From: Candidatus Zixiibacteriota bacterium
GTDB lineage: Bacteria > Zixibacteria > MSB-5A5 > GN15 > JACZUZ01
Reading direction: 5' to 3'
NCBI GenBank assembly: GCA_024280775.1
Contig: JAJRPM010000015.1
Span: 145,721 to 209,720, forward strand
Length of the DNA stretch: 64,000 nucleotides
Shown: in pieces, positions 1-64,000 of the stretch
How positions within the stretch are numbered: position 1 is the first letter of the stretch
How the letters are laid out: each line of letters opens with the position of its first letter
Program-made: the position numbers and the translations under genes
Notes under the pieces: model-generated
The model's input: the letters and a program-made list of their open reading frames with translations, nothing else
The model's database searches: none
What the model was told of the DNA's origin: nothing

Positions 1-870
1 CCCACCGATGTAGTGTCGTAACTCGGCGTATGCCGCTCGCTTGGTGCGATTTCGAGGTCGGGACTCGTTGATATAGCGTGTCGGTTCACCTGGCTGAGCT
101 GATGACTGCCCTTGCACAATGCTAACTATTTTGTATGGATCGTTGAGATAGCCCGATGCGTGATCTACAGAGTAATTAACGCGTAGCAGAGTAGTGCGAT
201 TTATTACTTGCGTGACTCCAACTACGACATCGAAGATGTTCTTGCTCTCACTGGGGCCGCCTTCTGATTCTTCACCATTGCTACGTGTCGGTTGTGCCAT
301 ATCAGAAAGTGGGGTCGGGGCTCCTGCAACTGGAGTGACCAGATCATGGGAGAATGCGATGGATGCTGAAAGGGTGGTGTTTTTGCGAAAGATGTCGCGC
401 GTCATACCGGCGCTGGTTCCAAACGATGTGTAATCTTGTTCTGCCGAAAGGTGAGCGCCAAGTATGAGCTTGGTCAATCTATTAACTGGCAAAGTCAGAC
501 TTCCGTCTAATCCGACACGTCTGTCCCGGAATGTATCATCCAACGGCGTCTTGCCAGCCTTAACTTTGTACGAGTCACTTCCCGACGGACGAGTGAATGT
601 TTGAATGTTATTTGAGGGAGTAGCGCCATTTGGCGATGACCCGGTGAGTCCATCCAGCGTCAGACGCGCATTCAAGATGCGATCTTTTTTTAGAAATCGA
701 GTTAAGCTGAAGACACCTTCGGCGGCGCTGACCCGGTTTGTTTCTGAGTATAAGAGGACTGACGACTCTACTTTGCCCTTGGGATCTGCGTGAACGACCC
801 CGGAACCGAGCAAGGTTGCAGTGATGGCGGTGAGAGCGCCGCGTATTGGGACTTTGCCATTCAATTGCAT
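1..870 (-). CDS. DUF3570 outer-membrane beta-barrel protein (partial, runs off left edge)
   Basis: The reading frame is open from an ATG at 870 to the window edge, giving the first 290 residues of a longer protein. A signal peptide spans residues 1-28 and ends VVHA. Alternating polar and hydrophobic strands follow, as in an outer-membrane barrel. Near residues 235-285 is the hallmark DUF3570 stretch: LNDPYKIVSIV, then RYINESRPRNRTK. The start overlaps the DUF4266 stop by 10 bp, so translation is probably coupled. The family occurs next to DUF4266 and TlpA-like genes. Its biochemical role is unknown to me; a barrel that exports or displays the small lipoprotein's product is only an inference. 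The family assignment is secure, and the C-terminus is outside the window. Confidence 0.9.
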   Translation of the reverse strand, partial: MQLNGKVPIRGALTAITATLLGSGVVHADPKGKVESSVLLYSETNRVSAAEGVFSLTRFLKKDRILNARLTLDGLTGSSPNGATPSNNIQTFTRPSGSDSYKVKAGKTPLDDTFRDRRVGLDGSLTLPVNRLTKLILGAHLSAEQDYTSFGTSAGMTRDIFRKNTTLSASIAFSHDLVTPVAGAPTPLSDMAQPTRSNGEESEGGPSESKNIFDVVVGVTQVINRTTLLRVNYSVDHASGYLNDPYKIVSIVQGQSSAQPGEPTRYINESRPRNRTKRAAYAELRHYIGG

Positions 871-1097
871 CCGCAACCACCTCCGCCGAAGCCACGTCCT
901 CCGCTTGAACCCTCTTTACTGAAATAGATATGGTCGTCGAGCGACATGTCAATTGCCTGGTAATCTAACTGCATTTCCTGTTTGGCGAGAATGTCCCTCT
1001 CCCAAACCTGCACACCGATGGGAGCGCAACCAGAGAGAGAGCCAAAGAGTAGCGCAATTGCGCTAACGCTGAGGGCAAACCGAAGTCGTTTAGTCAT
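861..1097 (-). CDS. DUF4266 small lipoprotein with Gly/Cys C-terminal tail
   Basis: A 78-residue protein with a basic N-terminus, hydrophobic helix and lipobox LSGC (Cys24), so it should be a lipoprotein. Residues 25-65 match DUF4266 (VQVWERDILAKQEMQLD). The tail is glycine-rich and ends GGGGCGCN, a striking C-terminus with two cysteines. It overlaps the upstream TlpA gene by 8 bp and the downstream DUF3570 gene by 10 bp, so the three should be made as one unit. The Cys pair could bind metal, form a disulfide handled by the TlpA protein, or be a modification site; none of these is shown by sequence alone. Family assignment is good, function unknown. Confidence 0.88.
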   Translation of the reverse strand: MTKRLRFALSVSAIALLFGSLSGCAPIGVQVWERDILAKQEMQLDYQAIDMSLDDHIYFSKEGSSGGRGFGGGGCGCN

Positions 1098-1626
1098 TCC
1101 CTTGCTCCTTACTTAAGGTTTTCTTTTGGCGCAACAATTGTAGTATCTTGCTCTCAACGCTTTCGGTTTCTTCGCTATTGAATCCTTGCTTTTCCAAGAC
1201 AAGCTGACCGGAACTGTTGTAGAGATAGGATGTCGGTAGCGCTTTGAGTTCGTACTGTTTGGCAATACTTCCCGTTGAGTCGAAAATTATTGTAAAGGAG
1301 CTTTGACTGTCGTCTAAGAACTCCAGCGCCGCCTTATGTTCTTTATCGACACATACCGCTACGATACTCAACCCCTGCTTGTGATATTTGGTATACAATT
1401 TCTCCATCCAGGGGAAGGACTGCTTACAGGGCAGACACCATGACGCCCAAAAATCTACATAGGTAATCTGACCGTTTAATGACATGGAGTCCGGCAAGGC
1501 GGCCTCAATGGTTGCTATCGAATCAGTTGTTTCATTTGCATGAGCGAGATTCGAAGCGAGACTTAGCGCTAGAAGTACCGCTGACAACCACTTAGTGACA
1601 CTAGAATGACGTAAGGTCAGTAACAT
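1090..1626 (-). CDS. TlpA-like secreted thioredoxin-fold protein
   Basis: A 178-residue protein with a signal peptide ending LAHA at residue 30. The thioredoxin fold has the redox motif WCLPC (Cys64 and Cys67) and a later cis-proline region, ALPTSYLYN. This is the AhpC/TSA-Redoxin type of TlpA/ResA proteins, which reduce or oxidise cysteines outside the cytoplasm. It is the first gene of a three-gene overlapping operon with DUF4266 and DUF3570. Its obvious candidate substrate is the two-cysteine tail of the DUF4266 lipoprotein, which is an inference from context. The start at 1626 has only a weak purine-rich stretch upstream. Confidence 0.88.
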   Translation of the reverse strand: MLLTLRHSSVTKWLSAVLLALSLASNLAHANETTDSIATIEAALPDSMSLNGQITYVDFWASWCLPCKQSFPWMEKLYTKYHKQGLSIVAVCVDKEHKAALEFLDDSQSSFTIIFDSTGSIAKQYELKALPTSYLYNSSGQLVLEKQGFNSEETESVESKILQLLRQKKTLSKEQGND

Positions 1627-2157
1627 GCGATTGGGTCTCTCTTTCCGGGAAAAAGTTTGGCGGGGAAGATATTTTTTTGAGACTTCACTTGCAGATTGCT
1701 CATCAGCTACGATTTGCTATGGTACTAGCGGAAGTCCTGAGGCGCATGCGATTGGGACAGCGTCTCTCATGGTCTGTGACATTATCCTTCCCAAGTCTCA
1801 TACTAAATGGATTGCGGATTGTTCCCATCCATTTGACATTTGCCTTTTCCCATGTGGCAAACGGAAACTCTACATCGATTAGCCACCGATGAGCCATCGA
1901 TGAACCCTGTAAGTATTGTCGACGGAACCGGCAGATAAGATTAGGTGGTTGAAATTCAGGTTTGAGGTTTCAGGATAGAATCCTGATTAGTCTGCCTCAT
2001 CATTGGGTCGGATGAGCCACGCTACGTAGAAGAAGTACGAGGTCACAATTTTGCGAAAGCGAAAATCAAGACCCCTCACAACAAATAGATGATTACTAAA
2101 CAAGCCCGTTCATCCGGGCCAATCTGGGTGTGTCGGATTGGGCGCAACACGCGCTTC
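1627..2157. other. Intergenic region, no convincing gene
   Basis: The short open frames here lack family features and look like chance. It should hold the promoter of the TlpA-DUF4266-DUF3570 operon on the minus strand. It also carries one copy of a dispersed repeat at 2039-2087. A short direct repeat, catgcgattggg, occurs near 1624 and 1745. Confidence 0.5.
2039..2087. repeat. Dispersed repeat, copy 1
   Basis: It begins gaggtcacaatttt and ends acaacaaata. It matches the stretch at 2744-2791 with a few substitutions and small indels. Both lie outside genes. Confidence 0.7.
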
Positions 2158-2412
2158 CTAGAAACTGAATCCGACTCGGACGGGTACGGTCACAAGGTTC
2201 AATTCACCAGTTTCATCTTCGAGGAAATGCATCTCAAAACCGGCTTCCACGAAAAAACTACCACTGGCGCCACGCTTGAGCTCCAGGCCAAACGCCGCAA
2301 TTAGAGAGGGAGCTGTAATCAGATCAATCCCTGCTTCGTACTCAGTCATAGGGAGACCGGCGTCTGTAAAGTTAATGATAATCTCATCAGCGGTCACTAC
2401 TGAAAGCTCCAC
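2158..2412 (-). pseudogene. C-terminal fragment of an outer-membrane barrel-like protein
   Basis: The frame opens with a GTG at 2412 and the same frame is closed by a stop at about 2448, so only about 84 residues remain. There is no signal peptide. The visible pattern is alternating beta strands ending VPVRVGFSF, a typical barrel C-terminus with terminal phenylalanine. It lies between dispersed repeats at 2039-2087 and 2441-2520, and the upstream sequence is GT-rich repeat rather than coding. The best reading is a remnant of a larger barrel gene cut by rearrangement. A genuine tiny protein cannot be excluded. Confidence 0.45.
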
Positions 2413-2440
2413 CCCGCCGCCGGATTGCCGCTGTTTTGGA

Positions 2441-2520
2441 GAAGGGCTTCATTACTTATGGGGGGGGGTGAGGATTTTGGTATGGGTTGCTAGCGAATCT
2501 GTGCTGGGTTATAGCAGGTA
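2441..2520. repeat. GT-rich dispersed repeat, copy 1
   Basis: It shares tacttatgggg, ggattttgg, gggttg and tgctgggt-like blocks with 4021-4105, in the same order and spacing. This copy has a run of nine G at about 2460-2468. Confidence 0.6.
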
Positions 2521-2532
2521 TTTTTTCAACAA

Positions 2533-2547
2533 CCGCCAATGTGGCGG
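2533..2547. repeat. REP-like palindrome
   Basis: CCGCCA and TGGCGG form a 6-bp stem around a 3-nt loop, followed by a tail containing GCCGG. The layout resembles the REP elements at 4137, 37471, 38090 and 38741, but the stem sequence differs. Confidence 0.4.
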
Positions 2548-2657
2548 CCACCTGCCGGATTGGTATAAGGGATCAAGTTACGTACTATTGAGTATGTTGA
2601 ACAGACAGTCTAACTAATTATACCACAAGGGACTTGTTGATAAACCCGAATCCTGTT

Positions 2658-2724
2658 GTGTCGGGTCTTGCGACGGCGCTTTTTGCCGTCGTGTCGCTGA
2701 CACCCGGTGGGTGTGACCCGACAC
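2658..2724. repeat. Palindromic element that can fold as a three-way junction
   Basis: An outer 10-bp stem pairs GTGTCGGGTC (2658-2667) with GACCCGACAC (2715-2724). Inside are two perfect hairpins: a 7-bp stem CGACGGC/GCCGTCG (2671-2691) and a 6-bp stem ACACCC/GGGTGT (2700-2714). It is followed by hairpins at 2721-2743 and 2742-2781. Confidence 0.65.
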
Positions 2725-2743
2725 TTTCTCTATGAAAAAGTGT

Positions 2744-2791
2744 GAGGTCACAATTTTCAAAAAGCAAAATCAAGACCTCACATAACAAATA
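2744..2791. repeat. Dispersed repeat, copy 2
   Basis: It matches 2039-2087. In this copy GTGAGGTC (2742-2749) and GACCTCAC (2774-2781) form a perfect 8-bp inverted repeat. Confidence 0.7.
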
Positions 2792-2854
2792 AGACTTTAC
2801 CAACAGGCCCCGAACGGTGTAGCGCCCGGCGGTTCCGGCAAACCTTCTTTGCTT

Positions 2855-3766
2855 TTATGAGGCTCTTGTTAGGGCTTTGGCTTTGTTTTCCTTTGAGCCT
2901 TTGCTCTTTTTAGCATTCATAAATACCAGCGAGCTTACTATGATAGCGGTACCGATAAGTTCGTTCGTCTCCAGTCTTTCACCTAAAAATACAGCGCCTA
3001 TAATCAAAGAAAATAGTGGTGTCAGGAAAGTGAATGCATTCATGTTGTGCAAGCTCTCGGACTTCAAGACATTGAACCATAGATATGTCGCGATTGCAGT
3101 GCCGGGTATAGCCAACACCGCCAGTGAGGTCGCCAGGGGTATCCCCCAAATTATGCTTTGAGTATTTTCGGTAAGCAAGCCGATTATCCCCAGCGGTATG
3201 CTTCCCACTATGAGTTGCCAGGCGCTTAACATCAATATATTCGACCCTGACGCCACTTTCTTCAACCACACATTCCCTAAGGCGACACCAAATGCGCCCA
3301 TCAGCACAAAACCGACACCACTAAGAGTGATGTTTGCCTGATCCTGTAGCAAAGACGGAAATACAATTACTGAAATCCCCACTAACCCGATTGTCAGCGT
3401 TGCTAGTTGTCTGGAGGTTACCTTCTCGACTGTGGTAAGATATGCCAAAGCTACGGCAATCATCGGTTGTGAATTGGCTATCACTGTTGCCAGCCCGGGT
3501 GAAACTAGACTTCCACCGAGAAACATTCCGCTGAATCCTAGCGACGTGTAGCCTATCCCGATGATTATGATTGAACGCCATACAGACCAGCCACGCGGAA
3601 TTATGCTTTCGGCGCTCTTTGCGCTGAGAATTAGCAGAGTTGCTCCGGCGAGAACTGACCGCATAAAGGCCAGCAAGAGTGGTGGTGAATCACTGAGAGC
3701 GACAGAGATGAACGGGTAGCAGAGAGCCCATAGAAAGCAGACGGTGATTACTTTGGCTTTAAGCAT
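2855..3766 (-). CDS. EamA-family drug/metabolite exporter
   Basis: A 303-residue integral membrane protein made of two EamA repeats of about 140 residues, with about ten hydrophobic helices. Typical markers are the first-repeat glycine-rich turn and the second-repeat ending FLTPLFSLIIGAVFLGERL, which matches the family's PVFA...LGE pattern. The tail is basic (KKSKGSKENKAK). Family members export metabolites such as amino acids or their derivatives, but substrate cannot be read from sequence. It stands alone between repeat-rich spacers. A second EamA paralogue lies at 21318-22220. Confidence 0.9.
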   Translation of the reverse strand: MLKAKVITVCFLWALCYPFISVALSDSPPLLLAFMRSVLAGATLLILSAKSAESIIPRGWSVWRSIIIIGIGYTSLGFSGMFLGGSLVSPGLATVIANSQPMIAVALAYLTTVEKVTSRQLATLTIGLVGISVIVFPSLLQDQANITLSGVGFVLMGAFGVALGNVWLKKVASGSNILMLSAWQLIVGSIPLGIIGLLTENTQSIIWGIPLATSLAVLAIPGTAIATYLWFNVLKSESLHNMNAFTFLTPLFSLIIGAVFLGERLETNELIGTAIIVSSLVFMNAKKSKGSKENKAKALTRAS

Positions 3767-4020
3767 TCCGGATTATACTCTCAAGATAGCGAATAGACAA
3801 ACTCCTCACGTCACAAGAGCGCCATTCTTCTATTTGTAACAATGTCAACACTATTGAGGCGCAGATATATTGTCAGTATTCTCGAAATAGCTGAGTTATA
3901 GATGAGCTTCCGGGATTTTATTTGAAAGCTAAATGAGTTCGTTTGGTAAATATAGGTGGTCGGCGTTGGAATGTTGTAGTTTTTTTGCAGAGTTCTGGCA
4001 GGGTTTGGAGCAGTGGTTTG

Positions 4021-4105
4021 CGGAGCGCCTTCTTTACTTATGGGGATGTGGGGATTTTGGTGCGGGTTGGTGGTGAATTTGTGTTGGGTGGTATTCACAA
4101 GAGAA
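4021..4105. repeat. GT-rich dispersed repeat, copy 2
   Basis: It aligns with 2441-2520 over most of its length. The homopolymer G run seen in copy 1 is interrupted here (ggggatgtgggg). Confidence 0.6.
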
Positions 4106-4136
4106 CCTGCGGATGGCCATTATCTGGCATACTAAT

Positions 4137-4165
4137 CACACCACAAGCGGTGCGGCGCTCCGGCA
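4137..4165. repeat. REP palindrome
   Basis: CACACCACAAGCGGTGCGG followed by CGCTCCGGCA. It matches the REP consensus of the copies at 37471-37505, 38090-38123 and 38741-38769 (stem CGCACC/GGTGCG plus a tail with CCGGC). It ends exactly where the -35 box of the next gene begins. Confidence 0.65.
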
Positions 4166-4194
4166 TTGACTTTATATTAATTCCGGCTTATATT
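4166..4194 (+). promoter_or_regulatory. Sigma70-type promoter of the AHSA1-ArsR operon
   Basis: TTGACT (4166-4171) and TATATT (4189-4194) are separated by exactly 17 nt. The start codon of the first gene follows at 4234. Confidence 0.7.
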
Positions 4195-4209
4195 AGTCGC
4201 GGCTAATAT
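4190..4209. promoter_or_regulatory. Operator-like inverted repeat for the ArsR regulator
   Basis: ATATTAG (4190-4196) and CTAATAT (4203-4209) form a perfect 7-bp inverted repeat with a 6-nt spacer. It overlaps the -10 box, the usual place for repression by an ArsR-type dimer encoded in the same operon. Confidence 0.6.
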
Positions 4210-4233
4210 GATTCATTAGGAAAGGAGAGTTAT

Positions 4234-4869
4234 ATGGATTTCAACAAGACGCTTGGCGTGACTTTTCGTGAAGTAGAAAATGGTGAACGCGACGGGAGGC
4301 CCACGCATATCGTTCGCGCGATCCAAACCTACTCTACCACCCCAAACGATTTATGGAGCGCACTGACAGACAAGGAACGGATTCGCCGCTGGTTCGCTGA
4401 GGTGTCTGGCGATCTCGAACTTGGTGGGCGTTTCTCGATCAAGGGTAACGCCGATGGCGAGATTATTGTTTGCGACCCGCCGGAATTGCTTGCTATGACT
4501 TGGGAGTATGGTGGCGTTATAAGCTGGGTTACTATCAAAATCAAGAACGTGGATGACGGCGCACAACTAACGCTCGAACATGAGCTGCCAACCGATGAGC
4601 AAAGCGAATCACATTGGGAAACATATGGGCCGGGCGCAACGGGTGTGGGCTGGGAATTGGCCCTTCTTGGGTTAGGCATGCACCAATCCAATCCCGGGCA
4701 GTCACTTCTTGAGGCCGCGGCCGATTGGGCGGAGGGTCCGCAAGGCAAAGCGAAAATGCGCGATTGGGCGGCTGCATGGGGTTCTGCCCATATCCGAGCA
4801 GGTTCGCCAGCGCAGTCTTCAAAGGACGCGGCGGAACGAACCGCCAAGTTTTATACTGGAGAAGAATAA
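4234..4869 (+). CDS. AHSA1/SRPBCC domain protein
   Basis: A 211-residue soluble protein. Residues 25-160 form an AHSA1-like SRPBCC fold, seen in DLWSALTDKERIRRWFAEVSGDLELGGRF and later LLAMTWEYGG. These helix-grip proteins bind small hydrophobic ligands, and many sit beside an ArsR regulator, as here. A strong Shine-Dalgarno (aaggagag) precedes the ATG. The stop TAA overlaps the ATG of the ArsR gene (TAATG), so the two are translationally coupled. The pair looks richer in G and C than its neighbours and lies between repeats at 4137 and 5241, which may mean it arrived together as a module. Ligand unknown. Confidence 0.88.
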   Translation: MDFNKTLGVTFREVENGERDGRPTHIVRAIQTYSTTPNDLWSALTDKERIRRWFAEVSGDLELGGRFSIKGNADGEIIVCDPPELLAMTWEYGGVISWVTIKIKNVDDGAQLTLEHELPTDEQSESHWETYGPGATGVGWELALLGLGMHQSNPGQSLLEAAADWAEGPQGKAKMRDWAAAWGSAHIRAGSPAQSSKDAAERTAKFYTGEE

Positions 4870-5201
4870 TGCACGCATTCGACGTGTTGTCTGACCCGGT
4901 CCGTCGTCGAACGCTTGAACTCATTGCGCAACGCGAGCACACGTCGGGCGAAATCGTCAACGTCGTGGAAGCGGAGTTCGGCATTTCCCAGTCCGCCGTA
5001 TCGCAACATCTGCGCTTATTGCGGGATTCAGGCTTTGCGCGCGTGCGTAAAGAAGGCGCAAAACGGCGCTACTCTATCAATCCGGCAGGCTTTGAAGACG
5101 TTGAAACTTGGCTCCGTCAGATCCGCAATTATTGGGCCCCCAAAATGGAGGCTCTTGGGACCGAAATAGAGCGCGGCAAGCGAATGGATAAGAAAAAATA
5201 G
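4869..5201 (+). CDS. ArsR-family transcriptional regulator
   Basis: A 110-residue winged helix-turn-helix repressor. Residues 3-85 carry the family pattern: AFDVLSDPVRRRTLELI, then FGISQSAVSQHLRLLRDSGF and a basic wing (VRKEGAKRRYSI). The canonical metal-binding ELCVCDL motif is absent, so it probably senses something other than a thiophilic metal or acts with its AHSA1 partner. The start is the ATG that overlaps the upstream stop by one base; an in-frame upstream extension would read through the AHSA1 gene and is rejected. The inverted repeat at 4190-4209 is the likely target for autoregulation. Confidence 0.9.
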   Translation: MHAFDVLSDPVRRRTLELIAQREHTSGEIVNVVEAEFGISQSAVSQHLRLLRDSGFARVRKEGAKRRYSINPAGFEDVETWLRQIRNYWAPKMEALGTEIERGKRMDKKK

Positions 5202-5240
5202 CGGTTCGTGGCGATGGGTGACCTTGATAATATGCGGTTT

Positions 5241-5271
5241 GAAACCCACCCGGAGGGCGGGCCACCCTGCC
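5241..5271. repeat. Dispersed GAAACCCACC...CCACCCTGCC repeat (partial copy)
   Basis: Matches the core of the 63-bp repeats at 36822-36884 and 37510-37572, including the small palindrome CCCACC...GGTGGG-like centre. Confidence 0.6.
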
Positions 5272-5486
5272 TAGTCTGTATCAGGGAAGTTCTTATTGTC
5301 AAAAAAATCGCGCAAAGCTATGAATATAAATGTTGCTGATACAATTGCGATTCCACCAATGATAGCAAAATATATTTCCACCAGCCTAGCATGCCACATA
5401 TATCTAACAATAGCTTCGGCAAAGAACCAAGACACCAAAAGAATTAGTGCAACATGGATAACAACTCTAACAATTCTCTTCTTCAA
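5271..5486 (-). CDS. Small membrane protein, unknown
   Basis: A 71-residue protein with two hydrophobic helices at about residues 7-27 and 38-60, a basic start (MKKRIVR) and an acidic tail. This is the expected pattern for a two-helix inner-membrane protein. I do not recognise a family. A purine-rich stretch (gaaagaggaaat) lies upstream. It sits downstream of the DUF2971 gene on the same strand with a 47-bp gap, so they may be co-transcribed. It could be a membrane partner of that protein, but nothing in the sequence proves a link. Confidence 0.55.
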   Translation of the reverse strand: MKKRIVRVVIHVALILLVSWFFAEAIVRYMWHARLVEIYFAIIGGIAIVSATFIFIALRDFFDNKNFPDTD

Positions 5487-5533
5487 TTGATTTCCTCTTT
5501 CGAATATATTGTGTTCAAGGCTGGGTGGCCCAG

Positions 5534-6316
5534 TTAGTCTAATCTCTCAAACCGCAGTCCATATGAATCTTCACGCATGATTGCTTGCACGACCACAACC
5601 AATGATTTCCGCACTCTTATCAATCGGAGCAACTCCTCTCTATTTTCTTGCGGCATTTCAGCGCCCAATATCACTACTTTGAAAAGATTCTCTTCTACAA
5701 CTAACGGCAGATCGCTTTCTGACATTGCGATGAATCTCTCCTCCCGTTCGTACTCCCAATCACAAGACTTAGTCGAAAGCCCAACAGACATGAGTTCTTC
5801 GGGATCATCCTCAAGCTTCGGTATTATCAACGGATAGTCATCTTGATAGGTAACTGGATAATGTGCTATCACACGCTTAATCTGTTTGGTACAAAGATTT
5901 TTTAAGTAATTCTGTAATTCGTCTCTGTCGAAACCTACGCAGAATCCCTTGTGACTGTCAGCGTAATGGGACCAGAGCAGGGTATTATCATGCGTTCCAG
6001 ATAATGAGAAGACACCATGCTTATTATACGCGTTGTCTGTGACGGTTCTACGGAAGGTTGGATTATCGAATAGTCGTTTTGAGAGTGCTTCATCCAACTT
6101 TTGCTGCTTCTCTATAGGTGACAAATTCATTTCAGGATACTCCAAATGCCTTTCAACGAATGGCCTCAATTCCTCATTACTTAGTTTGTCATATCTAATG
6201 GGAACACCCCTATCAAATGGATCATTGAATCTTGAGGGTGAACTGAAGAAGATTTCGTTGTTTGTGATTATCCTCCTATGAAAGTCATCAGACCATTGCC
6301 TAAATTTGTATAGCAT
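5534..6316 (-). CDS. DUF2971 family protein
   Basis: A 260-residue soluble protein with the DUF2971 hallmarks in order: LYKFRQW near the start, FFSSPSRFNDPFD at about residues 25-37, GVFSLSGTHDNTLLWSHYADSHKG at about 100-123 (conserved LWSHYA and GFCVGFD), and YEREERF near 195. The biochemical function is not known to me; members turn up often in accessory and defence-rich regions. The ATG lies one base after the stop of the E1 dehydrogenase gene, which makes co-transcription with a metabolic enzyme likely and is unusual for this family. Lower G+C than its upstream neighbour suggests separate origin. Confidence 0.85.
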   Translation of the reverse strand: MLYKFRQWSDDFHRRIITNNEIFFSSPSRFNDPFDRGVPIRYDKLSNEELRPFVERHLEYPEMNLSPIEKQQKLDEALSKRLFDNPTFRRTVTDNAYNKHGVFSLSGTHDNTLLWSHYADSHKGFCVGFDRDELQNYLKNLCTKQIKRVIAHYPVTYQDDYPLIIPKLEDDPEELMSVGLSTKSCDWEYEREERFIAMSESDLPLVVEENLFKVVILGAEMPQENREELLRLIRVRKSLVVVVQAIMREDSYGLRFERLD

Positions 6317-6317
6317 G

Positions 6318-8567
6318 TTAACCTGTCAAAACCTCTGAAATTTTTTCTCTTATGTCGTCTTCTTGGGGGAGGATCCAGGATTCGCTGGGGCCGTAGGAGA
6401 CTGGTAGGTCTAGGGCGGTTAGGCGTTGTGGGGGTTTTTCTAGGTCGTAGAAACAGTTTTCTGTTACGGCGGTGATGATTTCGGCGCTGAAGCCCATGGT
6501 GCCAGAGTCTCCGTGGATGACTAACAATGAGCCTGTCTTTCTTACTGATTCAAACACACATTGTGTGTCCCAAGGCATGATTGTTCTGAGGTCGATGAAG
6601 TCTACGTCGCCTGTGAACTCTTTTTGCAAGATTTTGCGGGTCATCATGGCGGTGACACCCCAACTGACTACGGTTAGTTTGTCGCCCTCGAAATCTTTGC
6701 GGGCTACGCCGAAGGGGACTGTGTAGTCGGCGCCAGGGTATGGGGCGGCGAGGAATGGGTCGTTGTAGAGGATTTTTTCTTCTAGGAACAAGACTGGGTC
6801 GTCATTGTGACGGATGGCGGTTTTCATCAGGCCGACTGCGTCTTCCATCGTTGAGGGCATGACAATATAAATCCCAGGGAAATGCGCGAAGGTGGCTTCG
6901 ATGGATTGTGAATGGTTGAGGGCGCCTGAGCCGCGCAGGTAGCCGCCTGAGGTTGTGCGAATCACGACCGGGGCGCTGAAGTCGCCATTGGAGCGCCAGC
7001 GGACGGTTGAGAGATTGGTGCGGATGGCTTCCATCGCGGGCCAGATGTAATCGCAGAATTGGATTTCGGCGATGGGTTTGAGGCCACGCAAAGCCAGGCC
7101 GATGGCTGAGCCGATGATGACTGATTCGGCCAGCGGGGTTCCCCAACAACGGTGATCGCCGAAGCGTTTTTGTAGGTCAACAGTGACACCGAAGACGCCG
7201 CCTTTGCCGTAAACTTTGTCACGTCCAGGGATTTCCATGAGGTGTTCGGCGCGGTCTTTTTGGCTCCAGTTCCAAGGGTCTTTTTTGGTGGCGGAAGCTG
7301 GTAACAGGACTTCGGATTTGCCGCAGTCGGCTACGTCCTCGCCGAATGTCACTATGCGGGGGTCGCGGGTGAATTCTTCGTGCATGCAGAGATTCAATGC
7401 ATGTTTCATGGTCTTTGGCGCCTGGTCTGAGTAGCTGGCATCAACTGCTACAGCCAGCGCGGGGTTTTCTGCTGGTTTGTCGGGATGGAATACATTGTTG
7501 AACAAGCTATCTTTTGACGGTTTGGGGGCGGCTTCGGCTCTTGTTCGAGCCTCGGAAACTTCGGCTTCGGCGGCGCTTTCTAGTTTGGTGATTTCGCTTT
7601 CGCTGACTTTTAGAGAGTCAATTAACCAGTCGCGCATCATTTTGATGGGGTCGCGATTGGCTTCGTACTCGCGTTCGATTACGGTGCGGTAGCTTTTGCC
7701 GTCATCGGATTCGGAGTGGCCCAGCGGACGTGTGACGTGAGCGTGTAGCAACGCAGGTCTTCTCTCCTTCCGGACATAGTTGACTACTTCCTGGGCGGCT
7801 TTGTAGCTGGCCTGGTAGTCACAACCGTCGACGTCGCCGACAACCTTTAGCAATGGCGCTCCGTCTTTCTCGTCAGCGAGGCCGTTGACGATATTTAGAA
7901 TAGAGCCACCGGCGGTTTGGTTGCGGACCGGAGTTGAGATTGCGTAGCCGTCATCTTCTACGACGAAGATTATAGGGGCCTGCTGTACGCAGGCGTAATT
8001 GACGGCTTCCATGAAGTCGCCTTCGGAGGTGGAGCCGTCACCGCCGAAGGTTAATGTGATTCCTTCGGAGTCGAAGTTCGGAATCATCTTTCCTATGTTG
8101 TCATCAATTGCAGCGATTTTGGTTCCGAGGGCATAGCCAACTGAGCCACAGTATTGAGTTCCGACTGCGCTAGAGGCGGGAAAAATTTTCAGGTCGCTGT
8201 TGCCCCAATGGTGGGGCATTTGTCGTCCGCCGGATGCGCGGTCTTCGGCGGCGCCGACGGCCATTAGGAGAACTTCGTAGGGGGTTAGTCCATAGGCGAG
8301 GTTTAGCGCGAGGTCGCGATAGTAGGGAGTAATGAAATCCACTCCCGGACGTAGAAATGGCGCGAGGGCTAATTGGATTATTTCGTGCCCGGCTCCGAAA
8401 ATTTGGAAATAACTTTTTCCGGTGCGTTTTAGGATGGTTTGGGTATGATCGAGTGTGCGCGCGGTGAATGCGTGACGATACATTGAAAGCGCGAGTTTAG
8501 GGTCAATCGATGAGGCGCTGGAATTGCGAGACTTAGCCCGCGGAGCTTTTTTAGTTTTGGTAGCCAT
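6318..8567 (-). CDS. Fused alpha/beta 2-oxoacid (branched-chain type) dehydrogenase E1
   Basis: A 749-residue thiamine-diphosphate enzyme that decarboxylates a 2-oxoacid and passes the acyl group to an E2 lipoyl protein. The alpha half (about 30-360) has the GDGS...EDDGYAIST thiamine/Mg region and a phosphorylation-loop-like HVTRPLGHSESDD stretch. The beta half (about 395-745) has FGEDVADCGK, GTPLAESVIIGSAIGLALRG and the C-terminal VVSWG...DLRTIMPWD segment. The single-chain layout and the HSESDD loop favour 2-oxoisovalerate over pyruvate. At the Mg-ligand position most relatives have Asn, and here it is Asp. No E2 or E3 gene is nearby. The N-terminus is Lys/Ser rich (KTKKAPRAKSRNSSASS). Confidence 0.9.
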   Translation of the reverse strand: MATKTKKAPRAKSRNSSASSIDPKLALSMYRHAFTARTLDHTQTILKRTGKSYFQIFGAGHEIIQLALAPFLRPGVDFITPYYRDLALNLAYGLTPYEVLLMAVGAAEDRASGGRQMPHHWGNSDLKIFPASSAVGTQYCGSVGYALGTKIAAIDDNIGKMIPNFDSEGITLTFGGDGSTSEGDFMEAVNYACVQQAPIIFVVEDDGYAISTPVRNQTAGGSILNIVNGLADEKDGAPLLKVVGDVDGCDYQASYKAAQEVVNYVRKERRPALLHAHVTRPLGHSESDDGKSYRTVIEREYEANRDPIKMMRDWLIDSLKVSESEITKLESAAEAEVSEARTRAEAAPKPSKDSLFNNVFHPDKPAENPALAVAVDASYSDQAPKTMKHALNLCMHEEFTRDPRIVTFGEDVADCGKSEVLLPASATKKDPWNWSQKDRAEHLMEIPGRDKVYGKGGVFGVTVDLQKRFGDHRCWGTPLAESVIIGSAIGLALRGLKPIAEIQFCDYIWPAMEAIRTNLSTVRWRSNGDFSAPVVIRTTSGGYLRGSGALNHSQSIEATFAHFPGIYIVMPSTMEDAVGLMKTAIRHNDDPVLFLEEKILYNDPFLAAPYPGADYTVPFGVARKDFEGDKLTVVSWGVTAMMTRKILQKEFTGDVDFIDLRTIMPWDTQCVFESVRKTGSLLVIHGDSGTMGFSAEIITAVTENCFYDLEKPPQRLTALDLPVSYGPSESWILPQEDDIREKISEVLTG

Positions 8568-8693
8568 GATTATTATGCTTTCTTTTGGGTATTATCTGTA
8601 TCCATAGAATATAGGGTAGCTGAAAGAGCCCTTTCGCGCAAGAAGTGACGCTGTGACAGCTAAAGGGCGCTTGGGCTTGCCGCGAGAGCGGAA

Positions 8694-9893
8694 ATGGACA
8701 ATACTGGGCCAGGTTTTTCAGGGGAACAATGTGGGCGCTCCCTACGGATGGACAAATCAATTATTACTGAACAGATGATAACAGAAGAAGAAACTATCAT
8801 ACGTATTCAATCGGGGCGATTTTCATCGACCGGGGTGGCTTATCATTTTTTGCAACCGGATATGACCCGGATGGAATTATCTGATGGCTCGACGGTGGCG
8901 CGTCTCGGTTCGGAGTTGATGGGTGATCCATTGGCGCCGGACGGGGGCGTTAATAGATTTGCGGCGGCTCTATCTGAGGAGACATCAGGCGCTTCGGTGT
9001 TTCATATTGAACAGAAGACAGCGGCGGCGCTTGGTCGACAGGGATATAAGGTTTGTCCTATGGGTGTGGAGTCTCGGGTTGGTTTGCCATTTTCTTTGGT
9101 TGGCAAGGGTAAGGCTGATTTGCGTCGGGCTTTGAATCGCTCGGTTAAGGCTGGAGTGATTGTCCGGGAATTAAGCGCGGATGAATTCGAGAGTTTTGAG
9201 ATTGAGATTGCGAAACTTAATGAGCGCTGGCTTGAGAATCGCAGGTGTTTTCGTCGTGAGTTTCGATTCTTGGCGCGGCCTTATGTTGGGCGCTTTCAGC
9301 CCGGCGAAAGGAGATTTGTGGCTTTCGAGGGCGAACGTCCGGTTGGCTTGGGGGTGTATGATCCGGTTTATGACGGTGGCGTGGTGGTTGGGTATTTCGA
9401 GGCGATTGTTCGTTGTTTTGCCAGAGAATTGGCGGGAGTTCGGGACCATCTGACTCTGACCGCGATGGATATTTTCGCAGGAGGTGACACACCTGCGAAA
9501 TGGATATCCTTAGGACTTTCGCCTTTTGCGCCTGCCACTCGAAAGAATAATGAGTTTGACTCCTCCCCTGTTACGCAACTGGCGTTGTCTCTGTTCTTCA
9601 ATCATGGAAACCGGGTATTCAATTGTCGCGGGTTGGCTTTTCATAAGGAGCGTTATCGAGGCGAGTCCAAACCCGTATATTTTGCCACTAAGCGCGGGTT
9701 TCCATTAACGGCGCTATATGGAGCTTGCCGACTTAGTTATATCGATCCTTTGCGCTTTGTTTCAGATTCTCTGGTGGCCGGCTTACGGAGATTCGGGGCC
9801 AACGTGAAACATGCTTTGCTGTCTCTCTTTCCCTCAGCTGGTTTTTCCTCCGGTGGCGAGGTGGACTTTCTGCCTTCTGATGGCAAGCGTTAG
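8694..9893 (+). CDS. DUF2156 / lysylphosphatidylglycerol-synthase C-terminal-like acyltransferase
   Basis: A 399-residue soluble protein. Residues 90-350 show the two-lobed GNAT-like fold of DUF2156: FHIEQKTAAALGRQGYKV, then GKGKADLRRALNRSVKAG, a WLENRRCFRREFRFLARP segment and a final HKERYRGESKPVYFATK. In MprF-type enzymes this domain transfers an aminoacyl group from tRNA to phosphatidylglycerol. No flippase domain is present, so substrate is unclear. The GAGAG seven bases before the ATG at 8694 supports that start, but ATGs at 8748 and 8775 are possible because the first residues look unstructured. It lies about 130 bp upstream of pilT on the same strand. Confidence 0.75.
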   Translation: MDNTGPGFSGEQCGRSLRMDKSIITEQMITEEETIIRIQSGRFSSTGVAYHFLQPDMTRMELSDGSTVARLGSELMGDPLAPDGGVNRFAAALSEETSGASVFHIEQKTAAALGRQGYKVCPMGVESRVGLPFSLVGKGKADLRRALNRSVKAGVIVRELSADEFESFEIEIAKLNERWLENRRCFRREFRFLARPYVGRFQPGERRFVAFEGERPVGLGVYDPVYDGGVVVGYFEAIVRCFARELAGVRDHLTLTAMDIFAGGDTPAKWISLGLSPFAPATRKNNEFDSSPVTQLALSLFFNHGNRVFNCRGLAFHKERYRGESKPVYFATKRGFPLTALYGACRLSYIDPLRFVSDSLVAGLRRFGANVKHALLSLFPSAGFSSGGEVDFLPSDGKR

Positions 9894-10022
9894 TTCCTCT
9901 TTTCTTCTTCGATAACTACAACTGAGTTGGGCATTTGGCTCGTTTTGTCATCTGAGCGAGATTCCACGCGAGCGGCTCTATTCTGTGGCGGGTTTCTGCC
10001 GATAAATCGGAGGAGAACCGCT

Positions 10023-11120
10023 ATGGCTAGAATTGATAAAATACTCCAATTGGTAAAAGACGCTGACGCCACCGATTTGCATTTAGCTTCGGGTAGTCCT
10101 CCGATTATTCGTAAGATGGGTGATCTTGAAAGCACCAGCCACAAACCGCTCACTTCTAAACAGGTTGAGGGTTTGCTTTATGAGATTATCTCTGATGAGC
10201 AGATTCGGGAGTTTGAGAAACGTGGTGATTTAGATGTCGCTTACGGCGCTGGTGACTTGGGAAGATTTCGAATTAACATTTTTCGTCGTGAAGGGGGAAT
10301 CGGCGCGGCGATACGTATGATTGCCGATTCACTCTTGACATTGGAAGAGCTGAATATTCCTGATGCGGTTATTGAGACGATTTCTAAGAAGTCCGGATTG
10401 ATTTTGGTAACTGGTCCGACTAACTCGGGTAAGACTACTACGCTTTCGGCGATTGTTGATTATATCAATCGTCATTTCTGTAAGCACATTGTGACACTTG
10501 AAGACCCGATTGAGTATGTGCATAAGAATATCAACTGCTTGATAACGCAACGTCAAATCGGGGCGCATACAGGAAGTTTTGGACAAGGATTACGCGCGGC
10601 TTTGCGCGAAGACCCGGATGTGATTCTCGTTGGAGAAATGCGTGACACTGAGACGATATCATTGGCCTTGACTGCATCGGAGGTTGGGCTATTGGTGTTG
10701 GGCACTTTGCACACTAATTCAGCGTCACAGACTGTTGATAGGATTATTGACGTCTTCCCCTCAGACCAACAACCGCAGGCGCGGGTGATGCTGGCTGATT
10801 CACTTCAGGCGGTTGTATCACAGCAATTGCTCAAACGCAAAGACACCACTGGGCGTATTATGGCCTGTGAAATTATGACGCGCACGACTGCTATGTCTAC
10901 TCTGATTCGTGATGGAAAGTCACATCAGATTCCTGGAATGATTCAGACTGGCCGTAAACGCGGGATGCGTCTGCTAGATGACAGTCTTGCCGCCATGATT
11001 GACACCGGGCTTATCGATGCATCAGAGGCGCTACGAGTGGCGAATGATCCATCGCGTTTTTTTGCCGCCGCGAACAAAAACATAACTAAGCAAACAGGAA
11101 GAGTTCCGGTGATGTCCTAA
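10023..11120 (+). CDS. pilT: PilT/PilU-type twitching-motility ATPase
   Basis: A 365-residue hexameric ATPase that powers retraction of type IV pili. The N-terminal domain opens IDKILQLVKDADATDLHLASGSPP, close to the PilT consensus. The Walker A is GPTNSGKTTT, with Asn where most relatives have Gly. An Asp box (LEDPIEYVH), a Walker B region (DPDVILVGEMRD) and a His box (LGTLHTNSASQTVDRIIDVFP) follow. The start is the ATG with GGAG eight bases upstream; an upstream in-frame start at 9927 lacks one. It is followed after 42 bp by a multidomain regulator-like protein. No other pilus gene is in the window. Choosing PilT rather than PilU rests on overall similarity only. Confidence 0.9.
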   Translation: MARIDKILQLVKDADATDLHLASGSPPIIRKMGDLESTSHKPLTSKQVEGLLYEIISDEQIREFEKRGDLDVAYGAGDLGRFRINIFRREGGIGAAIRMIADSLLTLEELNIPDAVIETISKKSGLILVTGPTNSGKTTTLSAIVDYINRHFCKHIVTLEDPIEYVHKNINCLITQRQIGAHTGSFGQGLRAALREDPDVILVGEMRDTETISLALTASEVGLLVLGTLHTNSASQTVDRIIDVFPSDQQPQARVMLADSLQAVVSQQLLKRKDTTGRIMACEIMTRTTAMSTLIRDGKSHQIPGMIQTGRKRGMRLLDDSLAAMIDTGLIDASEALRVANDPSRFFAAANKNITKQTGRVPVMS

Positions 11121-11162
11121 AGGCGGCGTCTCGCACGGCTCTGATGTTTTCAGAAATTACAC

Positions 11163-13271
11163 ATGAATAAGTCAAAACGATTAGATAAGATTCTCCTGGA
11201 ACTGGGATTGATTACCGAGGAGCAAGTTCGTCATGCGCTGGAAAGGCAACGGACTCATGGCGGCAAATTTGGTAGCGCTCTGCTCTATCATCGCTACCTG
11301 ACAGAAGAGTCACTTGTGAAGGCGCTTGAGATTCAGTCCGGCTGTGAGGGTGTGGCGGTAGCGGATATGGATATTCCCAAAGAGGTTTTGGACTTGATTC
11401 CTCTGAAGGTTGCTCAAGCACGCAATGTGATTCCGATTGACTATATCCCGGCTGAGAATCTCCTGAAAATCGCCGCGGCGAATCCACATCAACCGGAATT
11501 GAATGAAGAGTTGGCGTTTTTGGCGCGGGGTAAGAATGTCGCTATCTATGTGGCTTCGGGTGTGGCAATTGATACGGCGATTGAGCGCAATTATCACGGC
11601 GCTGAGCGCTCTCTTGAAGATAGTTTGATGCTGCGTATACCTAACGATCTAACCGCTATTGACGAGGATGAACCAGAGCTTGATGGCGGGAAGCCAAAGT
11701 CACATGCATCCGGCTCCCGGATTGTAATCGTTACCGATGAGGAATTCTCCGGGCCGCTCATTAAGTCTGTGATTGAACGTGAAGGACCGCAGGTCGAATT
11801 AGTTTCAAGTTTTGATGAAGCTCAGCGAATTCTTAGTGAGAGATTTGTTGAAACAGTTTTCATTCGTGAGACGTTGACAGACGACCATGCCGCTTGTGAG
11901 GCCTCGATTCGGGCGCATAACTTTCGCACAAATGTTAAGTGGTTCCCTGACTGTAGCGCTTTGGCGTTGGGTGAGATGCAAGAGTCTTCTCGCATTGATT
12001 CGTTGCGTAGTATTGAGTTGTTGGTGTCGTTGTTAGCTGCTTCTTACGGAGACCGTGACGCTCAGTCAACCACTCCGGGACGGTATGCGTCGCGTATTTG
12101 CCAGAACTTAGGGATTCCTGAACCGGACAGACATCGAATAGTTACAGCGAGCTTCTTGCGACATTTGTGGCTTTATTCAGGAGACAAACATGAGTCTCCG
12201 CCCTCATCGCAGAGCACAATTCAACGCTCGGCTAGTTTACTTGATTCACTAGGATTCGATTCTACACTCGCGGCGATTTTGGGTAAAACCTATGCTGAAG
12301 TTTCTCTTAGCGAAACAACCGGGGCTTTGGATATTGCAACCCTGGGTGGGAATATCGTCACTATCGCTGATATGTTCACTGAGAATTACCACTCTACTGA
12401 TAAGATATCATTGGTGAAGTTTGAAGAAATCAAACGGCGCTTTTATGACCAAGCCGGGAAGTTGTTTTTGCCGGAAGTTATCGACGCATTCATATTGATT
12501 CTTCAAGAGGATTGTCTGAATCAGGAATTGGTGGAAACTCGTGGGGAGGTTGTGCTGTATTATCATAACAACGCTCATCGTGACGCTTTCCTGGCATATC
12601 ATTTACGCTCTAAGGGCCTGAGAGTCACAGACTCGCGGTCTCCTGAGGACTTGGCGCAAGTTTGTCAGCGGAGGGCGCCAGATGCTTTGTTACTGGTACT
12701 GCCGGACTCTTGTGACGATCCATTGAAAGTTGTGGATGATTTGCATGAGATTGGTATTGAGCTTGAAGAAATCCCGGGCATTCTAGTAGCGAATTCTACA
12801 TTTGAAGATATCATTGACAAGCTGTTTCAAAAGGGAATAAATGATTTGGTTAGTGATATATCGCAATATGACACTCTTTGCGCCAAGACTTTAACCTTGA
12901 TAGAAAGACGCCGCAGAAGCGTCAGGCCCGCCGAAGAGTCTGCGGCGCATGGCAAATTGTCTAATTTGAATTTGATTGATTTGATACAGGCGCTCGGCCC
13001 GGGCAGAAAAACATCGCTGATAAAATTGCGTCAGGATGGTGAGGAGATTCTTATTTATCTGGTAGACGGCGCTATTGTTCATGCCTCCGGAAGGAACATT
13101 TTCGGCCCTGAGGCAATTTTTGAGGGAATATGCTGGTTGTCCGGTTCATTTACGGTTACCAATATTGCCCCGCAGGATGCGCCTCCTCCTAATGTGGATT
13201 TACCAAATGAATCTGTGTTGATGGAAGGTTGCCGCATAATGGATGAGCGTCTACGCGAGGGTAATATCTAG
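11163..13271 (+). CDS. MshEN - receiver-like - HD-GYP-like - receiver-like - DUF4388 multidomain protein
   Basis: A 702-residue cytoplasmic protein. Residues 1-150 are an MshEN (GspE N-terminal) domain with two RL..-L--LG-I-----ALE-Q repeats; such domains often bind cyclic-di-GMP. About 185-285 looks like a receiver fold without a clear phosphoacceptor (RIVIVTDEEF...). About 300-450 has the C-terminal helices of an HD-GYP domain (GNIVTIADMFTENYHSTDK...FLPEVIDAF) but no HD or GYP residues, so it should be inactive. About 460-580 is a second receiver-like fold. About 595-690 is a DUF4388 (PATAN) domain (LSNLNLIDLIQALG). It follows pilT by 42 bp. It probably acts as a signal-integrating scaffold for surface motility, an inference from domains and neighbour. 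Confidence 0.7.
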   Translation: MNKSKRLDKILLELGLITEEQVRHALERQRTHGGKFGSALLYHRYLTEESLVKALEIQSGCEGVAVADMDIPKEVLDLIPLKVAQARNVIPIDYIPAENLLKIAAANPHQPELNEELAFLARGKNVAIYVASGVAIDTAIERNYHGAERSLEDSLMLRIPNDLTAIDEDEPELDGGKPKSHASGSRIVIVTDEEFSGPLIKSVIEREGPQVELVSSFDEAQRILSERFVETVFIRETLTDDHAACEASIRAHNFRTNVKWFPDCSALALGEMQESSRIDSLRSIELLVSLLAASYGDRDAQSTTPGRYASRICQNLGIPEPDRHRIVTASFLRHLWLYSGDKHESPPSSQSTIQRSASLLDSLGFDSTLAAILGKTYAEVSLSETTGALDIATLGGNIVTIADMFTENYHSTDKISLVKFEEIKRRFYDQAGKLFLPEVIDAFILILQEDCLNQELVETRGEVVLYYHNNAHRDAFLAYHLRSKGLRVTDSRSPEDLAQVCQRRAPDALLLVLPDSCDDPLKVVDDLHEIGIELEEIPGILVANSTFEDIIDKLFQKGINDLVSDISQYDTLCAKTLTLIERRRRSVRPAEESAAHGKLSNLNLIDLIQALGPGRKTSLIKLRQDGEEILIYLVDGAIVHASGRNIFGPEAIFEGICWLSGSFTVTNIAPQDAPPPNVDLPNESVLMEGCRIMDERLREGNI

Positions 13272-13319
13272 ATTCTCATCTGGAAGTTTCGACCGACACG
13301 ATAAACATTCTCTCCCAAC

Positions 13320-13348
13320 AAAAAAGAAGCCCCTCTGAAAGGGGCTTC
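13320..13348 (-). terminator. Rho-independent terminator of the SWIB gene
   Basis: On the minus strand a GAAGCCCC/GGGGCTTC stem (13326-13348) is followed by a run of T (13320-13325). It lies between two convergent genes. Confidence 0.8.
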
Positions 13349-13376
13349 AAGTAAAAGACCTGGCAAGAAGAAAAAA

Positions 13377-14072
13377 CTATTTAATGTGTTTTGAGACCAA
13401 CTTGGTCATCTCAAACATGTTGACAGTCTTCTTTCCGCCGAACACTTTTTTCAATGCGGCGTCCGCATTGATATTGCGACGATTTACTTCATCCTGCAAG
13501 TTGTTCTTCTTGATGTACAGCCAAAGCTTCTTGGTGATTTCAGTGCGAGGAATCGGCTTACCACCGACGATTTCAGCGAGAAGTTCATCCGGCTGAACAG
13601 GGCGCATGAAGGCGGCGTTCGGCTTACGGGTAGTTTTCTTCTTAGCGGTTTTTTTAGTAGTGGTCATTTTTCTCCGAGCGGTTTTGCGCGTAGCGGCCTT
13701 GCGAGCAGGTTTCTTACGCGCGGTTTTCTTTTTGGCAACTTTGCGCTTTGCCGTCTTTTTCTTTGCTACTTTACGCTTGGCTGTTTTCTTCTTTGCAACC
13801 TTACGCTTAGCTGGCTTTTTCTTTGCGACTTTACGCTTAGCGGTTTTCTTCTTTGCTACTTTTTTCTTCGCGACCTTTTTCTTAGCAACCTTCTTTTTGG
13901 CTACCTTCTTCTTCGCGACTTTTTTCTTAGCGGTTTTCTTTTTGGCGACTTTACGCTTTACAGTTTTGCGAGCTGTCGTCTTCTTCTTAGCCACTTTTTT
14001 CTTTGCGGCCGGTTTCTTGCGAGCGACTTTTTTCTTAGTCACGCGTTTCTTGGCCTTCTTCTTTACTGCCAT
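13377..14072 (-). CDS. Histone H1-like Lys/Ala-rich protein with C-terminal SWIB domain
   Basis: A 231-residue protein. Residues 1-145 are almost entirely Lys, Ala, Val, Thr and Arg in short repeats (KKKVAKKKVAKKK, KRKVAKKKTA), like the C-terminal tails of H1-type and Hc1-like proteins that coat DNA. Residues 150-231 are a SWIB/MDM2 domain (LLAEIVGGKPIPRTEITKKLW, then NNLQDEVNRRNINADAAL). The start is the ATG with a perfect GGAGG upstream; an ATG seven codons earlier lacks this. It is probably an abundant nucleoid protein. Such fusions are known from Chlamydiae and some FCB bacteria. The repeat tract is recombination-prone and may vary in length between strains. Confidence 0.88.
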   Translation of the reverse strand: MAVKKKAKKRVTKKKVARKKPAAKKKVAKKKTTARKTVKRKVAKKKTAKKKVAKKKVAKKKVAKKKVAKKKVAKKKTAKRKVAKKKPAKRKVAKKKTAKRKVAKKKTAKRKVAKKKTARKKPARKAATRKTARRKMTTTKKTAKKKTTRKPNAAFMRPVQPDELLAEIVGGKPIPRTEITKKLWLYIKKNNLQDEVNRRNINADAALKKVFGGKKTVNMFEMTKLVSKHIK

Positions 14073-14471
14073 TTGTCCTCCTCTGGGTTTCAACCAGTAT
14101 AGGGTTTCTCCTACAGGTCTTCCTGAGTGACAATTTCAACCGCTACAATAAACTGCGCAAGTAAAAAAAACGTGTTTTTCTCTCTGAAACACACTTTTTT
14201 GCTCTAAATCAATCAAAATGCGCTCTATCTGTCACTGGAAGCTACAATAGTGAGCCAATATCTCTCAATGACATTTACCATTGGGTGATTAGAAAAGTGC
14301 AGATTACACTGGCATTGCTGTCACTTTCACTACTGTAGTGTGGCGCTATAGAGAAACAGTAAGCGGGCCGATACCTGATAGGAGTGAACTAATTGTCTCT
14401 GGCGCCGGTTATTTGCAACGATTCCAAGCGGCCCGGAACACCCATTTAAACAATAGGGATTCATTAGAAAC
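14073..14471. other. Divergent intergenic region
   Basis: It separates the minus-strand SWIB gene from motA. It is AT-rich near the SWIB end and should hold the promoters of both. I see no gene, RNA or repeat in it. Confidence 0.5.
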
Positions 14472-15332
14472 ATGTTTGCAATAATCGGACTTGTGGTAGT
14501 TATGGGTTCCGTAATCGGCGGCTACGTTTTACACCATGGCCAATTGCTGGTTCTATATCAGCCGACCGAGTATCTCATCATTGGCGGGGCGTCTGTCGGG
14601 ATTCTTTTTGTTGCGACTCCTCTGAATGTTATCAAGCGGCTCTTTTCACAACTTCTGGGAATCTTTTCTTCAGGACCGGACAAGAAAGCCTATCTTGAGC
14701 TTCTTATCATGATGTATGAATTCTTTGTACTGTCAAAACAAAGCGGTTTGATGGGGCTGGAGTCTCATTTTGAACAACCGGAGGACAGTACGATTCTAAA
14801 GAAGTATCCTACTTTCATGAAGAACCATCATGCATTGGATTTTATGTCTGATACGATGAAAGTGATAATCATGGGTGGTGTTCCGGCACATGACTTGGAT
14901 GACTTGATGGACGTTGATCTTGAGGCGCATCATCACGAGCTGGCGCAAGCTCCGGCGGCTCTCGCTAGAATCGCTGACGCTCTACCTGGGTTAGGAATTG
15001 TTGCGGCGGTATTGGGTGTGGTGATTACTATGGGTAAGATCGATGGGCCGGCGTCGGAAATCGGGATGAATGTTGCGGCGGCTTTGGTTGGAACATTTCT
15101 GGGTATTCTTATGGCTTATGGAGCAGTTGGCCCGCTGGGTACGAACATAGAATCCAAGAACGAATCCGAAGGTGAATACTTTAAGGTTATGAAGCAAGGC
15201 TTGCTGGGATTCTACAAAGGGTTTCCTCCAGTAATTGCGGTTGAGTTTGCGCGGCGTTCTATTCCGGGTGATCTTCGTCCAGGGTTTGCTCAAACAGAAG
15301 ACGCATGTCGTGAAACGAAGTCTAAGAGCTAG
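14472..15332 (+). CDS. motA: Flagellar motor stator protein MotA
   Basis: A 286-residue inner-membrane protein with four hydrophobic helices: about residues 1-20, 32-52, 170-190 and 200-225. The conserved proline-containing segment LARIADALPGLGIVAAVLGVVITMG is clear. With MotB it forms the ion channel that drives the flagellar rotor. It is longer than ExbB/TolQ proteins and fits MotA in size. motB follows 55 bp later. No other flagellar gene is in the window, so the stators are encoded away from the main flagellar cluster. Confidence 0.92.
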   Translation: MFAIIGLVVVMGSVIGGYVLHHGQLLVLYQPTEYLIIGGASVGILFVATPLNVIKRLFSQLLGIFSSGPDKKAYLELLIMMYEFFVLSKQSGLMGLESHFEQPEDSTILKKYPTFMKNHHALDFMSDTMKVIIMGGVPAHDLDDLMDVDLEAHHHELAQAPAALARIADALPGLGIVAAVLGVVITMGKIDGPASEIGMNVAAALVGTFLGILMAYGAVGPLGTNIESKNESEGEYFKVMKQGLLGFYKGFPPVIAVEFARRSIPGDLRPGFAQTEDACRETKSKS

Positions 15333-15387
15333 CTTCAGGTAACCTCACCCTAGTTTGACGCACTTAATTCTCCGGATGGGTATTTCG

Positions 15388-16377
15388 ATGTCTGACGACG
15401 AACAACAACCTATAATAATCAAGAAGATTTACAAGGTTCATGGCGGCCATCACGGCGGCGCATGGAAGGTCGCCTTTGCGGATTTCATGACGGCTATGAT
15501 GGCTTTCTTTCTTGTGCTTTGGCTGGTGGGGCAAGATCAGGAGATCAAGAATTCGGTTGCCGGATATTTTAAGGACCCTATCGGATTTGACAGGGGTGGT
15601 AAGATGGGTTCCGGTAAGGGCGCTGGATTGATGCAGGGTCAGACCGGCATGATGGACAAGACTACCGCTTCTTCTGTTATCCGCAAGAAAATGAAGGAAG
15701 CTGCAGAGAGTATCAGGCAGAACCTTATGCTCAGCGACGAATTTAAGGGCCTGCGCAACAATGTTCAAGTCGAGCTAACAGCCGAGGGATTGCGTATTCA
15801 GATAATTGAGGGTGGTGATTCTTCTTTCTTTGAATCAGGTAGCTCAAGGATGAGTCCTACAGGTGAGGCTATTTTGGGACTCATTGGTCAGGAAGTAAAA
15901 AAACTTCCCAACCGGATAATTTACGAAGGTCACACAGACGCCAGCGGTTCGGGTAATTTGTATGGCTATAGCAATTGGGACTTGGGCGCTGACCGGGCGA
16001 ATTTCACACGGAAGGTCATGTTGAGAAATGGCGTACGCACAAGTCAGGTCAAGGAAGTGCGAAGCTATGGCTCAACCAAGCCACTCTTCCCTGATAGGCC
16101 CAATGATCCTCACAATCGTCGTGTATCAATACTTGTGCTCAATGATTACGATTATATTTTAGAGCACAATCTACTTGATACGAGTTTCATCGGCTCCACT
16201 GCTACAGAAGAGTCCGGTAGTGATTTGGCGCATACAGATAAGGCTGCAACAGAACATGAGTCTGTATCTAGCTCTAATGAAGGGCATGCGAAAGAGAACT
16301 CGGAAGACGTTGAGGAGATTGACGAGAGCTCTTTTGAATTGCCGGACTATTTGAAGGATACCAGCGGACTGGAATAA
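15388..16377 (+). CDS. motB: Flagellar motor stator protein MotB
   Basis: A 329-residue protein with a single transmembrane helix near residues 25-48 that starts WKVAFADFMTAMMAFFLVLW, with the ion-binding Asp of the ADFMTAMMAFF motif. Residues 150-265 are an OmpA-like peptidoglycan-binding domain (IIYEGHTDAS, LGADRANFTRKVM). The Ser/Glu-rich tail after residue 270 is not part of the family core. The chosen ATG has GGATGGG about eight bases upstream; an ATG four codons earlier lacks a site. It anchors the MotA channel to the cell wall. The sequence around the helix resembles lateral-type stators. Confidence 0.92.
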   Translation: MSDDEQQPIIIKKIYKVHGGHHGGAWKVAFADFMTAMMAFFLVLWLVGQDQEIKNSVAGYFKDPIGFDRGGKMGSGKGAGLMQGQTGMMDKTTASSVIRKKMKEAAESIRQNLMLSDEFKGLRNNVQVELTAEGLRIQIIEGGDSSFFESGSSRMSPTGEAILGLIGQEVKKLPNRIIYEGHTDASGSGNLYGYSNWDLGADRANFTRKVMLRNGVRTSQVKEVRSYGSTKPLFPDRPNDPHNRRVSILVLNDYDYILEHNLLDTSFIGSTATEESGSDLAHTDKAATEHESVSSSNEGHAKENSEDVEEIDESSFELPDYLKDTSGLE

Positions 16378-16411
16378 GCAACAGTTGTTCCCGGCAAATT
16401 TTGACGAAAAG

Positions 16412-16450
16412 AAAAGACCGAACGCGTTAGTAATGCGCGTTCGGTCTTTT
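16412..16450. terminator. Bidirectional terminator between motB and the subtilase gene
   Basis: A perfect 15-bp stem (16412-16426 with 16436-16450) has a 9-nt loop and A/T runs on both sides, so it serves both convergent genes. Confidence 0.88.
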
Positions 16451-16499
16451 TCTTTGTATCCACTAGCGATTTGTTGCTACTTTAGCAAGTGGCTCCAGC

Positions 16500-18935
16500 T
16501 CAACTTCCTGTTGTACCACAAATCGGCGCTGGACCGCCATTGAATATTCTCGCTATCATGTAAGTCACATCGGCAATGTTGATAGTGTTGTCTCCATTTG
16601 CATCTGCTGCGTCATCACATGGCGGCGCTATGCCGGCGTTGAATATCCGTGCAATCAAGAACGTTACGTCCCCGATATTGAATGTTCCACTGCCATCGGC
16701 GTCACCGGCTACTAAACAGCACCCTGCAACCTTGACAACTGGCGCGAGATAGGCGGGAACGATAGAGCCGTGCAATGTCTCTTCTGCCAGAACTCCGCCG
16801 AAAGATACGGTGTTCAAGGGCATTGAATTGCCAGAGACACTTCCGGGGAGAATTTCAAAGCGCACAGCTACTACGGCTCCAGCTCCCGGTTGGAGATGTG
16901 GTGAAGTTCCTACAGTGTTACTACTACGCAGGACAATCAATATTTTCTTACCGAATGGGTCCTCACTTGGCACTTCCTGCACTTCGAATTGCGAGGCGCG
17001 GAGGCCGGTTGTGGTAATACCGATATACTTCAACTTAACGCCGTTCAATTCATCGTAGGTTAGCGGGATATTTAGTGACTTGACCTGGAAGTCGTTGGTA
17101 AGCGCAAATGGCACATCAACGGTGTCACCTATGTTACCTTCGGCGGTGTCACCGCCGAGTGTGTCGGCGTGCACAAAGACTAAATGTTTCGCCTGCTCGA
17201 ATCCGTCTCCATTGGGGTCGGTGGCAGTGAGAGTCACATCATAGATACCTACGGAGTTGTAGGTGTTGGTGGGATTCTGCATTGAGGAAACATTTCCATC
17301 ACCAAAGGTCCAGCTCCATGCGGTTGGTGAATTGGGTGATGTGTCGGTGAAATCAACTACCAATCCGGGAGCGCCTGAAAGAGTTGGCCCGGCGGTGAAA
17401 TTTGCTATAGGCAGGTTTTGGATGGCGTTAAACGGATTGACTCGTCCGGAACCTAATTGACCGATAAAAGTTGGGTTTTGAACGTCGATATTGTCGGCTG
17501 TTGCTAAGAGGATAGAATCAATTTCTACTTTGGTCCAACCGGGCATCAGTGACTTGATTAGCAGAACAGCTCCACAGTATGCGGGCGCGGCCATTGAGGT
17601 TCCACTCAGGTTGGCATAGGTGGGTGTGAAAACACTTGAGAATGTAGATTGAATTGAACTTCCCGGGGCTGAAATTTCCACCCATGATCCGAAATTCGAA
17701 AAGCCGGATCTGGTGTCACCGCCATCTGTTGAGGCTACAGTTATTACATCAGGTCGTAACCCGAGGAAATCGGGAGAGTCTGCATTGTCATTTCCGGCGG
17801 CATTTGAGATTACCAGCCCACTGTCGTTTGCAAGATCAAGAGCCAGAGCCAGAGAGCTAAGCGCCGAGCTTCCCCAGGAAGTGTTGACTACATCCGCTCC
17901 CATACGCGCGGCATAGTCGATTGCCGTGGCCGCATTTGAGAGGTTAATGAATCCGTTACCATCGGGAGCGGTTGCTCCAATACGCAGGCACATGATACGC
18001 GGTCCGCGTGTGGCATAGTTTGCTCCGGCGTTCCATCCACCAGCGATTCCGGCAACGCCTAGTCCGTTGTTGGTCGCTGCGGCGGCTATTCCTGCTACGT
18101 GTGTTCCGTGGCCGTTGTGGTCATTGGGATCCGGATCAGGAGTTCCGGGGTCTTCTCCGGCCATTACTCCTCCGCCTAACCCGGTGAAGAAGTCGTAACC
18201 GATAAGATCATCGACAACACCGTTGCCATCATCATCGATACCATTTAGGTCATCAAGGTCAAATACTTCTCCGTCACCGTCGAGGTCCTCCCCTGGATTC
18301 ACCCATATTTTGTCAACAAGGTCCTCGTGACGATAGTTAACGCCGGAGTCGGTTAGAGCAATTTTTGCGGTATCAGACCCAGGCTCTACATCCCAAACAT
18401 CTGTGGCTTGGATTTTTGCAGGAGCATATTGCAGGTTCCAGCGCGGATCATCAGGGATTACCTGAGAACCTAGCAAGGGCATGGCCCAGATTTTTTCGGC
18501 GGAGACTACTTTTCCAGTAGCCATGAGGTCATTGATTAGAATATCCAAATCCACACTCTCAGAGAACTGCATGAGTTGGAATTTGCTCATGGTTCTATCA
18601 ATTGCTTTTGCAGATAGCTCATCGCGCCAAGGGAATACCGCGCGGACCTCTGATATTTGATAGTTGCTTAGTACGGCGTCAACTGCGGGAGCTCCAAAAC
18701 TAACTCTTCCGAATGACTTTACTTTTGAACCTACGGTTACGTCATCGGTAAACCTAACTTCTAGTTGGCCTTTGATAATGAACGGCTTCGGCTGGGGAGC
18801 GTTTTCTTTGTAAACCGCGTAGCTGGAGAGAGGTAACGCCAGCGCTACGCCTATAGTCATCGTCAATGCAACGCCCAATCGAAACTTGACGCCTCTTATC
18901 ATTCTCTTCCCATTTAACATCTTGCTAGATCCCAT
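16500..18935 (-). CDS. Secreted subtilisin-like protease with PKD, cohesin-like and dockerin-like modules
   Basis: An 811-residue protein with a signal peptide near residues 15-40. A propeptide-like region (about 45-150) precedes the S8 catalytic domain. The triad is visible: Asp in IALTDSGVNYRHEDL, His in NGHGTHVAG and Ser in LSGTSMAAP. A Ca-binding-looking insertion (DLDGDGEVFDLDD) sits after the Asp. A PKD domain (about 512-595, WSWTFGDG) and a cohesin-like beta domain (about 600-735) follow. The last 75 residues have two dockerin-type Ca loops (DADGSGTFNIGD and DANGDNTINIAD) bracketed by cysteines and end CGTTGS. It probably digests external protein while tethered at the cell surface. It is related to the subtilase at 48349-50772. 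AAGGTG precedes the ATG. Confidence 0.9.
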   Translation of the reverse strand: MGSSKMLNGKRMIRGVKFRLGVALTMTIGVALALPLSSYAVYKENAPQPKPFIIKGQLEVRFTDDVTVGSKVKSFGRVSFGAPAVDAVLSNYQISEVRAVFPWRDELSAKAIDRTMSKFQLMQFSESVDLDILINDLMATGKVVSAEKIWAMPLLGSQVIPDDPRWNLQYAPAKIQATDVWDVEPGSDTAKIALTDSGVNYRHEDLVDKIWVNPGEDLDGDGEVFDLDDLNGIDDDGNGVVDDLIGYDFFTGLGGGVMAGEDPGTPDPDPNDHNGHGTHVAGIAAAATNNGLGVAGIAGGWNAGANYATRGPRIMCLRIGATAPDGNGFINLSNAATAIDYAARMGADVVNTSWGSSALSSLALALDLANDSGLVISNAAGNDNADSPDFLGLRPDVITVASTDGGDTRSGFSNFGSWVEISAPGSSIQSTFSSVFTPTYANLSGTSMAAPAYCGAVLLIKSLMPGWTKVEIDSILLATADNIDVQNPTFIGQLGSGRVNPFNAIQNLPIANFTAGPTLSGAPGLVVDFTDTSPNSPTAWSWTFGDGNVSSMQNPTNTYNSVGIYDVTLTATDPNGDGFEQAKHLVFVHADTLGGDTAEGNIGDTVDVPFALTNDFQVKSLNIPLTYDELNGVKLKYIGITTTGLRASQFEVQEVPSEDPFGKKILIVLRSSNTVGTSPHLQPGAGAVVAVRFEILPGSVSGNSMPLNTVSFGGVLAEETLHGSIVPAYLAPVVKVAGCCLVAGDADGSGTFNIGDVTFLIARIFNAGIAPPCDDAADANGDNTINIADVTYMIARIFNGGPAPICGTTGS

Positions 18936-19642
18936 GAATTTTCACCTTCTTTTTCTCAGGCATTCAGCCTGAATATGTAGGTTGTTTGTTTCTTAATCTG
19001 GATTTACAGAAAAAATTATCTCCCTACATCGTCCTACTCGGCAAAATCCGTACCGTGATACGCTATACCGTGCGAACAATTAGGGTAACAGTCTTTTGAC
19101 TACCTCTCATTGACGTTCTGCGTCGCTATAGTTTACTGCGACAACTAAGTGTTGCTAGTAACACTAGTAGATTAGTGTCTTCCTGAGGCGGTGAATGTTG
19201 TTACGAGTAAAAATGAGGTAAGTACAATCCCTGACGGATGTGTCGCCTGTACTTTTGCTACTAACACTTTTCTATCACTGTCTGTTCCTTGCCAAACTGC
19301 AACCGGCCCAACGTCTTCAAACAGCAACGTCTTCAAATAGCAGCGTCATCAAACAACAGCGGCTACAAACAGCAACCATTTCCAAGATAATAAGTTACAG
19401 GCTAGTGTCAATCAGAAATATTCAACCGTTCAAGAAAAAACGCTGATGCGACACTTACTAATGGGCTGGAGTGCGCAATTCTGTGCAAACTTCGATGAAA
19501 CTATAATATAAGGCGATGTCCCACCGCACAGATGTTGCCTGCGGTAACGTTATGTGTTACTTTCACTTCCGTCTGAGTATCAATGTCGAATATACACAGA
19601 TTTCTGGTTCAGCTCGAAGCTCATAGTTAGAGGATTCAGTTC
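18936..19642. other. Long intergenic region with a minisatellite
   Basis: It holds a hairpin (AGTGTT...AACACT near 19148-19165), a 16-bp tandem repeat at 19309-19372 and the upstream regions of two divergent genes. No gene is supported. Confidence 0.5.
19309..19372. repeat. 16-bp tandem repeat, four units
   Basis: The unit is CAACGTCTTCAAACAG. Units 1 and 2 differ at one base; units 3 and 4 are more diverged. The total is 64 bp. Confidence 0.8.
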
Positions 19643-20455
19643 ATGACGGTAAAAACATCTTTATCGGTAAACCAAATCGAGAGCTTTCTCAACTCCCATT
19701 ATTCTGTGCGACAATTCACAGGCGAACCTGTCGGCGACAATTTGGTTGAGAGAATCATCAAGATGGCGCGACGCGCTCCCACTTCCTCAAATCTACAAAT
19801 GTGTTCGATACTGACGGTTAGGGAAAGCAATCGTAAGGCAAAACTCGCGGAGCTTTGCGGTTCGCAAAAGCATATTGAAGACTCGGACGCTTTCTTTGTG
19901 TTTTTGGCGGACTTACATCCGTTGCATATTCTCTGCAAGGATCGCGGGTTTCCGTTTCATGGAGACTATCTTGAGCCATTTTTGCTGGCTACGGTTGATG
20001 CGTCACTTTGTGCCGGTCGGGCTTTGACAGCCGCGCAGGGACTTGACTTGGGCGGTGTGTTGGTTGGCGGTATTCGCAATGAACCGCAGGCTGTCGCGGA
20101 ATTGCTAGAGTTACCTGATTATTGTTATGCGGTTTGCGGTATGTCGCTTGGGTGGCCTCTCAAAGAAGGCAAAGTTAAGCCACGCATCTCTGATAGTGGA
20201 ATGCATCACAGGGAGACTTATGACCCCGAGTTATTCCGCGAGGCCGTTGAACGATACGACAAGCTGATTACTGAGACGGGGCTTTACAATAATCGTAATT
20301 ATCCTCTTCCGGAAGGCGCCGATGAGAAGGCCGCTGAATCTCGTCGGTATAGCTGGTCGGAGCATTCTGCGCGGAGAATCAGCAATGGTTCGCCCGGGGC
20401 TTTGCGTATTTCTTTGCGACCATTCCTTGAGAAAATAGGATTCAAACTTAAGTGA
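19643..20455 (+). CDS. Nitroreductase family (NfsA-like) flavoprotein
   Basis: A 270-residue cytoplasmic flavoenzyme. The family start HYSVRQFTGEPV and the FMN-binding ARRAPTSSNLQMCS are clear near residues 18-55. Then come ATVDASLCAGRALTAAQGLDLGGVLVGGIRN and VCGMSLGWPLKEGKVKPR, characteristic of the NfsA/FRP subgroup. Such enzymes reduce nitro compounds, quinones or flavins with NAD(P)H. The stop overlaps the next start (TGATG), so it leads an operon with an outer-membrane barrel and an EamA exporter. The set might handle a redox-active or toxic small molecule, a context inference only. Confidence 0.88.
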   Translation: MTVKTSLSVNQIESFLNSHYSVRQFTGEPVGDNLVERIIKMARRAPTSSNLQMCSILTVRESNRKAKLAELCGSQKHIEDSDAFFVFLADLHPLHILCKDRGFPFHGDYLEPFLLATVDASLCAGRALTAAQGLDLGGVLVGGIRNEPQAVAELLELPDYCYAVCGMSLGWPLKEGKVKPRISDSGMHHRETYDPELFREAVERYDKLITETGLYNNRNYPLPEGADEKAAESRRYSWSEHSARRISNGSPGALRISLRPFLEKIGFKLK

Positions 20456-21318
20456 TGGAGGTTTCATTGAAATTCCGGCCTGTTGTATTTCTTGTTTGCC
20501 TATTTGTAGGAGGACTATCCTCGCACATTTCGGCTGCAGATTTTGCCTGGGTTGAAGATGCCGCGAGTCTTGAGGCTGGCGCTGTGACGGTAAGCGCCGG
20601 TGGCGGGTATTATAGTGACGCTCCTTTTCCCTATGCTGGCCTAGAGGGGAATCTTTATGAAGCTCCGTGGATTGGACTGCGTTATTCAGCTAGTGACAAT
20701 GCGCAATTCTATTTCAATGGAGCGTTGCGAAAAACTCTATCGCCAAGGAACGTAGTTATCGCGGACGGTAGCGGAGAGCTGGAGCAACCGGTGTCGGTGA
20801 ATCAATCTCGTTCGGCAACGGGAGATTTTTCAATCTATTCTAAGTTCCGTTTTCCACTTTTTGCTGAAAGACTGGATTTCGGAATTGTGACCGGTTTCAC
20901 TATGCCAAATACGAATACTAGTTCGGGCCTGGGGCTGGACAGAAATGTTATTCATGGGCGCACGATTCTGGGCTATTCGATAGAAGGCGTTAGATTAGTG
21001 GCTAATGCCGGGATTGCTATTATTGATAACACCACGGGGATGGGGCAGGATGATTTCTTTACCTATGGCTTTGGCGCGGCTGTAAGTCCGGTTTCGGGAA
21101 TTGAGTTGCATGGAGAACTTTACGGTATTGACGGACCGCCGGATGGCGCTGGCGACGGGCTTTTTGATTCCTTGAATGTCGCTCTGGGAATTGGTGTATT
21201 CGCAGGTGATTTCACAGCTGATGTAACCGCCAAAAGATTCTTCAAAGACCCCGCCCCTACGACGGGCATTTTCATTCACTTTAGCCACACACTACACTTG
21301 GGTCCCAAGAAACCCTAG
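20455..21318 (+). CDS. Outer-membrane beta-barrel protein, unknown
   Basis: A 287-residue protein with a signal peptide (KFRPVVFLVCLFVGGLSS...ISA) followed by repeated amphipathic strands and a final FSHTLHLGPKKP. No named family is recognised; it resembles FCB barrel proteins of the DUF3187 or transporter type. The ATG overlaps the previous stop. A perfect GGAGG lies just after that ATG and five bases before a TTG at 20467, so the true start may be TTG, giving MKFRPVV. It is followed by the EamA gene with a one-base overlap (TAGTG). Confidence 0.65.
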   Translation: MEVSLKFRPVVFLVCLFVGGLSSHISAADFAWVEDAASLEAGAVTVSAGGGYYSDAPFPYAGLEGNLYEAPWIGLRYSASDNAQFYFNGALRKTLSPRNVVIADGSGELEQPVSVNQSRSATGDFSIYSKFRFPLFAERLDFGIVTGFTMPNTNTSSGLGLDRNVIHGRTILGYSIEGVRLVANAGIAIIDNTTGMGQDDFFTYGFGAAVSPVSGIELHGELYGIDGPPDGAGDGLFDSLNVALGIGVFAGDFTADVTAKRFFKDPAPTTGIFIHFSHTLHLGPKKP

Positions 21319-22220
21319 TGAGTTTCTTCTACAGTCATTACGGCGAGCTGTTTGCCCTACTTGCGGCGGTGATGTGGGGTAGCGCATCTATTTTCTTCAC
21401 ATTGTCATCGCGAGAGATCGGCGCAGGTAATCTCAACAGGTTGCGGCTTGTCTTTGCGGTTGTAATTCTCAGCGGGATAATATCCGCAACTGTCGGCTGG
21501 AGTTGGGTTGGCGATGTAACTCGGGAAGAATATGCTCTTCTGGCGCTTAGCGGAATTATTGGATTGGCGTTTGGTGACAGGTTCTACTTTTCCGCTCTCA
21601 AGGAAATGGGCCCTCGTCTTTCCACTCAGGTTTTTGCGCTTAATCCGGTTACTTCTACTCTGTTTGCCTGGATGTTTTTGGACGAGACTCTTGGGTTTTG
21701 GCCTTTGCTGGGAATTGCAGTTGCTATCGCAGGTGTGATACTGGTTACTTCTGAGCGACGAAAAACTGAAAACGGCTCACATGCGACATTTCGCGGTGTG
21801 AGTTTTGCGATGATTGCGACTGCCTGTCATTCAGGAGCCTTTGTGTTGGCCAAGCATGTGATGTCTTTCAAGATTGATGCTCTAACCGGTAGCTTTATTC
21901 GTATGGTTGCGGCATTGATTGCTGTTTGGGCTATTGCGGCTGTGAGTGGCAAATTGGTTTCCACCTGGCAGAGTATGTCCTCAATGCGAGTATGGAAACT
22001 GGTGGGCGCTGGTTCTATTTTGGGGCCTTCGATTGGTGTATGGGTGGCGCTGATTGGGATTACTCATGCGCCGGTGGGTATTGCTTCGACGCTTATGGCG
22101 CTTACTCCTCTATTTGTTATTCCTTTAGTGGTGATAACACAGGGCGAGAAGGTTTCTAGGCGGGCTGTTTTGGGGGCGTTGATTGCATTTGTTGGGGTGA
22201 TACTCATATTTGTGACTTAG
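21318..22220 (+). CDS. EamA-family transporter, second copy
   Basis: A 300-residue inner-membrane protein with two EamA repeats. The first ends FAWMFLDETLGFWPLLGIAVAIAGVILV and the second ends LTPLFVIPLVVITQGEKVSRRAVLGALIAFVGVILIF, both typical. Its GTG start overlaps the previous stop by one base, so it belongs to the nitroreductase operon. It may move the substrate or product of that operon across the inner membrane. It is a distant paralogue of the EamA protein at 2855-3766. Confidence 0.88.
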   Translation: MSFFYSHYGELFALLAAVMWGSASIFFTLSSREIGAGNLNRLRLVFAVVILSGIISATVGWSWVGDVTREEYALLALSGIIGLAFGDRFYFSALKEMGPRLSTQVFALNPVTSTLFAWMFLDETLGFWPLLGIAVAIAGVILVTSERRKTENGSHATFRGVSFAMIATACHSGAFVLAKHVMSFKIDALTGSFIRMVAALIAVWAIAAVSGKLVSTWQSMSSMRVWKLVGAGSILGPSIGVWVALIGITHAPVGIASTLMALTPLFVIPLVVITQGEKVSRRAVLGALIAFVGVILIFVT

Positions 22221-22262
22221 CCTCTCTTCACCGTTGTATGATTCGCCCCTAAGAGAAACTCC

Positions 22263-22290
22263 TTGACCGATTTGGCTTTTGCTTTATCTT
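22263..22290 (+). promoter_or_regulatory. Candidate sigma70-type promoter
   Basis: TTGACC (22263-22268), 16 nt, then TATCTT (22285-22290), 36 bp before the ATG at 22327. Confidence 0.4.
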
Positions 22291-22326
22291 CTATGCGGGT
22301 TATCGAATTAAAACATACTCAACATT

Positions 22327-24180
22327 ATGAAGTCTTTAGCGCCGAAATTGTCCGCAGTATTATTTCCACTGGTTCTTTTTGTATCAGGTGTCTTTTTTCC
22401 TGTCCGGGTGGTTGCGTCAGTGATCAATGTACCGGCGGATGTCAGTACAGTCCAAGGGGGAATTGACCTGGCCTTGACAGGTGATACTGTTTTGGTCGCT
22501 CCCGGGACATATCTTGAGAATCTGGTATTTCCGTCAACTCAATTTGTTTTGCTGGGCGATGGCGCTCCCTCCGATGTGATTCTAACTCCTTTAGATGTTG
22601 ATAGCATGATTATTGTCCTCACCAACGGTAATCCACCGGGGACGGTTATTGAGAATTTCACTTTGAAAGGTTGTCTTACAAATGCTATTTGGATTCCGTC
22701 GGGCAACCTGCGAATTGCAAATTGCATTTTTAAGAACAACGCGGGGCCTTTCGCCGGAGGCAATTGGGGAGTCGTGTCAATTAAGAATGACGCCAGTGTG
22801 ATTGTCACCGGATGTCTTTTCTACAACAATCGTAATATGTGTGTTTCATTCAATGGCGGAAAAGGGACCATTCTTAACAACACTATGGACGGGAATGTTG
22901 GAGGCGTGGGAGTTTCCGCTAGCGACAGTGTTACGATAATCAATAATATCTTTACAAACGCCACCGAGGTTTTTCCGGGAGTTGGCGGCTGGGGTATCGT
23001 CGGCGTGGGGAATCTTAATCCGGCGGTGGACTACAATAACATCTTCAATAATGTAATCGACTACGGACTGGGGTTCTCGCCGGGGGCTAACGATTTGATG
23101 TTGGACCCACTTTATGCGCATCCGGCGCTTGGTGATTTTTCTTTGTTACCCAATTCTCCCTGTATTGACGCTGGTGATCCGGATACAACTCTGAACGATG
23201 CAGATGGCTCTCGTAGTAATATGGGCGCGTTTTCGCCTTGCGATACTACACTTGATTCGGACTCGGATGGCGTTTTGGATTGTTTTGATAATTGTCCCTA
23301 TACCTCCAACGCTAGTCAGTTGGATAGTGACGGGGATGGTATTGGTGATGACTGTGATGTTTGCCCGAGTGATACCAGCAATGACATTGATGGCGATTTG
23401 ATATGCGGGGCGTTGGATAACTGCCTGAACGTTGCTAATCCCCTTCAGGAGGACCCTGATGCCGACGGGCTTGGTTCCGCTTGCGATAATTGCCCCGATG
23501 ACTTCAATGATTCGCAATTGGATTCTGATTTGGATGGTGTGGGGGATGTTTGTGATAATTGTCCCTCTGACTCAAATTCTGCGCAAGTTGACAGCGATTC
23601 GGACGGTATTGGTGACGCTTGTGATTTTGATGCGGACAATGACGGGATTCCGGATTCTACTGACAATTGTCTGATGGCATCCAATCCGGATCAGGCTGAT
23701 ATTGATGGTGATGGCGCAGGTGATGTGTGTGACCCCTGCCCGCTGGATGCCGGTGACGATAGCGATAGCGACGGACATTGTGATTCGGACGATAATTGTC
23801 CCTCGATTGCTAATGCAAGCCAGACAGATGTAGACGGAGATGGTGTTGGAGACTTATGTGATAATTGCGCCGGCGATGCTAATCCTTTGCAGGAAGACAC
23901 CGATAGTGACGGTGTTGGAGATGTTTGTGACGCCTGCCCTGAGTATCCGTTTGAATGTTGCTGCACTGTTGCGGGGGATTATGATGATGATGGTCTTTTT
24001 AACATAGCGGATGTTACTTCAGGGATAGCGCGGATATTTGCCGGAGGAGCGCCGCCGGCTTGCGGTGATGAGTCCGATACTGACGGTAATAATACCTTCA
24101 ACATCGCTGATGTTACTTACGGAATTGCTCGCATCTTTGCAGGCGGGGCGGCGCCGGTTTGCGGGACTACGGGGTTGTAA
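22327..24180 (+). CDS. Secreted beta-helix / thrombospondin-3 / dockerin-like protein
   Basis: A 617-residue secreted protein. After a signal peptide (about 1-30) comes a pectin-lyase-type right-handed beta-helix (about 33-310) that opens with INVPADVSTVQGGIDLA and DTVLVAPGTYLENLVF. Residues about 310-540 are acidic thrombospondin type-3 repeats with D-D-DG-D...C patterns that bind many Ca2+ ions. The last 70 residues are two dockerin-type loops (DYDDDGLFNIAD and DTDGNNTFNIAD) between cysteines, ending CGTTGL. It is probably a cell-surface or matrix carbohydrate-associated protein; catalysis is not evident. It forms a tandem paralogue pair with the next gene. Confidence 0.88.
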   Translation: MKSLAPKLSAVLFPLVLFVSGVFFPVRVVASVINVPADVSTVQGGIDLALTGDTVLVAPGTYLENLVFPSTQFVLLGDGAPSDVILTPLDVDSMIIVLTNGNPPGTVIENFTLKGCLTNAIWIPSGNLRIANCIFKNNAGPFAGGNWGVVSIKNDASVIVTGCLFYNNRNMCVSFNGGKGTILNNTMDGNVGGVGVSASDSVTIINNIFTNATEVFPGVGGWGIVGVGNLNPAVDYNNIFNNVIDYGLGFSPGANDLMLDPLYAHPALGDFSLLPNSPCIDAGDPDTTLNDADGSRSNMGAFSPCDTTLDSDSDGVLDCFDNCPYTSNASQLDSDGDGIGDDCDVCPSDTSNDIDGDLICGALDNCLNVANPLQEDPDADGLGSACDNCPDDFNDSQLDSDLDGVGDVCDNCPSDSNSAQVDSDSDGIGDACDFDADNDGIPDSTDNCLMASNPDQADIDGDGAGDVCDPCPLDAGDDSDSDGHCDSDDNCPSIANASQTDVDGDGVGDLCDNCAGDANPLQEDTDSDGVGDVCDACPEYPFECCCTVAGDYDDDGLFNIADVTSGIARIFAGGAPPACGDESDTDGNNTFNIADVTYGIARIFAGGAAPVCGTTGL

Positions 24181-24434
24181 GCCAGGACTGCATTGATTCG
24201 GATTCAGAATACCTATCTTAATAGCCATCATTAACTTCCGCTTCCGATCATTATCGTGGAGGATACTTGTCCGTCCGCGTGATTTACTTATTCTGCGCGT
24301 TGCCAATTTTTCTACTTGCATAGGTTTACGCAATTTCATATATTCAATAACATAAAGCGTCGCGTATTGTCTCATGTACAATATGCGTTGATAGTTTTTG
24401 GCTCCCAATATCCCTTTTCTCCGGAGGTCGTAAC

Positions 24435-26312
24435 ATGTCAAACCTCACCCCTTTCAAGTTTTTTAAGCTAACTGTTTACAGTATATCATCTACGCTCATC
24501 CTCCTGGCTTCAAGCTCCCTTGCTTCCACCATCAACGTTCCCGGCGATCAAGCTACAATTCAAGCGGCTATTGATATTTCGGTGGATGGCGATACAGTTT
24601 TGGTGGCGCCGGGGACCTATGTTGAAGGTATTGATTTCATTGGGAAAAATATAGTTGTGACCTCATCTGGAGGTAGAGATTCAACTATACTCACGACCAT
24701 CTCCCAGCCAACAGTCTCCTTTGTCAATGGCGAGGATACAACCGCTGTCATATCAGGATTCACAATCCAAAACCAATCCACAATCGGTATATTCTGTGAA
24801 GGGTCAACCCCTCGCATTGAATTCAATGACATCAGTTTCTGCCTCAACCATCTAAATGATGGTGGAGGGGTGTGGTGTATAAACTCCGGGGCAAAAATTC
24901 GTAGTAACCTAATTCATGACAACTCTTCTAAAATCACTTCAGCGGGCGTGGGCGGCCAAGGTTCCAATTTGGAGACCTTAGAAATAGTAGGCAATGAAAT
25001 CTACAGCAATTACGCTGTCAACGGTCCTGCTATTGGCTTCATCGCAGGAACTTCAAACATACTCATTGAGCGAAACATTATTCGTGATAACCTTGGTGGC
25101 ATCACTCAAGTGGGCGGCTTATATATTAACGGAACAAACTGCAAAATATACAATAACACGATTGTCAGAAACCCGAAGGGTATAACGCTGGCAAATGGGG
25201 CGGGGATTGACATTAGAAACAATATCGTCGCTTTCTCCAATGGTATAGGTATGCAAGTTTGGCTGGCGACTGTAGATTATAACAACGTATTTGGTAATAA
25301 CGTATTGGGTGGTAGCAGTGGGAATACCACCGGCCCGAACGGATTTTCGCGCAATCCTCTCTTCGTTGACGCCGAGAATAATGACTTTCACCTTCAACTC
25401 ACTTCGCCTTGTGTTGATTCCGGTGACCCTGCTACTCGATTCACTGATATAGGTGGAACACGAAACGACATTGGCGCCCTGTTTTTTTGTGATTCAGGAG
25501 CAGACACTGACGGAGATGGGATTCTGGATTGTCAGGATAACTGTAGAGACGAATCGAATCCATCGCAGGCTGACACAGACGGTGACGGTATCGGAGATTT
25601 GTGTGACGCTTGCCTAAATGACGCTTTTAACGATATTGATGGCGATGGGATTTGCGGAGACTTGGACAGCTACCCGAATGATTTCGACAATGACGGAATT
25701 CCTGTCGAGAACGATAATTGCCCGGCAACGTTCAACCCTGACCAGACAGACACTGATGGTGACGGAGTGGGAGACGTATGCGATGATGATGATGACAATG
25801 ACGGGATTCCCGACGTATCGGATAACTGTCCGTTGACGTTTAACCCGACTCAGCAGGACACAGATAATGATGGACTCGGCGATGTTTGTGATGACTGTCC
25901 GTTGGATGACAACAACGATATTGACGGTGACGGACTTTGCGCTGAGGTTGACAACTGCCCCTCGGTGGCAAACCCAGATCAATTAGATAGCGACGGTGAC
26001 TTCAAAGGTGATGCATGTGATAACTGTATTGATATATACAACCCCTTCCAGGCTGATACCGACGGCGATGGCTACGGCAATGCTTGCGATTGTTGCACTA
26101 TAGCCGGTGACTTCAATGGCGATAGCCAATTCAATGTTGCAGATATCACAGCTGGTATTGCACGAATCTTCTCTGGCGGTCCGGCCCCGGCTTGTCAGGA
26201 TGCGGCGGATTCGAACGGGGATAACTCGTTTGGCATTGCAGATATTACACTAGATATAGCTCGCATCTTCTCAAGCGGCGCTGAGCCGGTTTGTGGGACT
26301 ACTGGGTTGTAG
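24435..26312 (+). CDS. Secreted beta-helix / thrombospondin-3 / dockerin-like protein, paralogue
   Basis: A 625-residue protein with the same layout as its upstream neighbour: signal peptide, beta-helix opening INVPGDQATIQAAIDIS, Asp-rich thrombospondin-3 repeats (about 350-550) with Cys-paired Ca loops, and a dockerin-like tail (DFNGDSQFNVAD and DSNGDNSFGIAD) ending CGTTGL. GGAGG lies eleven bases before the ATG. The 254-bp spacer between the two paralogues holds no gene. The pair arose by duplication and has diverged mainly in the helix part. Confidence 0.88.
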   Translation: MSNLTPFKFFKLTVYSISSTLILLASSSLASTINVPGDQATIQAAIDISVDGDTVLVAPGTYVEGIDFIGKNIVVTSSGGRDSTILTTISQPTVSFVNGEDTTAVISGFTIQNQSTIGIFCEGSTPRIEFNDISFCLNHLNDGGGVWCINSGAKIRSNLIHDNSSKITSAGVGGQGSNLETLEIVGNEIYSNYAVNGPAIGFIAGTSNILIERNIIRDNLGGITQVGGLYINGTNCKIYNNTIVRNPKGITLANGAGIDIRNNIVAFSNGIGMQVWLATVDYNNVFGNNVLGGSSGNTTGPNGFSRNPLFVDAENNDFHLQLTSPCVDSGDPATRFTDIGGTRNDIGALFFCDSGADTDGDGILDCQDNCRDESNPSQADTDGDGIGDLCDACLNDAFNDIDGDGICGDLDSYPNDFDNDGIPVENDNCPATFNPDQTDTDGDGVGDVCDDDDDNDGIPDVSDNCPLTFNPTQQDTDNDGLGDVCDDCPLDDNNDIDGDGLCAEVDNCPSVANPDQLDSDGDFKGDACDNCIDIYNPFQADTDGDGYGNACDCCTIAGDFNGDSQFNVADITAGIARIFSGGPAPACQDAADSNGDNSFGIADITLDIARIFSSGAEPVCGTTGL

Positions 26313-26340
26313 CCCTAGCTGTTGCGCAAACTCTGTTTCG

Positions 26341-27930
26341 TCAAGAGTTTGCGTAGGCGAAGGTTTCGGCGGAGGCGGCTTTGCAGGCTCTAGCGAAGGT
26401 TTCCGGTAGAGGGTCGTTTAGTAGATCACCGGATTCGAGGTATTGGTAGAGTTCGCCGTAGTGACGCACTGTGCAATTGTCGATTCGGCGCATCATGTGC
26501 CAAGGGCGCAGGTCTTCGGCGCTGCTTAGGCCCATCGCGCCGAGTAGCTCCGCCAACGAAGTTACTGTCTCTGTGTGAAAATTCTTGACTCGTACGCGTT
26601 TTTTCTCGGGAGCAAGCCCGGCATAGAGCAATGGGTCCTGGGTGGCGACTCCCGCGGGACAGACATTGGCATTGCAACGAAGGGCCTGGATACACCCCAG
26701 GGCCAGCATCATCCCTCTAGCGGAATACAACAAATCGGCCCCTAAAGCTAATCTGCGGATCATTCCGAATGCGGTGGTTATTTTGCCGGTGGTGATGACT
26801 TTGATTTTCTCTCGCACACCGAACCCGATTAACGCATTGTGTACGAATATCAAGGCTTCAATGCCGGGTGAACCTACGTGGTTGGAGAATTCAAGAGGCG
26901 CGGCTCCAGTGCCACCCTCTCCGCCGTCGACGGTTATGAAATCGGGAGTTATTCCAGTTTTGACCATGGCTTTACATAGAGCAAGAAACTCGCGACGTTT
27001 GCCCAGGCATAGTTTGAAACCTATCGGTTTACCGTCGGAGAGCTCACGCAGCCGCCCGACGAATTCCATCAAGCCAACCGGTGTTGAAAACGCTCTATGA
27101 GTTGCAGGCGAGATTACGTCTTTGCCCATTGGCACGTGGCGTATCCGGGAAATCTCCTCGCTAACTTTTAGCGCAGGTAGAATCCCTCCATGACCGGGCT
27201 TTGCTCCTTGCGATATTTTAATCTCAATCATTTTGACTTGGGGTCTGACGGACTTTTCGGCAAACATATCTGCATTGAAACCTCCGTCTTCGGTTCGACA
27301 ACCGAAGTAGCCGGTTCCAATTTGCCAGATTAGGTCTCCGCCGGGTTCAATATGGTAGGGGCTCATTCCTCCCTCACCAGTGTTGTGGGCAAAGTTGCCG
27401 TCACGAGCGCCGCCGTTGAGGGCCAGTATGGCGGTTTTGCTCAGGGAGCCGTAACTCATCGCCGAGATGTTCAAAAGGCTAGCATTATAGGGTTGTTTGC
27501 AATCTGGTCCTCCTATGGTGACACGTAGTGATGAGGGGTCAACGTGCGTGGTGGCTAATGAGTGGTTTACCCATTCATAGCCCTCTTCGTATACATCGCG
27601 TTGGGTGCCAAAGGGTAATGTGTCGAGTGCGCATTTTGAGCGTTGATATACTATTGAGCGTTGCTCACGCGAGAACGGTACGCCACCGGTATTGGATTCG
27701 ACAAAGTATTGATTGATTTCGGGACGTATCGCTTCGAACAAGTATCTGATTCTTCCGAAGAGCGGGAAATTGCGACGGATAGCATGACTTCTTTGGAAAT
27801 AGTCAATAAACCCGAAGATCAACATCGGTCCGAAAAGTAGTAGCGACCACAGGAACCAAGGGAAATACAAAAGCCCCAATACTTCTAATGCTATTATTAT
27901 GAATGCCCCTGTGAGAAAATGATGTCTCAT
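26341..27930 (-). CDS. Membrane-linked FMN-binding glutamate synthase-like protein
   Basis: A 529-residue protein. Two hydrophobic helices lie at residues 5-45, a feature of the stand-alone family rather than of GltB. The rest is the glutamate synthase FMN/[3Fe-4S] domain: LNISAMSYGSLSKTAILALN, GEGGMSPYH, KISQGAKPGHGG and ITVDGGEGGTGAAPLEF. The cluster cysteine region CNANVCPAGVATQD is visible. The glutaminase and NADPH subunits are absent, so it may be a redox enzyme with another partner. AAGGA precedes the ATG. It is transcribed away from the metalloprotease gene upstream. Confidence 0.9.
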   Translation of the reverse strand: MRHHFLTGAFIIIALEVLGLLYFPWFLWSLLLFGPMLIFGFIDYFQRSHAIRRNFPLFGRIRYLFEAIRPEINQYFVESNTGGVPFSREQRSIVYQRSKCALDTLPFGTQRDVYEEGYEWVNHSLATTHVDPSSLRVTIGGPDCKQPYNASLLNISAMSYGSLSKTAILALNGGARDGNFAHNTGEGGMSPYHIEPGGDLIWQIGTGYFGCRTEDGGFNADMFAEKSVRPQVKMIEIKISQGAKPGHGGILPALKVSEEISRIRHVPMGKDVISPATHRAFSTPVGLMEFVGRLRELSDGKPIGFKLCLGKRREFLALCKAMVKTGITPDFITVDGGEGGTGAAPLEFSNHVGSPGIEALIFVHNALIGFGVREKIKVITTGKITTAFGMIRRLALGADLLYSARGMMLALGCIQALRCNANVCPAGVATQDPLLYAGLAPEKKRVRVKNFHTETVTSLAELLGAMGLSSAEDLRPWHMMRRIDNCTVRHYGELYQYLESGDLLNDPLPETFARACKAASAETFAYANS

Positions 27931-28453
27931 TTGTTGTCCTTGCTACAGATTCATAATTATTGTCGAAACAGCACAACCATTTCTTTCACTCGCTGAACAT
28001 GCGACTAGAGAGGGGATTCTACAACAGAAAACCCGCTAGAGGGTTGAATTCGATTCACGAGCAAACCGTTCCCGCTTCGCTCATATTCGCTATTTATCTC
28101 TCAGCGCCTATTCGGGTAACTGGCTACTTAACAGGCGCTTACTGTCTTAATGTAACCCTAATAATCAAGCGCCTCTCTCCTGAGAAGTTTTATAATAGCT
28201 CAAGTGTGAAATGATTTACGAAAGTGTGTTCTGCTACGAAACATCCGGCGTACTTGCCTCGTTAGACGATATTGATATATTGGGCGAACGCGCGTGGCGG
28301 ATTGTCCGGGCTTTTGTTTATTTGAACCTGACTTGTTAATTCCAGTACGCAGAAATACTACTCAAGAACGAGTTGTTGTTTACTCAATTTTGCTCAACCA
28401 TAAAGCTAATCATTATCAACCATATTACACATCACAAGAAGGTGAGGGAAAAC
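27931..28453. other. Divergent intergenic region
   Basis: It holds the upstream regions of the glutamate-synthase-like gene (minus) and the metalloprotease gene (plus). The small open frames here show no family features. No repeat or RNA is seen. Confidence 0.45.
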
Positions 28454-31132
28454 GTGCGGAGAATCGTAACAATTCTTTGTTTGTGCGCTTTTGCATTGAC
28501 GCTAACTGGCGTTAACGAAGCGCAAGCAATTCCACGCGGCGGTGACAAGTCGTCCGCGAAAAGCAGTCCGTCTAAGAAAAAGGGCGGTAAGAAAGACAGT
28601 AAGAAAAAGGACTTCAGCGAGGTTGTTAAAGACTTCACTAAGGTTGAGGGTCTCTTTGACCTGTACATTAACAAAGACGAAAACAAGATGTATTTTGCTG
28701 TTAAGCCAGATCAGCTTAACACAATCTATCTATGCGGTATAACTCGTAACGCCGGTGACGGTTCGTTTTATGATTCCGGGGCTATGGGTGGTGACTTTCC
28801 TTTCCGTTTCATCAAGATTGGCAAGAAGATTCAGATGTTGATTGAGAATGTATTGGTTCGCGCACAGAAAGATACTCCGATGGCTCGCGCTATTAAGCGC
28901 GGAGTTTCTAATTCTCTGTACGCCAGCGGCAAGATTATTGCGTCCAAACCCGGGCCCAAAGATGAGATTCTGTTGGATGCGAATGATTTCTTTATGAAAG
29001 ATGTGGCCAACACAGGATTCTTCCTCGGTTCCGCCGGCAAGACCGGTTTCTCATTCGACCGCGCAAACAGTTACTACGGGACCTGCAAGTCTTTCCCCGA
29101 GAACACCGAGATGGATGTTAACTTGTATTTCAAAACTAGTCGTCCCAATGGCGCGATGTATTTGATGTCGCCTTATTCGATGATTTTGACTTATCACTAC
29201 TCCCTCTCGACTTTGCCGAACACGGGGTTTAAGCCTCGTATTGCTGATGATCGCGTGGGTCACTTCCTTACTCAATTCCAGGACTACAGTAATGTAGACA
29301 CCGAGACGCCCTATGTTCGTTACGTATCTCGCTGGCAATTGGAAAAAGAAGAGCCTTATGCGGAGATGTCCAAGCCGAAGAAGCCGATTGTTTTTTGGTT
29401 GGAGAACACTATTCCTGAGGAGTTCCGTAAGTCTGTCGGCGAAGGTGTGCTGTTCTGGAATAAATCATTTGAGAAACTGGGTTTCAAGGATGCAATTGTA
29501 GTTAAGCAAATGCCAGACGACGCGGATTGGGATCCGGCGGATGTGCGCTATAGCACCGTGCGCTGGATGGTTATGCCGGGAGCAGGTTATGCTGTTGGCC
29601 CGTCACGCACCAATCCTTACACTGGACAGATTTATGACGCGGATATCCGTGTGAGTTCTGACTTTATCCGTTATATGTTCTCTTACGTTGAAATGTCAGT
29701 CAAGCCGATTGCATTCAGCGCTGACGGCAACCCGCCGGAGAAGGAGTGGGAGAAATTCTACAACACACTGAACCCTCAGCAGAAGATGCGTTTCTGTAAT
29801 ATCGGCAATGAGATGGCGATGGAAGCGGGTTCTGCGTATTCGGTGCTTTCAACTCGCAATTCTCTTGAAGACAAAGACGAGATAACCAAAAAGTTTGTGC
29901 ATCAGTACATAGTTAATCTGGTGTCGCATGAAGTCGGTCATACACTTGGCTTCCGTCATAACTTCAAGGCCTCGACTTTGAACACTGCCAAGCAGTTATC
30001 AGATGCGAAGTATACTCTTGAGAATGGCTTGATTGCGACCTGCATGGATTACACTCCGGCGAATATCGCTCCAGAGGGAATGCCGCAGGGTGAGTTCTTC
30101 CAGACTACTCCTGGTCCTTATGATGACTGGGTGGTTGAGTATGCCTACAAACAGCTCGAAGCTACCACTACTGAGGGTGAACTTCCGGAGTTGAACCAAA
30201 TTGCCAGTCGCGCGGCGGAGTTTGGTTTGCAGTATGGCACCGATGAAGACGCCATTGGCGGTTCGGTGCGTTCGATTGACCCGACCTGTAACTACTTTGA
30301 TCTTGGTTCGGATCCTATGGTCTACTACAAAGACCGGATTGATATGAGTAATGAGCTTTGGTCGAAGATGGAGAACTTCTTTGAGAAAGACGGCGCTAAC
30401 TATTCTAAGATGCGTCGAGTGTTCTCCAGTGGCTGGCGCGGATTCCGTGAAGCGGCGGGTAATATCTCCAAGTATGTCGGAGGTTACTATCATAACCGTA
30501 GCCACGTTGGTGATCCTAATGCTGAAGTTCCGTTTACACCGGTTCCGGCCGCCAAGCAGGAGAAGGCGCTTAACTTCATTAACAATCGGGTGTTTGCCGC
30601 TGATGCATTCAGCGTTCCGGCGCGTTTGTTGAATAAGTTGCAGCCTGAGCGTTTCCCGGATTTTGCATTCTCGGTTTATAGTCTCAAGCGCATTGACTAT
30701 CCAATTCATGTCGCTGCGCTTGCTGTTCAGCAGAGCGCTCTGTATAAGCTGTATGCGGCAACTACTTTGAATCGTGTCCATGATCAGGAATTGCATTATA
30801 CCAGCACACAAAAAGCGCTGGGCATGGATAAAATGTTCCGTATGCTTCGTCGCGGTATCTGGACTGAGTTGCAGGACGGCTCTGATATAAATAGCTTCCG
30901 CAGGAATCTTCAGTTTGAGCATTTGAAGGTCCTCAAAAGCATCTATTTGAATACCACTAATGCATATCCTGAAGACGCTCGTTCGCTGGCTTATAATGAC
31001 CTGAATGTCATTTCCGGAGCCATCAAGGGCATCCTTGGTAAGGGTACGGTCAACAGTATGACCGCCAGCCATTTGAAACGTGTCAATGACGAGATACGCG
31101 CAACTACCGAAGCTACGGTGATGCGCCGCTAG
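28454..31132 (+). CDS. Large zinc-dependent metalloprotease (DUF5117/DUF5118 type)
   Basis: An 892-residue secreted protein. The GTG start has GAGGG five bases upstream and gives a clean signal peptide (MRRIVTILCLCAFALTLTG...AQA); an ATG at 28373 adds an unlikely extension. A Lys/Ser-rich linker (about 30-55) is followed by DUF5118/DUF5117-like regions and the zinc site VSHEVGHTLGFRHNF near residue 495, the metzincin-like HExGHxxGxxH. The DUF4953-type C-terminal half contains YGTDEDAIGG and MRRVFSSGWRGFREAAG. It should be a periplasmic or surface peptidase. It has its own terminator and stands alone. Confidence 0.9.
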   Translation: MRRIVTILCLCAFALTLTGVNEAQAIPRGGDKSSAKSSPSKKKGGKKDSKKKDFSEVVKDFTKVEGLFDLYINKDENKMYFAVKPDQLNTIYLCGITRNAGDGSFYDSGAMGGDFPFRFIKIGKKIQMLIENVLVRAQKDTPMARAIKRGVSNSLYASGKIIASKPGPKDEILLDANDFFMKDVANTGFFLGSAGKTGFSFDRANSYYGTCKSFPENTEMDVNLYFKTSRPNGAMYLMSPYSMILTYHYSLSTLPNTGFKPRIADDRVGHFLTQFQDYSNVDTETPYVRYVSRWQLEKEEPYAEMSKPKKPIVFWLENTIPEEFRKSVGEGVLFWNKSFEKLGFKDAIVVKQMPDDADWDPADVRYSTVRWMVMPGAGYAVGPSRTNPYTGQIYDADIRVSSDFIRYMFSYVEMSVKPIAFSADGNPPEKEWEKFYNTLNPQQKMRFCNIGNEMAMEAGSAYSVLSTRNSLEDKDEITKKFVHQYIVNLVSHEVGHTLGFRHNFKASTLNTAKQLSDAKYTLENGLIATCMDYTPANIAPEGMPQGEFFQTTPGPYDDWVVEYAYKQLEATTTEGELPELNQIASRAAEFGLQYGTDEDAIGGSVRSIDPTCNYFDLGSDPMVYYKDRIDMSNELWSKMENFFEKDGANYSKMRRVFSSGWRGFREAAGNISKYVGGYYHNRSHVGDPNAEVPFTPVPAAKQEKALNFINNRVFAADAFSVPARLLNKLQPERFPDFAFSVYSLKRIDYPIHVAALAVQQSALYKLYAATTLNRVHDQELHYTSTQKALGMDKMFRMLRRGIWTELQDGSDINSFRRNLQFEHLKVLKSIYLNTTNAYPEDARSLAYNDLNVISGAIKGILGKGTVNSMTASHLKRVNDEIRATTEATVMRR

Positions 31133-31168
31133 GCATTTATTTAGTCTTGCTTGATACTAGTATTTTGG

Positions 31169-31203
31169 GGGTGGAGAGGAATAGTCCTCTCCACCCTCTT
31201 TTT
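31169..31203 (+). terminator. Rho-independent terminator of the metalloprotease gene
   Basis: A perfect 12-bp stem GGGTGGAGAGGA/TCCTCTCCACCC (31169-31180 with 31185-31196) with an ATAG loop, followed by TCTTTTT. Confidence 0.9.
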
Positions 31204-31324
31204 GTTTATTGGTTGGTGTTTTTTACGTATCTATAGAGGTACTTTCAGCGCCAACTGATGCGCTTGTTGGCGCTTTGTATTAGTATGGCCGTTGGTCTGT
31301 GTGATATATGGACACTCGATAAAG

Positions 31325-33649
31325 ATGACAACACCACATACCTCATATTACTCGAATAACTCAAGCGAGAGCTTCAATTGGCCTGGCTCTTTGTCATTGG
31401 CGATGTTGGCTTTTACTTTGTCTTTGGTTTTTGGGGCCTATTTGCAGTTAGTCGAAGTCCTCTTCGGTGAGACGCTTGGTTTTGGGGCTTTGACATTCGG
31501 CTTGCTTGGCGTGGGTTTGGGGCTTCTGGCGGGAGTTCGCAGGCCGGGATTCAGGCGGGCAAGGAGTCAGGCGACTCTTGGGAGCGCTATTGTGGTTCAA
31601 GCTCTGGGGCTTTATCTGTTAAGTGGCTGGCTGGTCAATAGCCAACTTGATTCTACGCTAATGTATCTGATTGTAATCTCTCCCTTGGTATTAACGGTAT
31701 TCTTCATAGCGTCTCTCGCAAGTGTGCATTTGATTCCGCACAACGAAACTTCAAGCGCGGGTTTGGAGGCGCCTATCGCAGTCATAGTGGGTTTGGCGTT
31801 TGGGGTTTTGATAAACTCGATTGGCGCTGACACAATCGGAGCGCCGGTTTTGCTCCTGGCTGGTGGCGGTGTTCTGATTTGCTTGCCAATGCTTGCGGGG
31901 TCCTCTGCATGCTCCGCCAGATTGCGAATTGTGCCCTTGGCGTTGGTTGGAGTTTTTGCATTTTCATTTATCGCTCAAGTTCTGCTCAATAGAGAGGAGC
32001 TTCGTTCGATAGATCATTTGGTTCTGCAGGAGCAATCTGAAACTGTCGCAAACAAGTTGCTCTGGACTTATGGGCCTGCTCCGTTGATTGCAACTGATGA
32101 CGTTCGAGTCGATAAGCCAGCTTTTGCTTTGATGGGTGAGGTGTTTGATGACTCTCTTTCTGTCTTGCTTGTTGAGGGCGCCCCGGAGCAACTGGAAGGT
32201 ATTGCTTCTTTGAATTGCAGTGAGGTAACAATTATCAACCACTCTCCTCTGCGTACTTTTGCCACTGAAAAGACCATTGCGCGAAGATTTGAATCAGATA
32301 AGAGTCATACGTTTCAAACTGTGAAAGCTGAGGCATTTGATTTCATCGCAAACGCTCAACGACGATGGGATGTGATTTATTTGCCGGGCAATTCATCCAC
32401 CGGCCAGCTCGATGCGCTTCAATCTGACGTGCAAGAAACTCGGGAGTTTTACACCTCTTGCCTGACACATTTGGCGGAAGGCGGCTTTGTCATTTTTGAG
32501 ACTGGGGCTGACGTTTCTGGTGAGGCCAGCTCATTGGCGTTGTTTCAACGCCTTACGGGCTTTTCTGCGGCATTGCGGTTGCGGGGAGTTAATGATCCTG
32601 CGTCATGTTTCGTGGCTCTCCCGGGAACAGAGTCAGGGACATATGATTCGAGAATTATTCTGATTTTCAGTGAAAGGCCGCCTGAGGCAATGTTGCGACG
32701 AGTTAGAGCTTTTGAGGGTTCTTCAGACTCGAGCGATAGCAACGACAATAGGGCCGTTGAACTTCTCGCCTGTTTTCTACCGGGGGTTGAGTTGAATCTC
32801 AGTGACCAATACGATATTGACCTGACACATGTGACTTTGGCAAGACCATTTCCGCATGTACTGCCGCCAACTCAATTTGGCTTTGCCCAGCCAGTGCATG
32901 CAAGCGCTTTGGGCGGTTTGAGACAGACTAGCTCCTCGGGGTTGTATGATGCTTTGTCATCTCCGGTAGCTGAACTTTCCGAAGAATACAATGTTGCGCT
33001 TGGCGCGGCGCTTGCTGTTTTTGTTGGCGTTTTGGGATTGGCCTTTGCGCTTGGCCGTAAGGTGATAAGTCACACTGCTCTCGATAGGAGACGGCGTGAG
33101 CGTAGAGCGTTTCTGCTGTTTGCTTTGAGTCTTGCAGGGTTTATGATAGTGATTGTCCCGGCTATCATGGAACAGGGTTTACGAGCCGGAGGGCTCATGT
33201 ATTTCCCTGAGCAAGTTAGAGTATTTGTTTTACTGGTATCTATTGGCGCAGGACTTTGGCTCAGCGCTCGCAGGCGCTATCGGAGCTCATATCGCGCTGA
33301 AGTCGGATTGACAGGCGCCTTGCTTTTGTCACTGGTACCCGCGGTTCTGCTGGACCTAACGAGTCCGGCTTACTTAGGAGCCTTGGTATCATTTGTCATT
33401 TCCCCGGCGCTATTCGGGGCTGTCGTCGGAGCATTTCTGCGACGGGAGAAGATTCTGGTTTCTCCGGGGGCTGTTCCTTTGCTGTCGGCGCTGTTGTTTG
33501 CTGGTATCGCGGCTATGCTCTTCGCGCGACTATTTTCGGCGACCTTTGGATTTGGATCTACTATGGAGCTGGGTCTTCTGGCGTTGGCCTTGACAGTGGT
33601 TTTGCAATTACTGCATGGTCGGGCGGCTGGAAAAGCTGTGCGGTCTTGA
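31325..33649 (+). CDS. Polytopic membrane protein with a spermidine-synthase-like middle domain
   Basis: A 774-residue protein. The N-terminal part (about 20-215) has some seven hydrophobic helices and the C-terminal part (about 550-770) some six more. The middle (about 245-480) is soluble and shaped like a spermidine synthase Rossmann domain: LSVLLVEGAPEQLEGIASLN, then RRWDVIYLPGNSSTG, then ETREFYTSCLTHLAEGGFVIFE. The usual glycine-rich SAM loop GGGDG is missing, so activity is doubtful. Similar membrane-fused relatives are common in FCB bacteria with no set function. The ATG is preferred to a TTG eleven codons upstream. Confidence 0.6.
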   Translation: MTTPHTSYYSNNSSESFNWPGSLSLAMLAFTLSLVFGAYLQLVEVLFGETLGFGALTFGLLGVGLGLLAGVRRPGFRRARSQATLGSAIVVQALGLYLLSGWLVNSQLDSTLMYLIVISPLVLTVFFIASLASVHLIPHNETSSAGLEAPIAVIVGLAFGVLINSIGADTIGAPVLLLAGGGVLICLPMLAGSSACSARLRIVPLALVGVFAFSFIAQVLLNREELRSIDHLVLQEQSETVANKLLWTYGPAPLIATDDVRVDKPAFALMGEVFDDSLSVLLVEGAPEQLEGIASLNCSEVTIINHSPLRTFATEKTIARRFESDKSHTFQTVKAEAFDFIANAQRRWDVIYLPGNSSTGQLDALQSDVQETREFYTSCLTHLAEGGFVIFETGADVSGEASSLALFQRLTGFSAALRLRGVNDPASCFVALPGTESGTYDSRIILIFSERPPEAMLRRVRAFEGSSDSSDSNDNRAVELLACFLPGVELNLSDQYDIDLTHVTLARPFPHVLPPTQFGFAQPVHASALGGLRQTSSSGLYDALSSPVAELSEEYNVALGAALAVFVGVLGLAFALGRKVISHTALDRRRRERRAFLLFALSLAGFMIVIVPAIMEQGLRAGGLMYFPEQVRVFVLLVSIGAGLWLSARRRYRSSYRAEVGLTGALLLSLVPAVLLDLTSPAYLGALVSFVISPALFGAVVGAFLRREKILVSPGAVPLLSALLFAGIAAMLFARLFSATFGFGSTMELGLLALALTVVLQLLHGRAAGKAVRS

Positions 33650-33673
33650 ATTTGTTGCGCTGTTCGTTATATT
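33646..33673 (+). promoter_or_regulatory. Candidate promoter of thyX
   Basis: TTGAAT (33646-33651), 16 nt, TATATT (33668-33673). It overlaps the end of the preceding gene and lies 60 bp before the thyX start. Confidence 0.45.
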
Positions 33674-33732
33674 GCCTCGGCTCAATGGAACCTTATGTGG
33701 TTCCTTCATCGACAATACTGGAGTAAAACGCT

Positions 33733-34671
33733 GTGTGCGCTGATAAGATACCTACCGAAGAAGCGGAGATTTCCACTAACCGCAAGACTATTACTCTGAA
33801 GAACTCTACCTCCTCCCCCAATCCTGATTCCAAAGACCTCTATGCGCCGCGTCCTTGTCTTGATAAGGGTTTTGTGCGACTGGTAGACTTTATGGGCAAT
33901 GACGATTCTATTGTTCAGGCCGCGAGAGTTAGCTACGGCAAAGGCACCAAGAAGAGCACTGAGGACCGCGGACTGATTCGGTATTTGTTGCGTCATTCGC
34001 ACACTACGCCGTTTGAGATGGTGGAATTCAAATTTCATGTGAAGTTGCCGATTTTTGTGGCTCGTCAATGGATTCGTCATCGCACCGCTAATGTTAATGA
34101 ATACTCGGGGCGCTATTCGGTGATGGAAGATGAGTTCTACATGCCAAAGACTGAGAACATTCATTTCCAAAGCAAACTGAACAAGCAAGGTCGTGATGAT
34201 TCAGTGGAGCATGAGCCATCTGCAGAGTTGCGCAAGAAATTTAGTGACGCGACGGAAGATATTCAGCGACGCTCCTATTCGGATTACCAAGAGTTTATTG
34301 AGGTTGATTTGGCGCGAGAGTTGGCGCGAATCAATTTGCCGATTTCTATGTATACACAATGGTATTGGAAGATTGACTTGCACAACCTTTTCCATTTTCT
34401 GCGGTTGCGGCTGGATACGCATGCGCAATATGAAATTCGGGTGTTTGCCCAGGCTATGGCTGAGATTGTTAAGGAAGTTACGCCGATTGCTTTTGGGGCC
34501 TTTGAGGATTATGCGCTCAATGCGGTGAAGTTTACTAAAGGCGAGTTGAAGTTACTACAGGATGCGCTGACTAACGCCAACATTGATGACGCTACTGCGA
34601 AAAGTTGCGGTGTTTCCAAGCGAGAGTTGCGCGAGCTTGAGGATAAGCTGGCGTTTGTTAAGAAGCTCTAG
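33733..34671 (+). CDS. thyX: Flavin-dependent thymidylate synthase ThyX
   Basis: A 312-residue enzyme that methylates dUMP to dTMP with methylene-tetrahydrofolate and FAD. The signature RHRTANVNEYSGRYS (RHRxxSxNExSxRY type) is present near residue 117, with Ala where the first Ser is usual. Other conserved parts are LIRYLLRHSHTTPFEMVEFKF and the C-terminal INLPISMYTQWYWKIDLHNLFHFLRLR. The first 40 residues are a low-complexity extension not found in short homologues. The start is a GTG with GGAG ten bases upstream. Confidence 0.93.
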   Translation: MCADKIPTEEAEISTNRKTITLKNSTSSPNPDSKDLYAPRPCLDKGFVRLVDFMGNDDSIVQAARVSYGKGTKKSTEDRGLIRYLLRHSHTTPFEMVEFKFHVKLPIFVARQWIRHRTANVNEYSGRYSVMEDEFYMPKTENIHFQSKLNKQGRDDSVEHEPSAELRKKFSDATEDIQRRSYSDYQEFIEVDLARELARINLPISMYTQWYWKIDLHNLFHFLRLRLDTHAQYEIRVFAQAMAEIVKEVTPIAFGAFEDYALNAVKFTKGELKLLQDALTNANIDDATAKSCGVSKRELRELEDKLAFVKKL

Positions 34672-34680
34672 TCCTATTGG

Positions 34681-34771
34681 TCATTGCGAGCGAAGCGCGG
34701 CAATCTCGTCGGTTCATTAAGAGTGTGATATTTGCGACGAGATTGCCGCGTCGCTTCGCTCCTCGCAATGA
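34681..34771. repeat. Long imperfect inverted repeat (tcattgcgag... type)
   Basis: The left arm (34681-34711) and right arm (34735-34771) are reverse complements except for two 3-nt indels, with a 23-nt centre. It lies between the convergent thyX and LOG genes. Sequences of this kind (beginning TCATTGCGAG) are widespread dispersed repeats in many bacteria. Confidence 0.85.
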
Positions 34772-34783
34772 CGCGATTCTACA

Positions 34784-35716
34784 TCAGGTGATTTCGCCGT
34801 CGTGTAGGTGATTTGCTTCCTGGATTATTGCCCAGGCTTCGTCGGCGGTTTCGGCATAACGGAACAGGTCTTTGTCCTCGGGATTGATTACGCCCTCATC
34901 TACTAGATTGTCAAAATTGATAATCTTCTCCCAGAAAGCTTTTCCAAATAGGATAATTGGCAGGACACGCGCCTTTTTTGTTTGCACTAAGGTTAGCGCC
35001 TCGAACATTTCATCGAGTGTGCCGTAACCACCTGGAAACACTACCAACGCGCGCGCGCGCATTAGGAAATGCATTTTGCGAACTGCGAAGTAATGAAACT
35101 GGAAACATAAATCCGGTGTTATGTACGGATTCGGGGCTTGTTCCTCGGGTAGCACTATGTTGAGACCAATAGTTTTGGCGTTAATATCAAAGGCGCCGCG
35201 ATTGGCCGCCTCCATCACGCCCGGGCCACCTCCGGTTACGATCACATAGTCACACTTGCCATCAGTCTGACATTGGCTGCTGACCAAACGACCGAACTTG
35301 CGCGCTTCATCATAGAAATGCGCTTTTGAGAGAACGTTTTGTGCGATTCGCATCTGGCGTTGCAACTCAGGATCATCGGGGTTCTCTTTTAACTTGGCCT
35401 CGAGTTTGGCGATTTTGATTTGAGATTGTTCTTCGGAGAGAATTCGTGTGCCACCAAATACCACAATCGTGGACCTAATGTTGTAGGCTTTGAGAGCCAT
35501 ATCCGGTTTGCGCATTTCTAACTGTAAGCGGACGCCACGCAGGTCACGTTGCCCGAGAAATTCATCGTCCTCAAATGCCAGACGGAAAGTTGGAGATTCC
35601 ATCAGCTCGTTTTCGAGGCGCTTGATGTCCGCGTCGGTTAGCGAAGAGCTTTTTGCTACGCCGTCAGTGATGAGTTCGTTCTTGTCGTTACTCAATGATT
35701 TATTTGTTTCAGTCAT
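34784..35716 (-). CDS. LOG-family (TIGR00730) Rossmann-fold protein
   Basis: A 310-residue protein of the LOG/lysine-decarboxylase-like family. The nucleotide site has VTGGGPGVMEAANRGA near residue 162 and the family motif PGGYGTLDEMFEALTLVQ near residue 229. Proven relatives are nucleoside 5'-monophosphate phosphoribohydrolases, as in cytokinin activation. An acidic and polar N-terminal 100 residues, including LKENPDDPELQRQMRIAQ, are longer than in minimal LOG proteins and fit the larger subgroup. It converges with thyX across the inverted repeat at 34681-34771. Confidence 0.88.
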   Translation of the reverse strand: MTETNKSLSNDKNELITDGVAKSSSLTDADIKRLENELMESPTFRLAFEDDEFLGQRDLRGVRLQLEMRKPDMALKAYNIRSTIVVFGGTRILSEEQSQIKIAKLEAKLKENPDDPELQRQMRIAQNVLSKAHFYDEARKFGRLVSSQCQTDGKCDYVIVTGGGPGVMEAANRGAFDINAKTIGLNIVLPEEQAPNPYITPDLCFQFHYFAVRKMHFLMRARALVVFPGGYGTLDEMFEALTLVQTKKARVLPIILFGKAFWEKIINFDNLVDEGVINPEDKDLFRYAETADEAWAIIQEANHLHDGEIT

Positions 35717-36058
35717 TCATACATTCCATTTCTTGCTATTCTGATACTTCTTTTCGGACTGAACACCAGCCCTATATGTCTTATCGGCGCTAGAAGTCAA
35801 ATACGCCGTGGAGAGCCAACATAACACTGGCGAAGCCAAATCGTTCCATCGTCAGTTTCGTTTTGAAACGAAGCTGACTGTTGCGCACAATCAGATACCG
35901 AATCAAACGCTTTCCAAGTAAAAACTATAGTTAAGCACAGGGGTCTTGTTTTGCGATTTGACATTTGCAGCTGTGTGGGTAGCTTGCTATTGATGGTTAA
36001 CAAGCCTATTAGAAACTGGCCGGATTATTGTTTGTGAAGTGATTGGAGGCGTGAGTTC
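35717..36058. other. Intergenic region with a near-perfect palindrome
   Basis: GTCAGTTTCGTTT (35851-35863) pairs with AAACGAAGCTGAC (35866-35878) with one T-G mismatch and a 2-nt centre. No gene is seen. Confidence 0.5.
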
Positions 36059-36379
36059 ATTATTTTCGGCTGGGGTCACCAGCGTACTAAGAATCATAGT
36101 CCGGTAGAGACCCGGACTTGTGAGAATTGTAATAATGAAGAGCCGTGGTATTTGATTAAGAGCGCCACGTGGTTCACATTGTTTTTTATTCCGATATTCC
36201 CCTACTCTATCAAACGACTATACATGTGTCCAGTTTGTCAAAGCTCTTTTGATATCGATGCTGAGCAGTTTGACGAAATGCGTCCGATTGCCGAAGCGAA
36301 CCAAAGTCTGATTGACGGGAAAATCAGCGAGCAGGAACATCAGAGATTGCTGTTCGAAAGTCGCAAGAGGATTGAATAG
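36059..36379 (+). CDS. Zinc-ribbon protein without a canonical start codon
   Basis: An open frame of about 106 residues. It opens IIFGWGHQRTKNH, then CENC at about residue 22 and CPVC about residue 60, with WFTLFFIPIFPYSIKRLY between. This is the zinc-ribbon family whose members start with a short hydrophobic FGWG segment. No ATG, GTG or TTG starts this frame before position 36152, which would lose the first cysteine pair. Two ATT codons (36059 and 36062) sit eight to eleven bases after a perfect GGAGG (36045-36049), so initiation at ATT is plausible, or the start was lost by mutation. It converges with the CDGSH gene, 6 bp away. Confidence 0.7.
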   Translation: MIFGWGHQRTKNHSPVETRTCENCNNEEPWYLIKSATWFTLFFIPIFPYSIKRLYMCPVCQSSFDIDAEQFDEMRPIAEANQSLIDGKISEQEHQRLLFESRKRIE

Positions 36380-36385
36380 ACGCAG

Positions 36386-36604
36386 CTAGTTCTTGTCGTC
36401 TTTGAAATCGATGTGCCAGTGTGTTCCGTCGCAGTAGGGCTTGTTCTTTGAGCCGCCGCAACGACAAAGGGCCACTCCGGCAACATTTGAACGCGGCTCA
36501 CCGGTTGAGCTTTGGAGGTTCGGAATCACTTGCGGTGTCATGTTGTTGAGTAAGTAATACGGTCCATTGGGGAGACAGGCGATTTTTGGTTTTTCTTTGT
36601 CCAT
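36386..36604 (-). CDS. CDGSH iron-sulfur domain protein
   Basis: A 72-residue soluble protein with one CDGSH motif at about residues 47-62: CRCGGSKNKPYCDGTH, fitting C-x-C-x2-S-x3-P-x-C-D-G-[ST]-H. Three cysteines and one histidine bind a redox-active [2Fe-2S] cluster. The N-terminal 40 residues (CLPNGPYYLLN) fit the small bacterial type. A purine-rich AAGGAAAG lies upstream of the ATG. It may carry electrons or clusters; the neighbouring zinc-ribbon gene gives no firm context. Confidence 0.9.
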   Translation of the reverse strand: MDKEKPKIACLPNGPYYLLNNMTPQVIPNLQSSTGEPRSNVAGVALCRCGGSKNKPYCDGTHWHIDFKDDKN

Positions 36605-36821
36605 TTTGCTTTCCTTAGCGAAGATCTTGTTGCCCCGAAGGCATGTTCACTTTACTGACGTTCCAAATATGACCGTAAGCATTCGAGTTGTCAAGGCTGG
36701 CGTTGAGATTGTCGCAATGTCGGAGATTCGGCATAGTCACAGCATAGTTTTCAGCCTCAGATTTGTCAACAGTTTGACAAAAAGAAGCCCGGCAGATTCT
36801 CTAAGAGAGGTGGAGCAATAT

Positions 36822-36884
36822 GAAAACGGTTATTGGCAATAAATGAGAAAGAAACCCACCTGAAAGGTGGGCCACCCTGCCGAT
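36822..36884. repeat. 63-bp direct repeat, copy A
   Basis: It matches copy B (37510-37572) at 57 of 63 positions. It contains the small palindrome CCCACC-tgaaa-GGTGGG. Confidence 0.85.
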
Positions 36885-37391
36885 GCTTTAATGCTTGCTG
36901 GGAATTCGGCCACCTTCCCCCCACCCGGGATTATCAATGCTGACCAATGCGGTGTTTATAGATGGAGCTTGGTTGCGGTTACCCCAACTCCGACTGGTGT
37001 GATTACAGTAGATTCGTTGACTGGCGCGGTCACTTTTGATTCTGACAGGAGTGATGGCTTTGGGGGAATGGATACGCCCTATGACATCGTCATCGAAGTT
37101 ACTGATGGAATCTCACAAAAGGCCTGCACATTCGTTGTAGACTTTTTCGGTGTGGCAGACGCTTGCTGTGTCGTTGCTGGTGACGTTGACAATAGCGGTA
37201 GTATGAATATCGCGGATGTGTCATTTATGATAGACCGAATATTCAACGGCGGTCCGGCTCCGGTGTGTTGTGGCTCTGCTGATTTGAATCTTGATAATTC
37301 TTTGAATATAGGTGATGTGACATTTTTGATTGCCAGGATTTTCTCAGGTGGGCCTGCGCCGCAATGTGGGATGGCGTTTAGTTGTAATTGA
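36867..37391 (+). pseudogene. Truncated gene for a dockerin-like secreted protein
   Basis: The frame begins inside repeat copy A and has no signal peptide. Right after the repeat it enters the middle of an Ig/cadherin-like beta domain (CGVYRWSLVAV, then GVITVDSLTGAVTF and YDIVIEVTDG), followed by the Cys-bracketed dockerin-like tail (DVDNSGSMNIAD and DLNLDNSLNIGD) ending CGMAFSCN. Full-length relatives in the window all have a secretion signal and a large N-terminal part. This is best read as the 3' end of a secreted protein gene separated from its front by repeat-linked rearrangement. The coding frame is otherwise intact. Confidence 0.75.
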
Positions 37392-37470
37392 GAATTTTAT
37401 TTCTGGACAGCTTGTCAGGTTCCGAGATGGGGACTTGAGCTTGTATCTCGGATTTGATTATTGACATTGT

Positions 37471-37505
37471 AACTTATCGCACCGCAAGCGGTGCGGCGTC
37501 CGGCA
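37471..37505. repeat. REP palindrome
   Basis: aacttatcgcaccgcaagcg and onward matches the reverse complement of the REP at 38090-38123 with three mismatches over 34 nt. The stem is CGCACC/GGTGCG. Confidence 0.8.
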
Positions 37506-37509
37506 ATAC

Positions 37510-37572
37510 GAAAATGGTTATTGGCATTAAATGAGAAAGAAACCCAGATGAAAGGTTGGCCACCCCGCCGAT
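37510..37572. repeat. 63-bp direct repeat, copy B
   Basis: Same orientation as copy A at 36822-36884. Together they bracket the truncated dockerin-like gene. Confidence 0.85.
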
Positions 37573-37612
37573 CTTCTTCCTTCAGGGTTGACTCGACTTA
37601 CAACAAATGTCA

Positions 37613-38074
37613 TTAGTCCGAAAACGGAAAATCATCACCTTTTCGGAGTGTTGCAAGTAACGAGCCGTTAGTGTCAATTAGCTTAACCGTTTGTGCATCA
37701 ACAAAGATAAGTGGCCGATAGTTTTCCCAATCTATGCCATAATATCTTTTTCCGGTGTTTATGTATTTATCTGAGAATACCTTCCATTTCCCCTTCTTTG
37801 GCTTCCCCCAATCATCGTCACTTGGCTGAGCACGATAGTATTCAAAGGTGCCATTGAGGTAGAATACATACTTGTTCCAACCAACAGCCATCTGAACCAT
37901 GGTTTGGAGTGGTTCAGAACTTGTCCAAACACCTACTATCGCTTTACGGGCAGATTCTTCGCTATCTATGAGTTGAATCTCGAAGGAAGTTTTTCCGTCG
38001 TTCCTAGAGTTGTTCTGGCATGACAATCCTGCTAAACACATTATTAGTATAACAAGATTAGTAGATATTTTCAT
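37613..38074 (-). CDS. Hypothetical lipoprotein
   Basis: A 153-residue protein with a short hydrophobic signal and Cys19 in an imperfect lipobox (AGLSC). The rest has aromatic and charged residues typical of a small beta-rich domain: VGVWTSSEPL, then FEYYRAQPSDDDWGKPKKGKWKVF and VKLIDTNGSLLATL. The GxW...GxW pattern is like lipocalin-type or copper-resistance-like calycins but not enough for a family name. It lies between REP elements. Confidence 0.6.
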   Translation of the reverse strand: MKISTNLVILIMCLAGLSCQNNSRNDGKTSFEIQLIDSEESARKAIVGVWTSSEPLQTMVQMAVGWNKYVFYLNGTFEYYRAQPSDDDWGKPKKGKWKVFSDKYINTGKRYYGIDWENYRPLIFVDAQTVKLIDTNGSLLATLRKGDDFPFSD

Positions 38075-38089
38075 AGACTCCTCATTTGT

Positions 38090-38123
38090 GCCGGGTGCCG
38101 CACCACTTGCGGTGCGATAAGTT
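38090..38123. repeat. REP palindrome, left flank of the transposase gene
   Basis: GCCGGGTGCCGCACC then ACTTGC then GGTGCG: a 6-bp stem with the GCCGGGTG tail on the outer side. It is inverted relative to the REP at 38741-38769. Confidence 0.8.
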
Positions 38124-38669
38124 AGACTTTCTGTCCAATCGCTTCAAATCCATCCATCTTCAATGGCGCCTCACTAAATCCTTGATACCAACCAGCGCTT
38201 GACCATTTCCAAGCTTCCGGCGTCTCTGCAAGTTTGCGTTTGATAGGAATGCCGTGACAATAGTGTATCTTCTCAATTGTTGTCTCACGAGTTCGACAAT
38301 TGAGGTCATAGCATCTTCCCTGCCAAAAGGCCGGTCTTGTACACCATCTTTGTTTATCATCAACGAATCTAGAATTGGAATACCGGTTTCTCGCATGTTG
38401 GAAAATACCCTGCGGGCGGTTCTCGACTTTATCTCGCCGATGATTGGTCCAAGTTTGGCTCCGTCCTGTGGGTGCAGGACAAGATAAATATGTTCTGGCA
38501 TTGTGACGTAGCCGAACAGTAGGAACAAGCGTTTGTTTCGAGCGATGTCGGTTTCCTCCAGTAGGATGGGGATTCTGCGTGGTTCCGTCAAGAGTTGTTT
38601 TCTTCGATAACATAATACTGTTACAAAACGAGCGGTGTTGAGGTTGTCGTAATGGTGAAGTCGAGTCAT
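38122..38669 (-). pseudogene. Decayed REP-associated tyrosine transposase (TnpA_REP, Y1 HUH family)
   Basis: The family start MTRLHHYDNLNTARFVTVLCYRR is at 38669. It continues to GVQDRPF near 38325. The matching family sequence then resumes in another frame with FWQGRCYDLNCR, IHYCHGIPIKRKLAETPEAWKWSSAGWY and a C-terminus at 38122. So there is one frameshift near 38325-38340. The HUH site, normally MPEHVHLVL, reads MPEHIYLVL, so one of the two metal-binding histidines is lost. The catalytic Tyr of RCYD remains. Two defects make it almost surely inactive. Inverted REP palindromes lie on both sides. Confidence 0.85.
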
Positions 38670-38740
38670 GATAGAAAAAATACGGAATTCTAGCGTTTGA
38701 TGCAATGGTATCGTATGATGTAAATAGGAGCCTAACTATA

Positions 38741-38769
38741 CACACCGCAATGCGGTGAGCCACCCGGCG
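38741..38769. repeat. REP palindrome, right flank of the transposase gene
   Basis: CACCGCAATGCGGTG (38743-38757) followed by gagccacccggcgtt. Its reverse complement matches the left-flank REP, including the GCCGGGTG tail. Confidence 0.75.
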
Positions 38770-39276
38770 TTATTGAATTGTATACAGTGAATCGAAGGCT
38801 ATACGTCCCCACAGCAAGCTGTGGGCGACCTGTTAAATCACACTATATCAAACCAGCACTATGTAACCCTAAGACTACATCCAGCTGTCCATTCTCCTTG
38901 ATATGTGGTACCCCCACATTGTTCAAGGTAAGAGGCCACAGTGTTTTCTTGATTGGCGGTGCGCCCTGATGTAACAATTGTACAGCTGCTACGGCATAGA
39001 TACCGTTCACGCTCGGATGAAAAGGCCCACTGAACTTGCTTATTCCTAGAATGCTACCAGCCCTACAAAGCCCTACAAAGGTATTCAAAGGACAACTTTT
39101 CTTTCTGCTTTGTGCGCTTTGTGTAAACAACGCGACAGACTGTTGCCATTGAAGGATATAGTTCGACGATGCAGATTGAATAAGAGAATTTGCTGCATGC
39201 ACTGCCGTTAATGCGTAAATGGCCATGACCGATGAGCTCCTCAATTACTTCAGGGGTGAGAATCTGCCAAAAACTT
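38770..39276. other. Region without a supported gene
   Basis: It holds a REP-like palindrome near 38806-38828 (CCCACAGCAAGCTGTGGG) and a short tandem duplication agccctacaaag at about 39058-39080. A 133-codon open frame on the minus strand (38843-39244) has no signal peptide, family match or ribosome site and is not called. Confidence 0.4.
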
Positions 39277-39306
39277 GGCCGCCTACTACTAGAGCGGTAG
39301 GCGGCC
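39277..39306 (-). terminator. Terminator downstream of pckA
   Basis: GGCCGCCTAC (39277-39286) and GTAGGCGGCC (39297-39306) form a perfect 10-bp stem. On the minus strand it is followed by AAGTTTTT. Confidence 0.75.
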
Positions 39307-39326
39307 TGTTGTTTTAGATTATGTAG

Positions 39327-40895
39327 CTAGACACTTACCGCGGCGGTTTTTTTGTCGAATTTCGATAGGGCTTCTTCGAATTTCGCGGCTAGGTCGCTGG
39401 CGGTTTTTTTGTAGGACTCTTTGTCATCCCAGGCGTCGATGGGATTTAGGATATCTGACGGGACATTCGGACAGCTGATTGGGATTTGCAGGCCGAATAT
39501 CGGGTCGGTTGTGGTTTCGACTTTTGAGAGTGAGCCATCGAGGACCGCGGTTACTATTGAGCGGGTGTGCTTGAGGCTGATGCGCTCGCCGGTTCCGTAG
39601 CCGCCGCCTATCCAGCCGGTATTGATTAGCCATGAATCAGCTTTGTGCTCGGACATTTTCTTGGCCAGCAATTCAGCATAGAAAGTCGGCTGTAGGGCCA
39701 TGAACGGAGCGCCGAAACAGGCCGAGAAAGTAGCCACTGGTTCAGTGATGCCTTTTTCTGTGCCGGCAACTTTTGCAGTGTAGCCAACAAGGAAGTATTT
39801 CTGAATCAATTCCGGAGTCAGCTTCGCCACTGGCGGCAAGACACCGAATGCATCGGCTGTCAGCAGGATGATATTCGACGGATGTCCACCGCAACCGGAT
39901 GGGACGGTGTTTGAGAGTTGGTCGATGGCATAGGCCGCGCGGGTGTTCTCGGTGTATTTGTCGCTATCGAGATCCGGGATGCGAGTGATTGGATCGATAT
40001 CTACATTCTCGAGAACGGTTGCGAAGTTGTGGGTCATCGAGTGGATTTCCGGCTCACCTTCGGCGGAGAGTCGGATCACTTTGGCGTAACAGCCGCCTTC
40101 GTAGTTGAATACTCCTTTGTCAGACCAACCGTGTTCGTCGTCGCCGATTAGTTTGCGATTCGGGTCACTTGAAAGAGTGGTCTTGCCAGTGCCGGAGAGT
40201 CCGAAGAACACAGCGGTGGAACCGTCGGCGCCTTCGTTGGCGCTACAGTGCATGGACATCACGCCCTGTAGCGGCTTGTAATAGTTCATGACGGTGAAAA
40301 TCGACTTCTTGATTTCGCCGGCATAAGGTGTGCCGCCGATTAGGGCGATTTTTTTGTCGAGATGCAGGACAACGAAACACTCACTGTTGGTTCCGTCGGT
40401 GGACGGGTCGGCTTTGCAACTTGGTACGCCTATGACGGTGAAATCTGATTCGAAGTTTTCATGTTCTTTGGCAGTTACATTGTCGATGAACAAGTTTCGG
40501 GCAAAGAGACCATGCCAGGCAAATTCGGTCACCAGACGGACATTGATCCTATATTCTGAATCAGCGCCGGTGCGGAGTTGATGGATATAAATGTCACGAC
40601 CTTCAAGATGATTTTGCACTCTGGCATAGAGTTTGTCAAAACTCTCTTCGGAAATCGGCTGGTTGTGAGTTCCCCACCAGATTTTGTCTTCGCAGGAAGG
40701 CTCGCGGACGATGAATTTGTCTTTGGGTGAACGGCCGGTGTGTTTGCCGGTTAGGGCTACAATCGGGCCGCCTTTGCAGATGGTTACTTCTTTGTTCTCG
40801 ATGGCCTCTTGATAGAGGGCCTCACGCGAGAGATTCCATTTGACTGTTCCGGGATTCTTGACCCCGAGGGATTCGAGAAAGTTTTTCGGTTTCAT
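39327..40895 (-). CDS. pckA: Phosphoenolpyruvate carboxykinase (ATP)
   Basis: A 522-residue cytosolic enzyme converting oxaloacetate and ATP to phosphoenolpyruvate, the entry to gluconeogenesis. The ATP-type hallmarks are visible: TGKHTGRSPKDKF near residue 50, MHCSANEG near 220, the P-loop GLSGTGKTTLSSDPNR near 235, GDDEHGW near 254 and the RIP..DSDKYTENTRAAY segment. Length matches the family. The upstream AGGAA is about ten bases from the ATG. glgP, transcribed divergently, uses the other end of the gluconeogenic pathway. Confidence 0.96.
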   Translation of the reverse strand: MKPKNFLESLGVKNPGTVKWNLSREALYQEAIENKEVTICKGGPIVALTGKHTGRSPKDKFIVREPSCEDKIWWGTHNQPISEESFDKLYARVQNHLEGRDIYIHQLRTGADSEYRINVRLVTEFAWHGLFARNLFIDNVTAKEHENFESDFTVIGVPSCKADPSTDGTNSECFVVLHLDKKIALIGGTPYAGEIKKSIFTVMNYYKPLQGVMSMHCSANEGADGSTAVFFGLSGTGKTTLSSDPNRKLIGDDEHGWSDKGVFNYEGGCYAKVIRLSAEGEPEIHSMTHNFATVLENVDIDPITRIPDLDSDKYTENTRAAYAIDQLSNTVPSGCGGHPSNIILLTADAFGVLPPVAKLTPELIQKYFLVGYTAKVAGTEKGITEPVATFSACFGAPFMALQPTFYAELLAKKMSEHKADSWLINTGWIGGGYGTGERISLKHTRSIVTAVLDGSLSKVETTTDPIFGLQIPISCPNVPSDILNPIDAWDDKESYKKTASDLAAKFEEALSKFDKKTAAVSV

Positions 40896-41354
40896 AATAC
40901 ACGTATTCCTGTACGCTTACGTCGGAAGACCCCCGACTTTTTTGTAAATCTACTCTATCTATATCCAACTATATTCAGGTTACATACCTATGGTTAATAT
41001 CGTCAAAACCAAATAGAGACTTCATGAACGCCAACTCAGCTTTTGGAGCTGATTATCAAGCACAGATGCGCTCTCAGGCGACGTCCAGGCTCAGTGGCAG
41101 TATATTCGTTTCTTGCCGGTATTCAAGTTCTGAAACGCAATATCTGGAATCAATTCTTGATAAATACCGCGATAGATGCCGATATATATACATATAGAGC
41201 GTTCGGGCCCATTAGTCCTTTTCAGCGAGATAATCCATACTTAATTGTATGGAAACGACATGAGTTATAGCTTGGAATAGGGACCTGCTCATCGCTACCA
41301 TTGCTCATGGCGAATTGACACGCGCGGACTTGATACAGATTAGATATTGCAACT
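40896..41354. other. Divergent intergenic region between pckA and glgP
   Basis: It should hold the promoters of both genes. A small hairpin with a T run (GTCGG...CCGACTTTTTT, 40921-40943) looks terminator-like on the plus strand, but no plus-strand gene precedes it. No riboswitch or gene is recognised. Confidence 0.45.
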
Positions 41355-43601
41355 ATGCCACAAACAACCCCACTTCAGCCCTATCCGAATTTGCCGGAGA
41401 AGCTCGATAAACTGCGCGACTTGATACTCAACTTGCGCTATAGTTGGGATCCGCAGACGATTGATCTTTTCGAGTGGCTCGATAAGAAGACCTGGCGGCG
41501 TTGTGACCGTAACCCGGTGCGGACGCTATCTTCGATTCCGTTTTCACGACTTCAGCAAGCGGCAAACGACGATGGGTTTATCGCGGAATTGGATGCCGCC
41601 TGGAGGGCTCTGCAAGAATACAAGAGCCGTAGGGGTTGGTTTGAAAGGCAGTTTCCTGCGGAATCTGAGGGACTCATTGCATATTTTTCCGCTGAGTACG
41701 GCCTCGACACAGGCTTGCCGATTTATTCTGGCGGTCTCGGTGTGCTCTCGGGTGACCATTTGAAATCGGCCTCAGATTTGGGGTTGCCGTTGATTGCGGT
41801 GGGACTGCTATATCGTTGTGGCTATTTTCATCAATCGATTGCATCTGACGGCCAGCAAATTGAGCGTTATGTCGAGAATGACTGGCGGAGTATGCCGGTT
41901 TCTTTGGTTCTCGATGAGGATGGTAGACCATTTCGCACTAAGTTTGAAGTTGGAGGGCATGACGCGTATTTGCGGATATGGAAGGCTGAGGTGGGGCATG
42001 TTACCCTCTATTTACTTGATACGAACATTAAAGAGAATGACGAGTATGTGCGCGAGACAACTTCGGTCCTCTACCCTGCTGATAAAGATCTACGTTTGAG
42101 ACAGGAAATTACTTTGGGAATTGGCGGGGCCAAGGCGCTCTTTGATTTGGGGATTACGCCAGGCGCTTATCATATGAATGAAGGCCATTCGATGTTCCTG
42201 GTGTTTGAGCGCATACGTTTGTTGATGAAGCATAGCTTTGTCAATTTCGAGGAGGCTAGTGAACTGGTTCGGGCCACTACTTTGTTTACTACGCACACAC
42301 CTGTTCCGGCGGGCAACGAGGTGTTTGACCCGGCGCTTCTGGAACCTTATTTACGTCCCTACGCTGAGTCACTTGGCATTAGCTGGGAGCGCTGGCTGGG
42401 GATTGGTCGCTCGAATCCGGGTAATCATTCTGAATGGTTTTCTATGACGATTGCGGCTTTGAAGAGTTCTGGTTATGCCAATGGTGTTAGTGAATTGCAC
42501 GGCGAGGTTAGTCGGAAAATGTGGCGCCATGTATGGCCCGAGTCTCCGGTTGAGGAGATTCCTATTGGCTCGGTGACTAACGGGGTTCATCCGCGCACCT
42601 GGATTGCGCCATCGATTTGGCGACTTTATGAAGCGCATGTGGGGCAGGAGATTGAGACTAGTCCAGCCGAATTTGAGGTGTGGAATAGGATTCAGGATAT
42701 TCCTGGTGAGCACTTGTGGGGAGCGCATCAGCAACAGAGGCGAAAGCTGGTGAGGTTTATTCGTCGACGTCATAGCGCACAAGTAACAATGCGCGGCGAA
42801 AGCTCCGAGGCGATAGAGCTCGCCGAACAGGTTCTTGACGAAAACACATTGACCATTGGTTTTGCAAGAAGGTTTGCGACCTACAAGAGAGGTGATTTAA
42901 TATTCTCGGATATCAAACGTCTTGAGAGAATCCTGCTTGATGAGCGCCAGCCGGTGCAATTGATTATTGCGGGCAAGGCGCATCCAAATGACATCGAAGG
43001 ACAAGCGGTTATCAAACGAGTTTTTGATCTTGCTCGTAGTAAAGAGCTCAGCCAAAGAGTGGTGTTTTTGGAAGACTACGACATTACTGTTGCACGCTAC
43101 TTGGTTTCGGGCTGTGATGTGTGGCTCAACAATCCGCGCCGTCCCGAGGAGGCCTCGGGGACTAGCGGCATGAAAGCGGCGTTCAACGGGGGGTTGAACT
43201 TCTCGGTTCTTGATGGTTGGTGGGCCGAGGGATATTCGCCGGATTTGGGCTGGCCTATTGGTTCGGAATGTGAGCCTTGCGCAAATGACCTAGCAGTAAA
43301 TAATGACACTGCAGTAAACAATGATAAGCTTGACGCCGAATCTCTCTATGTGACTTTGCAGACAAAAATAGTCCCGTTGTTTTATGAGCGCGATGACCAC
43401 GGCTTGCCGACCGAGTGGATTGAGATGATGAAACGCTCTATTGCCAGCGTGGGTCGAGAGTTTTCCTCACATCGCATGGTTGCAGATTATGCCAAACGCT
43501 ATTACGCTCCGGCGCTTGAGAATTTTAAGGCTTTGAGCGCCAATGACTGTAAGGCATTGCGCGATCCGAAGACATCTCCCGCTACCGATTTCCATAAGTA
43601 G
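41355..43601 (+). CDS. glgP: Alpha-glucan (glycogen) phosphorylase
   Basis: A 748-residue enzyme that releases glucose-1-phosphate from glycogen or maltodextrin. Residues 10-110 are the DUF3417 N-terminal domain (LRDLILNLRYSWDP). The main domain has YFSAEYGL, YSGGLGVLSGDHLKSASDLGLP and HMNEGHS. The pyridoxal-phosphate site follows in RRPEEASGTSGMKAAFNGGLNFSVLDGWW, with the cofactor Lys in GMKA. The short insertions mark the bacterial/archaeal short type rather than the MalP type. A two-fold repeat near 645 (NDLAVNNDTAVNNDKLD) is an unusual loop. Confidence 0.95.
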   Translation: MPQTTPLQPYPNLPEKLDKLRDLILNLRYSWDPQTIDLFEWLDKKTWRRCDRNPVRTLSSIPFSRLQQAANDDGFIAELDAAWRALQEYKSRRGWFERQFPAESEGLIAYFSAEYGLDTGLPIYSGGLGVLSGDHLKSASDLGLPLIAVGLLYRCGYFHQSIASDGQQIERYVENDWRSMPVSLVLDEDGRPFRTKFEVGGHDAYLRIWKAEVGHVTLYLLDTNIKENDEYVRETTSVLYPADKDLRLRQEITLGIGGAKALFDLGITPGAYHMNEGHSMFLVFERIRLLMKHSFVNFEEASELVRATTLFTTHTPVPAGNEVFDPALLEPYLRPYAESLGISWERWLGIGRSNPGNHSEWFSMTIAALKSSGYANGVSELHGEVSRKMWRHVWPESPVEEIPIGSVTNGVHPRTWIAPSIWRLYEAHVGQEIETSPAEFEVWNRIQDIPGEHLWGAHQQQRRKLVRFIRRRHSAQVTMRGESSEAIELAEQVLDENTLTIGFARRFATYKRGDLIFSDIKRLERILLDERQPVQLIIAGKAHPNDIEGQAVIKRVFDLARSKELSQRVVFLEDYDITVARYLVSGCDVWLNNPRRPEEASGTSGMKAAFNGGLNFSVLDGWWAEGYSPDLGWPIGSECEPCANDLAVNNDTAVNNDKLDAESLYVTLQTKIVPLFYERDDHGLPTEWIEMMKRSIASVGREFSSHRMVADYAKRYYAPALENFKALSANDCKALRDPKTSPATDFHK

Positions 43602-43673
43602 TCTCCATCGCAGAACTTTCTTTTTCGAACACAGCTACAGCTTAAGTGTTGCAACAGCATTGCATTACACATC

Positions 43674-43718
43674 CTTTTCTTACTTTTCTTACTTTTCTTA
43701 CTTTTCTTACTTTTCTTA
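43674..43718. repeat. 9-bp tandem repeat, five exact units
   Basis: CTTTTCTTA is repeated five times without change, about 70 bp after the glgP stop. The unit is a multiple of three, but no coding use is seen. Confidence 0.92.
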
Positions 43719-43839
43719 ACGGACTGTATTGGTCGATTGGAACTATTGAGGGCTACTCTCGTCTATTGTATTGGAGGGATACCTTTCAATCAACAATTGT
43801 CAACACTATTCCAATAACAACTTGTTAGCCCGCAGTAGC

Positions 43840-43868
43840 TTGACTTGCTGATTGCCGCCAAGTATCCT
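43840..43868 (+). promoter_or_regulatory. Candidate promoter of the M16 peptidase pair
   Basis: TTGACT (43840-43845), exactly 17 nt, TATCCT (43863-43868), 80 bp before the ATG at 43949. Confidence 0.45.
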
Positions 43869-43948
43869 CCTGAAGAAGGTCTACATACGCAACTACTGAA
43901 AGACTTAGATATTAAACGTTAAATACCACTTTTCAAGGAAGGATCGTC

Positions 43949-45517
43949 ATGGAAGAGAGAAGCAAAGTTATTGAAAGAACCGCCAAGAAATCTCGCGCGG
44001 CTCGTAGTTTGACGCGGAGGATTATTTGTGCATTTGGTATCGGAGTTTTCGCGCTAGGCGCCCTCGGCACATCGAGTGCATTCGGATTCGATATCAAGAA
44101 TTACGAAAAGCAAATTGTTCAGTATACACTGGATAACGGACTGACGCTTATTATTCTGCCGCGCCATGATGCGCCGGTGGTTTCGCTGGTTACTTATGCT
44201 AATGTTGGTAGCGTTGATGATCCGAAGGGTTTTACGGGCATGGCTCATATGTTTGAACATATGGCATTCAAGGGTGACGATGAAATCGGCACTAATGATT
44301 TTGTTGGCGAACAAGAAGCAATCGCCTCAGAGGAGGCGGCTTTTGAGGCCTGGCGTTTGGAGCGCTCTAAGGGGGAGCTGGCTGACAGCGCTAAAGTTGC
44401 AGAATTGAAGGCGGAGTTCAAAGCCGATGAAGAGAAATCTGACGCTTTTGTGGTGACCAACGAGTTTGGGAATATCGTCGAAAAAGCAGGCTTTGTCGGA
44501 TTAAACGCATTTACCAGCTTAGACCAAACGGCCTACTTGTACAATTTCCCCGAGAACAAACTTGAGTTGGCTATCATGTTGGAATCGACTCGTTTCAGTA
44601 AGCCAGTTTTGCGTGAGTTTCACAAGGAAGCCAATGTAGTCGAAGAAGAGCGTCGTATGCGCACTGAGTCCAATCCAATTGGACGTTTGCTGGAAGAGTT
44701 TTTGACAACCTCCTACAAGGCTCATCCGTATGGAGTTCCTACTATTGGCCATATGTCAGACCTTGAGAATCTTGACAGAACCGCCGCCGAAACGTTTTTC
44801 AAGAAGTATTATATTCCGAACAATCTTTGTATTGCGATTGTTGGTGATGTTAACCCCAAGGATGTAATCAAGTTTGCCAAAAAATACCTAGGTGGCCTGC
44901 CTCGCGGTCCTGAGATTCTACCTATACCAACAGTGGAGCCTGAGCAAGCGGGCGAGCGTCGCGTTGAAGTGGAGGATCCGTCACAGGCGTTTTGGATTGC
45001 CGGTTATCATGTACCTAAAGGTAGCGACCCTGACAGACCTGCTCTTGATGCGCTAGTTGATTATCTCGGCGCCGGGCGCACTTCTCTGCTTTACAAGAAA
45101 CTGGTCAAAGAGACTAAGAAAGCGCTTCAGGTTGGCGCATTTACCGGTTTCCCGGGCGATAAGTATCCCTCGATGGTGGCTGTCTATGGCGTAGCCGCGA
45201 AAGATGTTTCAGCTATGGACCTTGAGAAGCTGATACTTGCTGAAATTGAGCGACTTAAGGAAGAGCCACTCCCAGAAGAAGAAGTCAGCAAAATCAAAGC
45301 TCGCGCCAAGTCGAGTTTCATCAATCAACTAAATAGCCGTCAGGGATTGGCAATTCAACTTTGCACTTATCAGATGATTGAAGGTGACTGGCACAACCTA
45401 TTCCGTCAGCTTGATAAAATCAATGCTGTAACCGCTGAGGACATTCAGCGAGTTGCTAAAAAATATATGACGAAGAAAAACCGCACTGTCGGATATATAC
45501 AGACTATCAAGAGCTAG
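43949..45517 (+). CDS. M16 family zinc peptidase, catalytic subunit
   Basis: A 522-residue secreted peptidase with a signal segment at about residues 24-46. The inverted zinc motif HxxEH is HMFEH (100-104), and the distal Glu lies in NVVEEERRMRTES. An inserted helical, charged segment (about 118-160) is typical of this insulinase-like subgroup. The second M16 lobe ends at the C-terminus. AAGGAAGGA precedes the ATG. It is followed 89 bp downstream by a partner lacking the zinc motif, so they probably form an alpha-beta heterodimer like other processing-peptidase pairs. Substrate unknown; peptides in the periplasm are likely. Confidence 0.92.
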   Translation: MEERSKVIERTAKKSRAARSLTRRIICAFGIGVFALGALGTSSAFGFDIKNYEKQIVQYTLDNGLTLIILPRHDAPVVSLVTYANVGSVDDPKGFTGMAHMFEHMAFKGDDEIGTNDFVGEQEAIASEEAAFEAWRLERSKGELADSAKVAELKAEFKADEEKSDAFVVTNEFGNIVEKAGFVGLNAFTSLDQTAYLYNFPENKLELAIMLESTRFSKPVLREFHKEANVVEEERRMRTESNPIGRLLEEFLTTSYKAHPYGVPTIGHMSDLENLDRTAAETFFKKYYIPNNLCIAIVGDVNPKDVIKFAKKYLGGLPRGPEILPIPTVEPEQAGERRVEVEDPSQAFWIAGYHVPKGSDPDRPALDALVDYLGAGRTSLLYKKLVKETKKALQVGAFTGFPGDKYPSMVAVYGVAAKDVSAMDLEKLILAEIERLKEEPLPEEEVSKIKARAKSSFINQLNSRQGLAIQLCTYQMIEGDWHNLFRQLDKINAVTAEDIQRVAKKYMTKKNRTVGYIQTIKS

Positions 45518-45606
45518 GTGATTATTCTAGAGTAGCGCTAAGTTATATGGCGCTGACGCTTAAGATTTGATTGAATATCAGAAAGATTATGAGAGGATTG
45601 ATTCAC

Positions 45607-47787
45607 ATGAATAGACAGAGTTTCTTGAAAGAATATATGCAAACGACACTCTCCGGCGTAATTGTCGGGGCGCTGAGTTTGTCACTGTTATTTGGCGGAG
45701 CTACTGTAGCTCACGCCGATCGCGTCACCAAAGCTGACAAACTGAAATACCCCAAGCTAAACAAGCTGGAAGTTCCTAAAGTTGAAAAACGAGAGCTTTC
45801 CAATGGCATGCAGATCTACTTGCTGGAAGATCATTCACTTCCGACATTCAACGCCAGTGTCCGTATGAAAATCGGTAGTTACCTTGAGACCCCGGATAAA
45901 ATCGGATTGGCCTCAATAATGGGTGATGTGATGCGCACCGGTGGCACCAAGAAGTGGACTGGTGACGAGCTTGACGAAGAACTCGAGGGTGTTGGCGCGT
46001 CAGTTGAAACAGGTATTGGCCAAACCAGCGGAAGAGCTTTTGCTAATTCGCTGATTGAATATAGCGATTTGGCGCTAGAGGCGCTTTCTCAGGTTCTTCG
46101 CTACCCTACCTTTGATCAGGACAAGATTGACCTATCGAAGACACAATCAAAGGGCGGTATTTCCCGGCGCAATGACGACGCTCAGCAAATCGCATCAAGG
46201 ATTTTCAGCGCCGCTGTATATGGAGCTGATTCTCCTTATGCGCGTCACGCGGAATACGAAACCATTGACGCTATCAATCGCGAGGACTTGCTGGCATTTC
46301 ATAAGAAATATGTCAACCCGCAGAATATGCAGTTGGCGGTTTGGGGGGATTTTGACAAGGACAAAATGTTCAAGAAAATCGAATCCTACTTTGGTTCCTG
46401 GGCAAAATCAGGTGAAACAGCTCCTCCGCCACCACAAGTCACCGAGCATAAAGATAATCGGGTGAAGTTCGCTGAGAAAAGTGATGTGAATCAATCTAAT
46501 ATCTATATTGGTCATCTTGGTGGCAAGGTTCAAGACGCAGATTACCCGACACGCCTAGTGATGAACAATATCTTTGGTGAAGGATTTGGAAGTCGTCTCT
46601 TTAACAATGTCCGCTCACGTGAAGGTCTAGCCTACGTAACGGGCGGCGGATACCGCTCGGGAATCGACCATGCCGGGAGATTCTTTGGGTTTGCCTCTAC
46701 TAAATCAGAGTCAACGTTGAAAGCCACCAAGGCGGTTATTGAGCAGATGGAGTCAATGAAGACTGACCCGCCTACCGATGAAGAAATGAGTGTCGCTATC
46801 GACGGCTACCTCAATTCATTTGTTTTCAATTTCGATACACGCTCTGAAGTAATCAATCGTATGGTGCAATACGACGCTTACGGACTGCCGGCGGATTTCC
46901 TGGCCCAGACCAAAGAGAAGGTCGAAAAAGTAACCGCCGCTGATGTTCAGGCCGCGGCACAGAAACATTTCGACCTTGATAATCTCTACATTGCCATAGT
47001 TGGCAAAAGTGAAGACTTTGATGGTGATTTAGCTGATCTTGGATTGCCGGTTGATACTATCGATATCACAATTCCGACTGGCGAACCTGAGACTGATTTT
47101 GTGGTTAATGATGAGAACATTGCCAAGGGCAAAGAGATTATTGGAGCCGCGATTGCCGCTACCGGAGGCAAGGAGAATTATGCCAAAATCAATTCATTCT
47201 CTCGTTCCGGGAATCTCACAGTTGATGTTGGTGGTGGCAATATGATGACCTTTGCCGCGAAGGCTTTGTTCCAGATGCCAGATAAGCGGCTGATGACCCT
47301 GGTCACCCCGGGCGGCGAGATGAAAGAGATTTTCGACGGCTCGCAGGGTTGGCAGGCTATGGGGCCTAATTCGATGCCTATGCCGGAGACGGAGATTGAA
47401 AAAACCCGCAAGGACGTTTCTCGTGATTTGATTGTCCTATTTGTTACTTTCGAGAAAAACGGTTTTACTCCGGTTTATGGAGGCTCCGGTGAAGAAAACG
47501 GCTCAAGCGTAGATTATGTCCATTTCGTTGACGAAAGTGGCAATGCTTTGGTAAGACTAGCAATTGACGCAGGTTCACACATGCCGGTTGCGAGCCATTA
47601 TTTCGGCACGACAGCCGCAGGTCCTGGGGAAATCGATGTATTCTATACGGATTTCAAGGAAGTTTCGGGCATTAAGGCTCCTTTTGGAGTTAAGGCGGTC
47701 GCCAATGGCACAACCTTTATGGAGACAGAGGTTTCGGAGATAGCGGTGAACGTTGAAGTTAGCGCTGGCTCCTTCGCTAAGCCCTAG
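45607..47787 (+). CDS. M16-like non-catalytic partner with an extra C-terminal domain
   Basis: A 726-residue secreted protein. A signal peptide ends ATVAHA. Residues about 30-475 are an M16 fold, but where the zinc motif should be the text reads LASIMGDVMRTGG, so HxxEH is absent. The Arg/Tyr pair of partner subunits is seen in SREGLAYVTGGGYRSG. From about 490 on is a beta-rich LolA-like domain (GKEIIGAAIAATGGKENYAKINSF, then IKAPFGVKAV) that is often fused to M16 proteins in FCB bacteria. Starts at TTG 45571, ATG 45589 and ATG 45607 are all in frame; the last has GAGAGG at a workable distance. Confidence 0.88.
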   Translation: MNRQSFLKEYMQTTLSGVIVGALSLSLLFGGATVAHADRVTKADKLKYPKLNKLEVPKVEKRELSNGMQIYLLEDHSLPTFNASVRMKIGSYLETPDKIGLASIMGDVMRTGGTKKWTGDELDEELEGVGASVETGIGQTSGRAFANSLIEYSDLALEALSQVLRYPTFDQDKIDLSKTQSKGGISRRNDDAQQIASRIFSAAVYGADSPYARHAEYETIDAINREDLLAFHKKYVNPQNMQLAVWGDFDKDKMFKKIESYFGSWAKSGETAPPPPQVTEHKDNRVKFAEKSDVNQSNIYIGHLGGKVQDADYPTRLVMNNIFGEGFGSRLFNNVRSREGLAYVTGGGYRSGIDHAGRFFGFASTKSESTLKATKAVIEQMESMKTDPPTDEEMSVAIDGYLNSFVFNFDTRSEVINRMVQYDAYGLPADFLAQTKEKVEKVTAADVQAAAQKHFDLDNLYIAIVGKSEDFDGDLADLGLPVDTIDITIPTGEPETDFVVNDENIAKGKEIIGAAIAATGGKENYAKINSFSRSGNLTVDVGGGNMMTFAAKALFQMPDKRLMTLVTPGGEMKEIFDGSQGWQAMGPNSMPMPETEIEKTRKDVSRDLIVLFVTFEKNGFTPVYGGSGEENGSSVDYVHFVDESGNALVRLAIDAGSHMPVASHYFGTTAAGPGEIDVFYTDFKEVSGIKAPFGVKAVANGTTFMETEVSEIAVNVEVSAGSFAKP

Positions 47788-47852
47788 TTTTTGGCTCTTT
47801 TGGCGCCCAAATGGCGCGCCCCACCAGTTGGGGCTGATTATCTCGATTTTTC

Positions 47853-47886
47853 GGGCGATGCAGACATGTTCTGCATCGCCCTTTTC
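47853..47886 (+). terminator. Rho-independent terminator of the M16 pair
   Basis: A perfect 12-bp stem GGGCGATGCAGA/TCTGCATCGCCC (47853-47864 with 47870-47881) and a CATGT loop, followed by TTTTCTTT. Confidence 0.88.
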
Positions 47887-47905
47887 TTTGCCGGACATTC
47901 GGTTT

Positions 47906-47996
47906 TGTGCTTTTTGTCTGTGCTTTTTGTCTGTGCTTTTTGTCTGTGCTTTTTGTCTGTGCTTTTTGTCTGTGCTTTTTGTCTATGCTTTCTGTC
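47906..47996. repeat. 13-bp tandem repeat, seven units
   Basis: The unit is TGTGCTTTTTGTC. Six copies are exact and the seventh has two changes. The total is 91 bp. Thirteen is not a multiple of three, so every frame gives a 13-residue periodic chain and no natural protein is implied. Confidence 0.95.
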
Positions 47997-48348
47997 ATAG
48001 CAGAGGGAGAACTTTCCGCTTGCCAGTTTAGCAGTTACATACTATCTTGCTTTTGTGCGATGGTTAGTACCGCAACCTGTGATGAACGCACAAAAGAATC
48101 TCTATTTTCCTCACCTAGAATTGATGTTCGGCCTTATTGTTGAGCGTGGAATTGCAACTGAATGTGTTTGGACGCTGACTCAGTTACAATACTGCCGGGA
48201 ACATTTAGGACGTTCCACCGGATTTACTATACAGGGAGACGGAAACATGGAGAGTCGAAGTCCGGCTTTCAAAAGACATAAGTAATTAAGAAGAAGTATC
48301 GGCAACCGATATCCACCACCCGCAGGAAAACCAATAGGAATCAGTTTT

Positions 48349-50772
48349 ATGCCCATTCTCAGTAAGCAAAGAATCAAATCTACTCTCAGAACTACTTCGT
48401 TTTTCGGCTTAGCTATAGCTATCTTCGCGTTTGGTGTGAGCGCTACCAACACTGCGAGTAATTCATCGAGAATGCGTCCTCTTCCGGTTAAGCCATCAGC
48501 TACGCGAATCTCTCCTCGCGCAAAAATCAAGAATGTGGTTATCAAATTCGCGGATGGCAGCGTTGTTCGTCAGCCTTTGGGACGTGGTAAGTCAACCGCC
48601 GGAGCGCGTTTGGTGTCACTGTCTGGCTCTTCGCTTGTATCGGTTGAGCCGATTTTGGATAAGTATATTTCTGATGGTAAAGTAGCGCCTTTGTTATCTG
48701 TGAATCCGGTTGAGCTGGACGCGCGACAGGCAAGACTTGAAAAGAAGTCCGGATTGAAGCTACCTGATTTGGCTAATTATTATTCGGTTGCTGTCAGTTC
48801 ACCGTCTGAGGCGGAACAACTTATCGACGAGCTCAACAAGTTGGATATTGTAGAGATTGCCTACGCTGAGCCTGAGGCTGAGCCGGCGGTTCTTTCAGCC
48901 TTGATGTTAGCCGCGGCGCCAAGCTTTGACGCTCAGCAAACATATTTGCGCGCCGCTCCTGATGGAGTTGACGCGGATTTTGCCTCTACTGTCCCCGGTG
49001 GTGACGGGAGTGGAGTTAAGGTAGTTGATGTTGAAGGGGGTTGGCGAACAACACATGAAGAGCTGGCATCAAACGCTCCATTTCTTCAGGTAGGCGGGCA
49101 ATTCGGCACACTTAGCTGGAGGAATCACGGCACGGCGGTAATTGGTGAGATTTTGGGCGATGATGACGGCTCAGGTATTAAGGGGATTTCTCCTGGTGTG
49201 CAATGGGGCTATTCTTCTATAGCCTCCCAGTCCACCGCTAGCGCCTTGCTGGTTGCCGGTCAGAACCTGGATCCGGGTGATGTGATTCTGATAGAGCTTC
49301 ACGCGCCGGGACCACATTTCGCTTTTGAGTCTCGTGACGACCAGCTTGGATATGTTTGTATGGAATACTGGCAGGCGAATTTCGATGTTATTCAACAGCT
49401 TTTCCTTGATGGCATAGTTGTTTGCCAGGCCGCAGGCAATGGCGCCGAGAACTTTGGTGATCTATCTATTTATGGGTCACTTTTCGACACAACATTTCGT
49501 AATTCACACGCAATAATGTGCGGGGCCGGAGCTCCTCCGAGCGGGCTATCAGGGCCAGATCGCACTCGTTTGGGGTTCTCGAATTATGGTGAGCGAGTGA
49601 ATTTGCAGGGATATGGTCGTGGAGTGGCTACTATCGGCTATGGCGATATGTTCAGCGGTGGGCCTGAGGACACTTGGTATACAGGGACTTTCTCAGGCAC
49701 GTCATCGGCCTCTCCGATTATTACAGGATCAGTTGCGGCATTGCAGGGGGCTCACAAAAATGCCTTTGGTTTCCCGATGAACTCTGATGAAATACGCACT
49801 TTGCTGAATTCTACCGGGTCGCCGCAAACTGGGAACACCGGCCAGCATATCGGGCCGAGACCGGATTTGCAGGCGGCATTCAATCAGATATTGGGAGTGG
49901 CTTTTACCGCCGATACGACAATCGGTGTGGCCCCGCTGGACGTTCAATTCTCGGGAGTTTCTAATAAGACTGTTACTCAATGGATGTGGAATTTTGGGGA
50001 CGGTGATAGCTCACTGACGCAGTCCCCTGTTCATACCTATCCCTTAGGTGGGATTTATGATGTTTCGCTGGCCATTGAGTCTGTCGAGGGTTCGTTTTCT
50101 ACCTCAAGAGCGCAATTCGTGGTGGCCTTGGCTGATACTTTGAGCGGCATTGATACCGTCGGCGCGGCAGGCGGCACAGTTCGTGTTGATTTGTATGCTC
50201 ATAATGTTCTACCGGTGTTTCAGGTCAAGATACCGGTGGAGTGGTCAGGGCCGTTGAATTTGGATTTGGTTTCTGAGAGTGTTAGTGGATTGCGAAGCTC
50301 ACAGATGAATCTTTCGCAAATATCCATTAACCCCTTTAACTCACAGGCCACCTATACGTTAACAGCTCCAAACTCAGGCACAAGTTCATACCTGCAACCC
50401 GGCTCGGGGCCGATATTGAGTTTGTTTTTTGATATTCCAGTAGGCGTCTCCCCGGTTTCGAATACTATCGCATTTGATGGTTTTTTCTCAGAACAACCGA
50501 CTTTCGTAACAGATCTCATCACTTTTCGTCCTGAGATTGCCAATGCTACCGTCTCTCTTTGTTTGCAGGCCGGTGACGCTGATGGTGATGGTTCTATAAA
50601 CATAGCAGACGTAACTTTCTTAATCGCAATGATATTCTCCAGTGGGCCATTGCCAAGTCCCCTCACGCTGGGTGATGCGAATTGCGATACGAGTGTGAAT
50701 ATTGCGGATGTAACGTTTCTTATCAATATGATTTTCAATAGCGGCCCACAGCCCTGCGAGTGTGCGCTGTAG
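48349..50772 (+). CDS. Secreted subtilisin-like protease with PKD, cohesin-like and dockerin-like modules, second copy
   Basis: An 807-residue paralogue of the protease at 16500-18935. A signal peptide (about 14-36) is followed by a propeptide (about 60-190) and the S8 domain with Asp in VKVVDVEGGW, His in SWRNHGTAVIG and Ser in FSGTSSASP. The region around the His lacks the usual G before it (NHGTAV rather than GHGTHV), so the fold is divergent. A PKD domain (WMWNFGDGDSS), a cohesin-like domain and a dockerin-like tail (DADGDGSINIAD and DANCDTSVNIAD) ending PCECAL follow. AGGAA lies near the ATG. Confidence 0.88.
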   Translation: MPILSKQRIKSTLRTTSFFGLAIAIFAFGVSATNTASNSSRMRPLPVKPSATRISPRAKIKNVVIKFADGSVVRQPLGRGKSTAGARLVSLSGSSLVSVEPILDKYISDGKVAPLLSVNPVELDARQARLEKKSGLKLPDLANYYSVAVSSPSEAEQLIDELNKLDIVEIAYAEPEAEPAVLSALMLAAAPSFDAQQTYLRAAPDGVDADFASTVPGGDGSGVKVVDVEGGWRTTHEELASNAPFLQVGGQFGTLSWRNHGTAVIGEILGDDDGSGIKGISPGVQWGYSSIASQSTASALLVAGQNLDPGDVILIELHAPGPHFAFESRDDQLGYVCMEYWQANFDVIQQLFLDGIVVCQAAGNGAENFGDLSIYGSLFDTTFRNSHAIMCGAGAPPSGLSGPDRTRLGFSNYGERVNLQGYGRGVATIGYGDMFSGGPEDTWYTGTFSGTSSASPIITGSVAALQGAHKNAFGFPMNSDEIRTLLNSTGSPQTGNTGQHIGPRPDLQAAFNQILGVAFTADTTIGVAPLDVQFSGVSNKTVTQWMWNFGDGDSSLTQSPVHTYPLGGIYDVSLAIESVEGSFSTSRAQFVVALADTLSGIDTVGAAGGTVRVDLYAHNVLPVFQVKIPVEWSGPLNLDLVSESVSGLRSSQMNLSQISINPFNSQATYTLTAPNSGTSSYLQPGSGPILSLFFDIPVGVSPVSNTIAFDGFFSEQPTFVTDLITFRPEIANATVSLCLQAGDADGDGSINIADVTFLIAMIFSSGPLPSPLTLGDANCDTSVNIADVTFLINMIFNSGPQPCECAL

Positions 50773-51128
50773 GAAAAACTGCAAGGCGTATTTGCAGTTA
50801 GCCGAAGTTTTCCACATATCCTGGAGGGGATCAATCAACATCAAGTATTCAGAAGCTTTTCAACTTTGCAGAACCGGGATGTACGGCTCAGGCAAAGAGA
50901 TAAGTTTAGAGCCAAGTTAGAGATAACCGGACTTGCCAGCGGTTAGCCAATCTTGTATTCTTTCGCTGGATGTTTTGGGCGCAGCCCCTCTGCTCCGCAT
51001 TGTCTCTATGGCGCCGCTGGAATGCTCCGGTTGCAGGCAGAGATTTTAAGTAGCGATTTGGGTAACGTACAACGCCCATGGTTAACACAGGAAAAGAAAC
51101 AGTCTAGATATAGAGGATAGTTCAGAAA
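50773..51128. other. Intergenic region
   Basis: No gene, hairpin of note or repeat is seen. It should carry the promoter of the 951-residue protein gene. Confidence 0.4.
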
Positions 51129-53984
51129 ATGTTGCCAGGAAATTTCAGAAAGATTGCCCGACTCCGCCTGCTCCCTAGCGGGAATTGCACTCCAACATTG
51201 CGCAAGTTTCATAAGATCATTGTCGCGGCTCTATTGTCTTTGGTTGGACTTGGTTCGTCATTTGATATCGCTTTGGCTCGCACTTTGTATGAGCCAGGTA
51301 CGATGCAGAACGATTTTGCTTATCGTATCACAGTAGAGGAGCGTCCATTTATTACGCTAGCGGTTCATAATGTAGGGAAGATTGCCTTGACGGTAACCAA
51401 TCAGGGCACATTTGGAAACGGTTTCATTGGAAACGCGACAGATCCAGTATCCGGCATGGCAGCTCCTTCTTGTGAATTCCCCAAGAACTCAAGTATTGAC
51501 TATTTGTTTGCCGCATCATTTTGGTTGGGTGGTGTTGTCGGTAGAGACACATTGGTTTCCACTGGAGCTGACGGCTGGGCAAATCCGGGCGCTGAATTGA
51601 ACCCCGCTAGCTTGAGCCAGCAACAAGCCTCTGGTGACACTCTGAAAATCAGAACAATAAGTGACCCTGAAAGCGCAGAGTTTGACCTGGCGCTCTCGCA
51701 ACAGGACGTCATCATGTCCTATGCGGACACTTTGACAGAGGGTGTGGTTCAGGATGTCAATGATGGTCGTCCGCATATTCCGCTGGGAATTAACATCAAG
51801 CAATCCACTTACTCCTGGAGCTATTCTTATGCCGAGGACTTCGTGCTCTTCGACTATAGAATTACGAATATCGGTAACCGTAAGCTTGAGAAATTCTATA
51901 TGGGTTTCTATGTCGATGGTGATGTTGGTCACTTGAGCACACGAAGCACAGATGGATTCTCTGATGATATTTGCGGTTTCAAGCTGGATGTTGACCAATT
52001 GGAGTTCAGCAATTCAAAATGTAAATTTACAGACACAATTAGAATTGCCTGGATTGCTGATAATGACGGAAACAACACTGCCGGCACGGCGCCTGAAACC
52101 AAAAAGTTCTTTGACGCAGCGCTTGACCCGACCGGAGTCACGGGAATGCGAGTTGTTCGCACTCCCTCGGATTCGTTGAAGTTTTCGTTCAACTGGTGGA
52201 TTTCTAATGTCACCGCCACTCAGGATTTTGGCCCACGACTAGCCGGCACCAAAGATGACCCCTTCCGCGATTTTGGAGGGTTCCTGGGAACACCAGAAGG
52301 CGACAAGAACAAGTATTACATTATGAGTCATGAAGAGTTTGACTATGACCAGCTCTTTTCAGCTATCGACCATACGCCGAAATGGCTTCCGCCAGGTGAC
52401 CCGACATTCGCAGATGGATTCGACACCAGGTACCTGCTTTCTTTCGGGCCATTCGAAATCTTCCAGGGTGAGACCCTGCCATTGACTTTTGCATATGTTG
52501 CGGGTGATAAGTTCCACCGTGATCCTCAGGACTTTGCCGGATTTGACGCACAGCGCCCTGAGCTATATAACGACAAGCTGGACTTTAGAGATTTCGGCGT
52601 TAACGCTCAATGGGCGGCGTGGATTTATGACAACCCGGGAGTTGACACTGACGGCGATGGGTTCCGTGGTAATTTTAGACTTTGTGTGGAAGATTCATCA
52701 ATGTTTGACACAGTTTTTGATACCGTTTACGCAATTGACACGACAGTTATATTCCCTCCTGATTCGTTTATAGTAGACACGATGATAGATTCGCTTATAC
52801 CGCGCATTCAGTTCCGGGAAGTCGATACTATTTTCTATGTAGGCGACGGTGTCCCTGATTTTCGTGGGGCAAGTCCTCCGCCTGCACCCAAAGTGCGCTT
52901 AGAGACATCAACGGGTAAACTTATTGTTCGCTGGAACGGTCTGCGTTCTGAGACTACACCTGATCCGTTTAGTGATGTGGTAGATTTTGAGGGTTATCGC
53001 GTTTACATGGGTCTAGACAATCGCGCAACTGACATGGTTCTTCAGTCTTCTTATGATAAGAAGAATTTCACGAGATACTACTTCGACACAAAACTCGAAG
53101 ACCCATCTACTGGACTGGAAGGCCTATGGGTAATTGCCGGTCCTCCGCAGACTTTGCAAGAGATTCGATTCTTGTACGCGAACAACAATCAGGAATACCA
53201 GCCGCTGGTTAACTCTATAGCCCGGCCTTTACAATTTTTGGATTCTTTGTTCTACTTTACCAAACAGGATTTCAATAGAGATGACCTTACTGACTCTCTT
53301 GAGATTCACAAACCTGAGAAGTACCGCAATGAGCCGTATCCTCATACACTGTTCATTGAAGAAGCATTCACCAACGATACTTTCCTTGTCGACCCTGACA
53401 CAGGTGATTCAACGCATTATATCGGCGGTGAGCTAACTGAAGACGGCAAGTACTTCAAGCACTTTGAGTATGAGTATACTTTGGATAACCTTCTTTCTTC
53501 CCAACGTTACTTTGTTTCGGTCACCACTTTCGACTTCGGAGCTCCTGAGTCTGGTCTTGACGCTTTAGAAACCAGCCCGCTCTTTAACGCTGTTGCCGAG
53601 TTCCCATTACCGCAAACAGATGAGATTGTAGCGAATGAGTTAGGTGTTTCTGTCTTCCCTAATCCATACAGGATAAACGGAAACTATCGTGAGGATGGTT
53701 TTGAGGGTCGCGGCAGAGGTGTCAGTGAGTTTCCAAATGAACGAGTGCGGGCGGTCAACTTTATTAACCTGCCTCCGGTCTGCAAGATTCGTATTTTCAG
53801 TCTTGATGGCGACTTGGTTCGTGAGATTATTCATAATACTGTAGCAAATTCACCGGGTAGTATGTTTGACAAGTGGGATCTTGTGACACGAAATATTGCC
53901 ACTGCCGTTAGTGGAATCTACTACTGGACAGTTGAGGAACCAGACGGCAAAGTACAAATGGGTAAGCTGGTTCTGATTATGTAA
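51129..53984 (+). CDS. Large secreted protein with C-terminal FlgD-like/sorting-type Ig domain
   Basis: A 951-residue secreted protein with a late signal peptide (hydrophobic core about 35-55, ending ALA). The body is a series of beta-rich domains with no catalytic motif that I recognise; a Ca-loop-like DTDGDGFRGN lies near residue 505. The last 110 residues form an Ig-like domain of the FlgD/type-9-sorting kind: VFPNPYRINGNYREDG, INLPPVCKIRIFSLDGDLVREI, DLVTRN, AVSGIYYW and a final GKLVLIM. It pairs in tandem with a paralogue that follows a terminator. It is likely a surface or sorting-signal-bearing structural protein. Confidence 0.75.
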   Translation: MLPGNFRKIARLRLLPSGNCTPTLRKFHKIIVAALLSLVGLGSSFDIALARTLYEPGTMQNDFAYRITVEERPFITLAVHNVGKIALTVTNQGTFGNGFIGNATDPVSGMAAPSCEFPKNSSIDYLFAASFWLGGVVGRDTLVSTGADGWANPGAELNPASLSQQQASGDTLKIRTISDPESAEFDLALSQQDVIMSYADTLTEGVVQDVNDGRPHIPLGINIKQSTYSWSYSYAEDFVLFDYRITNIGNRKLEKFYMGFYVDGDVGHLSTRSTDGFSDDICGFKLDVDQLEFSNSKCKFTDTIRIAWIADNDGNNTAGTAPETKKFFDAALDPTGVTGMRVVRTPSDSLKFSFNWWISNVTATQDFGPRLAGTKDDPFRDFGGFLGTPEGDKNKYYIMSHEEFDYDQLFSAIDHTPKWLPPGDPTFADGFDTRYLLSFGPFEIFQGETLPLTFAYVAGDKFHRDPQDFAGFDAQRPELYNDKLDFRDFGVNAQWAAWIYDNPGVDTDGDGFRGNFRLCVEDSSMFDTVFDTVYAIDTTVIFPPDSFIVDTMIDSLIPRIQFREVDTIFYVGDGVPDFRGASPPPAPKVRLETSTGKLIVRWNGLRSETTPDPFSDVVDFEGYRVYMGLDNRATDMVLQSSYDKKNFTRYYFDTKLEDPSTGLEGLWVIAGPPQTLQEIRFLYANNNQEYQPLVNSIARPLQFLDSLFYFTKQDFNRDDLTDSLEIHKPEKYRNEPYPHTLFIEEAFTNDTFLVDPDTGDSTHYIGGELTEDGKYFKHFEYEYTLDNLLSSQRYFVSVTTFDFGAPESGLDALETSPLFNAVAEFPLPQTDEIVANELGVSVFPNPYRINGNYREDGFEGRGRGVSEFPNERVRAVNFINLPPVCKIRIFSLDGDLVREIIHNTVANSPGSMFDKWDLVTRNIATAVSGIYYWTVEEPDGKVQMGKLVLIM

Positions 53985-54042
53985 TTAGGAGCACGCGATT
54001 AGAATCGTGCATTTAGAATTGTACAGTTTGTAAATATTCAGC

Positions 54043-54081
54043 AAAAAGCCCCCGCTTGCGTCAATTCGCCGGGGGCTTTTT
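54043..54081 (+). terminator. Rho-independent terminator of the 951-residue protein gene
   Basis: GCCCCCG (54048-54054) pairs with CGGGGGC (54070-54076), extended by A and T runs on both sides; TTTTT follows. An apparent start for the next gene inside this hairpin is therefore rejected. Confidence 0.88.
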
Positions 54082-54169
54082 GAGAGAACGAACAATTGGT
54101 GATGAGATAGCCGAATTGATAGAAAATACCTTCAGAAGACAATTCCATAGAAACTCTTATAGTCTCGGA

Positions 54170-56842
54170 ATGACGATTAGCCGTCTTGCGCTATGCTTGG
54201 GCTTGGTAATGCAGGTAGCGGTGGGCTATGATGTCTCGCAAGCAAAGCCATATGGTGAACGCCGCGTTGACCTACCAGATCACAAACCGGCGCCCGGCGA
54301 GATTTGGAATCGGATGGGATTGAGCTTTCGCTCTACTATCGATGATCAGCCCAATACTGAAGTCGCGACACATAATATAGGACAACTTCAAGTCGGACAA
54401 ACCAATCTCGGCCAATTTGGCAACGGTTTTGTCGGAGTTACGCCGGACCCTATAACCGGTGAAGCTCTTCCCTCTGCGACTTTTCCAGCTAACAGCGGCT
54501 TGAACCACCTCTACCTCGGCGCCTTGTGGATTGGAGCCGTTGTTGGTCGTGATACGCTGGTTTCATCCGGCGCTGACGATGGATTCGTGGTGCATGAATT
54601 CTGGCCGGGCGCTCACGATGTTATTGAGCATCGTTCAATTATTCCAGGCGATCAGTTTGAATCTGACAAGGCTCTTTCAGAGCAAGACTTGATTGCCACG
54701 TACTATGACACATTAGATGCGGTAAGTCAGACATCCCAGGACAACATTGACAATAGGCCACATATCCCTCTTCAGCTAAAAATTGTAGAGCGAACTTTGC
54801 AATGGAGCTATGACTACGCCGGCGACTTTGTGCTCTTTGATTACAGCATTACCAACATTGGCCGTCGACGTCTTGACAATGTGTTTATGGGAATCTATGT
54901 CGATGGTGATATTCATCATTTATCAAAGCAAGGTATCGCGGCTTACGGTGATGACATTTGCGGCTTCAAAGAGACTCGGCCGGCTGAGTGTGACTTCGTT
55001 GACACAATCAATATGGCATACATCATGGACAATGACGGTGATCCGGAAAATAACGCCTGGGATAACACTACCTCTATTCGCTCGGTTGCAGGAGTACGAC
55101 TGATACGCACGCCTTCGGACTCGCTTGAGTATTCTTTCAACTGGTGGAGCGCCGCCCCGGGGCCGGACTTCGGACCGCGACGTAAAGGAACGACAGAGAA
55201 GCCATTTAGAAACATGAATGATATTCTGGGCGCTCCTCTTGGTGACCGCAATAAGTATTTTATGCTTAGCAATGGTGAATTTGATTACGACCAGCTATTC
55301 ACTGCGGTAGATCATTCTGCCGATGGCTGGCTCCCACCTCCTAACGAAGCAACCTCGTTGGCCCAAGGCGGCGATCCGAAATTCATGCTCTCGTTCGGTC
55401 CCTTTCAGGTATTCCCAGGTGAAACTCTACCTATAACTTTCGCTTATATCGCCGGACGTGATTTTCATACTAACGCTACTGATTTTGACCAGCTCATGAA
55501 GCCTAACCCCTTCCAGCCGGAGTTTTACGCTAAGACACTGAATTTTTCGGACATGGGTTTGAACTCGAATTGGGCTGGCTGGATATACGACAATCCGGGA
55601 ATAGACACTGACGGCGACGGGTATTTCGGAAAGTCACGGATTTGCGTGTTTGAAGACACTACTGTCATTGAGACGCTACAAGTCATTGACAGTACACTTA
55701 CTCCTCCGGAGACAACCACTGTTATCGACACTGTACAAGTTGCGCTTTTGGCTGACACTACGTTCTACGAGGGTGACGGTGTACCTGATTTCCGTGGAGC
55801 GGCGCCTCCTCCATCTCCTAATCTTCGCGTCTTACCGGAACTTGGTAAGCTCACAGTTAGATGGAATGGTTTTGCCTCTGAAAACACTGCTGATCCATTT
55901 AGTGGGGATATTGATTTTGAAGGATATCGAGTCTATACCGCGCGCACTAGAGAGACATCGCAATTCGCAGTTGTCACGTCATATGATATTGAGGACTACA
56001 ATCGTTTCGAGCTAAACGAGATTACCGGTTTCTTTGAGCTGATTGCAAACCCCTTTACTTTGGAAGAGCTTAAGGGGCTGTACGGTCAGTTCTTTAATCC
56101 GCTGGACTTCGGGATAGATAATCCTTTCCAGGTTACAGACAATGGCACAGGTGAAATGAAAACCTTTTACTTCGCCGCTCAGGACTGGAATCAGGACGAA
56201 CTTTTGGGAGCCTACGACTTCCCGCGTCCGGGATATATACGCAAGAGATTTGACGTTCCCAGGCCCAGCAAGAACCCCAATGACTGGCTACCCAGTGACA
56301 CTACCGACGACGGATTTCTTAAGTATTACGAGTATGAAATAATCCTTGACAACCTACTTCCTTCAGTCCCGGTTTATGTATCAGTGACGGCGTTCGACTT
56401 TGGATCTCCTGAATCGGGGCTCTCCAGTCTTGAATCAAGTCCTCTTTCAAATGCGGTTCAAGAGTTCCCGCTTGTTACCGCGGCGGAGGCGAAAGCGCAG
56501 AAGCTGGAAGTGATTGCCTACCCGAATCCTTATCGTAGTGACGGGAATTACCGTGCAGATGGCTTTGAGGGCCTTGAAGATGAAGATCTCCCCGATGAGA
56601 GAGTTCATGCTATCAATTTCATCAACCTCCCCCCTGTTTGTGACATTCACATCTACTCACTCGATGGAGACTTGGTTCGCACGGTACAGCACAACTTCCC
56701 GCAAGGCGGTCCCCGGTCGATGCATGACAAGTGGGACTTGATTACCAGGAACACTCAGTTAGCTGTCAGTGGGATTTACTATTTTGTAATTGAAACACCT
56801 GACGGCGCTACTCAAATCGGCAAATTGGCTTTGATTTTCTGA
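54170..56842 (+). CDS. Large secreted protein with C-terminal FlgD-like/sorting-type Ig domain, paralogue
   Basis: An 890-residue protein with a clean signal peptide from the ATG at 54170 (MTISRLALCLGLVMQVAVGY). It parallels its upstream neighbour along the whole length: the GQFGNGFVGVTPDPITGE region, the LYLGALWIGAVVGRDTLVSSGADDG region, the DTDGDGYFGKSRICV segment, SGDIDFEGYRVY and the C-terminal YPNPYRSDGNYRADGFEG...AVSGIYYFVIE...GKLALIF domain. A longer start at 54056 begins within the terminator of the previous gene and is rejected. The pair arose by duplication. Function not known. Confidence 0.78.
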   Translation: MTISRLALCLGLVMQVAVGYDVSQAKPYGERRVDLPDHKPAPGEIWNRMGLSFRSTIDDQPNTEVATHNIGQLQVGQTNLGQFGNGFVGVTPDPITGEALPSATFPANSGLNHLYLGALWIGAVVGRDTLVSSGADDGFVVHEFWPGAHDVIEHRSIIPGDQFESDKALSEQDLIATYYDTLDAVSQTSQDNIDNRPHIPLQLKIVERTLQWSYDYAGDFVLFDYSITNIGRRRLDNVFMGIYVDGDIHHLSKQGIAAYGDDICGFKETRPAECDFVDTINMAYIMDNDGDPENNAWDNTTSIRSVAGVRLIRTPSDSLEYSFNWWSAAPGPDFGPRRKGTTEKPFRNMNDILGAPLGDRNKYFMLSNGEFDYDQLFTAVDHSADGWLPPPNEATSLAQGGDPKFMLSFGPFQVFPGETLPITFAYIAGRDFHTNATDFDQLMKPNPFQPEFYAKTLNFSDMGLNSNWAGWIYDNPGIDTDGDGYFGKSRICVFEDTTVIETLQVIDSTLTPPETTTVIDTVQVALLADTTFYEGDGVPDFRGAAPPPSPNLRVLPELGKLTVRWNGFASENTADPFSGDIDFEGYRVYTARTRETSQFAVVTSYDIEDYNRFELNEITGFFELIANPFTLEELKGLYGQFFNPLDFGIDNPFQVTDNGTGEMKTFYFAAQDWNQDELLGAYDFPRPGYIRKRFDVPRPSKNPNDWLPSDTTDDGFLKYYEYEIILDNLLPSVPVYVSVTAFDFGSPESGLSSLESSPLSNAVQEFPLVTAAEAKAQKLEVIAYPNPYRSDGNYRADGFEGLEDEDLPDERVHAINFINLPPVCDIHIYSLDGDLVRTVQHNFPQGGPRSMHDKWDLITRNTQLAVSGIYYFVIETPDGATQIGKLALIF

Positions 56843-56850
56843 TTTGAGTT

Positions 56851-58020
56851 CTACTTCAAAGACTCTAGTTTCTCCCGCATTAGATTGGCGGATTGTTTGA
56901 ATCCATCGATAGTGATTTGAGCAAGCGCTTCGGTATCGCGGTTCATTAGAAGCAACCCGCCTGATTCTTGTAGCTCATTCAAATACGCTCCAAAACCACT
57001 AATCTCATCGGGGCCGCTTATCAATTTTGCATTGGCATTATTTAGCGCCAGGTCACGGTTTAGCGGAGCAAAACTGCCGAAACAAGGTTCGAGGATAAAG
57101 AATGGAAGCCCTGCTCCTATCGCCCAGTTAGTGCGTTCATGCGCCGGGGCTACGAAATAATCTAATTCTTTGAAAACGCTCGCTAGTTGGGATTCTTCCT
57201 CATGAATAGTGGAGTAAAGTTTGAGGGCCAATTGGGAATATTTGCGTAGCTCTGAATCTTTGATATAGTTTGCGAGTCGACCGTCGGTGGTCGCAAACAC
57301 TATTGCGTGATGACCGGCGTTGAGACAATCTCGTAATGCATGCACGATTAGCGAACAATGTTCGCTTGGCTCGGCTCCTGAGGAGAAGTATGCTCCGGTC
57401 AATGGGGTTGATGCGCTGATTCGTTTCAAACGCAATTCTCTGGCATCACAGACCAGCGGGACTAGGGCGCGTTCCAGACAAAGGCCGGAAACCGCTACTG
57501 CTTCCGATGCAACTCCGGCGTCGATAAATTCATTTTGGATCTCTTCTGTCGGTACAATTGTCAGGTCAGCGCCAGTCACCAGCGATTCATTCGGGGCCAC
57601 CATTTCTCCGTGCATGTAAATCAAAACCGGCCGCACAGAAAGTGAATCGAGAAGTTTTACTAGTAAGGGATGGTCTACCACTAACGGATTTCCGCGTTTC
57701 TTCCACCAATGGCGCAAGCCTGCGCCGAATAATCTGAGAGCGGCGCTGTCGCTATTGGGGTCGCTATCGGAGCGGATTCTGCTGTATAGCGAGCCAAACC
57801 AATCGGACCTACTTCCCCGTCGGTATAGTGAATTTATCAATTGCCAGCCCGGCCTCGCCAATGGCCCACCGACTTCTTTGGCGTGATACAACTCGGTTTC
57901 TGTCTCGGGAGTTAACTCATTCAGCGCGCCAATTAAGCCTTCGAGGTAGAATCTATGTCCACGTCCGACGTTTGTGGTCAAGAAATCTATTTGTTCGGTT
58001 TCGCGTGGCGCCATGTTCAT
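56851..58020 (-). CDS. GT-B fold glycosyltransferase-like protein
   Basis: A 389-residue soluble protein with a glycosyltransferase-B layout. It opens with a nucleotide-sugar-type loop TNVGRGHRFYLEGLIGAL, similar to the GxGH of GT28/MurG-type enzymes, then has a middle Rossmann part (YFSSGAEPSEHCSLIVHALRD) and a C-terminal acceptor-site-like HERTNWAIGAGLPFFIL. I do not recognise the exact family. It converges with the giant protein gene and lies upstream, on the other strand, of a glycosyltransferase run, which supports a role in envelope glycan or glycolipid synthesis by context. Confidence 0.6.
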   Translation of the reverse strand: MNMAPRETEQIDFLTTNVGRGHRFYLEGLIGALNELTPETETELYHAKEVGGPLARPGWQLINSLYRRGSRSDWFGSLYSRIRSDSDPNSDSAALRLFGAGLRHWWKKRGNPLVVDHPLLVKLLDSLSVRPVLIYMHGEMVAPNESLVTGADLTIVPTEEIQNEFIDAGVASEAVAVSGLCLERALVPLVCDARELRLKRISASTPLTGAYFSSGAEPSEHCSLIVHALRDCLNAGHHAIVFATTDGRLANYIKDSELRKYSQLALKLYSTIHEEESQLASVFKELDYFVAPAHERTNWAIGAGLPFFILEPCFGSFAPLNRDLALNNANAKLISGPDEISGFGAYLNELQESGGLLLMNRDTEALAQITIDGFKQSANLMREKLESLK

Positions 58021-58331
58021 TTAGTGGAGTCAGATTCGGCAGATGCAACTAGATCTGACGCCAATATGGCTATATTCATTATTGGTTGCAACTACTGCAG
58101 GTTATTACTTGCGCAATGTTAAGCCCACTGAATACCTTGCGCTTCTGCGGGTTACGTCGGCGAATCATGAGAGCGCAGGATCTCGCGAGGAACATTGCGT
58201 GAATTTTCAGGTTCAATTACTGGCGGACGTCTGCCGGCAGATTCAGTTAGCTGGTTGTCACAGACGACAAGTATATCGCAGAGAGATACGCGCTCAGGCG
58301 CAACAAAATACAAATCGTTGGGAGTATCACA
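58021..58331. other. Divergent intergenic region
   Basis: It lies between the GT-B gene (minus) and the DUF547 gene (plus). A small open frame (58043-58381) has no convincing protein features and overlaps the DUF547 start. Nothing else is seen. Confidence 0.4.
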
Positions 58332-59210
58332 ATGAAGAACCATATCACACATCAATTGAGTTTTGTCCTCAGGCCAGTTAGCTGGCTAAAGCTATTCCTC
58401 TTGGCAATAGCGCTGGCTCCAGCGTTGACCGGATGTTCGTCGGCTAAGAATTCGTCGAAAACAGGCGGCGTCGCGCCAGGGATGTTCGATCCGACCTATA
58501 GCGGTTATGCGGACTTGCTTTCTACTTTTGTTAAGGGCGATAGAGTTGACTATGAGGGTCTTGAAGATAGAAAAGATGACCTTGAAGCGGTTGTCGCAGG
58601 TTTTGCGGCTCTGTCGGGGGACTCATTGGCGGCGATGTCTAAGAATGAACAGATTGCGTTTTACGTCAATGCCTATAATGCGATTACGTTGTTCTCCATA
58701 GTTGAGCGCTATCCTGATATAAAGTCAATTAAGGATATCTCCGGAGTTTGGGACAAACGCAAATGGGATGTAGCTGGTGAGATTATGACACTCAACGACA
58801 TTGAGCATAAGAAGCTCCGCGCTAAGTATGACGAACCGCGTATTCATTTTGCTATCAACTGCGCCTCTCTCGGCTGTCCGCCGTTGAGTGACGCTCCATT
58901 TCTAGCCGAGACTCTTGAGGAGCAACTTAGTGAGCGGACTCATTCGTTTTTCAACGACCCGGAGCGTTTCAAATATGACAGCAAGAGTGGCAAATTGAGA
59001 GTCACTAAGATATTCAAGTGGTTTGGTGATGATTTTGTTTCCAACAACAACGCACGTCCGAAGAATGCGTCACTATCTAAGAAAGAAGCGGCGATTGTGG
59101 CGTTTATCGCGGCGCGGCTACCTGAAGAGCTTGCTCAGAAAGTTCTAAATGGCGCTAAGTCAATTGACTATTTGGATTATGGTTGGACACTCAACGATAT
59201 TGACAGGTAG
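58332..59210 (+). CDS. DUF547 lipoprotein
   Basis: A 292-residue lipoprotein: hydrophobic signal and lipobox LTGC (Cys35). The DUF547 core lies at about 75-260: AFYVNAYNAITLFSIVERYP, then IEHKKLRAKYDEPRIHFAINCASLGCPPL, then FKWFGDDF. The paired cysteines in NCASLGCPP and the preceding His are the family hallmark and might form an active site; the reaction is unknown. It begins a same-strand run with three glycosyltransferase genes, 26 bp before the first. Confidence 0.9.
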   Translation: MKNHITHQLSFVLRPVSWLKLFLLAIALAPALTGCSSAKNSSKTGGVAPGMFDPTYSGYADLLSTFVKGDRVDYEGLEDRKDDLEAVVAGFAALSGDSLAAMSKNEQIAFYVNAYNAITLFSIVERYPDIKSIKDISGVWDKRKWDVAGEIMTLNDIEHKKLRAKYDEPRIHFAINCASLGCPPLSDAPFLAETLEEQLSERTHSFFNDPERFKYDSKSGKLRVTKIFKWFGDDFVSNNNARPKNASLSKKEAAIVAFIAARLPEELAQKVLNGAKSIDYLDYGWTLNDIDR

Positions 59211-59236
59211 AGACGTAACACTTAAGACACCGAATT

Positions 59237-59932
59237 ATGTATCGTGACGCTTTTGTATCTGTGATTATTCCGGCTCTCAATGAGGAGGAATCTATTCGGC
59301 TAACTCTCGCGGATCTACCCTCTGCGATTGACGAGATTATTGTCTGCGACAATGGCTCCAGTGATAGGACAAAAGCTGTTGCAGAGGAGTCAGGCGCGAT
59401 GGTGGTTACAGAGGAGCGCCGGGGCTATGGGGCCGCATGTTTGAAGGCGGTTGCGGCGGTGAATTCGCGTTGTGATATTCTGCTGTTTATCGACGCTGAC
59501 TATAGTGACTATCCAGAGGAGACCCCGAAGTTGTTGGACCCAATAATCGAAAATCAGGCGGACATTGTTATCGGTAGTCGCACCAGTACGGCAAAGTCGC
59601 GGGCGGCGTTGACACCGGTTGCCAGATTTGGGAATTTGCTTTCTACTTCTCTTATGCGTCGTCTATGGGATGTGGACTACAGTGACTTGGGGCCGTTTCG
59701 GGCTATTAGGTATGATTCCTACAAGTCACTCAATATGCTGGATCGTGATTTTGGCTGGACAGTCGAGATGCAAATTCGTGCGGCGAAACATGGACTACGG
59801 GCGGCTGAAGTTCCAGTTTCCTATCGCAAGCGGATTGGAACTTCCAAGATTTCTGGAACTATCAGTGGTTCATTCAAAGCGGGCGTTAAGATACTCTACC
59901 TTATCGGACGCGAAGCGCTGAGTGAAGATTAA
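59237..59932 (+). CDS. GT2 family glycosyltransferase (DPM1-like)
   Basis: A 231-residue cytoplasmic enzyme. It opens SVIIPALNEEESIRLTLADLP, with IVCDNGSSDRT and the DxD motif in LLFIDADYSDYPEE, then a typical acceptor region (DLGPFRAIRYDSYKSL and FGWTVEMQIRAAKHG). It transfers sugar from a nucleotide donor to polyprenyl phosphate, judging by its closeness to dolichol-phosphate mannosyltransferase. It has no membrane tail. The next gene, a GT-C membrane enzyme, would be the natural user of a lipid-linked sugar. Confidence 0.88.
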   Translation: MYRDAFVSVIIPALNEEESIRLTLADLPSAIDEIIVCDNGSSDRTKAVAEESGAMVVTEERRGYGAACLKAVAAVNSRCDILLFIDADYSDYPEETPKLLDPIIENQADIVIGSRTSTAKSRAALTPVARFGNLLSTSLMRRLWDVDYSDLGPFRAIRYDSYKSLNMLDRDFGWTVEMQIRAAKHGLRAAEVPVSYRKRIGTSKISGTISGSFKAGVKILYLIGREALSED

Positions 59933-59945
59933 GCTGGCGAGCATA

Positions 59946-61334
59946 ATGAACCTCACACCTGTTATTCGTTTCCTGACTGCTAGAAAGACCTCAGTATTTT
60001 ACTTGGCGCTAATATTACAACTGGCGCTGTATCAATGGCTGTTTTGGCCTGACTATTCCGAACCGCATACTCAACGATTTATCTTTGTAGGCATCGCGCT
60101 ATCTTTGATTTGGATTCTGGTGTTGGCGTTAGTTGGCTCTAGCGCAACCAGGGCTAAAGTAGGCAAATCTATTCTCATCGGAGGCCTTGTTGCCGGGGCG
60201 CTTTTCAGGGTTGTGGTTGTCAGTGGGGCAGGTGAGCAGACTTATCTATCTGATGACGTTTACAGGTATGTTTGGGACGGGCGCATGGTGGCGCATGGGG
60301 TGAATCCATTCTCTATTGCGCCTGATGACGCATGGGACTTCCCTGAGACTGCGGCGCTTGTTGATGAGGACATTCATCCGAAGATAAATCATCCCTCGCT
60401 TCCGACAATTTACCCGCCTGTCAGTCAGTATTTGTTTTTTCTCGCCAGCTCTATTTCTGATACGACTATTTATGGCTTCCGGGTTGTATCATTGCTTTTT
60501 GACGTACTGACCTTGCTGGCGCTGTTTGCATTGTTGCGGGTGAACAAGTTACCTGATTGGTATGTTCTAATCTATTGGCTGGCGCCATTGGCGCTGCTGG
60601 AGTTTTCTCTTAGTTCACATCATGACGTTCTATTGTTACCGTTCTTGACGGTCGCTTTGATTTATCAAAAGCGAAAGGCCGCGGTTGCCACGGCGCTGTT
60701 TTTGACACTTGCAACTTTGACGAAGTTCATAGTGGCATTGGCGGTTCCGGCTTTATTTCTTTCTTTTGTCGGGCGTGAACGTTTGAAGTTCGCGCTTACG
60801 GTAGTGATTGCTTCGGCGGTGATTTATGCGCCATTTTGGTTTTTGCTGTCTCCGCCGGAGTTATTTGGTTCGCTTTTTGATTACCTGTCGGGGTGGCAGT
60901 ACAATGGATCAGTTTACACATTACTTGAACGTGGACTTTCGCTGGCCACTGAGAATAGCGCATCGATTGCGCGCGCAGTTGTGGCTGGCGCTTTAGTTTT
61001 GACACTGGGATTCATGACTTTTCGTATTGAAGATAAAGTAAAGGCGGCTTTTGCCTGCTTGCTGGCGTATGCGGCTTTGACCACTACGCTATTTCCGTGG
61101 TATTTGGTGATATTCTTTCCTTTTATCGTCCTATATCGAAGCAGCGCTGTGATGTCACTACTTGCTCTGGTTTGGCTTTCTTACTGGGGGCTTATCGGGT
61201 ATCAGGCAACTGGCTTCTGGTATGACAATTGGTGGCTGAGGACACTTGAATATGTTCCTTTCTATGTGTTGCTTGTTGCAGGCATCAAGTATGACCTGCT
61301 AGCGAAGAGAGAGGAACATCGTTTTGCGCTCTGA
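59946..61334 (+). CDS. GT-C fold membrane glycosyltransferase
   Basis: A 462-residue polytopic membrane protein with about ten hydrophobic helices. An acidic loop after the second helix, YLSDDVYRYVWDGRMVAHGVNPFSIAP, is the hallmark of lipid-linked-sugar-using mannosyl/glucosyltransferases (DDVYRYVWDG, GVNPF). The next luminal loop has the IYPPVSQYLFFLAS motif. GGCGAG precedes the ATG at 59946; a GTG at 59922 would overlap the upstream gene by 11 bp. It probably takes sugar from polyprenyl phosphate made by the GT2 before it. Confidence 0.8.
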   Translation: MNLTPVIRFLTARKTSVFYLALILQLALYQWLFWPDYSEPHTQRFIFVGIALSLIWILVLALVGSSATRAKVGKSILIGGLVAGALFRVVVVSGAGEQTYLSDDVYRYVWDGRMVAHGVNPFSIAPDDAWDFPETAALVDEDIHPKINHPSLPTIYPPVSQYLFFLASSISDTTIYGFRVVSLLFDVLTLLALFALLRVNKLPDWYVLIYWLAPLALLEFSLSSHHDVLLLPFLTVALIYQKRKAAVATALFLTLATLTKFIVALAVPALFLSFVGRERLKFALTVVIASAVIYAPFWFLLSPPELFGSLFDYLSGWQYNGSVYTLLERGLSLATENSASIARAVVAGALVLTLGFMTFRIEDKVKAAFACLLAYAALTTTLFPWYLVIFFPFIVLYRSSAVMSLLALVWLSYWGLIGYQATGFWYDNWWLRTLEYVPFYVLLVAGIKYDLLAKREEHRFAL

Positions 61335-62775
61335 ATTTCTGATGCTCTACTTCTCGCTTTTGGGTTTGCTGTGTCTGTTCGGTATTCACCTGTACTGGCT
61401 GTTGTTCTTGTATAAACGTCACCGTAATACAAAACCGGTTAAGCCGACTCTTAAGGGCTATCCTAGTGTGACAGTTCAGTTGCCTCTGTATAATGAAAAG
61501 CGAGTTGTTCGAAGGTTGATTGAGGCAGTGGCGCAGATGGATTGGCCTATCGATGCGCTGGAGATTCAAGTACTTGATGATTCTACTGACGAGACAACGG
61601 ATATAGCGCGTGAAGTTGTTTCGGAATTATGTGCGCACGGGCATAATGTACAGCTCATCCATAGGGATTGCCGCACCGAGTATAAGGCCGGAGCTTTGGC
61701 CAACGGTTTGAAAAGCGCGACTGGTGAGTTCGTTGCTGTCTTTGACGCAGATAACATTCCACCGGCTAACTTCCTTAAGGATTCGGTTGCTTATTTCACT
61801 GATGAATCAGTCGGGATGGTGCAAGCGCGATGGGACTTTGTGAATCGCAATCAATCATTGCTTTGTCGGGCGCAGGCGCTGTTTTTGGATAGTCATTTTG
61901 GCATTGAGCAACTGGCTCGCAGTCGAGGCGGGCTGTTGTTGAATTTTAATGGCTCAGCGGGGATTTGGCGTCGGAGAGCTATTGAGGAGTCTGGCGGCTG
62001 GTCTGGGAGGACACTTACTGAGGATTTGGAACTGTCGTTCCGTGCGCAACTTGCAGGCTGGAAGTTTCTCTATCTTGATGACCTGTTAGTGCCGACTGAA
62101 TTGCCGGCTTCGGTTCGCGGTTTTCGCTCACAGCAATATCGCTGGGCCAAAGGGGCGGTGGAGACTGCGTTGCAGATGCTTCCGACTATTTGGCGTGCGA
62201 GTATTCCTTTACGTCAGAAAATCGCCGCTACTTTGCATTTGACGCACAAGTTTATAAATCTAGTGATGGTGGCCTTGGCGCTGACTCTGGTTCCGGCGTT
62301 GTACTTGCGTTTGGAGGGTGGCATTGAGAAGTTGTTTTTGGTGGACCTGCCTATTTTTCTGCTGGGGGCTGGGTCAATGTCTATTTTCTACGGGATATCA
62401 TTCCGGCGCACCAATAAGAATCCTAAGCTACGTGACACATTGATTCTTCCATTTTTGACTTCATTAGGAGTGGCCTTGGCAGTCAATAATACTCGTGCGG
62501 TTTTTTCGGCGCTACTGGGAAGACGGTCTGAGTTTGTCAGGACTCCTAAGAGCGGCGTTGATGAGAGAACTGACGGCTCTTTGCCAAAGTCTTACCGCAT
62601 GAAGAGTGACGCCTCAACGCACATTGAGGCGGGACTGGCGTTGTATGCTACAGTTTCAGTTGGAATTGCATTGTCATTACACTTGTATTTCACAGCCCCT
62701 TTCCTTGCGACATTTGCTGTGGGTTATAGTTATTTGACATTCCTGAATTATCGAGAATCCCGAGTCGTGAGTTGA
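61324..62775 (+). CDS. Membrane GT2 glycosyltransferase (processive-type)
   Basis: A 483-residue protein with one N-terminal helix (about 8-30) and four C-terminal helices. The cytoplasmic GT2 domain shows VTVQLPLYNEKRVVRRLIEA, LDDSTDET, the DxD in VAVFDADNIPP, an LTEDLELSFRAQLAGW acceptor site and QQYRWAKG (QxxRW). This layout is shared by cellulose/hyaluronan-synthase-like and ceramide-glucosyltransferase-like enzymes. A TTG start overlapping the previous gene by 11 bp has GAGAGG upstream; an ATG at 61342 is the alternative. It is part of the same operon. Confidence 0.9.
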   Translation: MRSEFLMLYFSLLGLLCLFGIHLYWLLFLYKRHRNTKPVKPTLKGYPSVTVQLPLYNEKRVVRRLIEAVAQMDWPIDALEIQVLDDSTDETTDIAREVVSELCAHGHNVQLIHRDCRTEYKAGALANGLKSATGEFVAVFDADNIPPANFLKDSVAYFTDESVGMVQARWDFVNRNQSLLCRAQALFLDSHFGIEQLARSRGGLLLNFNGSAGIWRRRAIEESGGWSGRTLTEDLELSFRAQLAGWKFLYLDDLLVPTELPASVRGFRSQQYRWAKGAVETALQMLPTIWRASIPLRQKIAATLHLTHKFINLVMVALALTLVPALYLRLEGGIEKLFLVDLPIFLLGAGSMSIFYGISFRRTNKNPKLRDTLILPFLTSLGVALAVNNTRAVFSALLGRRSEFVRTPKSGVDERTDGSLPKSYRMKSDASTHIEAGLALYATVSVGIALSLHLYFTAPFLATFAVGYSYLTFLNYRESRVVS

Positions 62776-62780
62776 ATCAC

Positions 62781-63425
62781 ATGAGTAAGGGCGCAGAACT
62801 TGGAATAGGCTTGATGGCGCGTGCGCCGCAGTTGGGGCGGGTTAAGACGCGTCTTGGGGCTGATATTGGCGCCGAAAAAGCCACTGCGGTGTATTGCGAT
62901 TTACTTGAGCATATCTCTGCCGACTTGGTTACTGAGACCGGGAAGCTGTGTGGTAGCGCTGTTAGCTTTTGCTGGTTTGCTGACCCTGAAGAATCGATTC
63001 CTTTGCTAAGAAAGCAGTACCAAGGGTTTGAGGATTTCTTTGGGCAATGTGACGGAGACCTTGGTGCGAGGATGAAACATGCGCTGGAGACGCTTTTGCA
63101 ACGATACCAGTACGCGGCGCTTATTGGCGCGGACATCCCTGATACTTCTGCTGGACACATAAACGATGCTCTTGCGGCTTTAAAAGAGCATGATGTTGTG
63201 CTGGGCCCTACGTTTGATGGCGGTTATTACTTGATAGGTGTTGCCAAGGCGCATATTGAGCTGTTCAGCGGAATACCCTGGAGCGCTGAGGATACTTTTG
63301 CGAAGACAATTGCGGCCTGTGAGTCTGCCGGTCTTAGCTATCATCTCTTGGAGACTCTTGGGGACCTGGATGTACTCTCCGACTTTGAGAGAATCAAGTG
63401 GCGACCTAATTCAGTGGATATTTAA
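62781..63425 (+). CDS. DUF2064 (TIGR04282-like) nucleotidyl/glycosyltransferase-like protein
   Basis: A 214-residue protein of DUF2064, which resembles GT-A nucleotidyl-sugar enzymes. Motifs in order: LMARAPQLGRVKTRLGADIG (like the GTP/UTP loop of MobA-like proteins), FFGQCDGDLGARM, ALIGADIPDTSAGHI and VLGPTFDGGYYLIGV. Relatives are named for arsenosugar synthesis but are also found in other glycan gene sets. It begins five bases after the GT2 stop and ends the operon before a terminator. In this run it may make or transfer a sugar donor; this is inference. Confidence 0.88.
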   Translation: MSKGAELGIGLMARAPQLGRVKTRLGADIGAEKATAVYCDLLEHISADLVTETGKLCGSAVSFCWFADPEESIPLLRKQYQGFEDFFGQCDGDLGARMKHALETLLQRYQYAALIGADIPDTSAGHINDALAALKEHDVVLGPTFDGGYYLIGVAKAHIELFSGIPWSAEDTFAKTIAACESAGLSYHLLETLGDLDVLSDFERIKWRPNSVDI

Positions 63426-63454
63426 TTTGCGAAAAAACTGAATTTGAAAAAGAA

Positions 63455-63490
63455 AGAGCGGATGGGGCCAAAGCCACATCCGCTCTCTTT
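63455..63490. terminator. Terminator between the convergent DUF2064 and cheW genes
   Basis: AGAGCGGATG (63455-63464) pairs with CATCCGCTCT (63477-63486), flanked by A-rich and T-rich runs; it can serve both strands. Confidence 0.8.
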
Positions 63491-63518
63491 GTACTAATCC
63501 TAATGGCGCTGACTTGGG

Positions 63519-64000
63519 TTAGGACGCAACCGCGCCGATGCTTTCCAAGTCGATTACTTTTGAGAGGTCGAGGAAAATCAAGAGGCGATCTTCCATCTTT
63601 GCCACGCCTTGAATGTACTCGGCGTTGGCTCCGGTGGCGATATCCGGTGGCGGCTCGATGGTCGATACCGGGATTCTCAGCACTTCAGAGACTGAATCGA
63701 CAATCAACCCCATCACATGTGAATCGATATCGACTACTACTATGCGGGTGTTTTTGTCATTGTCCTGATGTGCGACTCCAAGACGTTTGCGCAAATCTAT
63801 GATGGGTATCACTTTTCCGCGAAGATTGATTACACCTTCAACGTAGGCTGGCGCCTGGGGCACCTTAGTGATATCAACCATGCGATTGATTTCCTGCACC
63901 TTGGTGATATCGACACCGAATTCTTCAGGACCGATGTTGAACGAAACGAGTTGTAGCAATTCGTCGCCAACGGCGGCCGCTGTTGCGGCTTTTGTGACAG
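63519..64000 (-). CDS. cheW: CheW-type chemotaxis scaffold protein (partial, runs off right edge)
   Basis: The frame stays open to the right edge, so the 5' end of this minus-strand gene lies outside the window. The visible 160 residues contain the whole CheW core: LLQLVSFNIGPEEFGVDITKVQEI, then TKVPQAPAYVEGVINLRGKVIPIIDLRKRLG and ANAEYIQGVAKMEDRLLIFLDLSKV. CheW couples chemoreceptors to the CheA kinase. The Ala-rich stretch before LLQLVSF (VTKAATAAAVGDE) may be the N-terminus or a linker from a longer protein. With motAB it shows chemotactic or surface-motility signalling in the organism. Confidence 0.92.
   Translation of the reverse strand, partial: VTKAATAAAVGDELLQLVSFNIGPEEFGVDITKVQEINRMVDITKVPQAPAYVEGVINLRGKVIPIIDLRKRLGVAHQDNDKNTRIVVVDIDSHVMGLIVDSVSEVLRIPVSTIEPPPDIATGANAEYIQGVAKMEDRLLIFLDLSKVIDLESIGAVAS

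Follow-up and report, generated by a model that had tools for sequence, protein, structure and literature searches.

The enzymes NagJ and NagH of Clostridium perfringens are secreted and are joined directly through a cohesin and a dockerin, without a scaffoldin. Non-cellulosomal cohesin-dockerin systems have already been proposed in Cloacimonadota, Planctomycetes and ANME archaea: a putative cellulosome-like complex was inferred from genomes of Ca. Stygibacter (Cloacimonadota) (PMC8542988), the planctosome of freshwater Planctomycetes was put forward as non-cellulosomal cohesin-dockerin machinery for peptide degradation (PMC6461901), and non-cellulosomal dockerin/cohesin proteins are described for ANME archaea (PMC9012536). 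In the dockerins of Clostridium thermocellum the cohesin is contacted by residues 11 and 12 of both loops and there are two binding modes, and in ordinary dockerins a non-covalent clasp joins head and tail of the domain (PMC4728124). A literature search covering few subscription papers returned nothing relevant on dockerins of Zixiibacteriota (Zixibacteria). Here we analysed a window of 64,000 nucleotides (C1:145721-209720 of the genome, numbered below from its first letter) from a 3.17-Mb Zixiibacteriota genome of 17 contigs. We propose, with a probability of about 0.72, that ~70 proteins of this genome that share a dockerin-like tail would dock, in a calcium-dependent manner, into cohesins carried by T9SS-anchored and by tailed proteins, presumably at the cell surface.

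The original prediction held that five loci of the window (Table 1) end in two dockerin-type calcium loops, mostly with cysteines before, between and after them, and often finish in PxCGTTG[LS]. The two loops are indeed present at the C-terminal end of all five, whose tails are 55-63% identical to the first over ~76 aa of alignment, and the CC/C/C arrangement occurs in four (16500, 22327, 24435 and 36867); the tail at 48349 departs from it, lacking the middle Cys and carrying DANC and PCEC. The ending fared less evenly, as CGTTG[LS] closes three of the five tails. In a scan of the window proteins by themselves, Pfam Dockerin_1 exceeds its cut-off only at 36867 and 48349, stays just under it in one further protein and misses two. 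Locus 36867 has a GTG start and no in-frame signal peptide, nor is there one upstream in any frame; it is likely to be what truncation or recombination has left of a larger gene, and its cadherin-like repeat portion resembles the T9SS cohesin proteins described below. Candidatus Zixiibacteriota MAGs hold the closest named relatives of the tails, and among them close relatives of both window subtilases, L113 (73% identical over cohesin and tail) and L166. Directly after subtilase 2 lie two tandem paralogues of ~930-950 aa (51129-53984 and 54056-56842), the first of which weakly matches the T9SS type at its C-terminus (TIGR04183 E=0.06).

Table 1 Tailed loci of the window (window positions) and cohesin ORFs with a T9SS C-terminal domain (CTD) in the genome (contig:position)
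Feature	Position	Strand	Evidence
Subtilase 1, secreted, 811 aa: signal segment, Peptidase_S8, PKD, cohesin, four-Cys dockerin tail	16500..18935	-	ORF; Pfam S8 E=2.3e-41, PKD_4 1.5e-13
Subtilase 1, predicted cohesin domain	16731..17177	-	AF2 pLDDT 88; PDB fold search; profile match
Subtilase 1, four-Cys dockerin tail, CC...C...CGTTGS	16503..16733	-	Alignment, profile; AF2 pLDDT 91.6, PDB dockerin matches
Tailed, secreted beta-helix protein containing thrombospondin type 3 repeats	22327..24180	+	Pfam Beta_helix 2e-10, TSP_3 2.2e-30
Four-Cys dockerin tail of 22327 locus, CCC...C...CGTTGL	23950..24177	+	Profile match, C1:169670-169897
Another tailed beta-helix/NosD-like protein, containing TSP3 repeats	24435..26312	+	Pfam TSP_3 3.9e-26, NosD 1.1e-4
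Four-Cys dockerin tail of 24435 locus	26085..26309	+	Profile match, C1:171805-172029
Probable 5'-truncated remnant: partial cadherin-like repeat and tail, no signal peptide	36867..37391	+	
Four-Cys dockerin tail of 36867 locus, with extra Cys	37152..37382	+	Pfam Dockerin_1 24.4 bits; profile match
Subtilase 2, secreted, 807 aa: Peptidase_S8, PKD, cohesin, class-B dockerin tail	48349..50772	+	Pfam S8 9.7e-11, PKD_4 3e-11, Dockerin_1 29 bits
Subtilase 2, predicted cohesin domain	50119..50559	+	Profile matches; alignment with modelled subtilase 1 domain
Subtilase 2, class-B dockerin tail, C...DANC...PCEC, no middle Cys	50548..50769	+	Profile match, ORF reading
Cohesin + T9SS CTD ORFs, C16 and C15	C16:201-206 k, C15:281-284 k, C15:285-287 k, C15:253-255 k		
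Cohesin + T9SS CTD ORF broken by in-frame stop	C15:255-258 k		
Cohesin + T9SS CTD ORFs, C10, C1 and C11	C10:152-155 k, C1:58-59 k, C11:16-22 k		
Cohesin + T9SS CTD ORFs, C7 and C5	C7:175-185 k, C7:441 k, C5:49 k, C5:257-260 k		

By predicted fold the tail is a type-I-like dockerin, and its sequence resembles that of one. An AF2 model of the tail alone, built from an alignment of 62 rows (A6), reached pLDDT 91.6 and pTM 0.81 with helices at 20-32, 40-43 and 53-65; it contains the two F-hand calcium loops and connecting helices of the type I dockerin fold, and a PDB fold search with this model returned dockerins at all of ranks 1-33, with TM up to 0.84 on the target. The NagJ-NagH complex (PDB 2ozn) is among these matches, though weak and at rank 31. 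A sequence profile of the tail also matches C. thermocellum dockerins in the PDB (E=1e-4), which in the alignments shown have no cysteine within the stretch aligned to the tail, and Pfam dockerin PF00404 exceeds its cut-off at ~40 places in the genome.

A profile made from the five window tails matched the genome at 76 places, with E < 1e-6 at 75, and the sharing of the tail is thus not due to chance. Reading the ORFs and removing one duplicate gave 74 tails in 72 ORFs, whose consensus is roughly CC-x(2)-[PA]GDANNDGSFNIADVTFLIARIFSGGPAPxCxDEADANGDNSFNIADVTYxIARIFSGGPAPxCGTTG. The tail stops at most 3 residues from the C-terminus in 65 of 74 copies and 5 residues from it in one, and the remaining eight lie 105-699 residues before it, some of them near the N-terminus of the ORF. 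A crude test detected a strong hydrophobic N-terminal segment in 69 of the 72 ORFs; one of the three others is cut by a region boundary and one is a 74-aa fragment. The Pfam domains of these ORFs include FG-GAP (10), TSP3 (8), PKD (8) and subtilase (6), more rarely BNR (3), beta-helix (3), M43 (2) and M12B-type peptidases (2), and M14, CHRD and Spondin_N once each; there is no glycoside hydrolase or cellulose-binding module among the 25 commonest Pfam families of the 72 proteins.

The complete CC...C...C set is found in 50 of the 74 tails and partial sets are few, with CC and the middle C co-occurring at Fisher p=8e-12 when paralogues are counted as independent. A second tail class, 48349 included, instead has one C inside loop two, as DANC, and another in a PC at the C-terminus. 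Outside this genome, named relatives show the four-cysteine bracket in 77 of their 102 tails, and most of the best tails in the phylum's other families have it too. Two disulfides among the four cysteines probably turn the N-to-C clasp of ordinary dockerins into a covalent one. At positions 11-12 the tails of this genome have mostly Ile-Ala, in both loops. Position 12 takes the values Ala, Leu, Gly, Ser, Thr, Arg and Asn across lineages, and in 25 of 29 phylum loci both loops have the same residue there, where 6.4 are expected from shuffling between loci, the largest excess among the 28 positions tested. Matching contact residues in both loops fit dockerin binding in two orientations, and the sequences suggest that the tail may be capable of dual binding; homogenisation of the two repeats within a lineage could also have caused the match. 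By the residues at position 17, a helix position present in both loops (profile columns 26 and 59), the 74 tails divide into Gly/Gly and Leu(Met)/Leu classes. We do not claim these as specificity classes: the repeat-to-repeat covariation is real, but paralogue relatedness is still contained in it. Subtilase 1 and its close relative L113 fall into different position-17 classes, so tails may be exchanged between genes.

The cohesin-like region noted before the tail of both subtilases proved to be real, and it is a cohesin by predicted fold. Pfam Cohesin (PF00963) scores 15.7 bits in subtilase 1 (cut-off 24.1) and gives no match in subtilase 2. For subtilase 1, cohesin and tail were modelled together with AF2 from alignment A3 with 17 rows, giving pLDDT 88 and pTM 0.71. 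Of the PDB fold matches listed, 50 of 50 are cohesins, with TM on the target reaching 0.81; one of them is 2xdh, the archaeal, non-cellulosomal cohesin of Archaeoglobus fulgidus. We call the subtilase regions cohesins despite the Pfam shortfall because the fold result outweighs the score threshold; an iterated profile also ties them to an ORF at C1:58 k that is itself over the Pfam cut-off. Across the genome, Pfam Cohesin marks 15 places (seven over cut-off), the A2 profile of the two subtilase cohesins 12 and the family profile A7 23. The genome's cohesins come to ~30, which is fewer than its tails, and the T9SS-anchored ones are diverse; both facts count against docking. About 13 tail ORFs have a cohesin of their own, placed directly before the tail in nine ORFs and likewise in 15 relatives, and none was detected in ~59 of the 72. 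Pfam and the profiles revealed no tandem cohesin scaffoldin in the genome, where an ORF has at most two cohesins.

The genome encodes T9SS components, among them SprA and a PorU sortase (665 bits), and has 53 matches to the T9SS CTD (TIGR04183), with 47 proteins over cut-off. A comparison of the coordinates of genome-wide tail and CTD matches found no tail ORF with a T9SS CTD, and we reject the idea that the tail is itself such a CTD. Nearly all cohesin ORFs close with a tail or with a T9SS CTD; about a dozen have a type A CTD by the TIGR04183 test, and the minimal ones, at C7:441 k and C5:49 k, consist of signal peptide, one cohesin and CTD, with lengths of 308 and 332 aa. On C16 a tail ORF stands 235 bases after a cohesin-CTD gene on the same strand, and on C15 two cohesin-CTD genes are preceded by a tail gene at 0.7 kb. 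In the broken C15 copy (L054:6382-9081, C15:255381-258080) one in-frame stop splits the cohesin domain, leaving 472 + 427 aa, and the neighbouring paralogues of this gene are intact. Some T9SS-anchored cohesin proteins (L052, C15:281-290 k; L079, C7:175-185 k) carry a different dockerin-like repeat after the cohesin, RGDxNLNG...EIADA ... NxDG...TVADLVxLIRVxxGD, so other partners or a second specificity may exist, a further point against docking. The exceptions with neither tail nor CTD are small secreted cohesin proteins at C10:46 k and C1:351 k. In this genome and in others of the phylum, some small secreted proteins (L246, L261 and L268) have cohesin as their only domain and a charged C-terminus rich in Lys; they possibly represent a third kind of socket.

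Among 119 genomes of the phylum, 114 have tails at E of at most 1e-5, most of these with at least 20 copies where scoring stopped at about 48 per genome, and 108 have Pfam cohesins. Four of the eleven genomes without a Pfam cohesin are also tail-less; the seven that have tails (G052, G079, G117, G073, G074, G092 and G115) are all cohesin-positive with A7, and we rejected Pfam alone as too insensitive a test of cohesin presence. No A7-family cohesin was found in the five tail-less genomes; in one of them, G087, Pfam marks two cohesins and a single dockerin match, an observation that counts against docking. By either method, cohesins are present in 114 of 114 genomes with tails and in 1 of 5 without (Fisher p=6e-7, phylogeny ignored), and the independent evidence is smaller than this value implies because the five tail-less genomes represent two families only. 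SprA is present in all five. Because T9SS is kept in tail-less genomes, the tail tracks cohesin and not T9SS as such, and T9SS was rejected as the determinant of tail presence.

In the proposed arrangement, tailed proteins and T9SS cohesin proteins would both exit the cytoplasm by Sec, after which the latter would cross via T9SS and be fixed to the surface by PorU sortase, a function established for T9SS elsewhere. The sockets would be cohesins, single or paired, on proteins with a T9SS C-terminal domain, and the cargo would be the ~70 exported proteins, comprising subtilases, other peptidases, FG-GAP and BNR propellers, beta-helices and TSP3/PKD proteins. Their dockerin tails, presumably braced by cysteines in place of the clasp, would plug into exposed cohesins in a putative calcium-dependent interaction. 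About a dozen tailed proteins with their own single cohesin could accept a further partner, and since some dockerin proteins carry a cohesin themselves, chains or hubs could form. The idea of a self-contained cohesin-dockerin system unlike the cellulosome has gained from the predicted dockerin and cohesin folds, the additional cohesins, a plausible T9SS-cohesin anchor and co-occurrence in the phylum; with both folds predicted, it would work like a cohesin-dockerin system, its binding step being putative, and it is unlike the classical cellulosome because no multi-cohesin scaffoldin was found in the genome. Counting against docking is that no route by which the tail proteins cross the outer membrane is visible. 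T9SS-anchored cohesin proteins might themselves act as carriers, binding tailed proteins in the periplasm and taking them, already folded, across by way of the type IX translocon, which we regard as a long shot; if true, the tail would be an indirect export ticket for ~70 proteins without an export signal beyond Sec.

Several features of the tail could also be read without a docking partner in trans. The defined end at the C-terminus in most copies, the N-terminal hydrophobic segment in nearly all tail ORFs and the mutual exclusion of tails and T9SS CTDs would suit a C-terminal sorting or export signal for a secretion machine, perhaps removed. The tail is not merely such a terminal signal, however, because of the eight internal copies; its predicted fold is that of a dockerin and its presence in the phylum follows cohesins rather than T9SS, and we consider a sorting role unlikely. 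The tail might instead pair mainly in cis with the adjoining cohesin of its own chain as a stabilising cap, in keeping with the cohesins found directly before it in the window subtilases, elsewhere in the genome and in relatives, yet this cannot be its general use because most tail ORFs have no detected cohesin, and we judge it very improbable as the main role. About equally improbable is a partnerless, calcium-binding and disulfide-stabilised end cap: calcium loops and coupled cysteines are what such a cap would have, but the helices are near-identical in ~70 otherwise unrelated proteins, contact position 12 varies between lineages yet is equal in both loops, and tails co-occur with cohesins.

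Docking of the tails into cohesins, the reading we prefer, points to surface display across most of an uncultured phylum, with many small T9SS-anchored sockets in place of a large scaffoldin and a dockerin that is probably covalently braced. If true, it would account for the arrangement of proteases and adhesion proteins on the cell. Protein engineering would gain a new, stable plug and its socket, and there would be defined parts with which to test how cargo gets past the outer membrane.

The classical type I cellulosome (C. thermocellum CipA) resembles the Zixiibacteriota system in both folds, the two F-hand loops and the pseudo-symmetric contact residues. The latter differs in having no multi-cohesin scaffoldin, cargo made up mostly of peptidases and adhesion-type repeats, and a tail with a cysteine bracket and Ile-Ala rather than Ser-Thr at positions 11-12. 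NagJ-NagH is from a Gram-positive bacterium, with another dockerin context and no T9SS anchor. The proteins of ANME archaea and A. fulgidus are likewise non-cellulosomal, with cohesin and dockerin sometimes on one protein, but have an S-layer or membrane context and other cargo. The planctosome shares an adaptor with both modules as well as TSP3 and HYR domains (PMC6461901); its anchor is a lamin-tail protein, whereas that of Zixiibacteriota would be T9SS CTD proteins, on a larger scale. Ca. Stygibacter also has dockerin-tailed peptidases (S8 and C25 there) and a cohesin protein with a C-terminal surface-attachment domain (PMC8542988). Its scaffoldin is a single protein of 3,755 aa that combines tandem cohesins with CBMs, whereas in Zixiibacteriota there are 1-2 cohesins per protein with no tandem array, and ~70 tails; cysteine bracketing may be a further difference. 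As far as could be checked, what is new here relative to these systems is the four-cysteine dockerin, the number of its copies and how far it extends within the phylum, sockets distributed over T9SS-anchored proteins in place of a tandem scaffoldin, and the test of co-occurrence.
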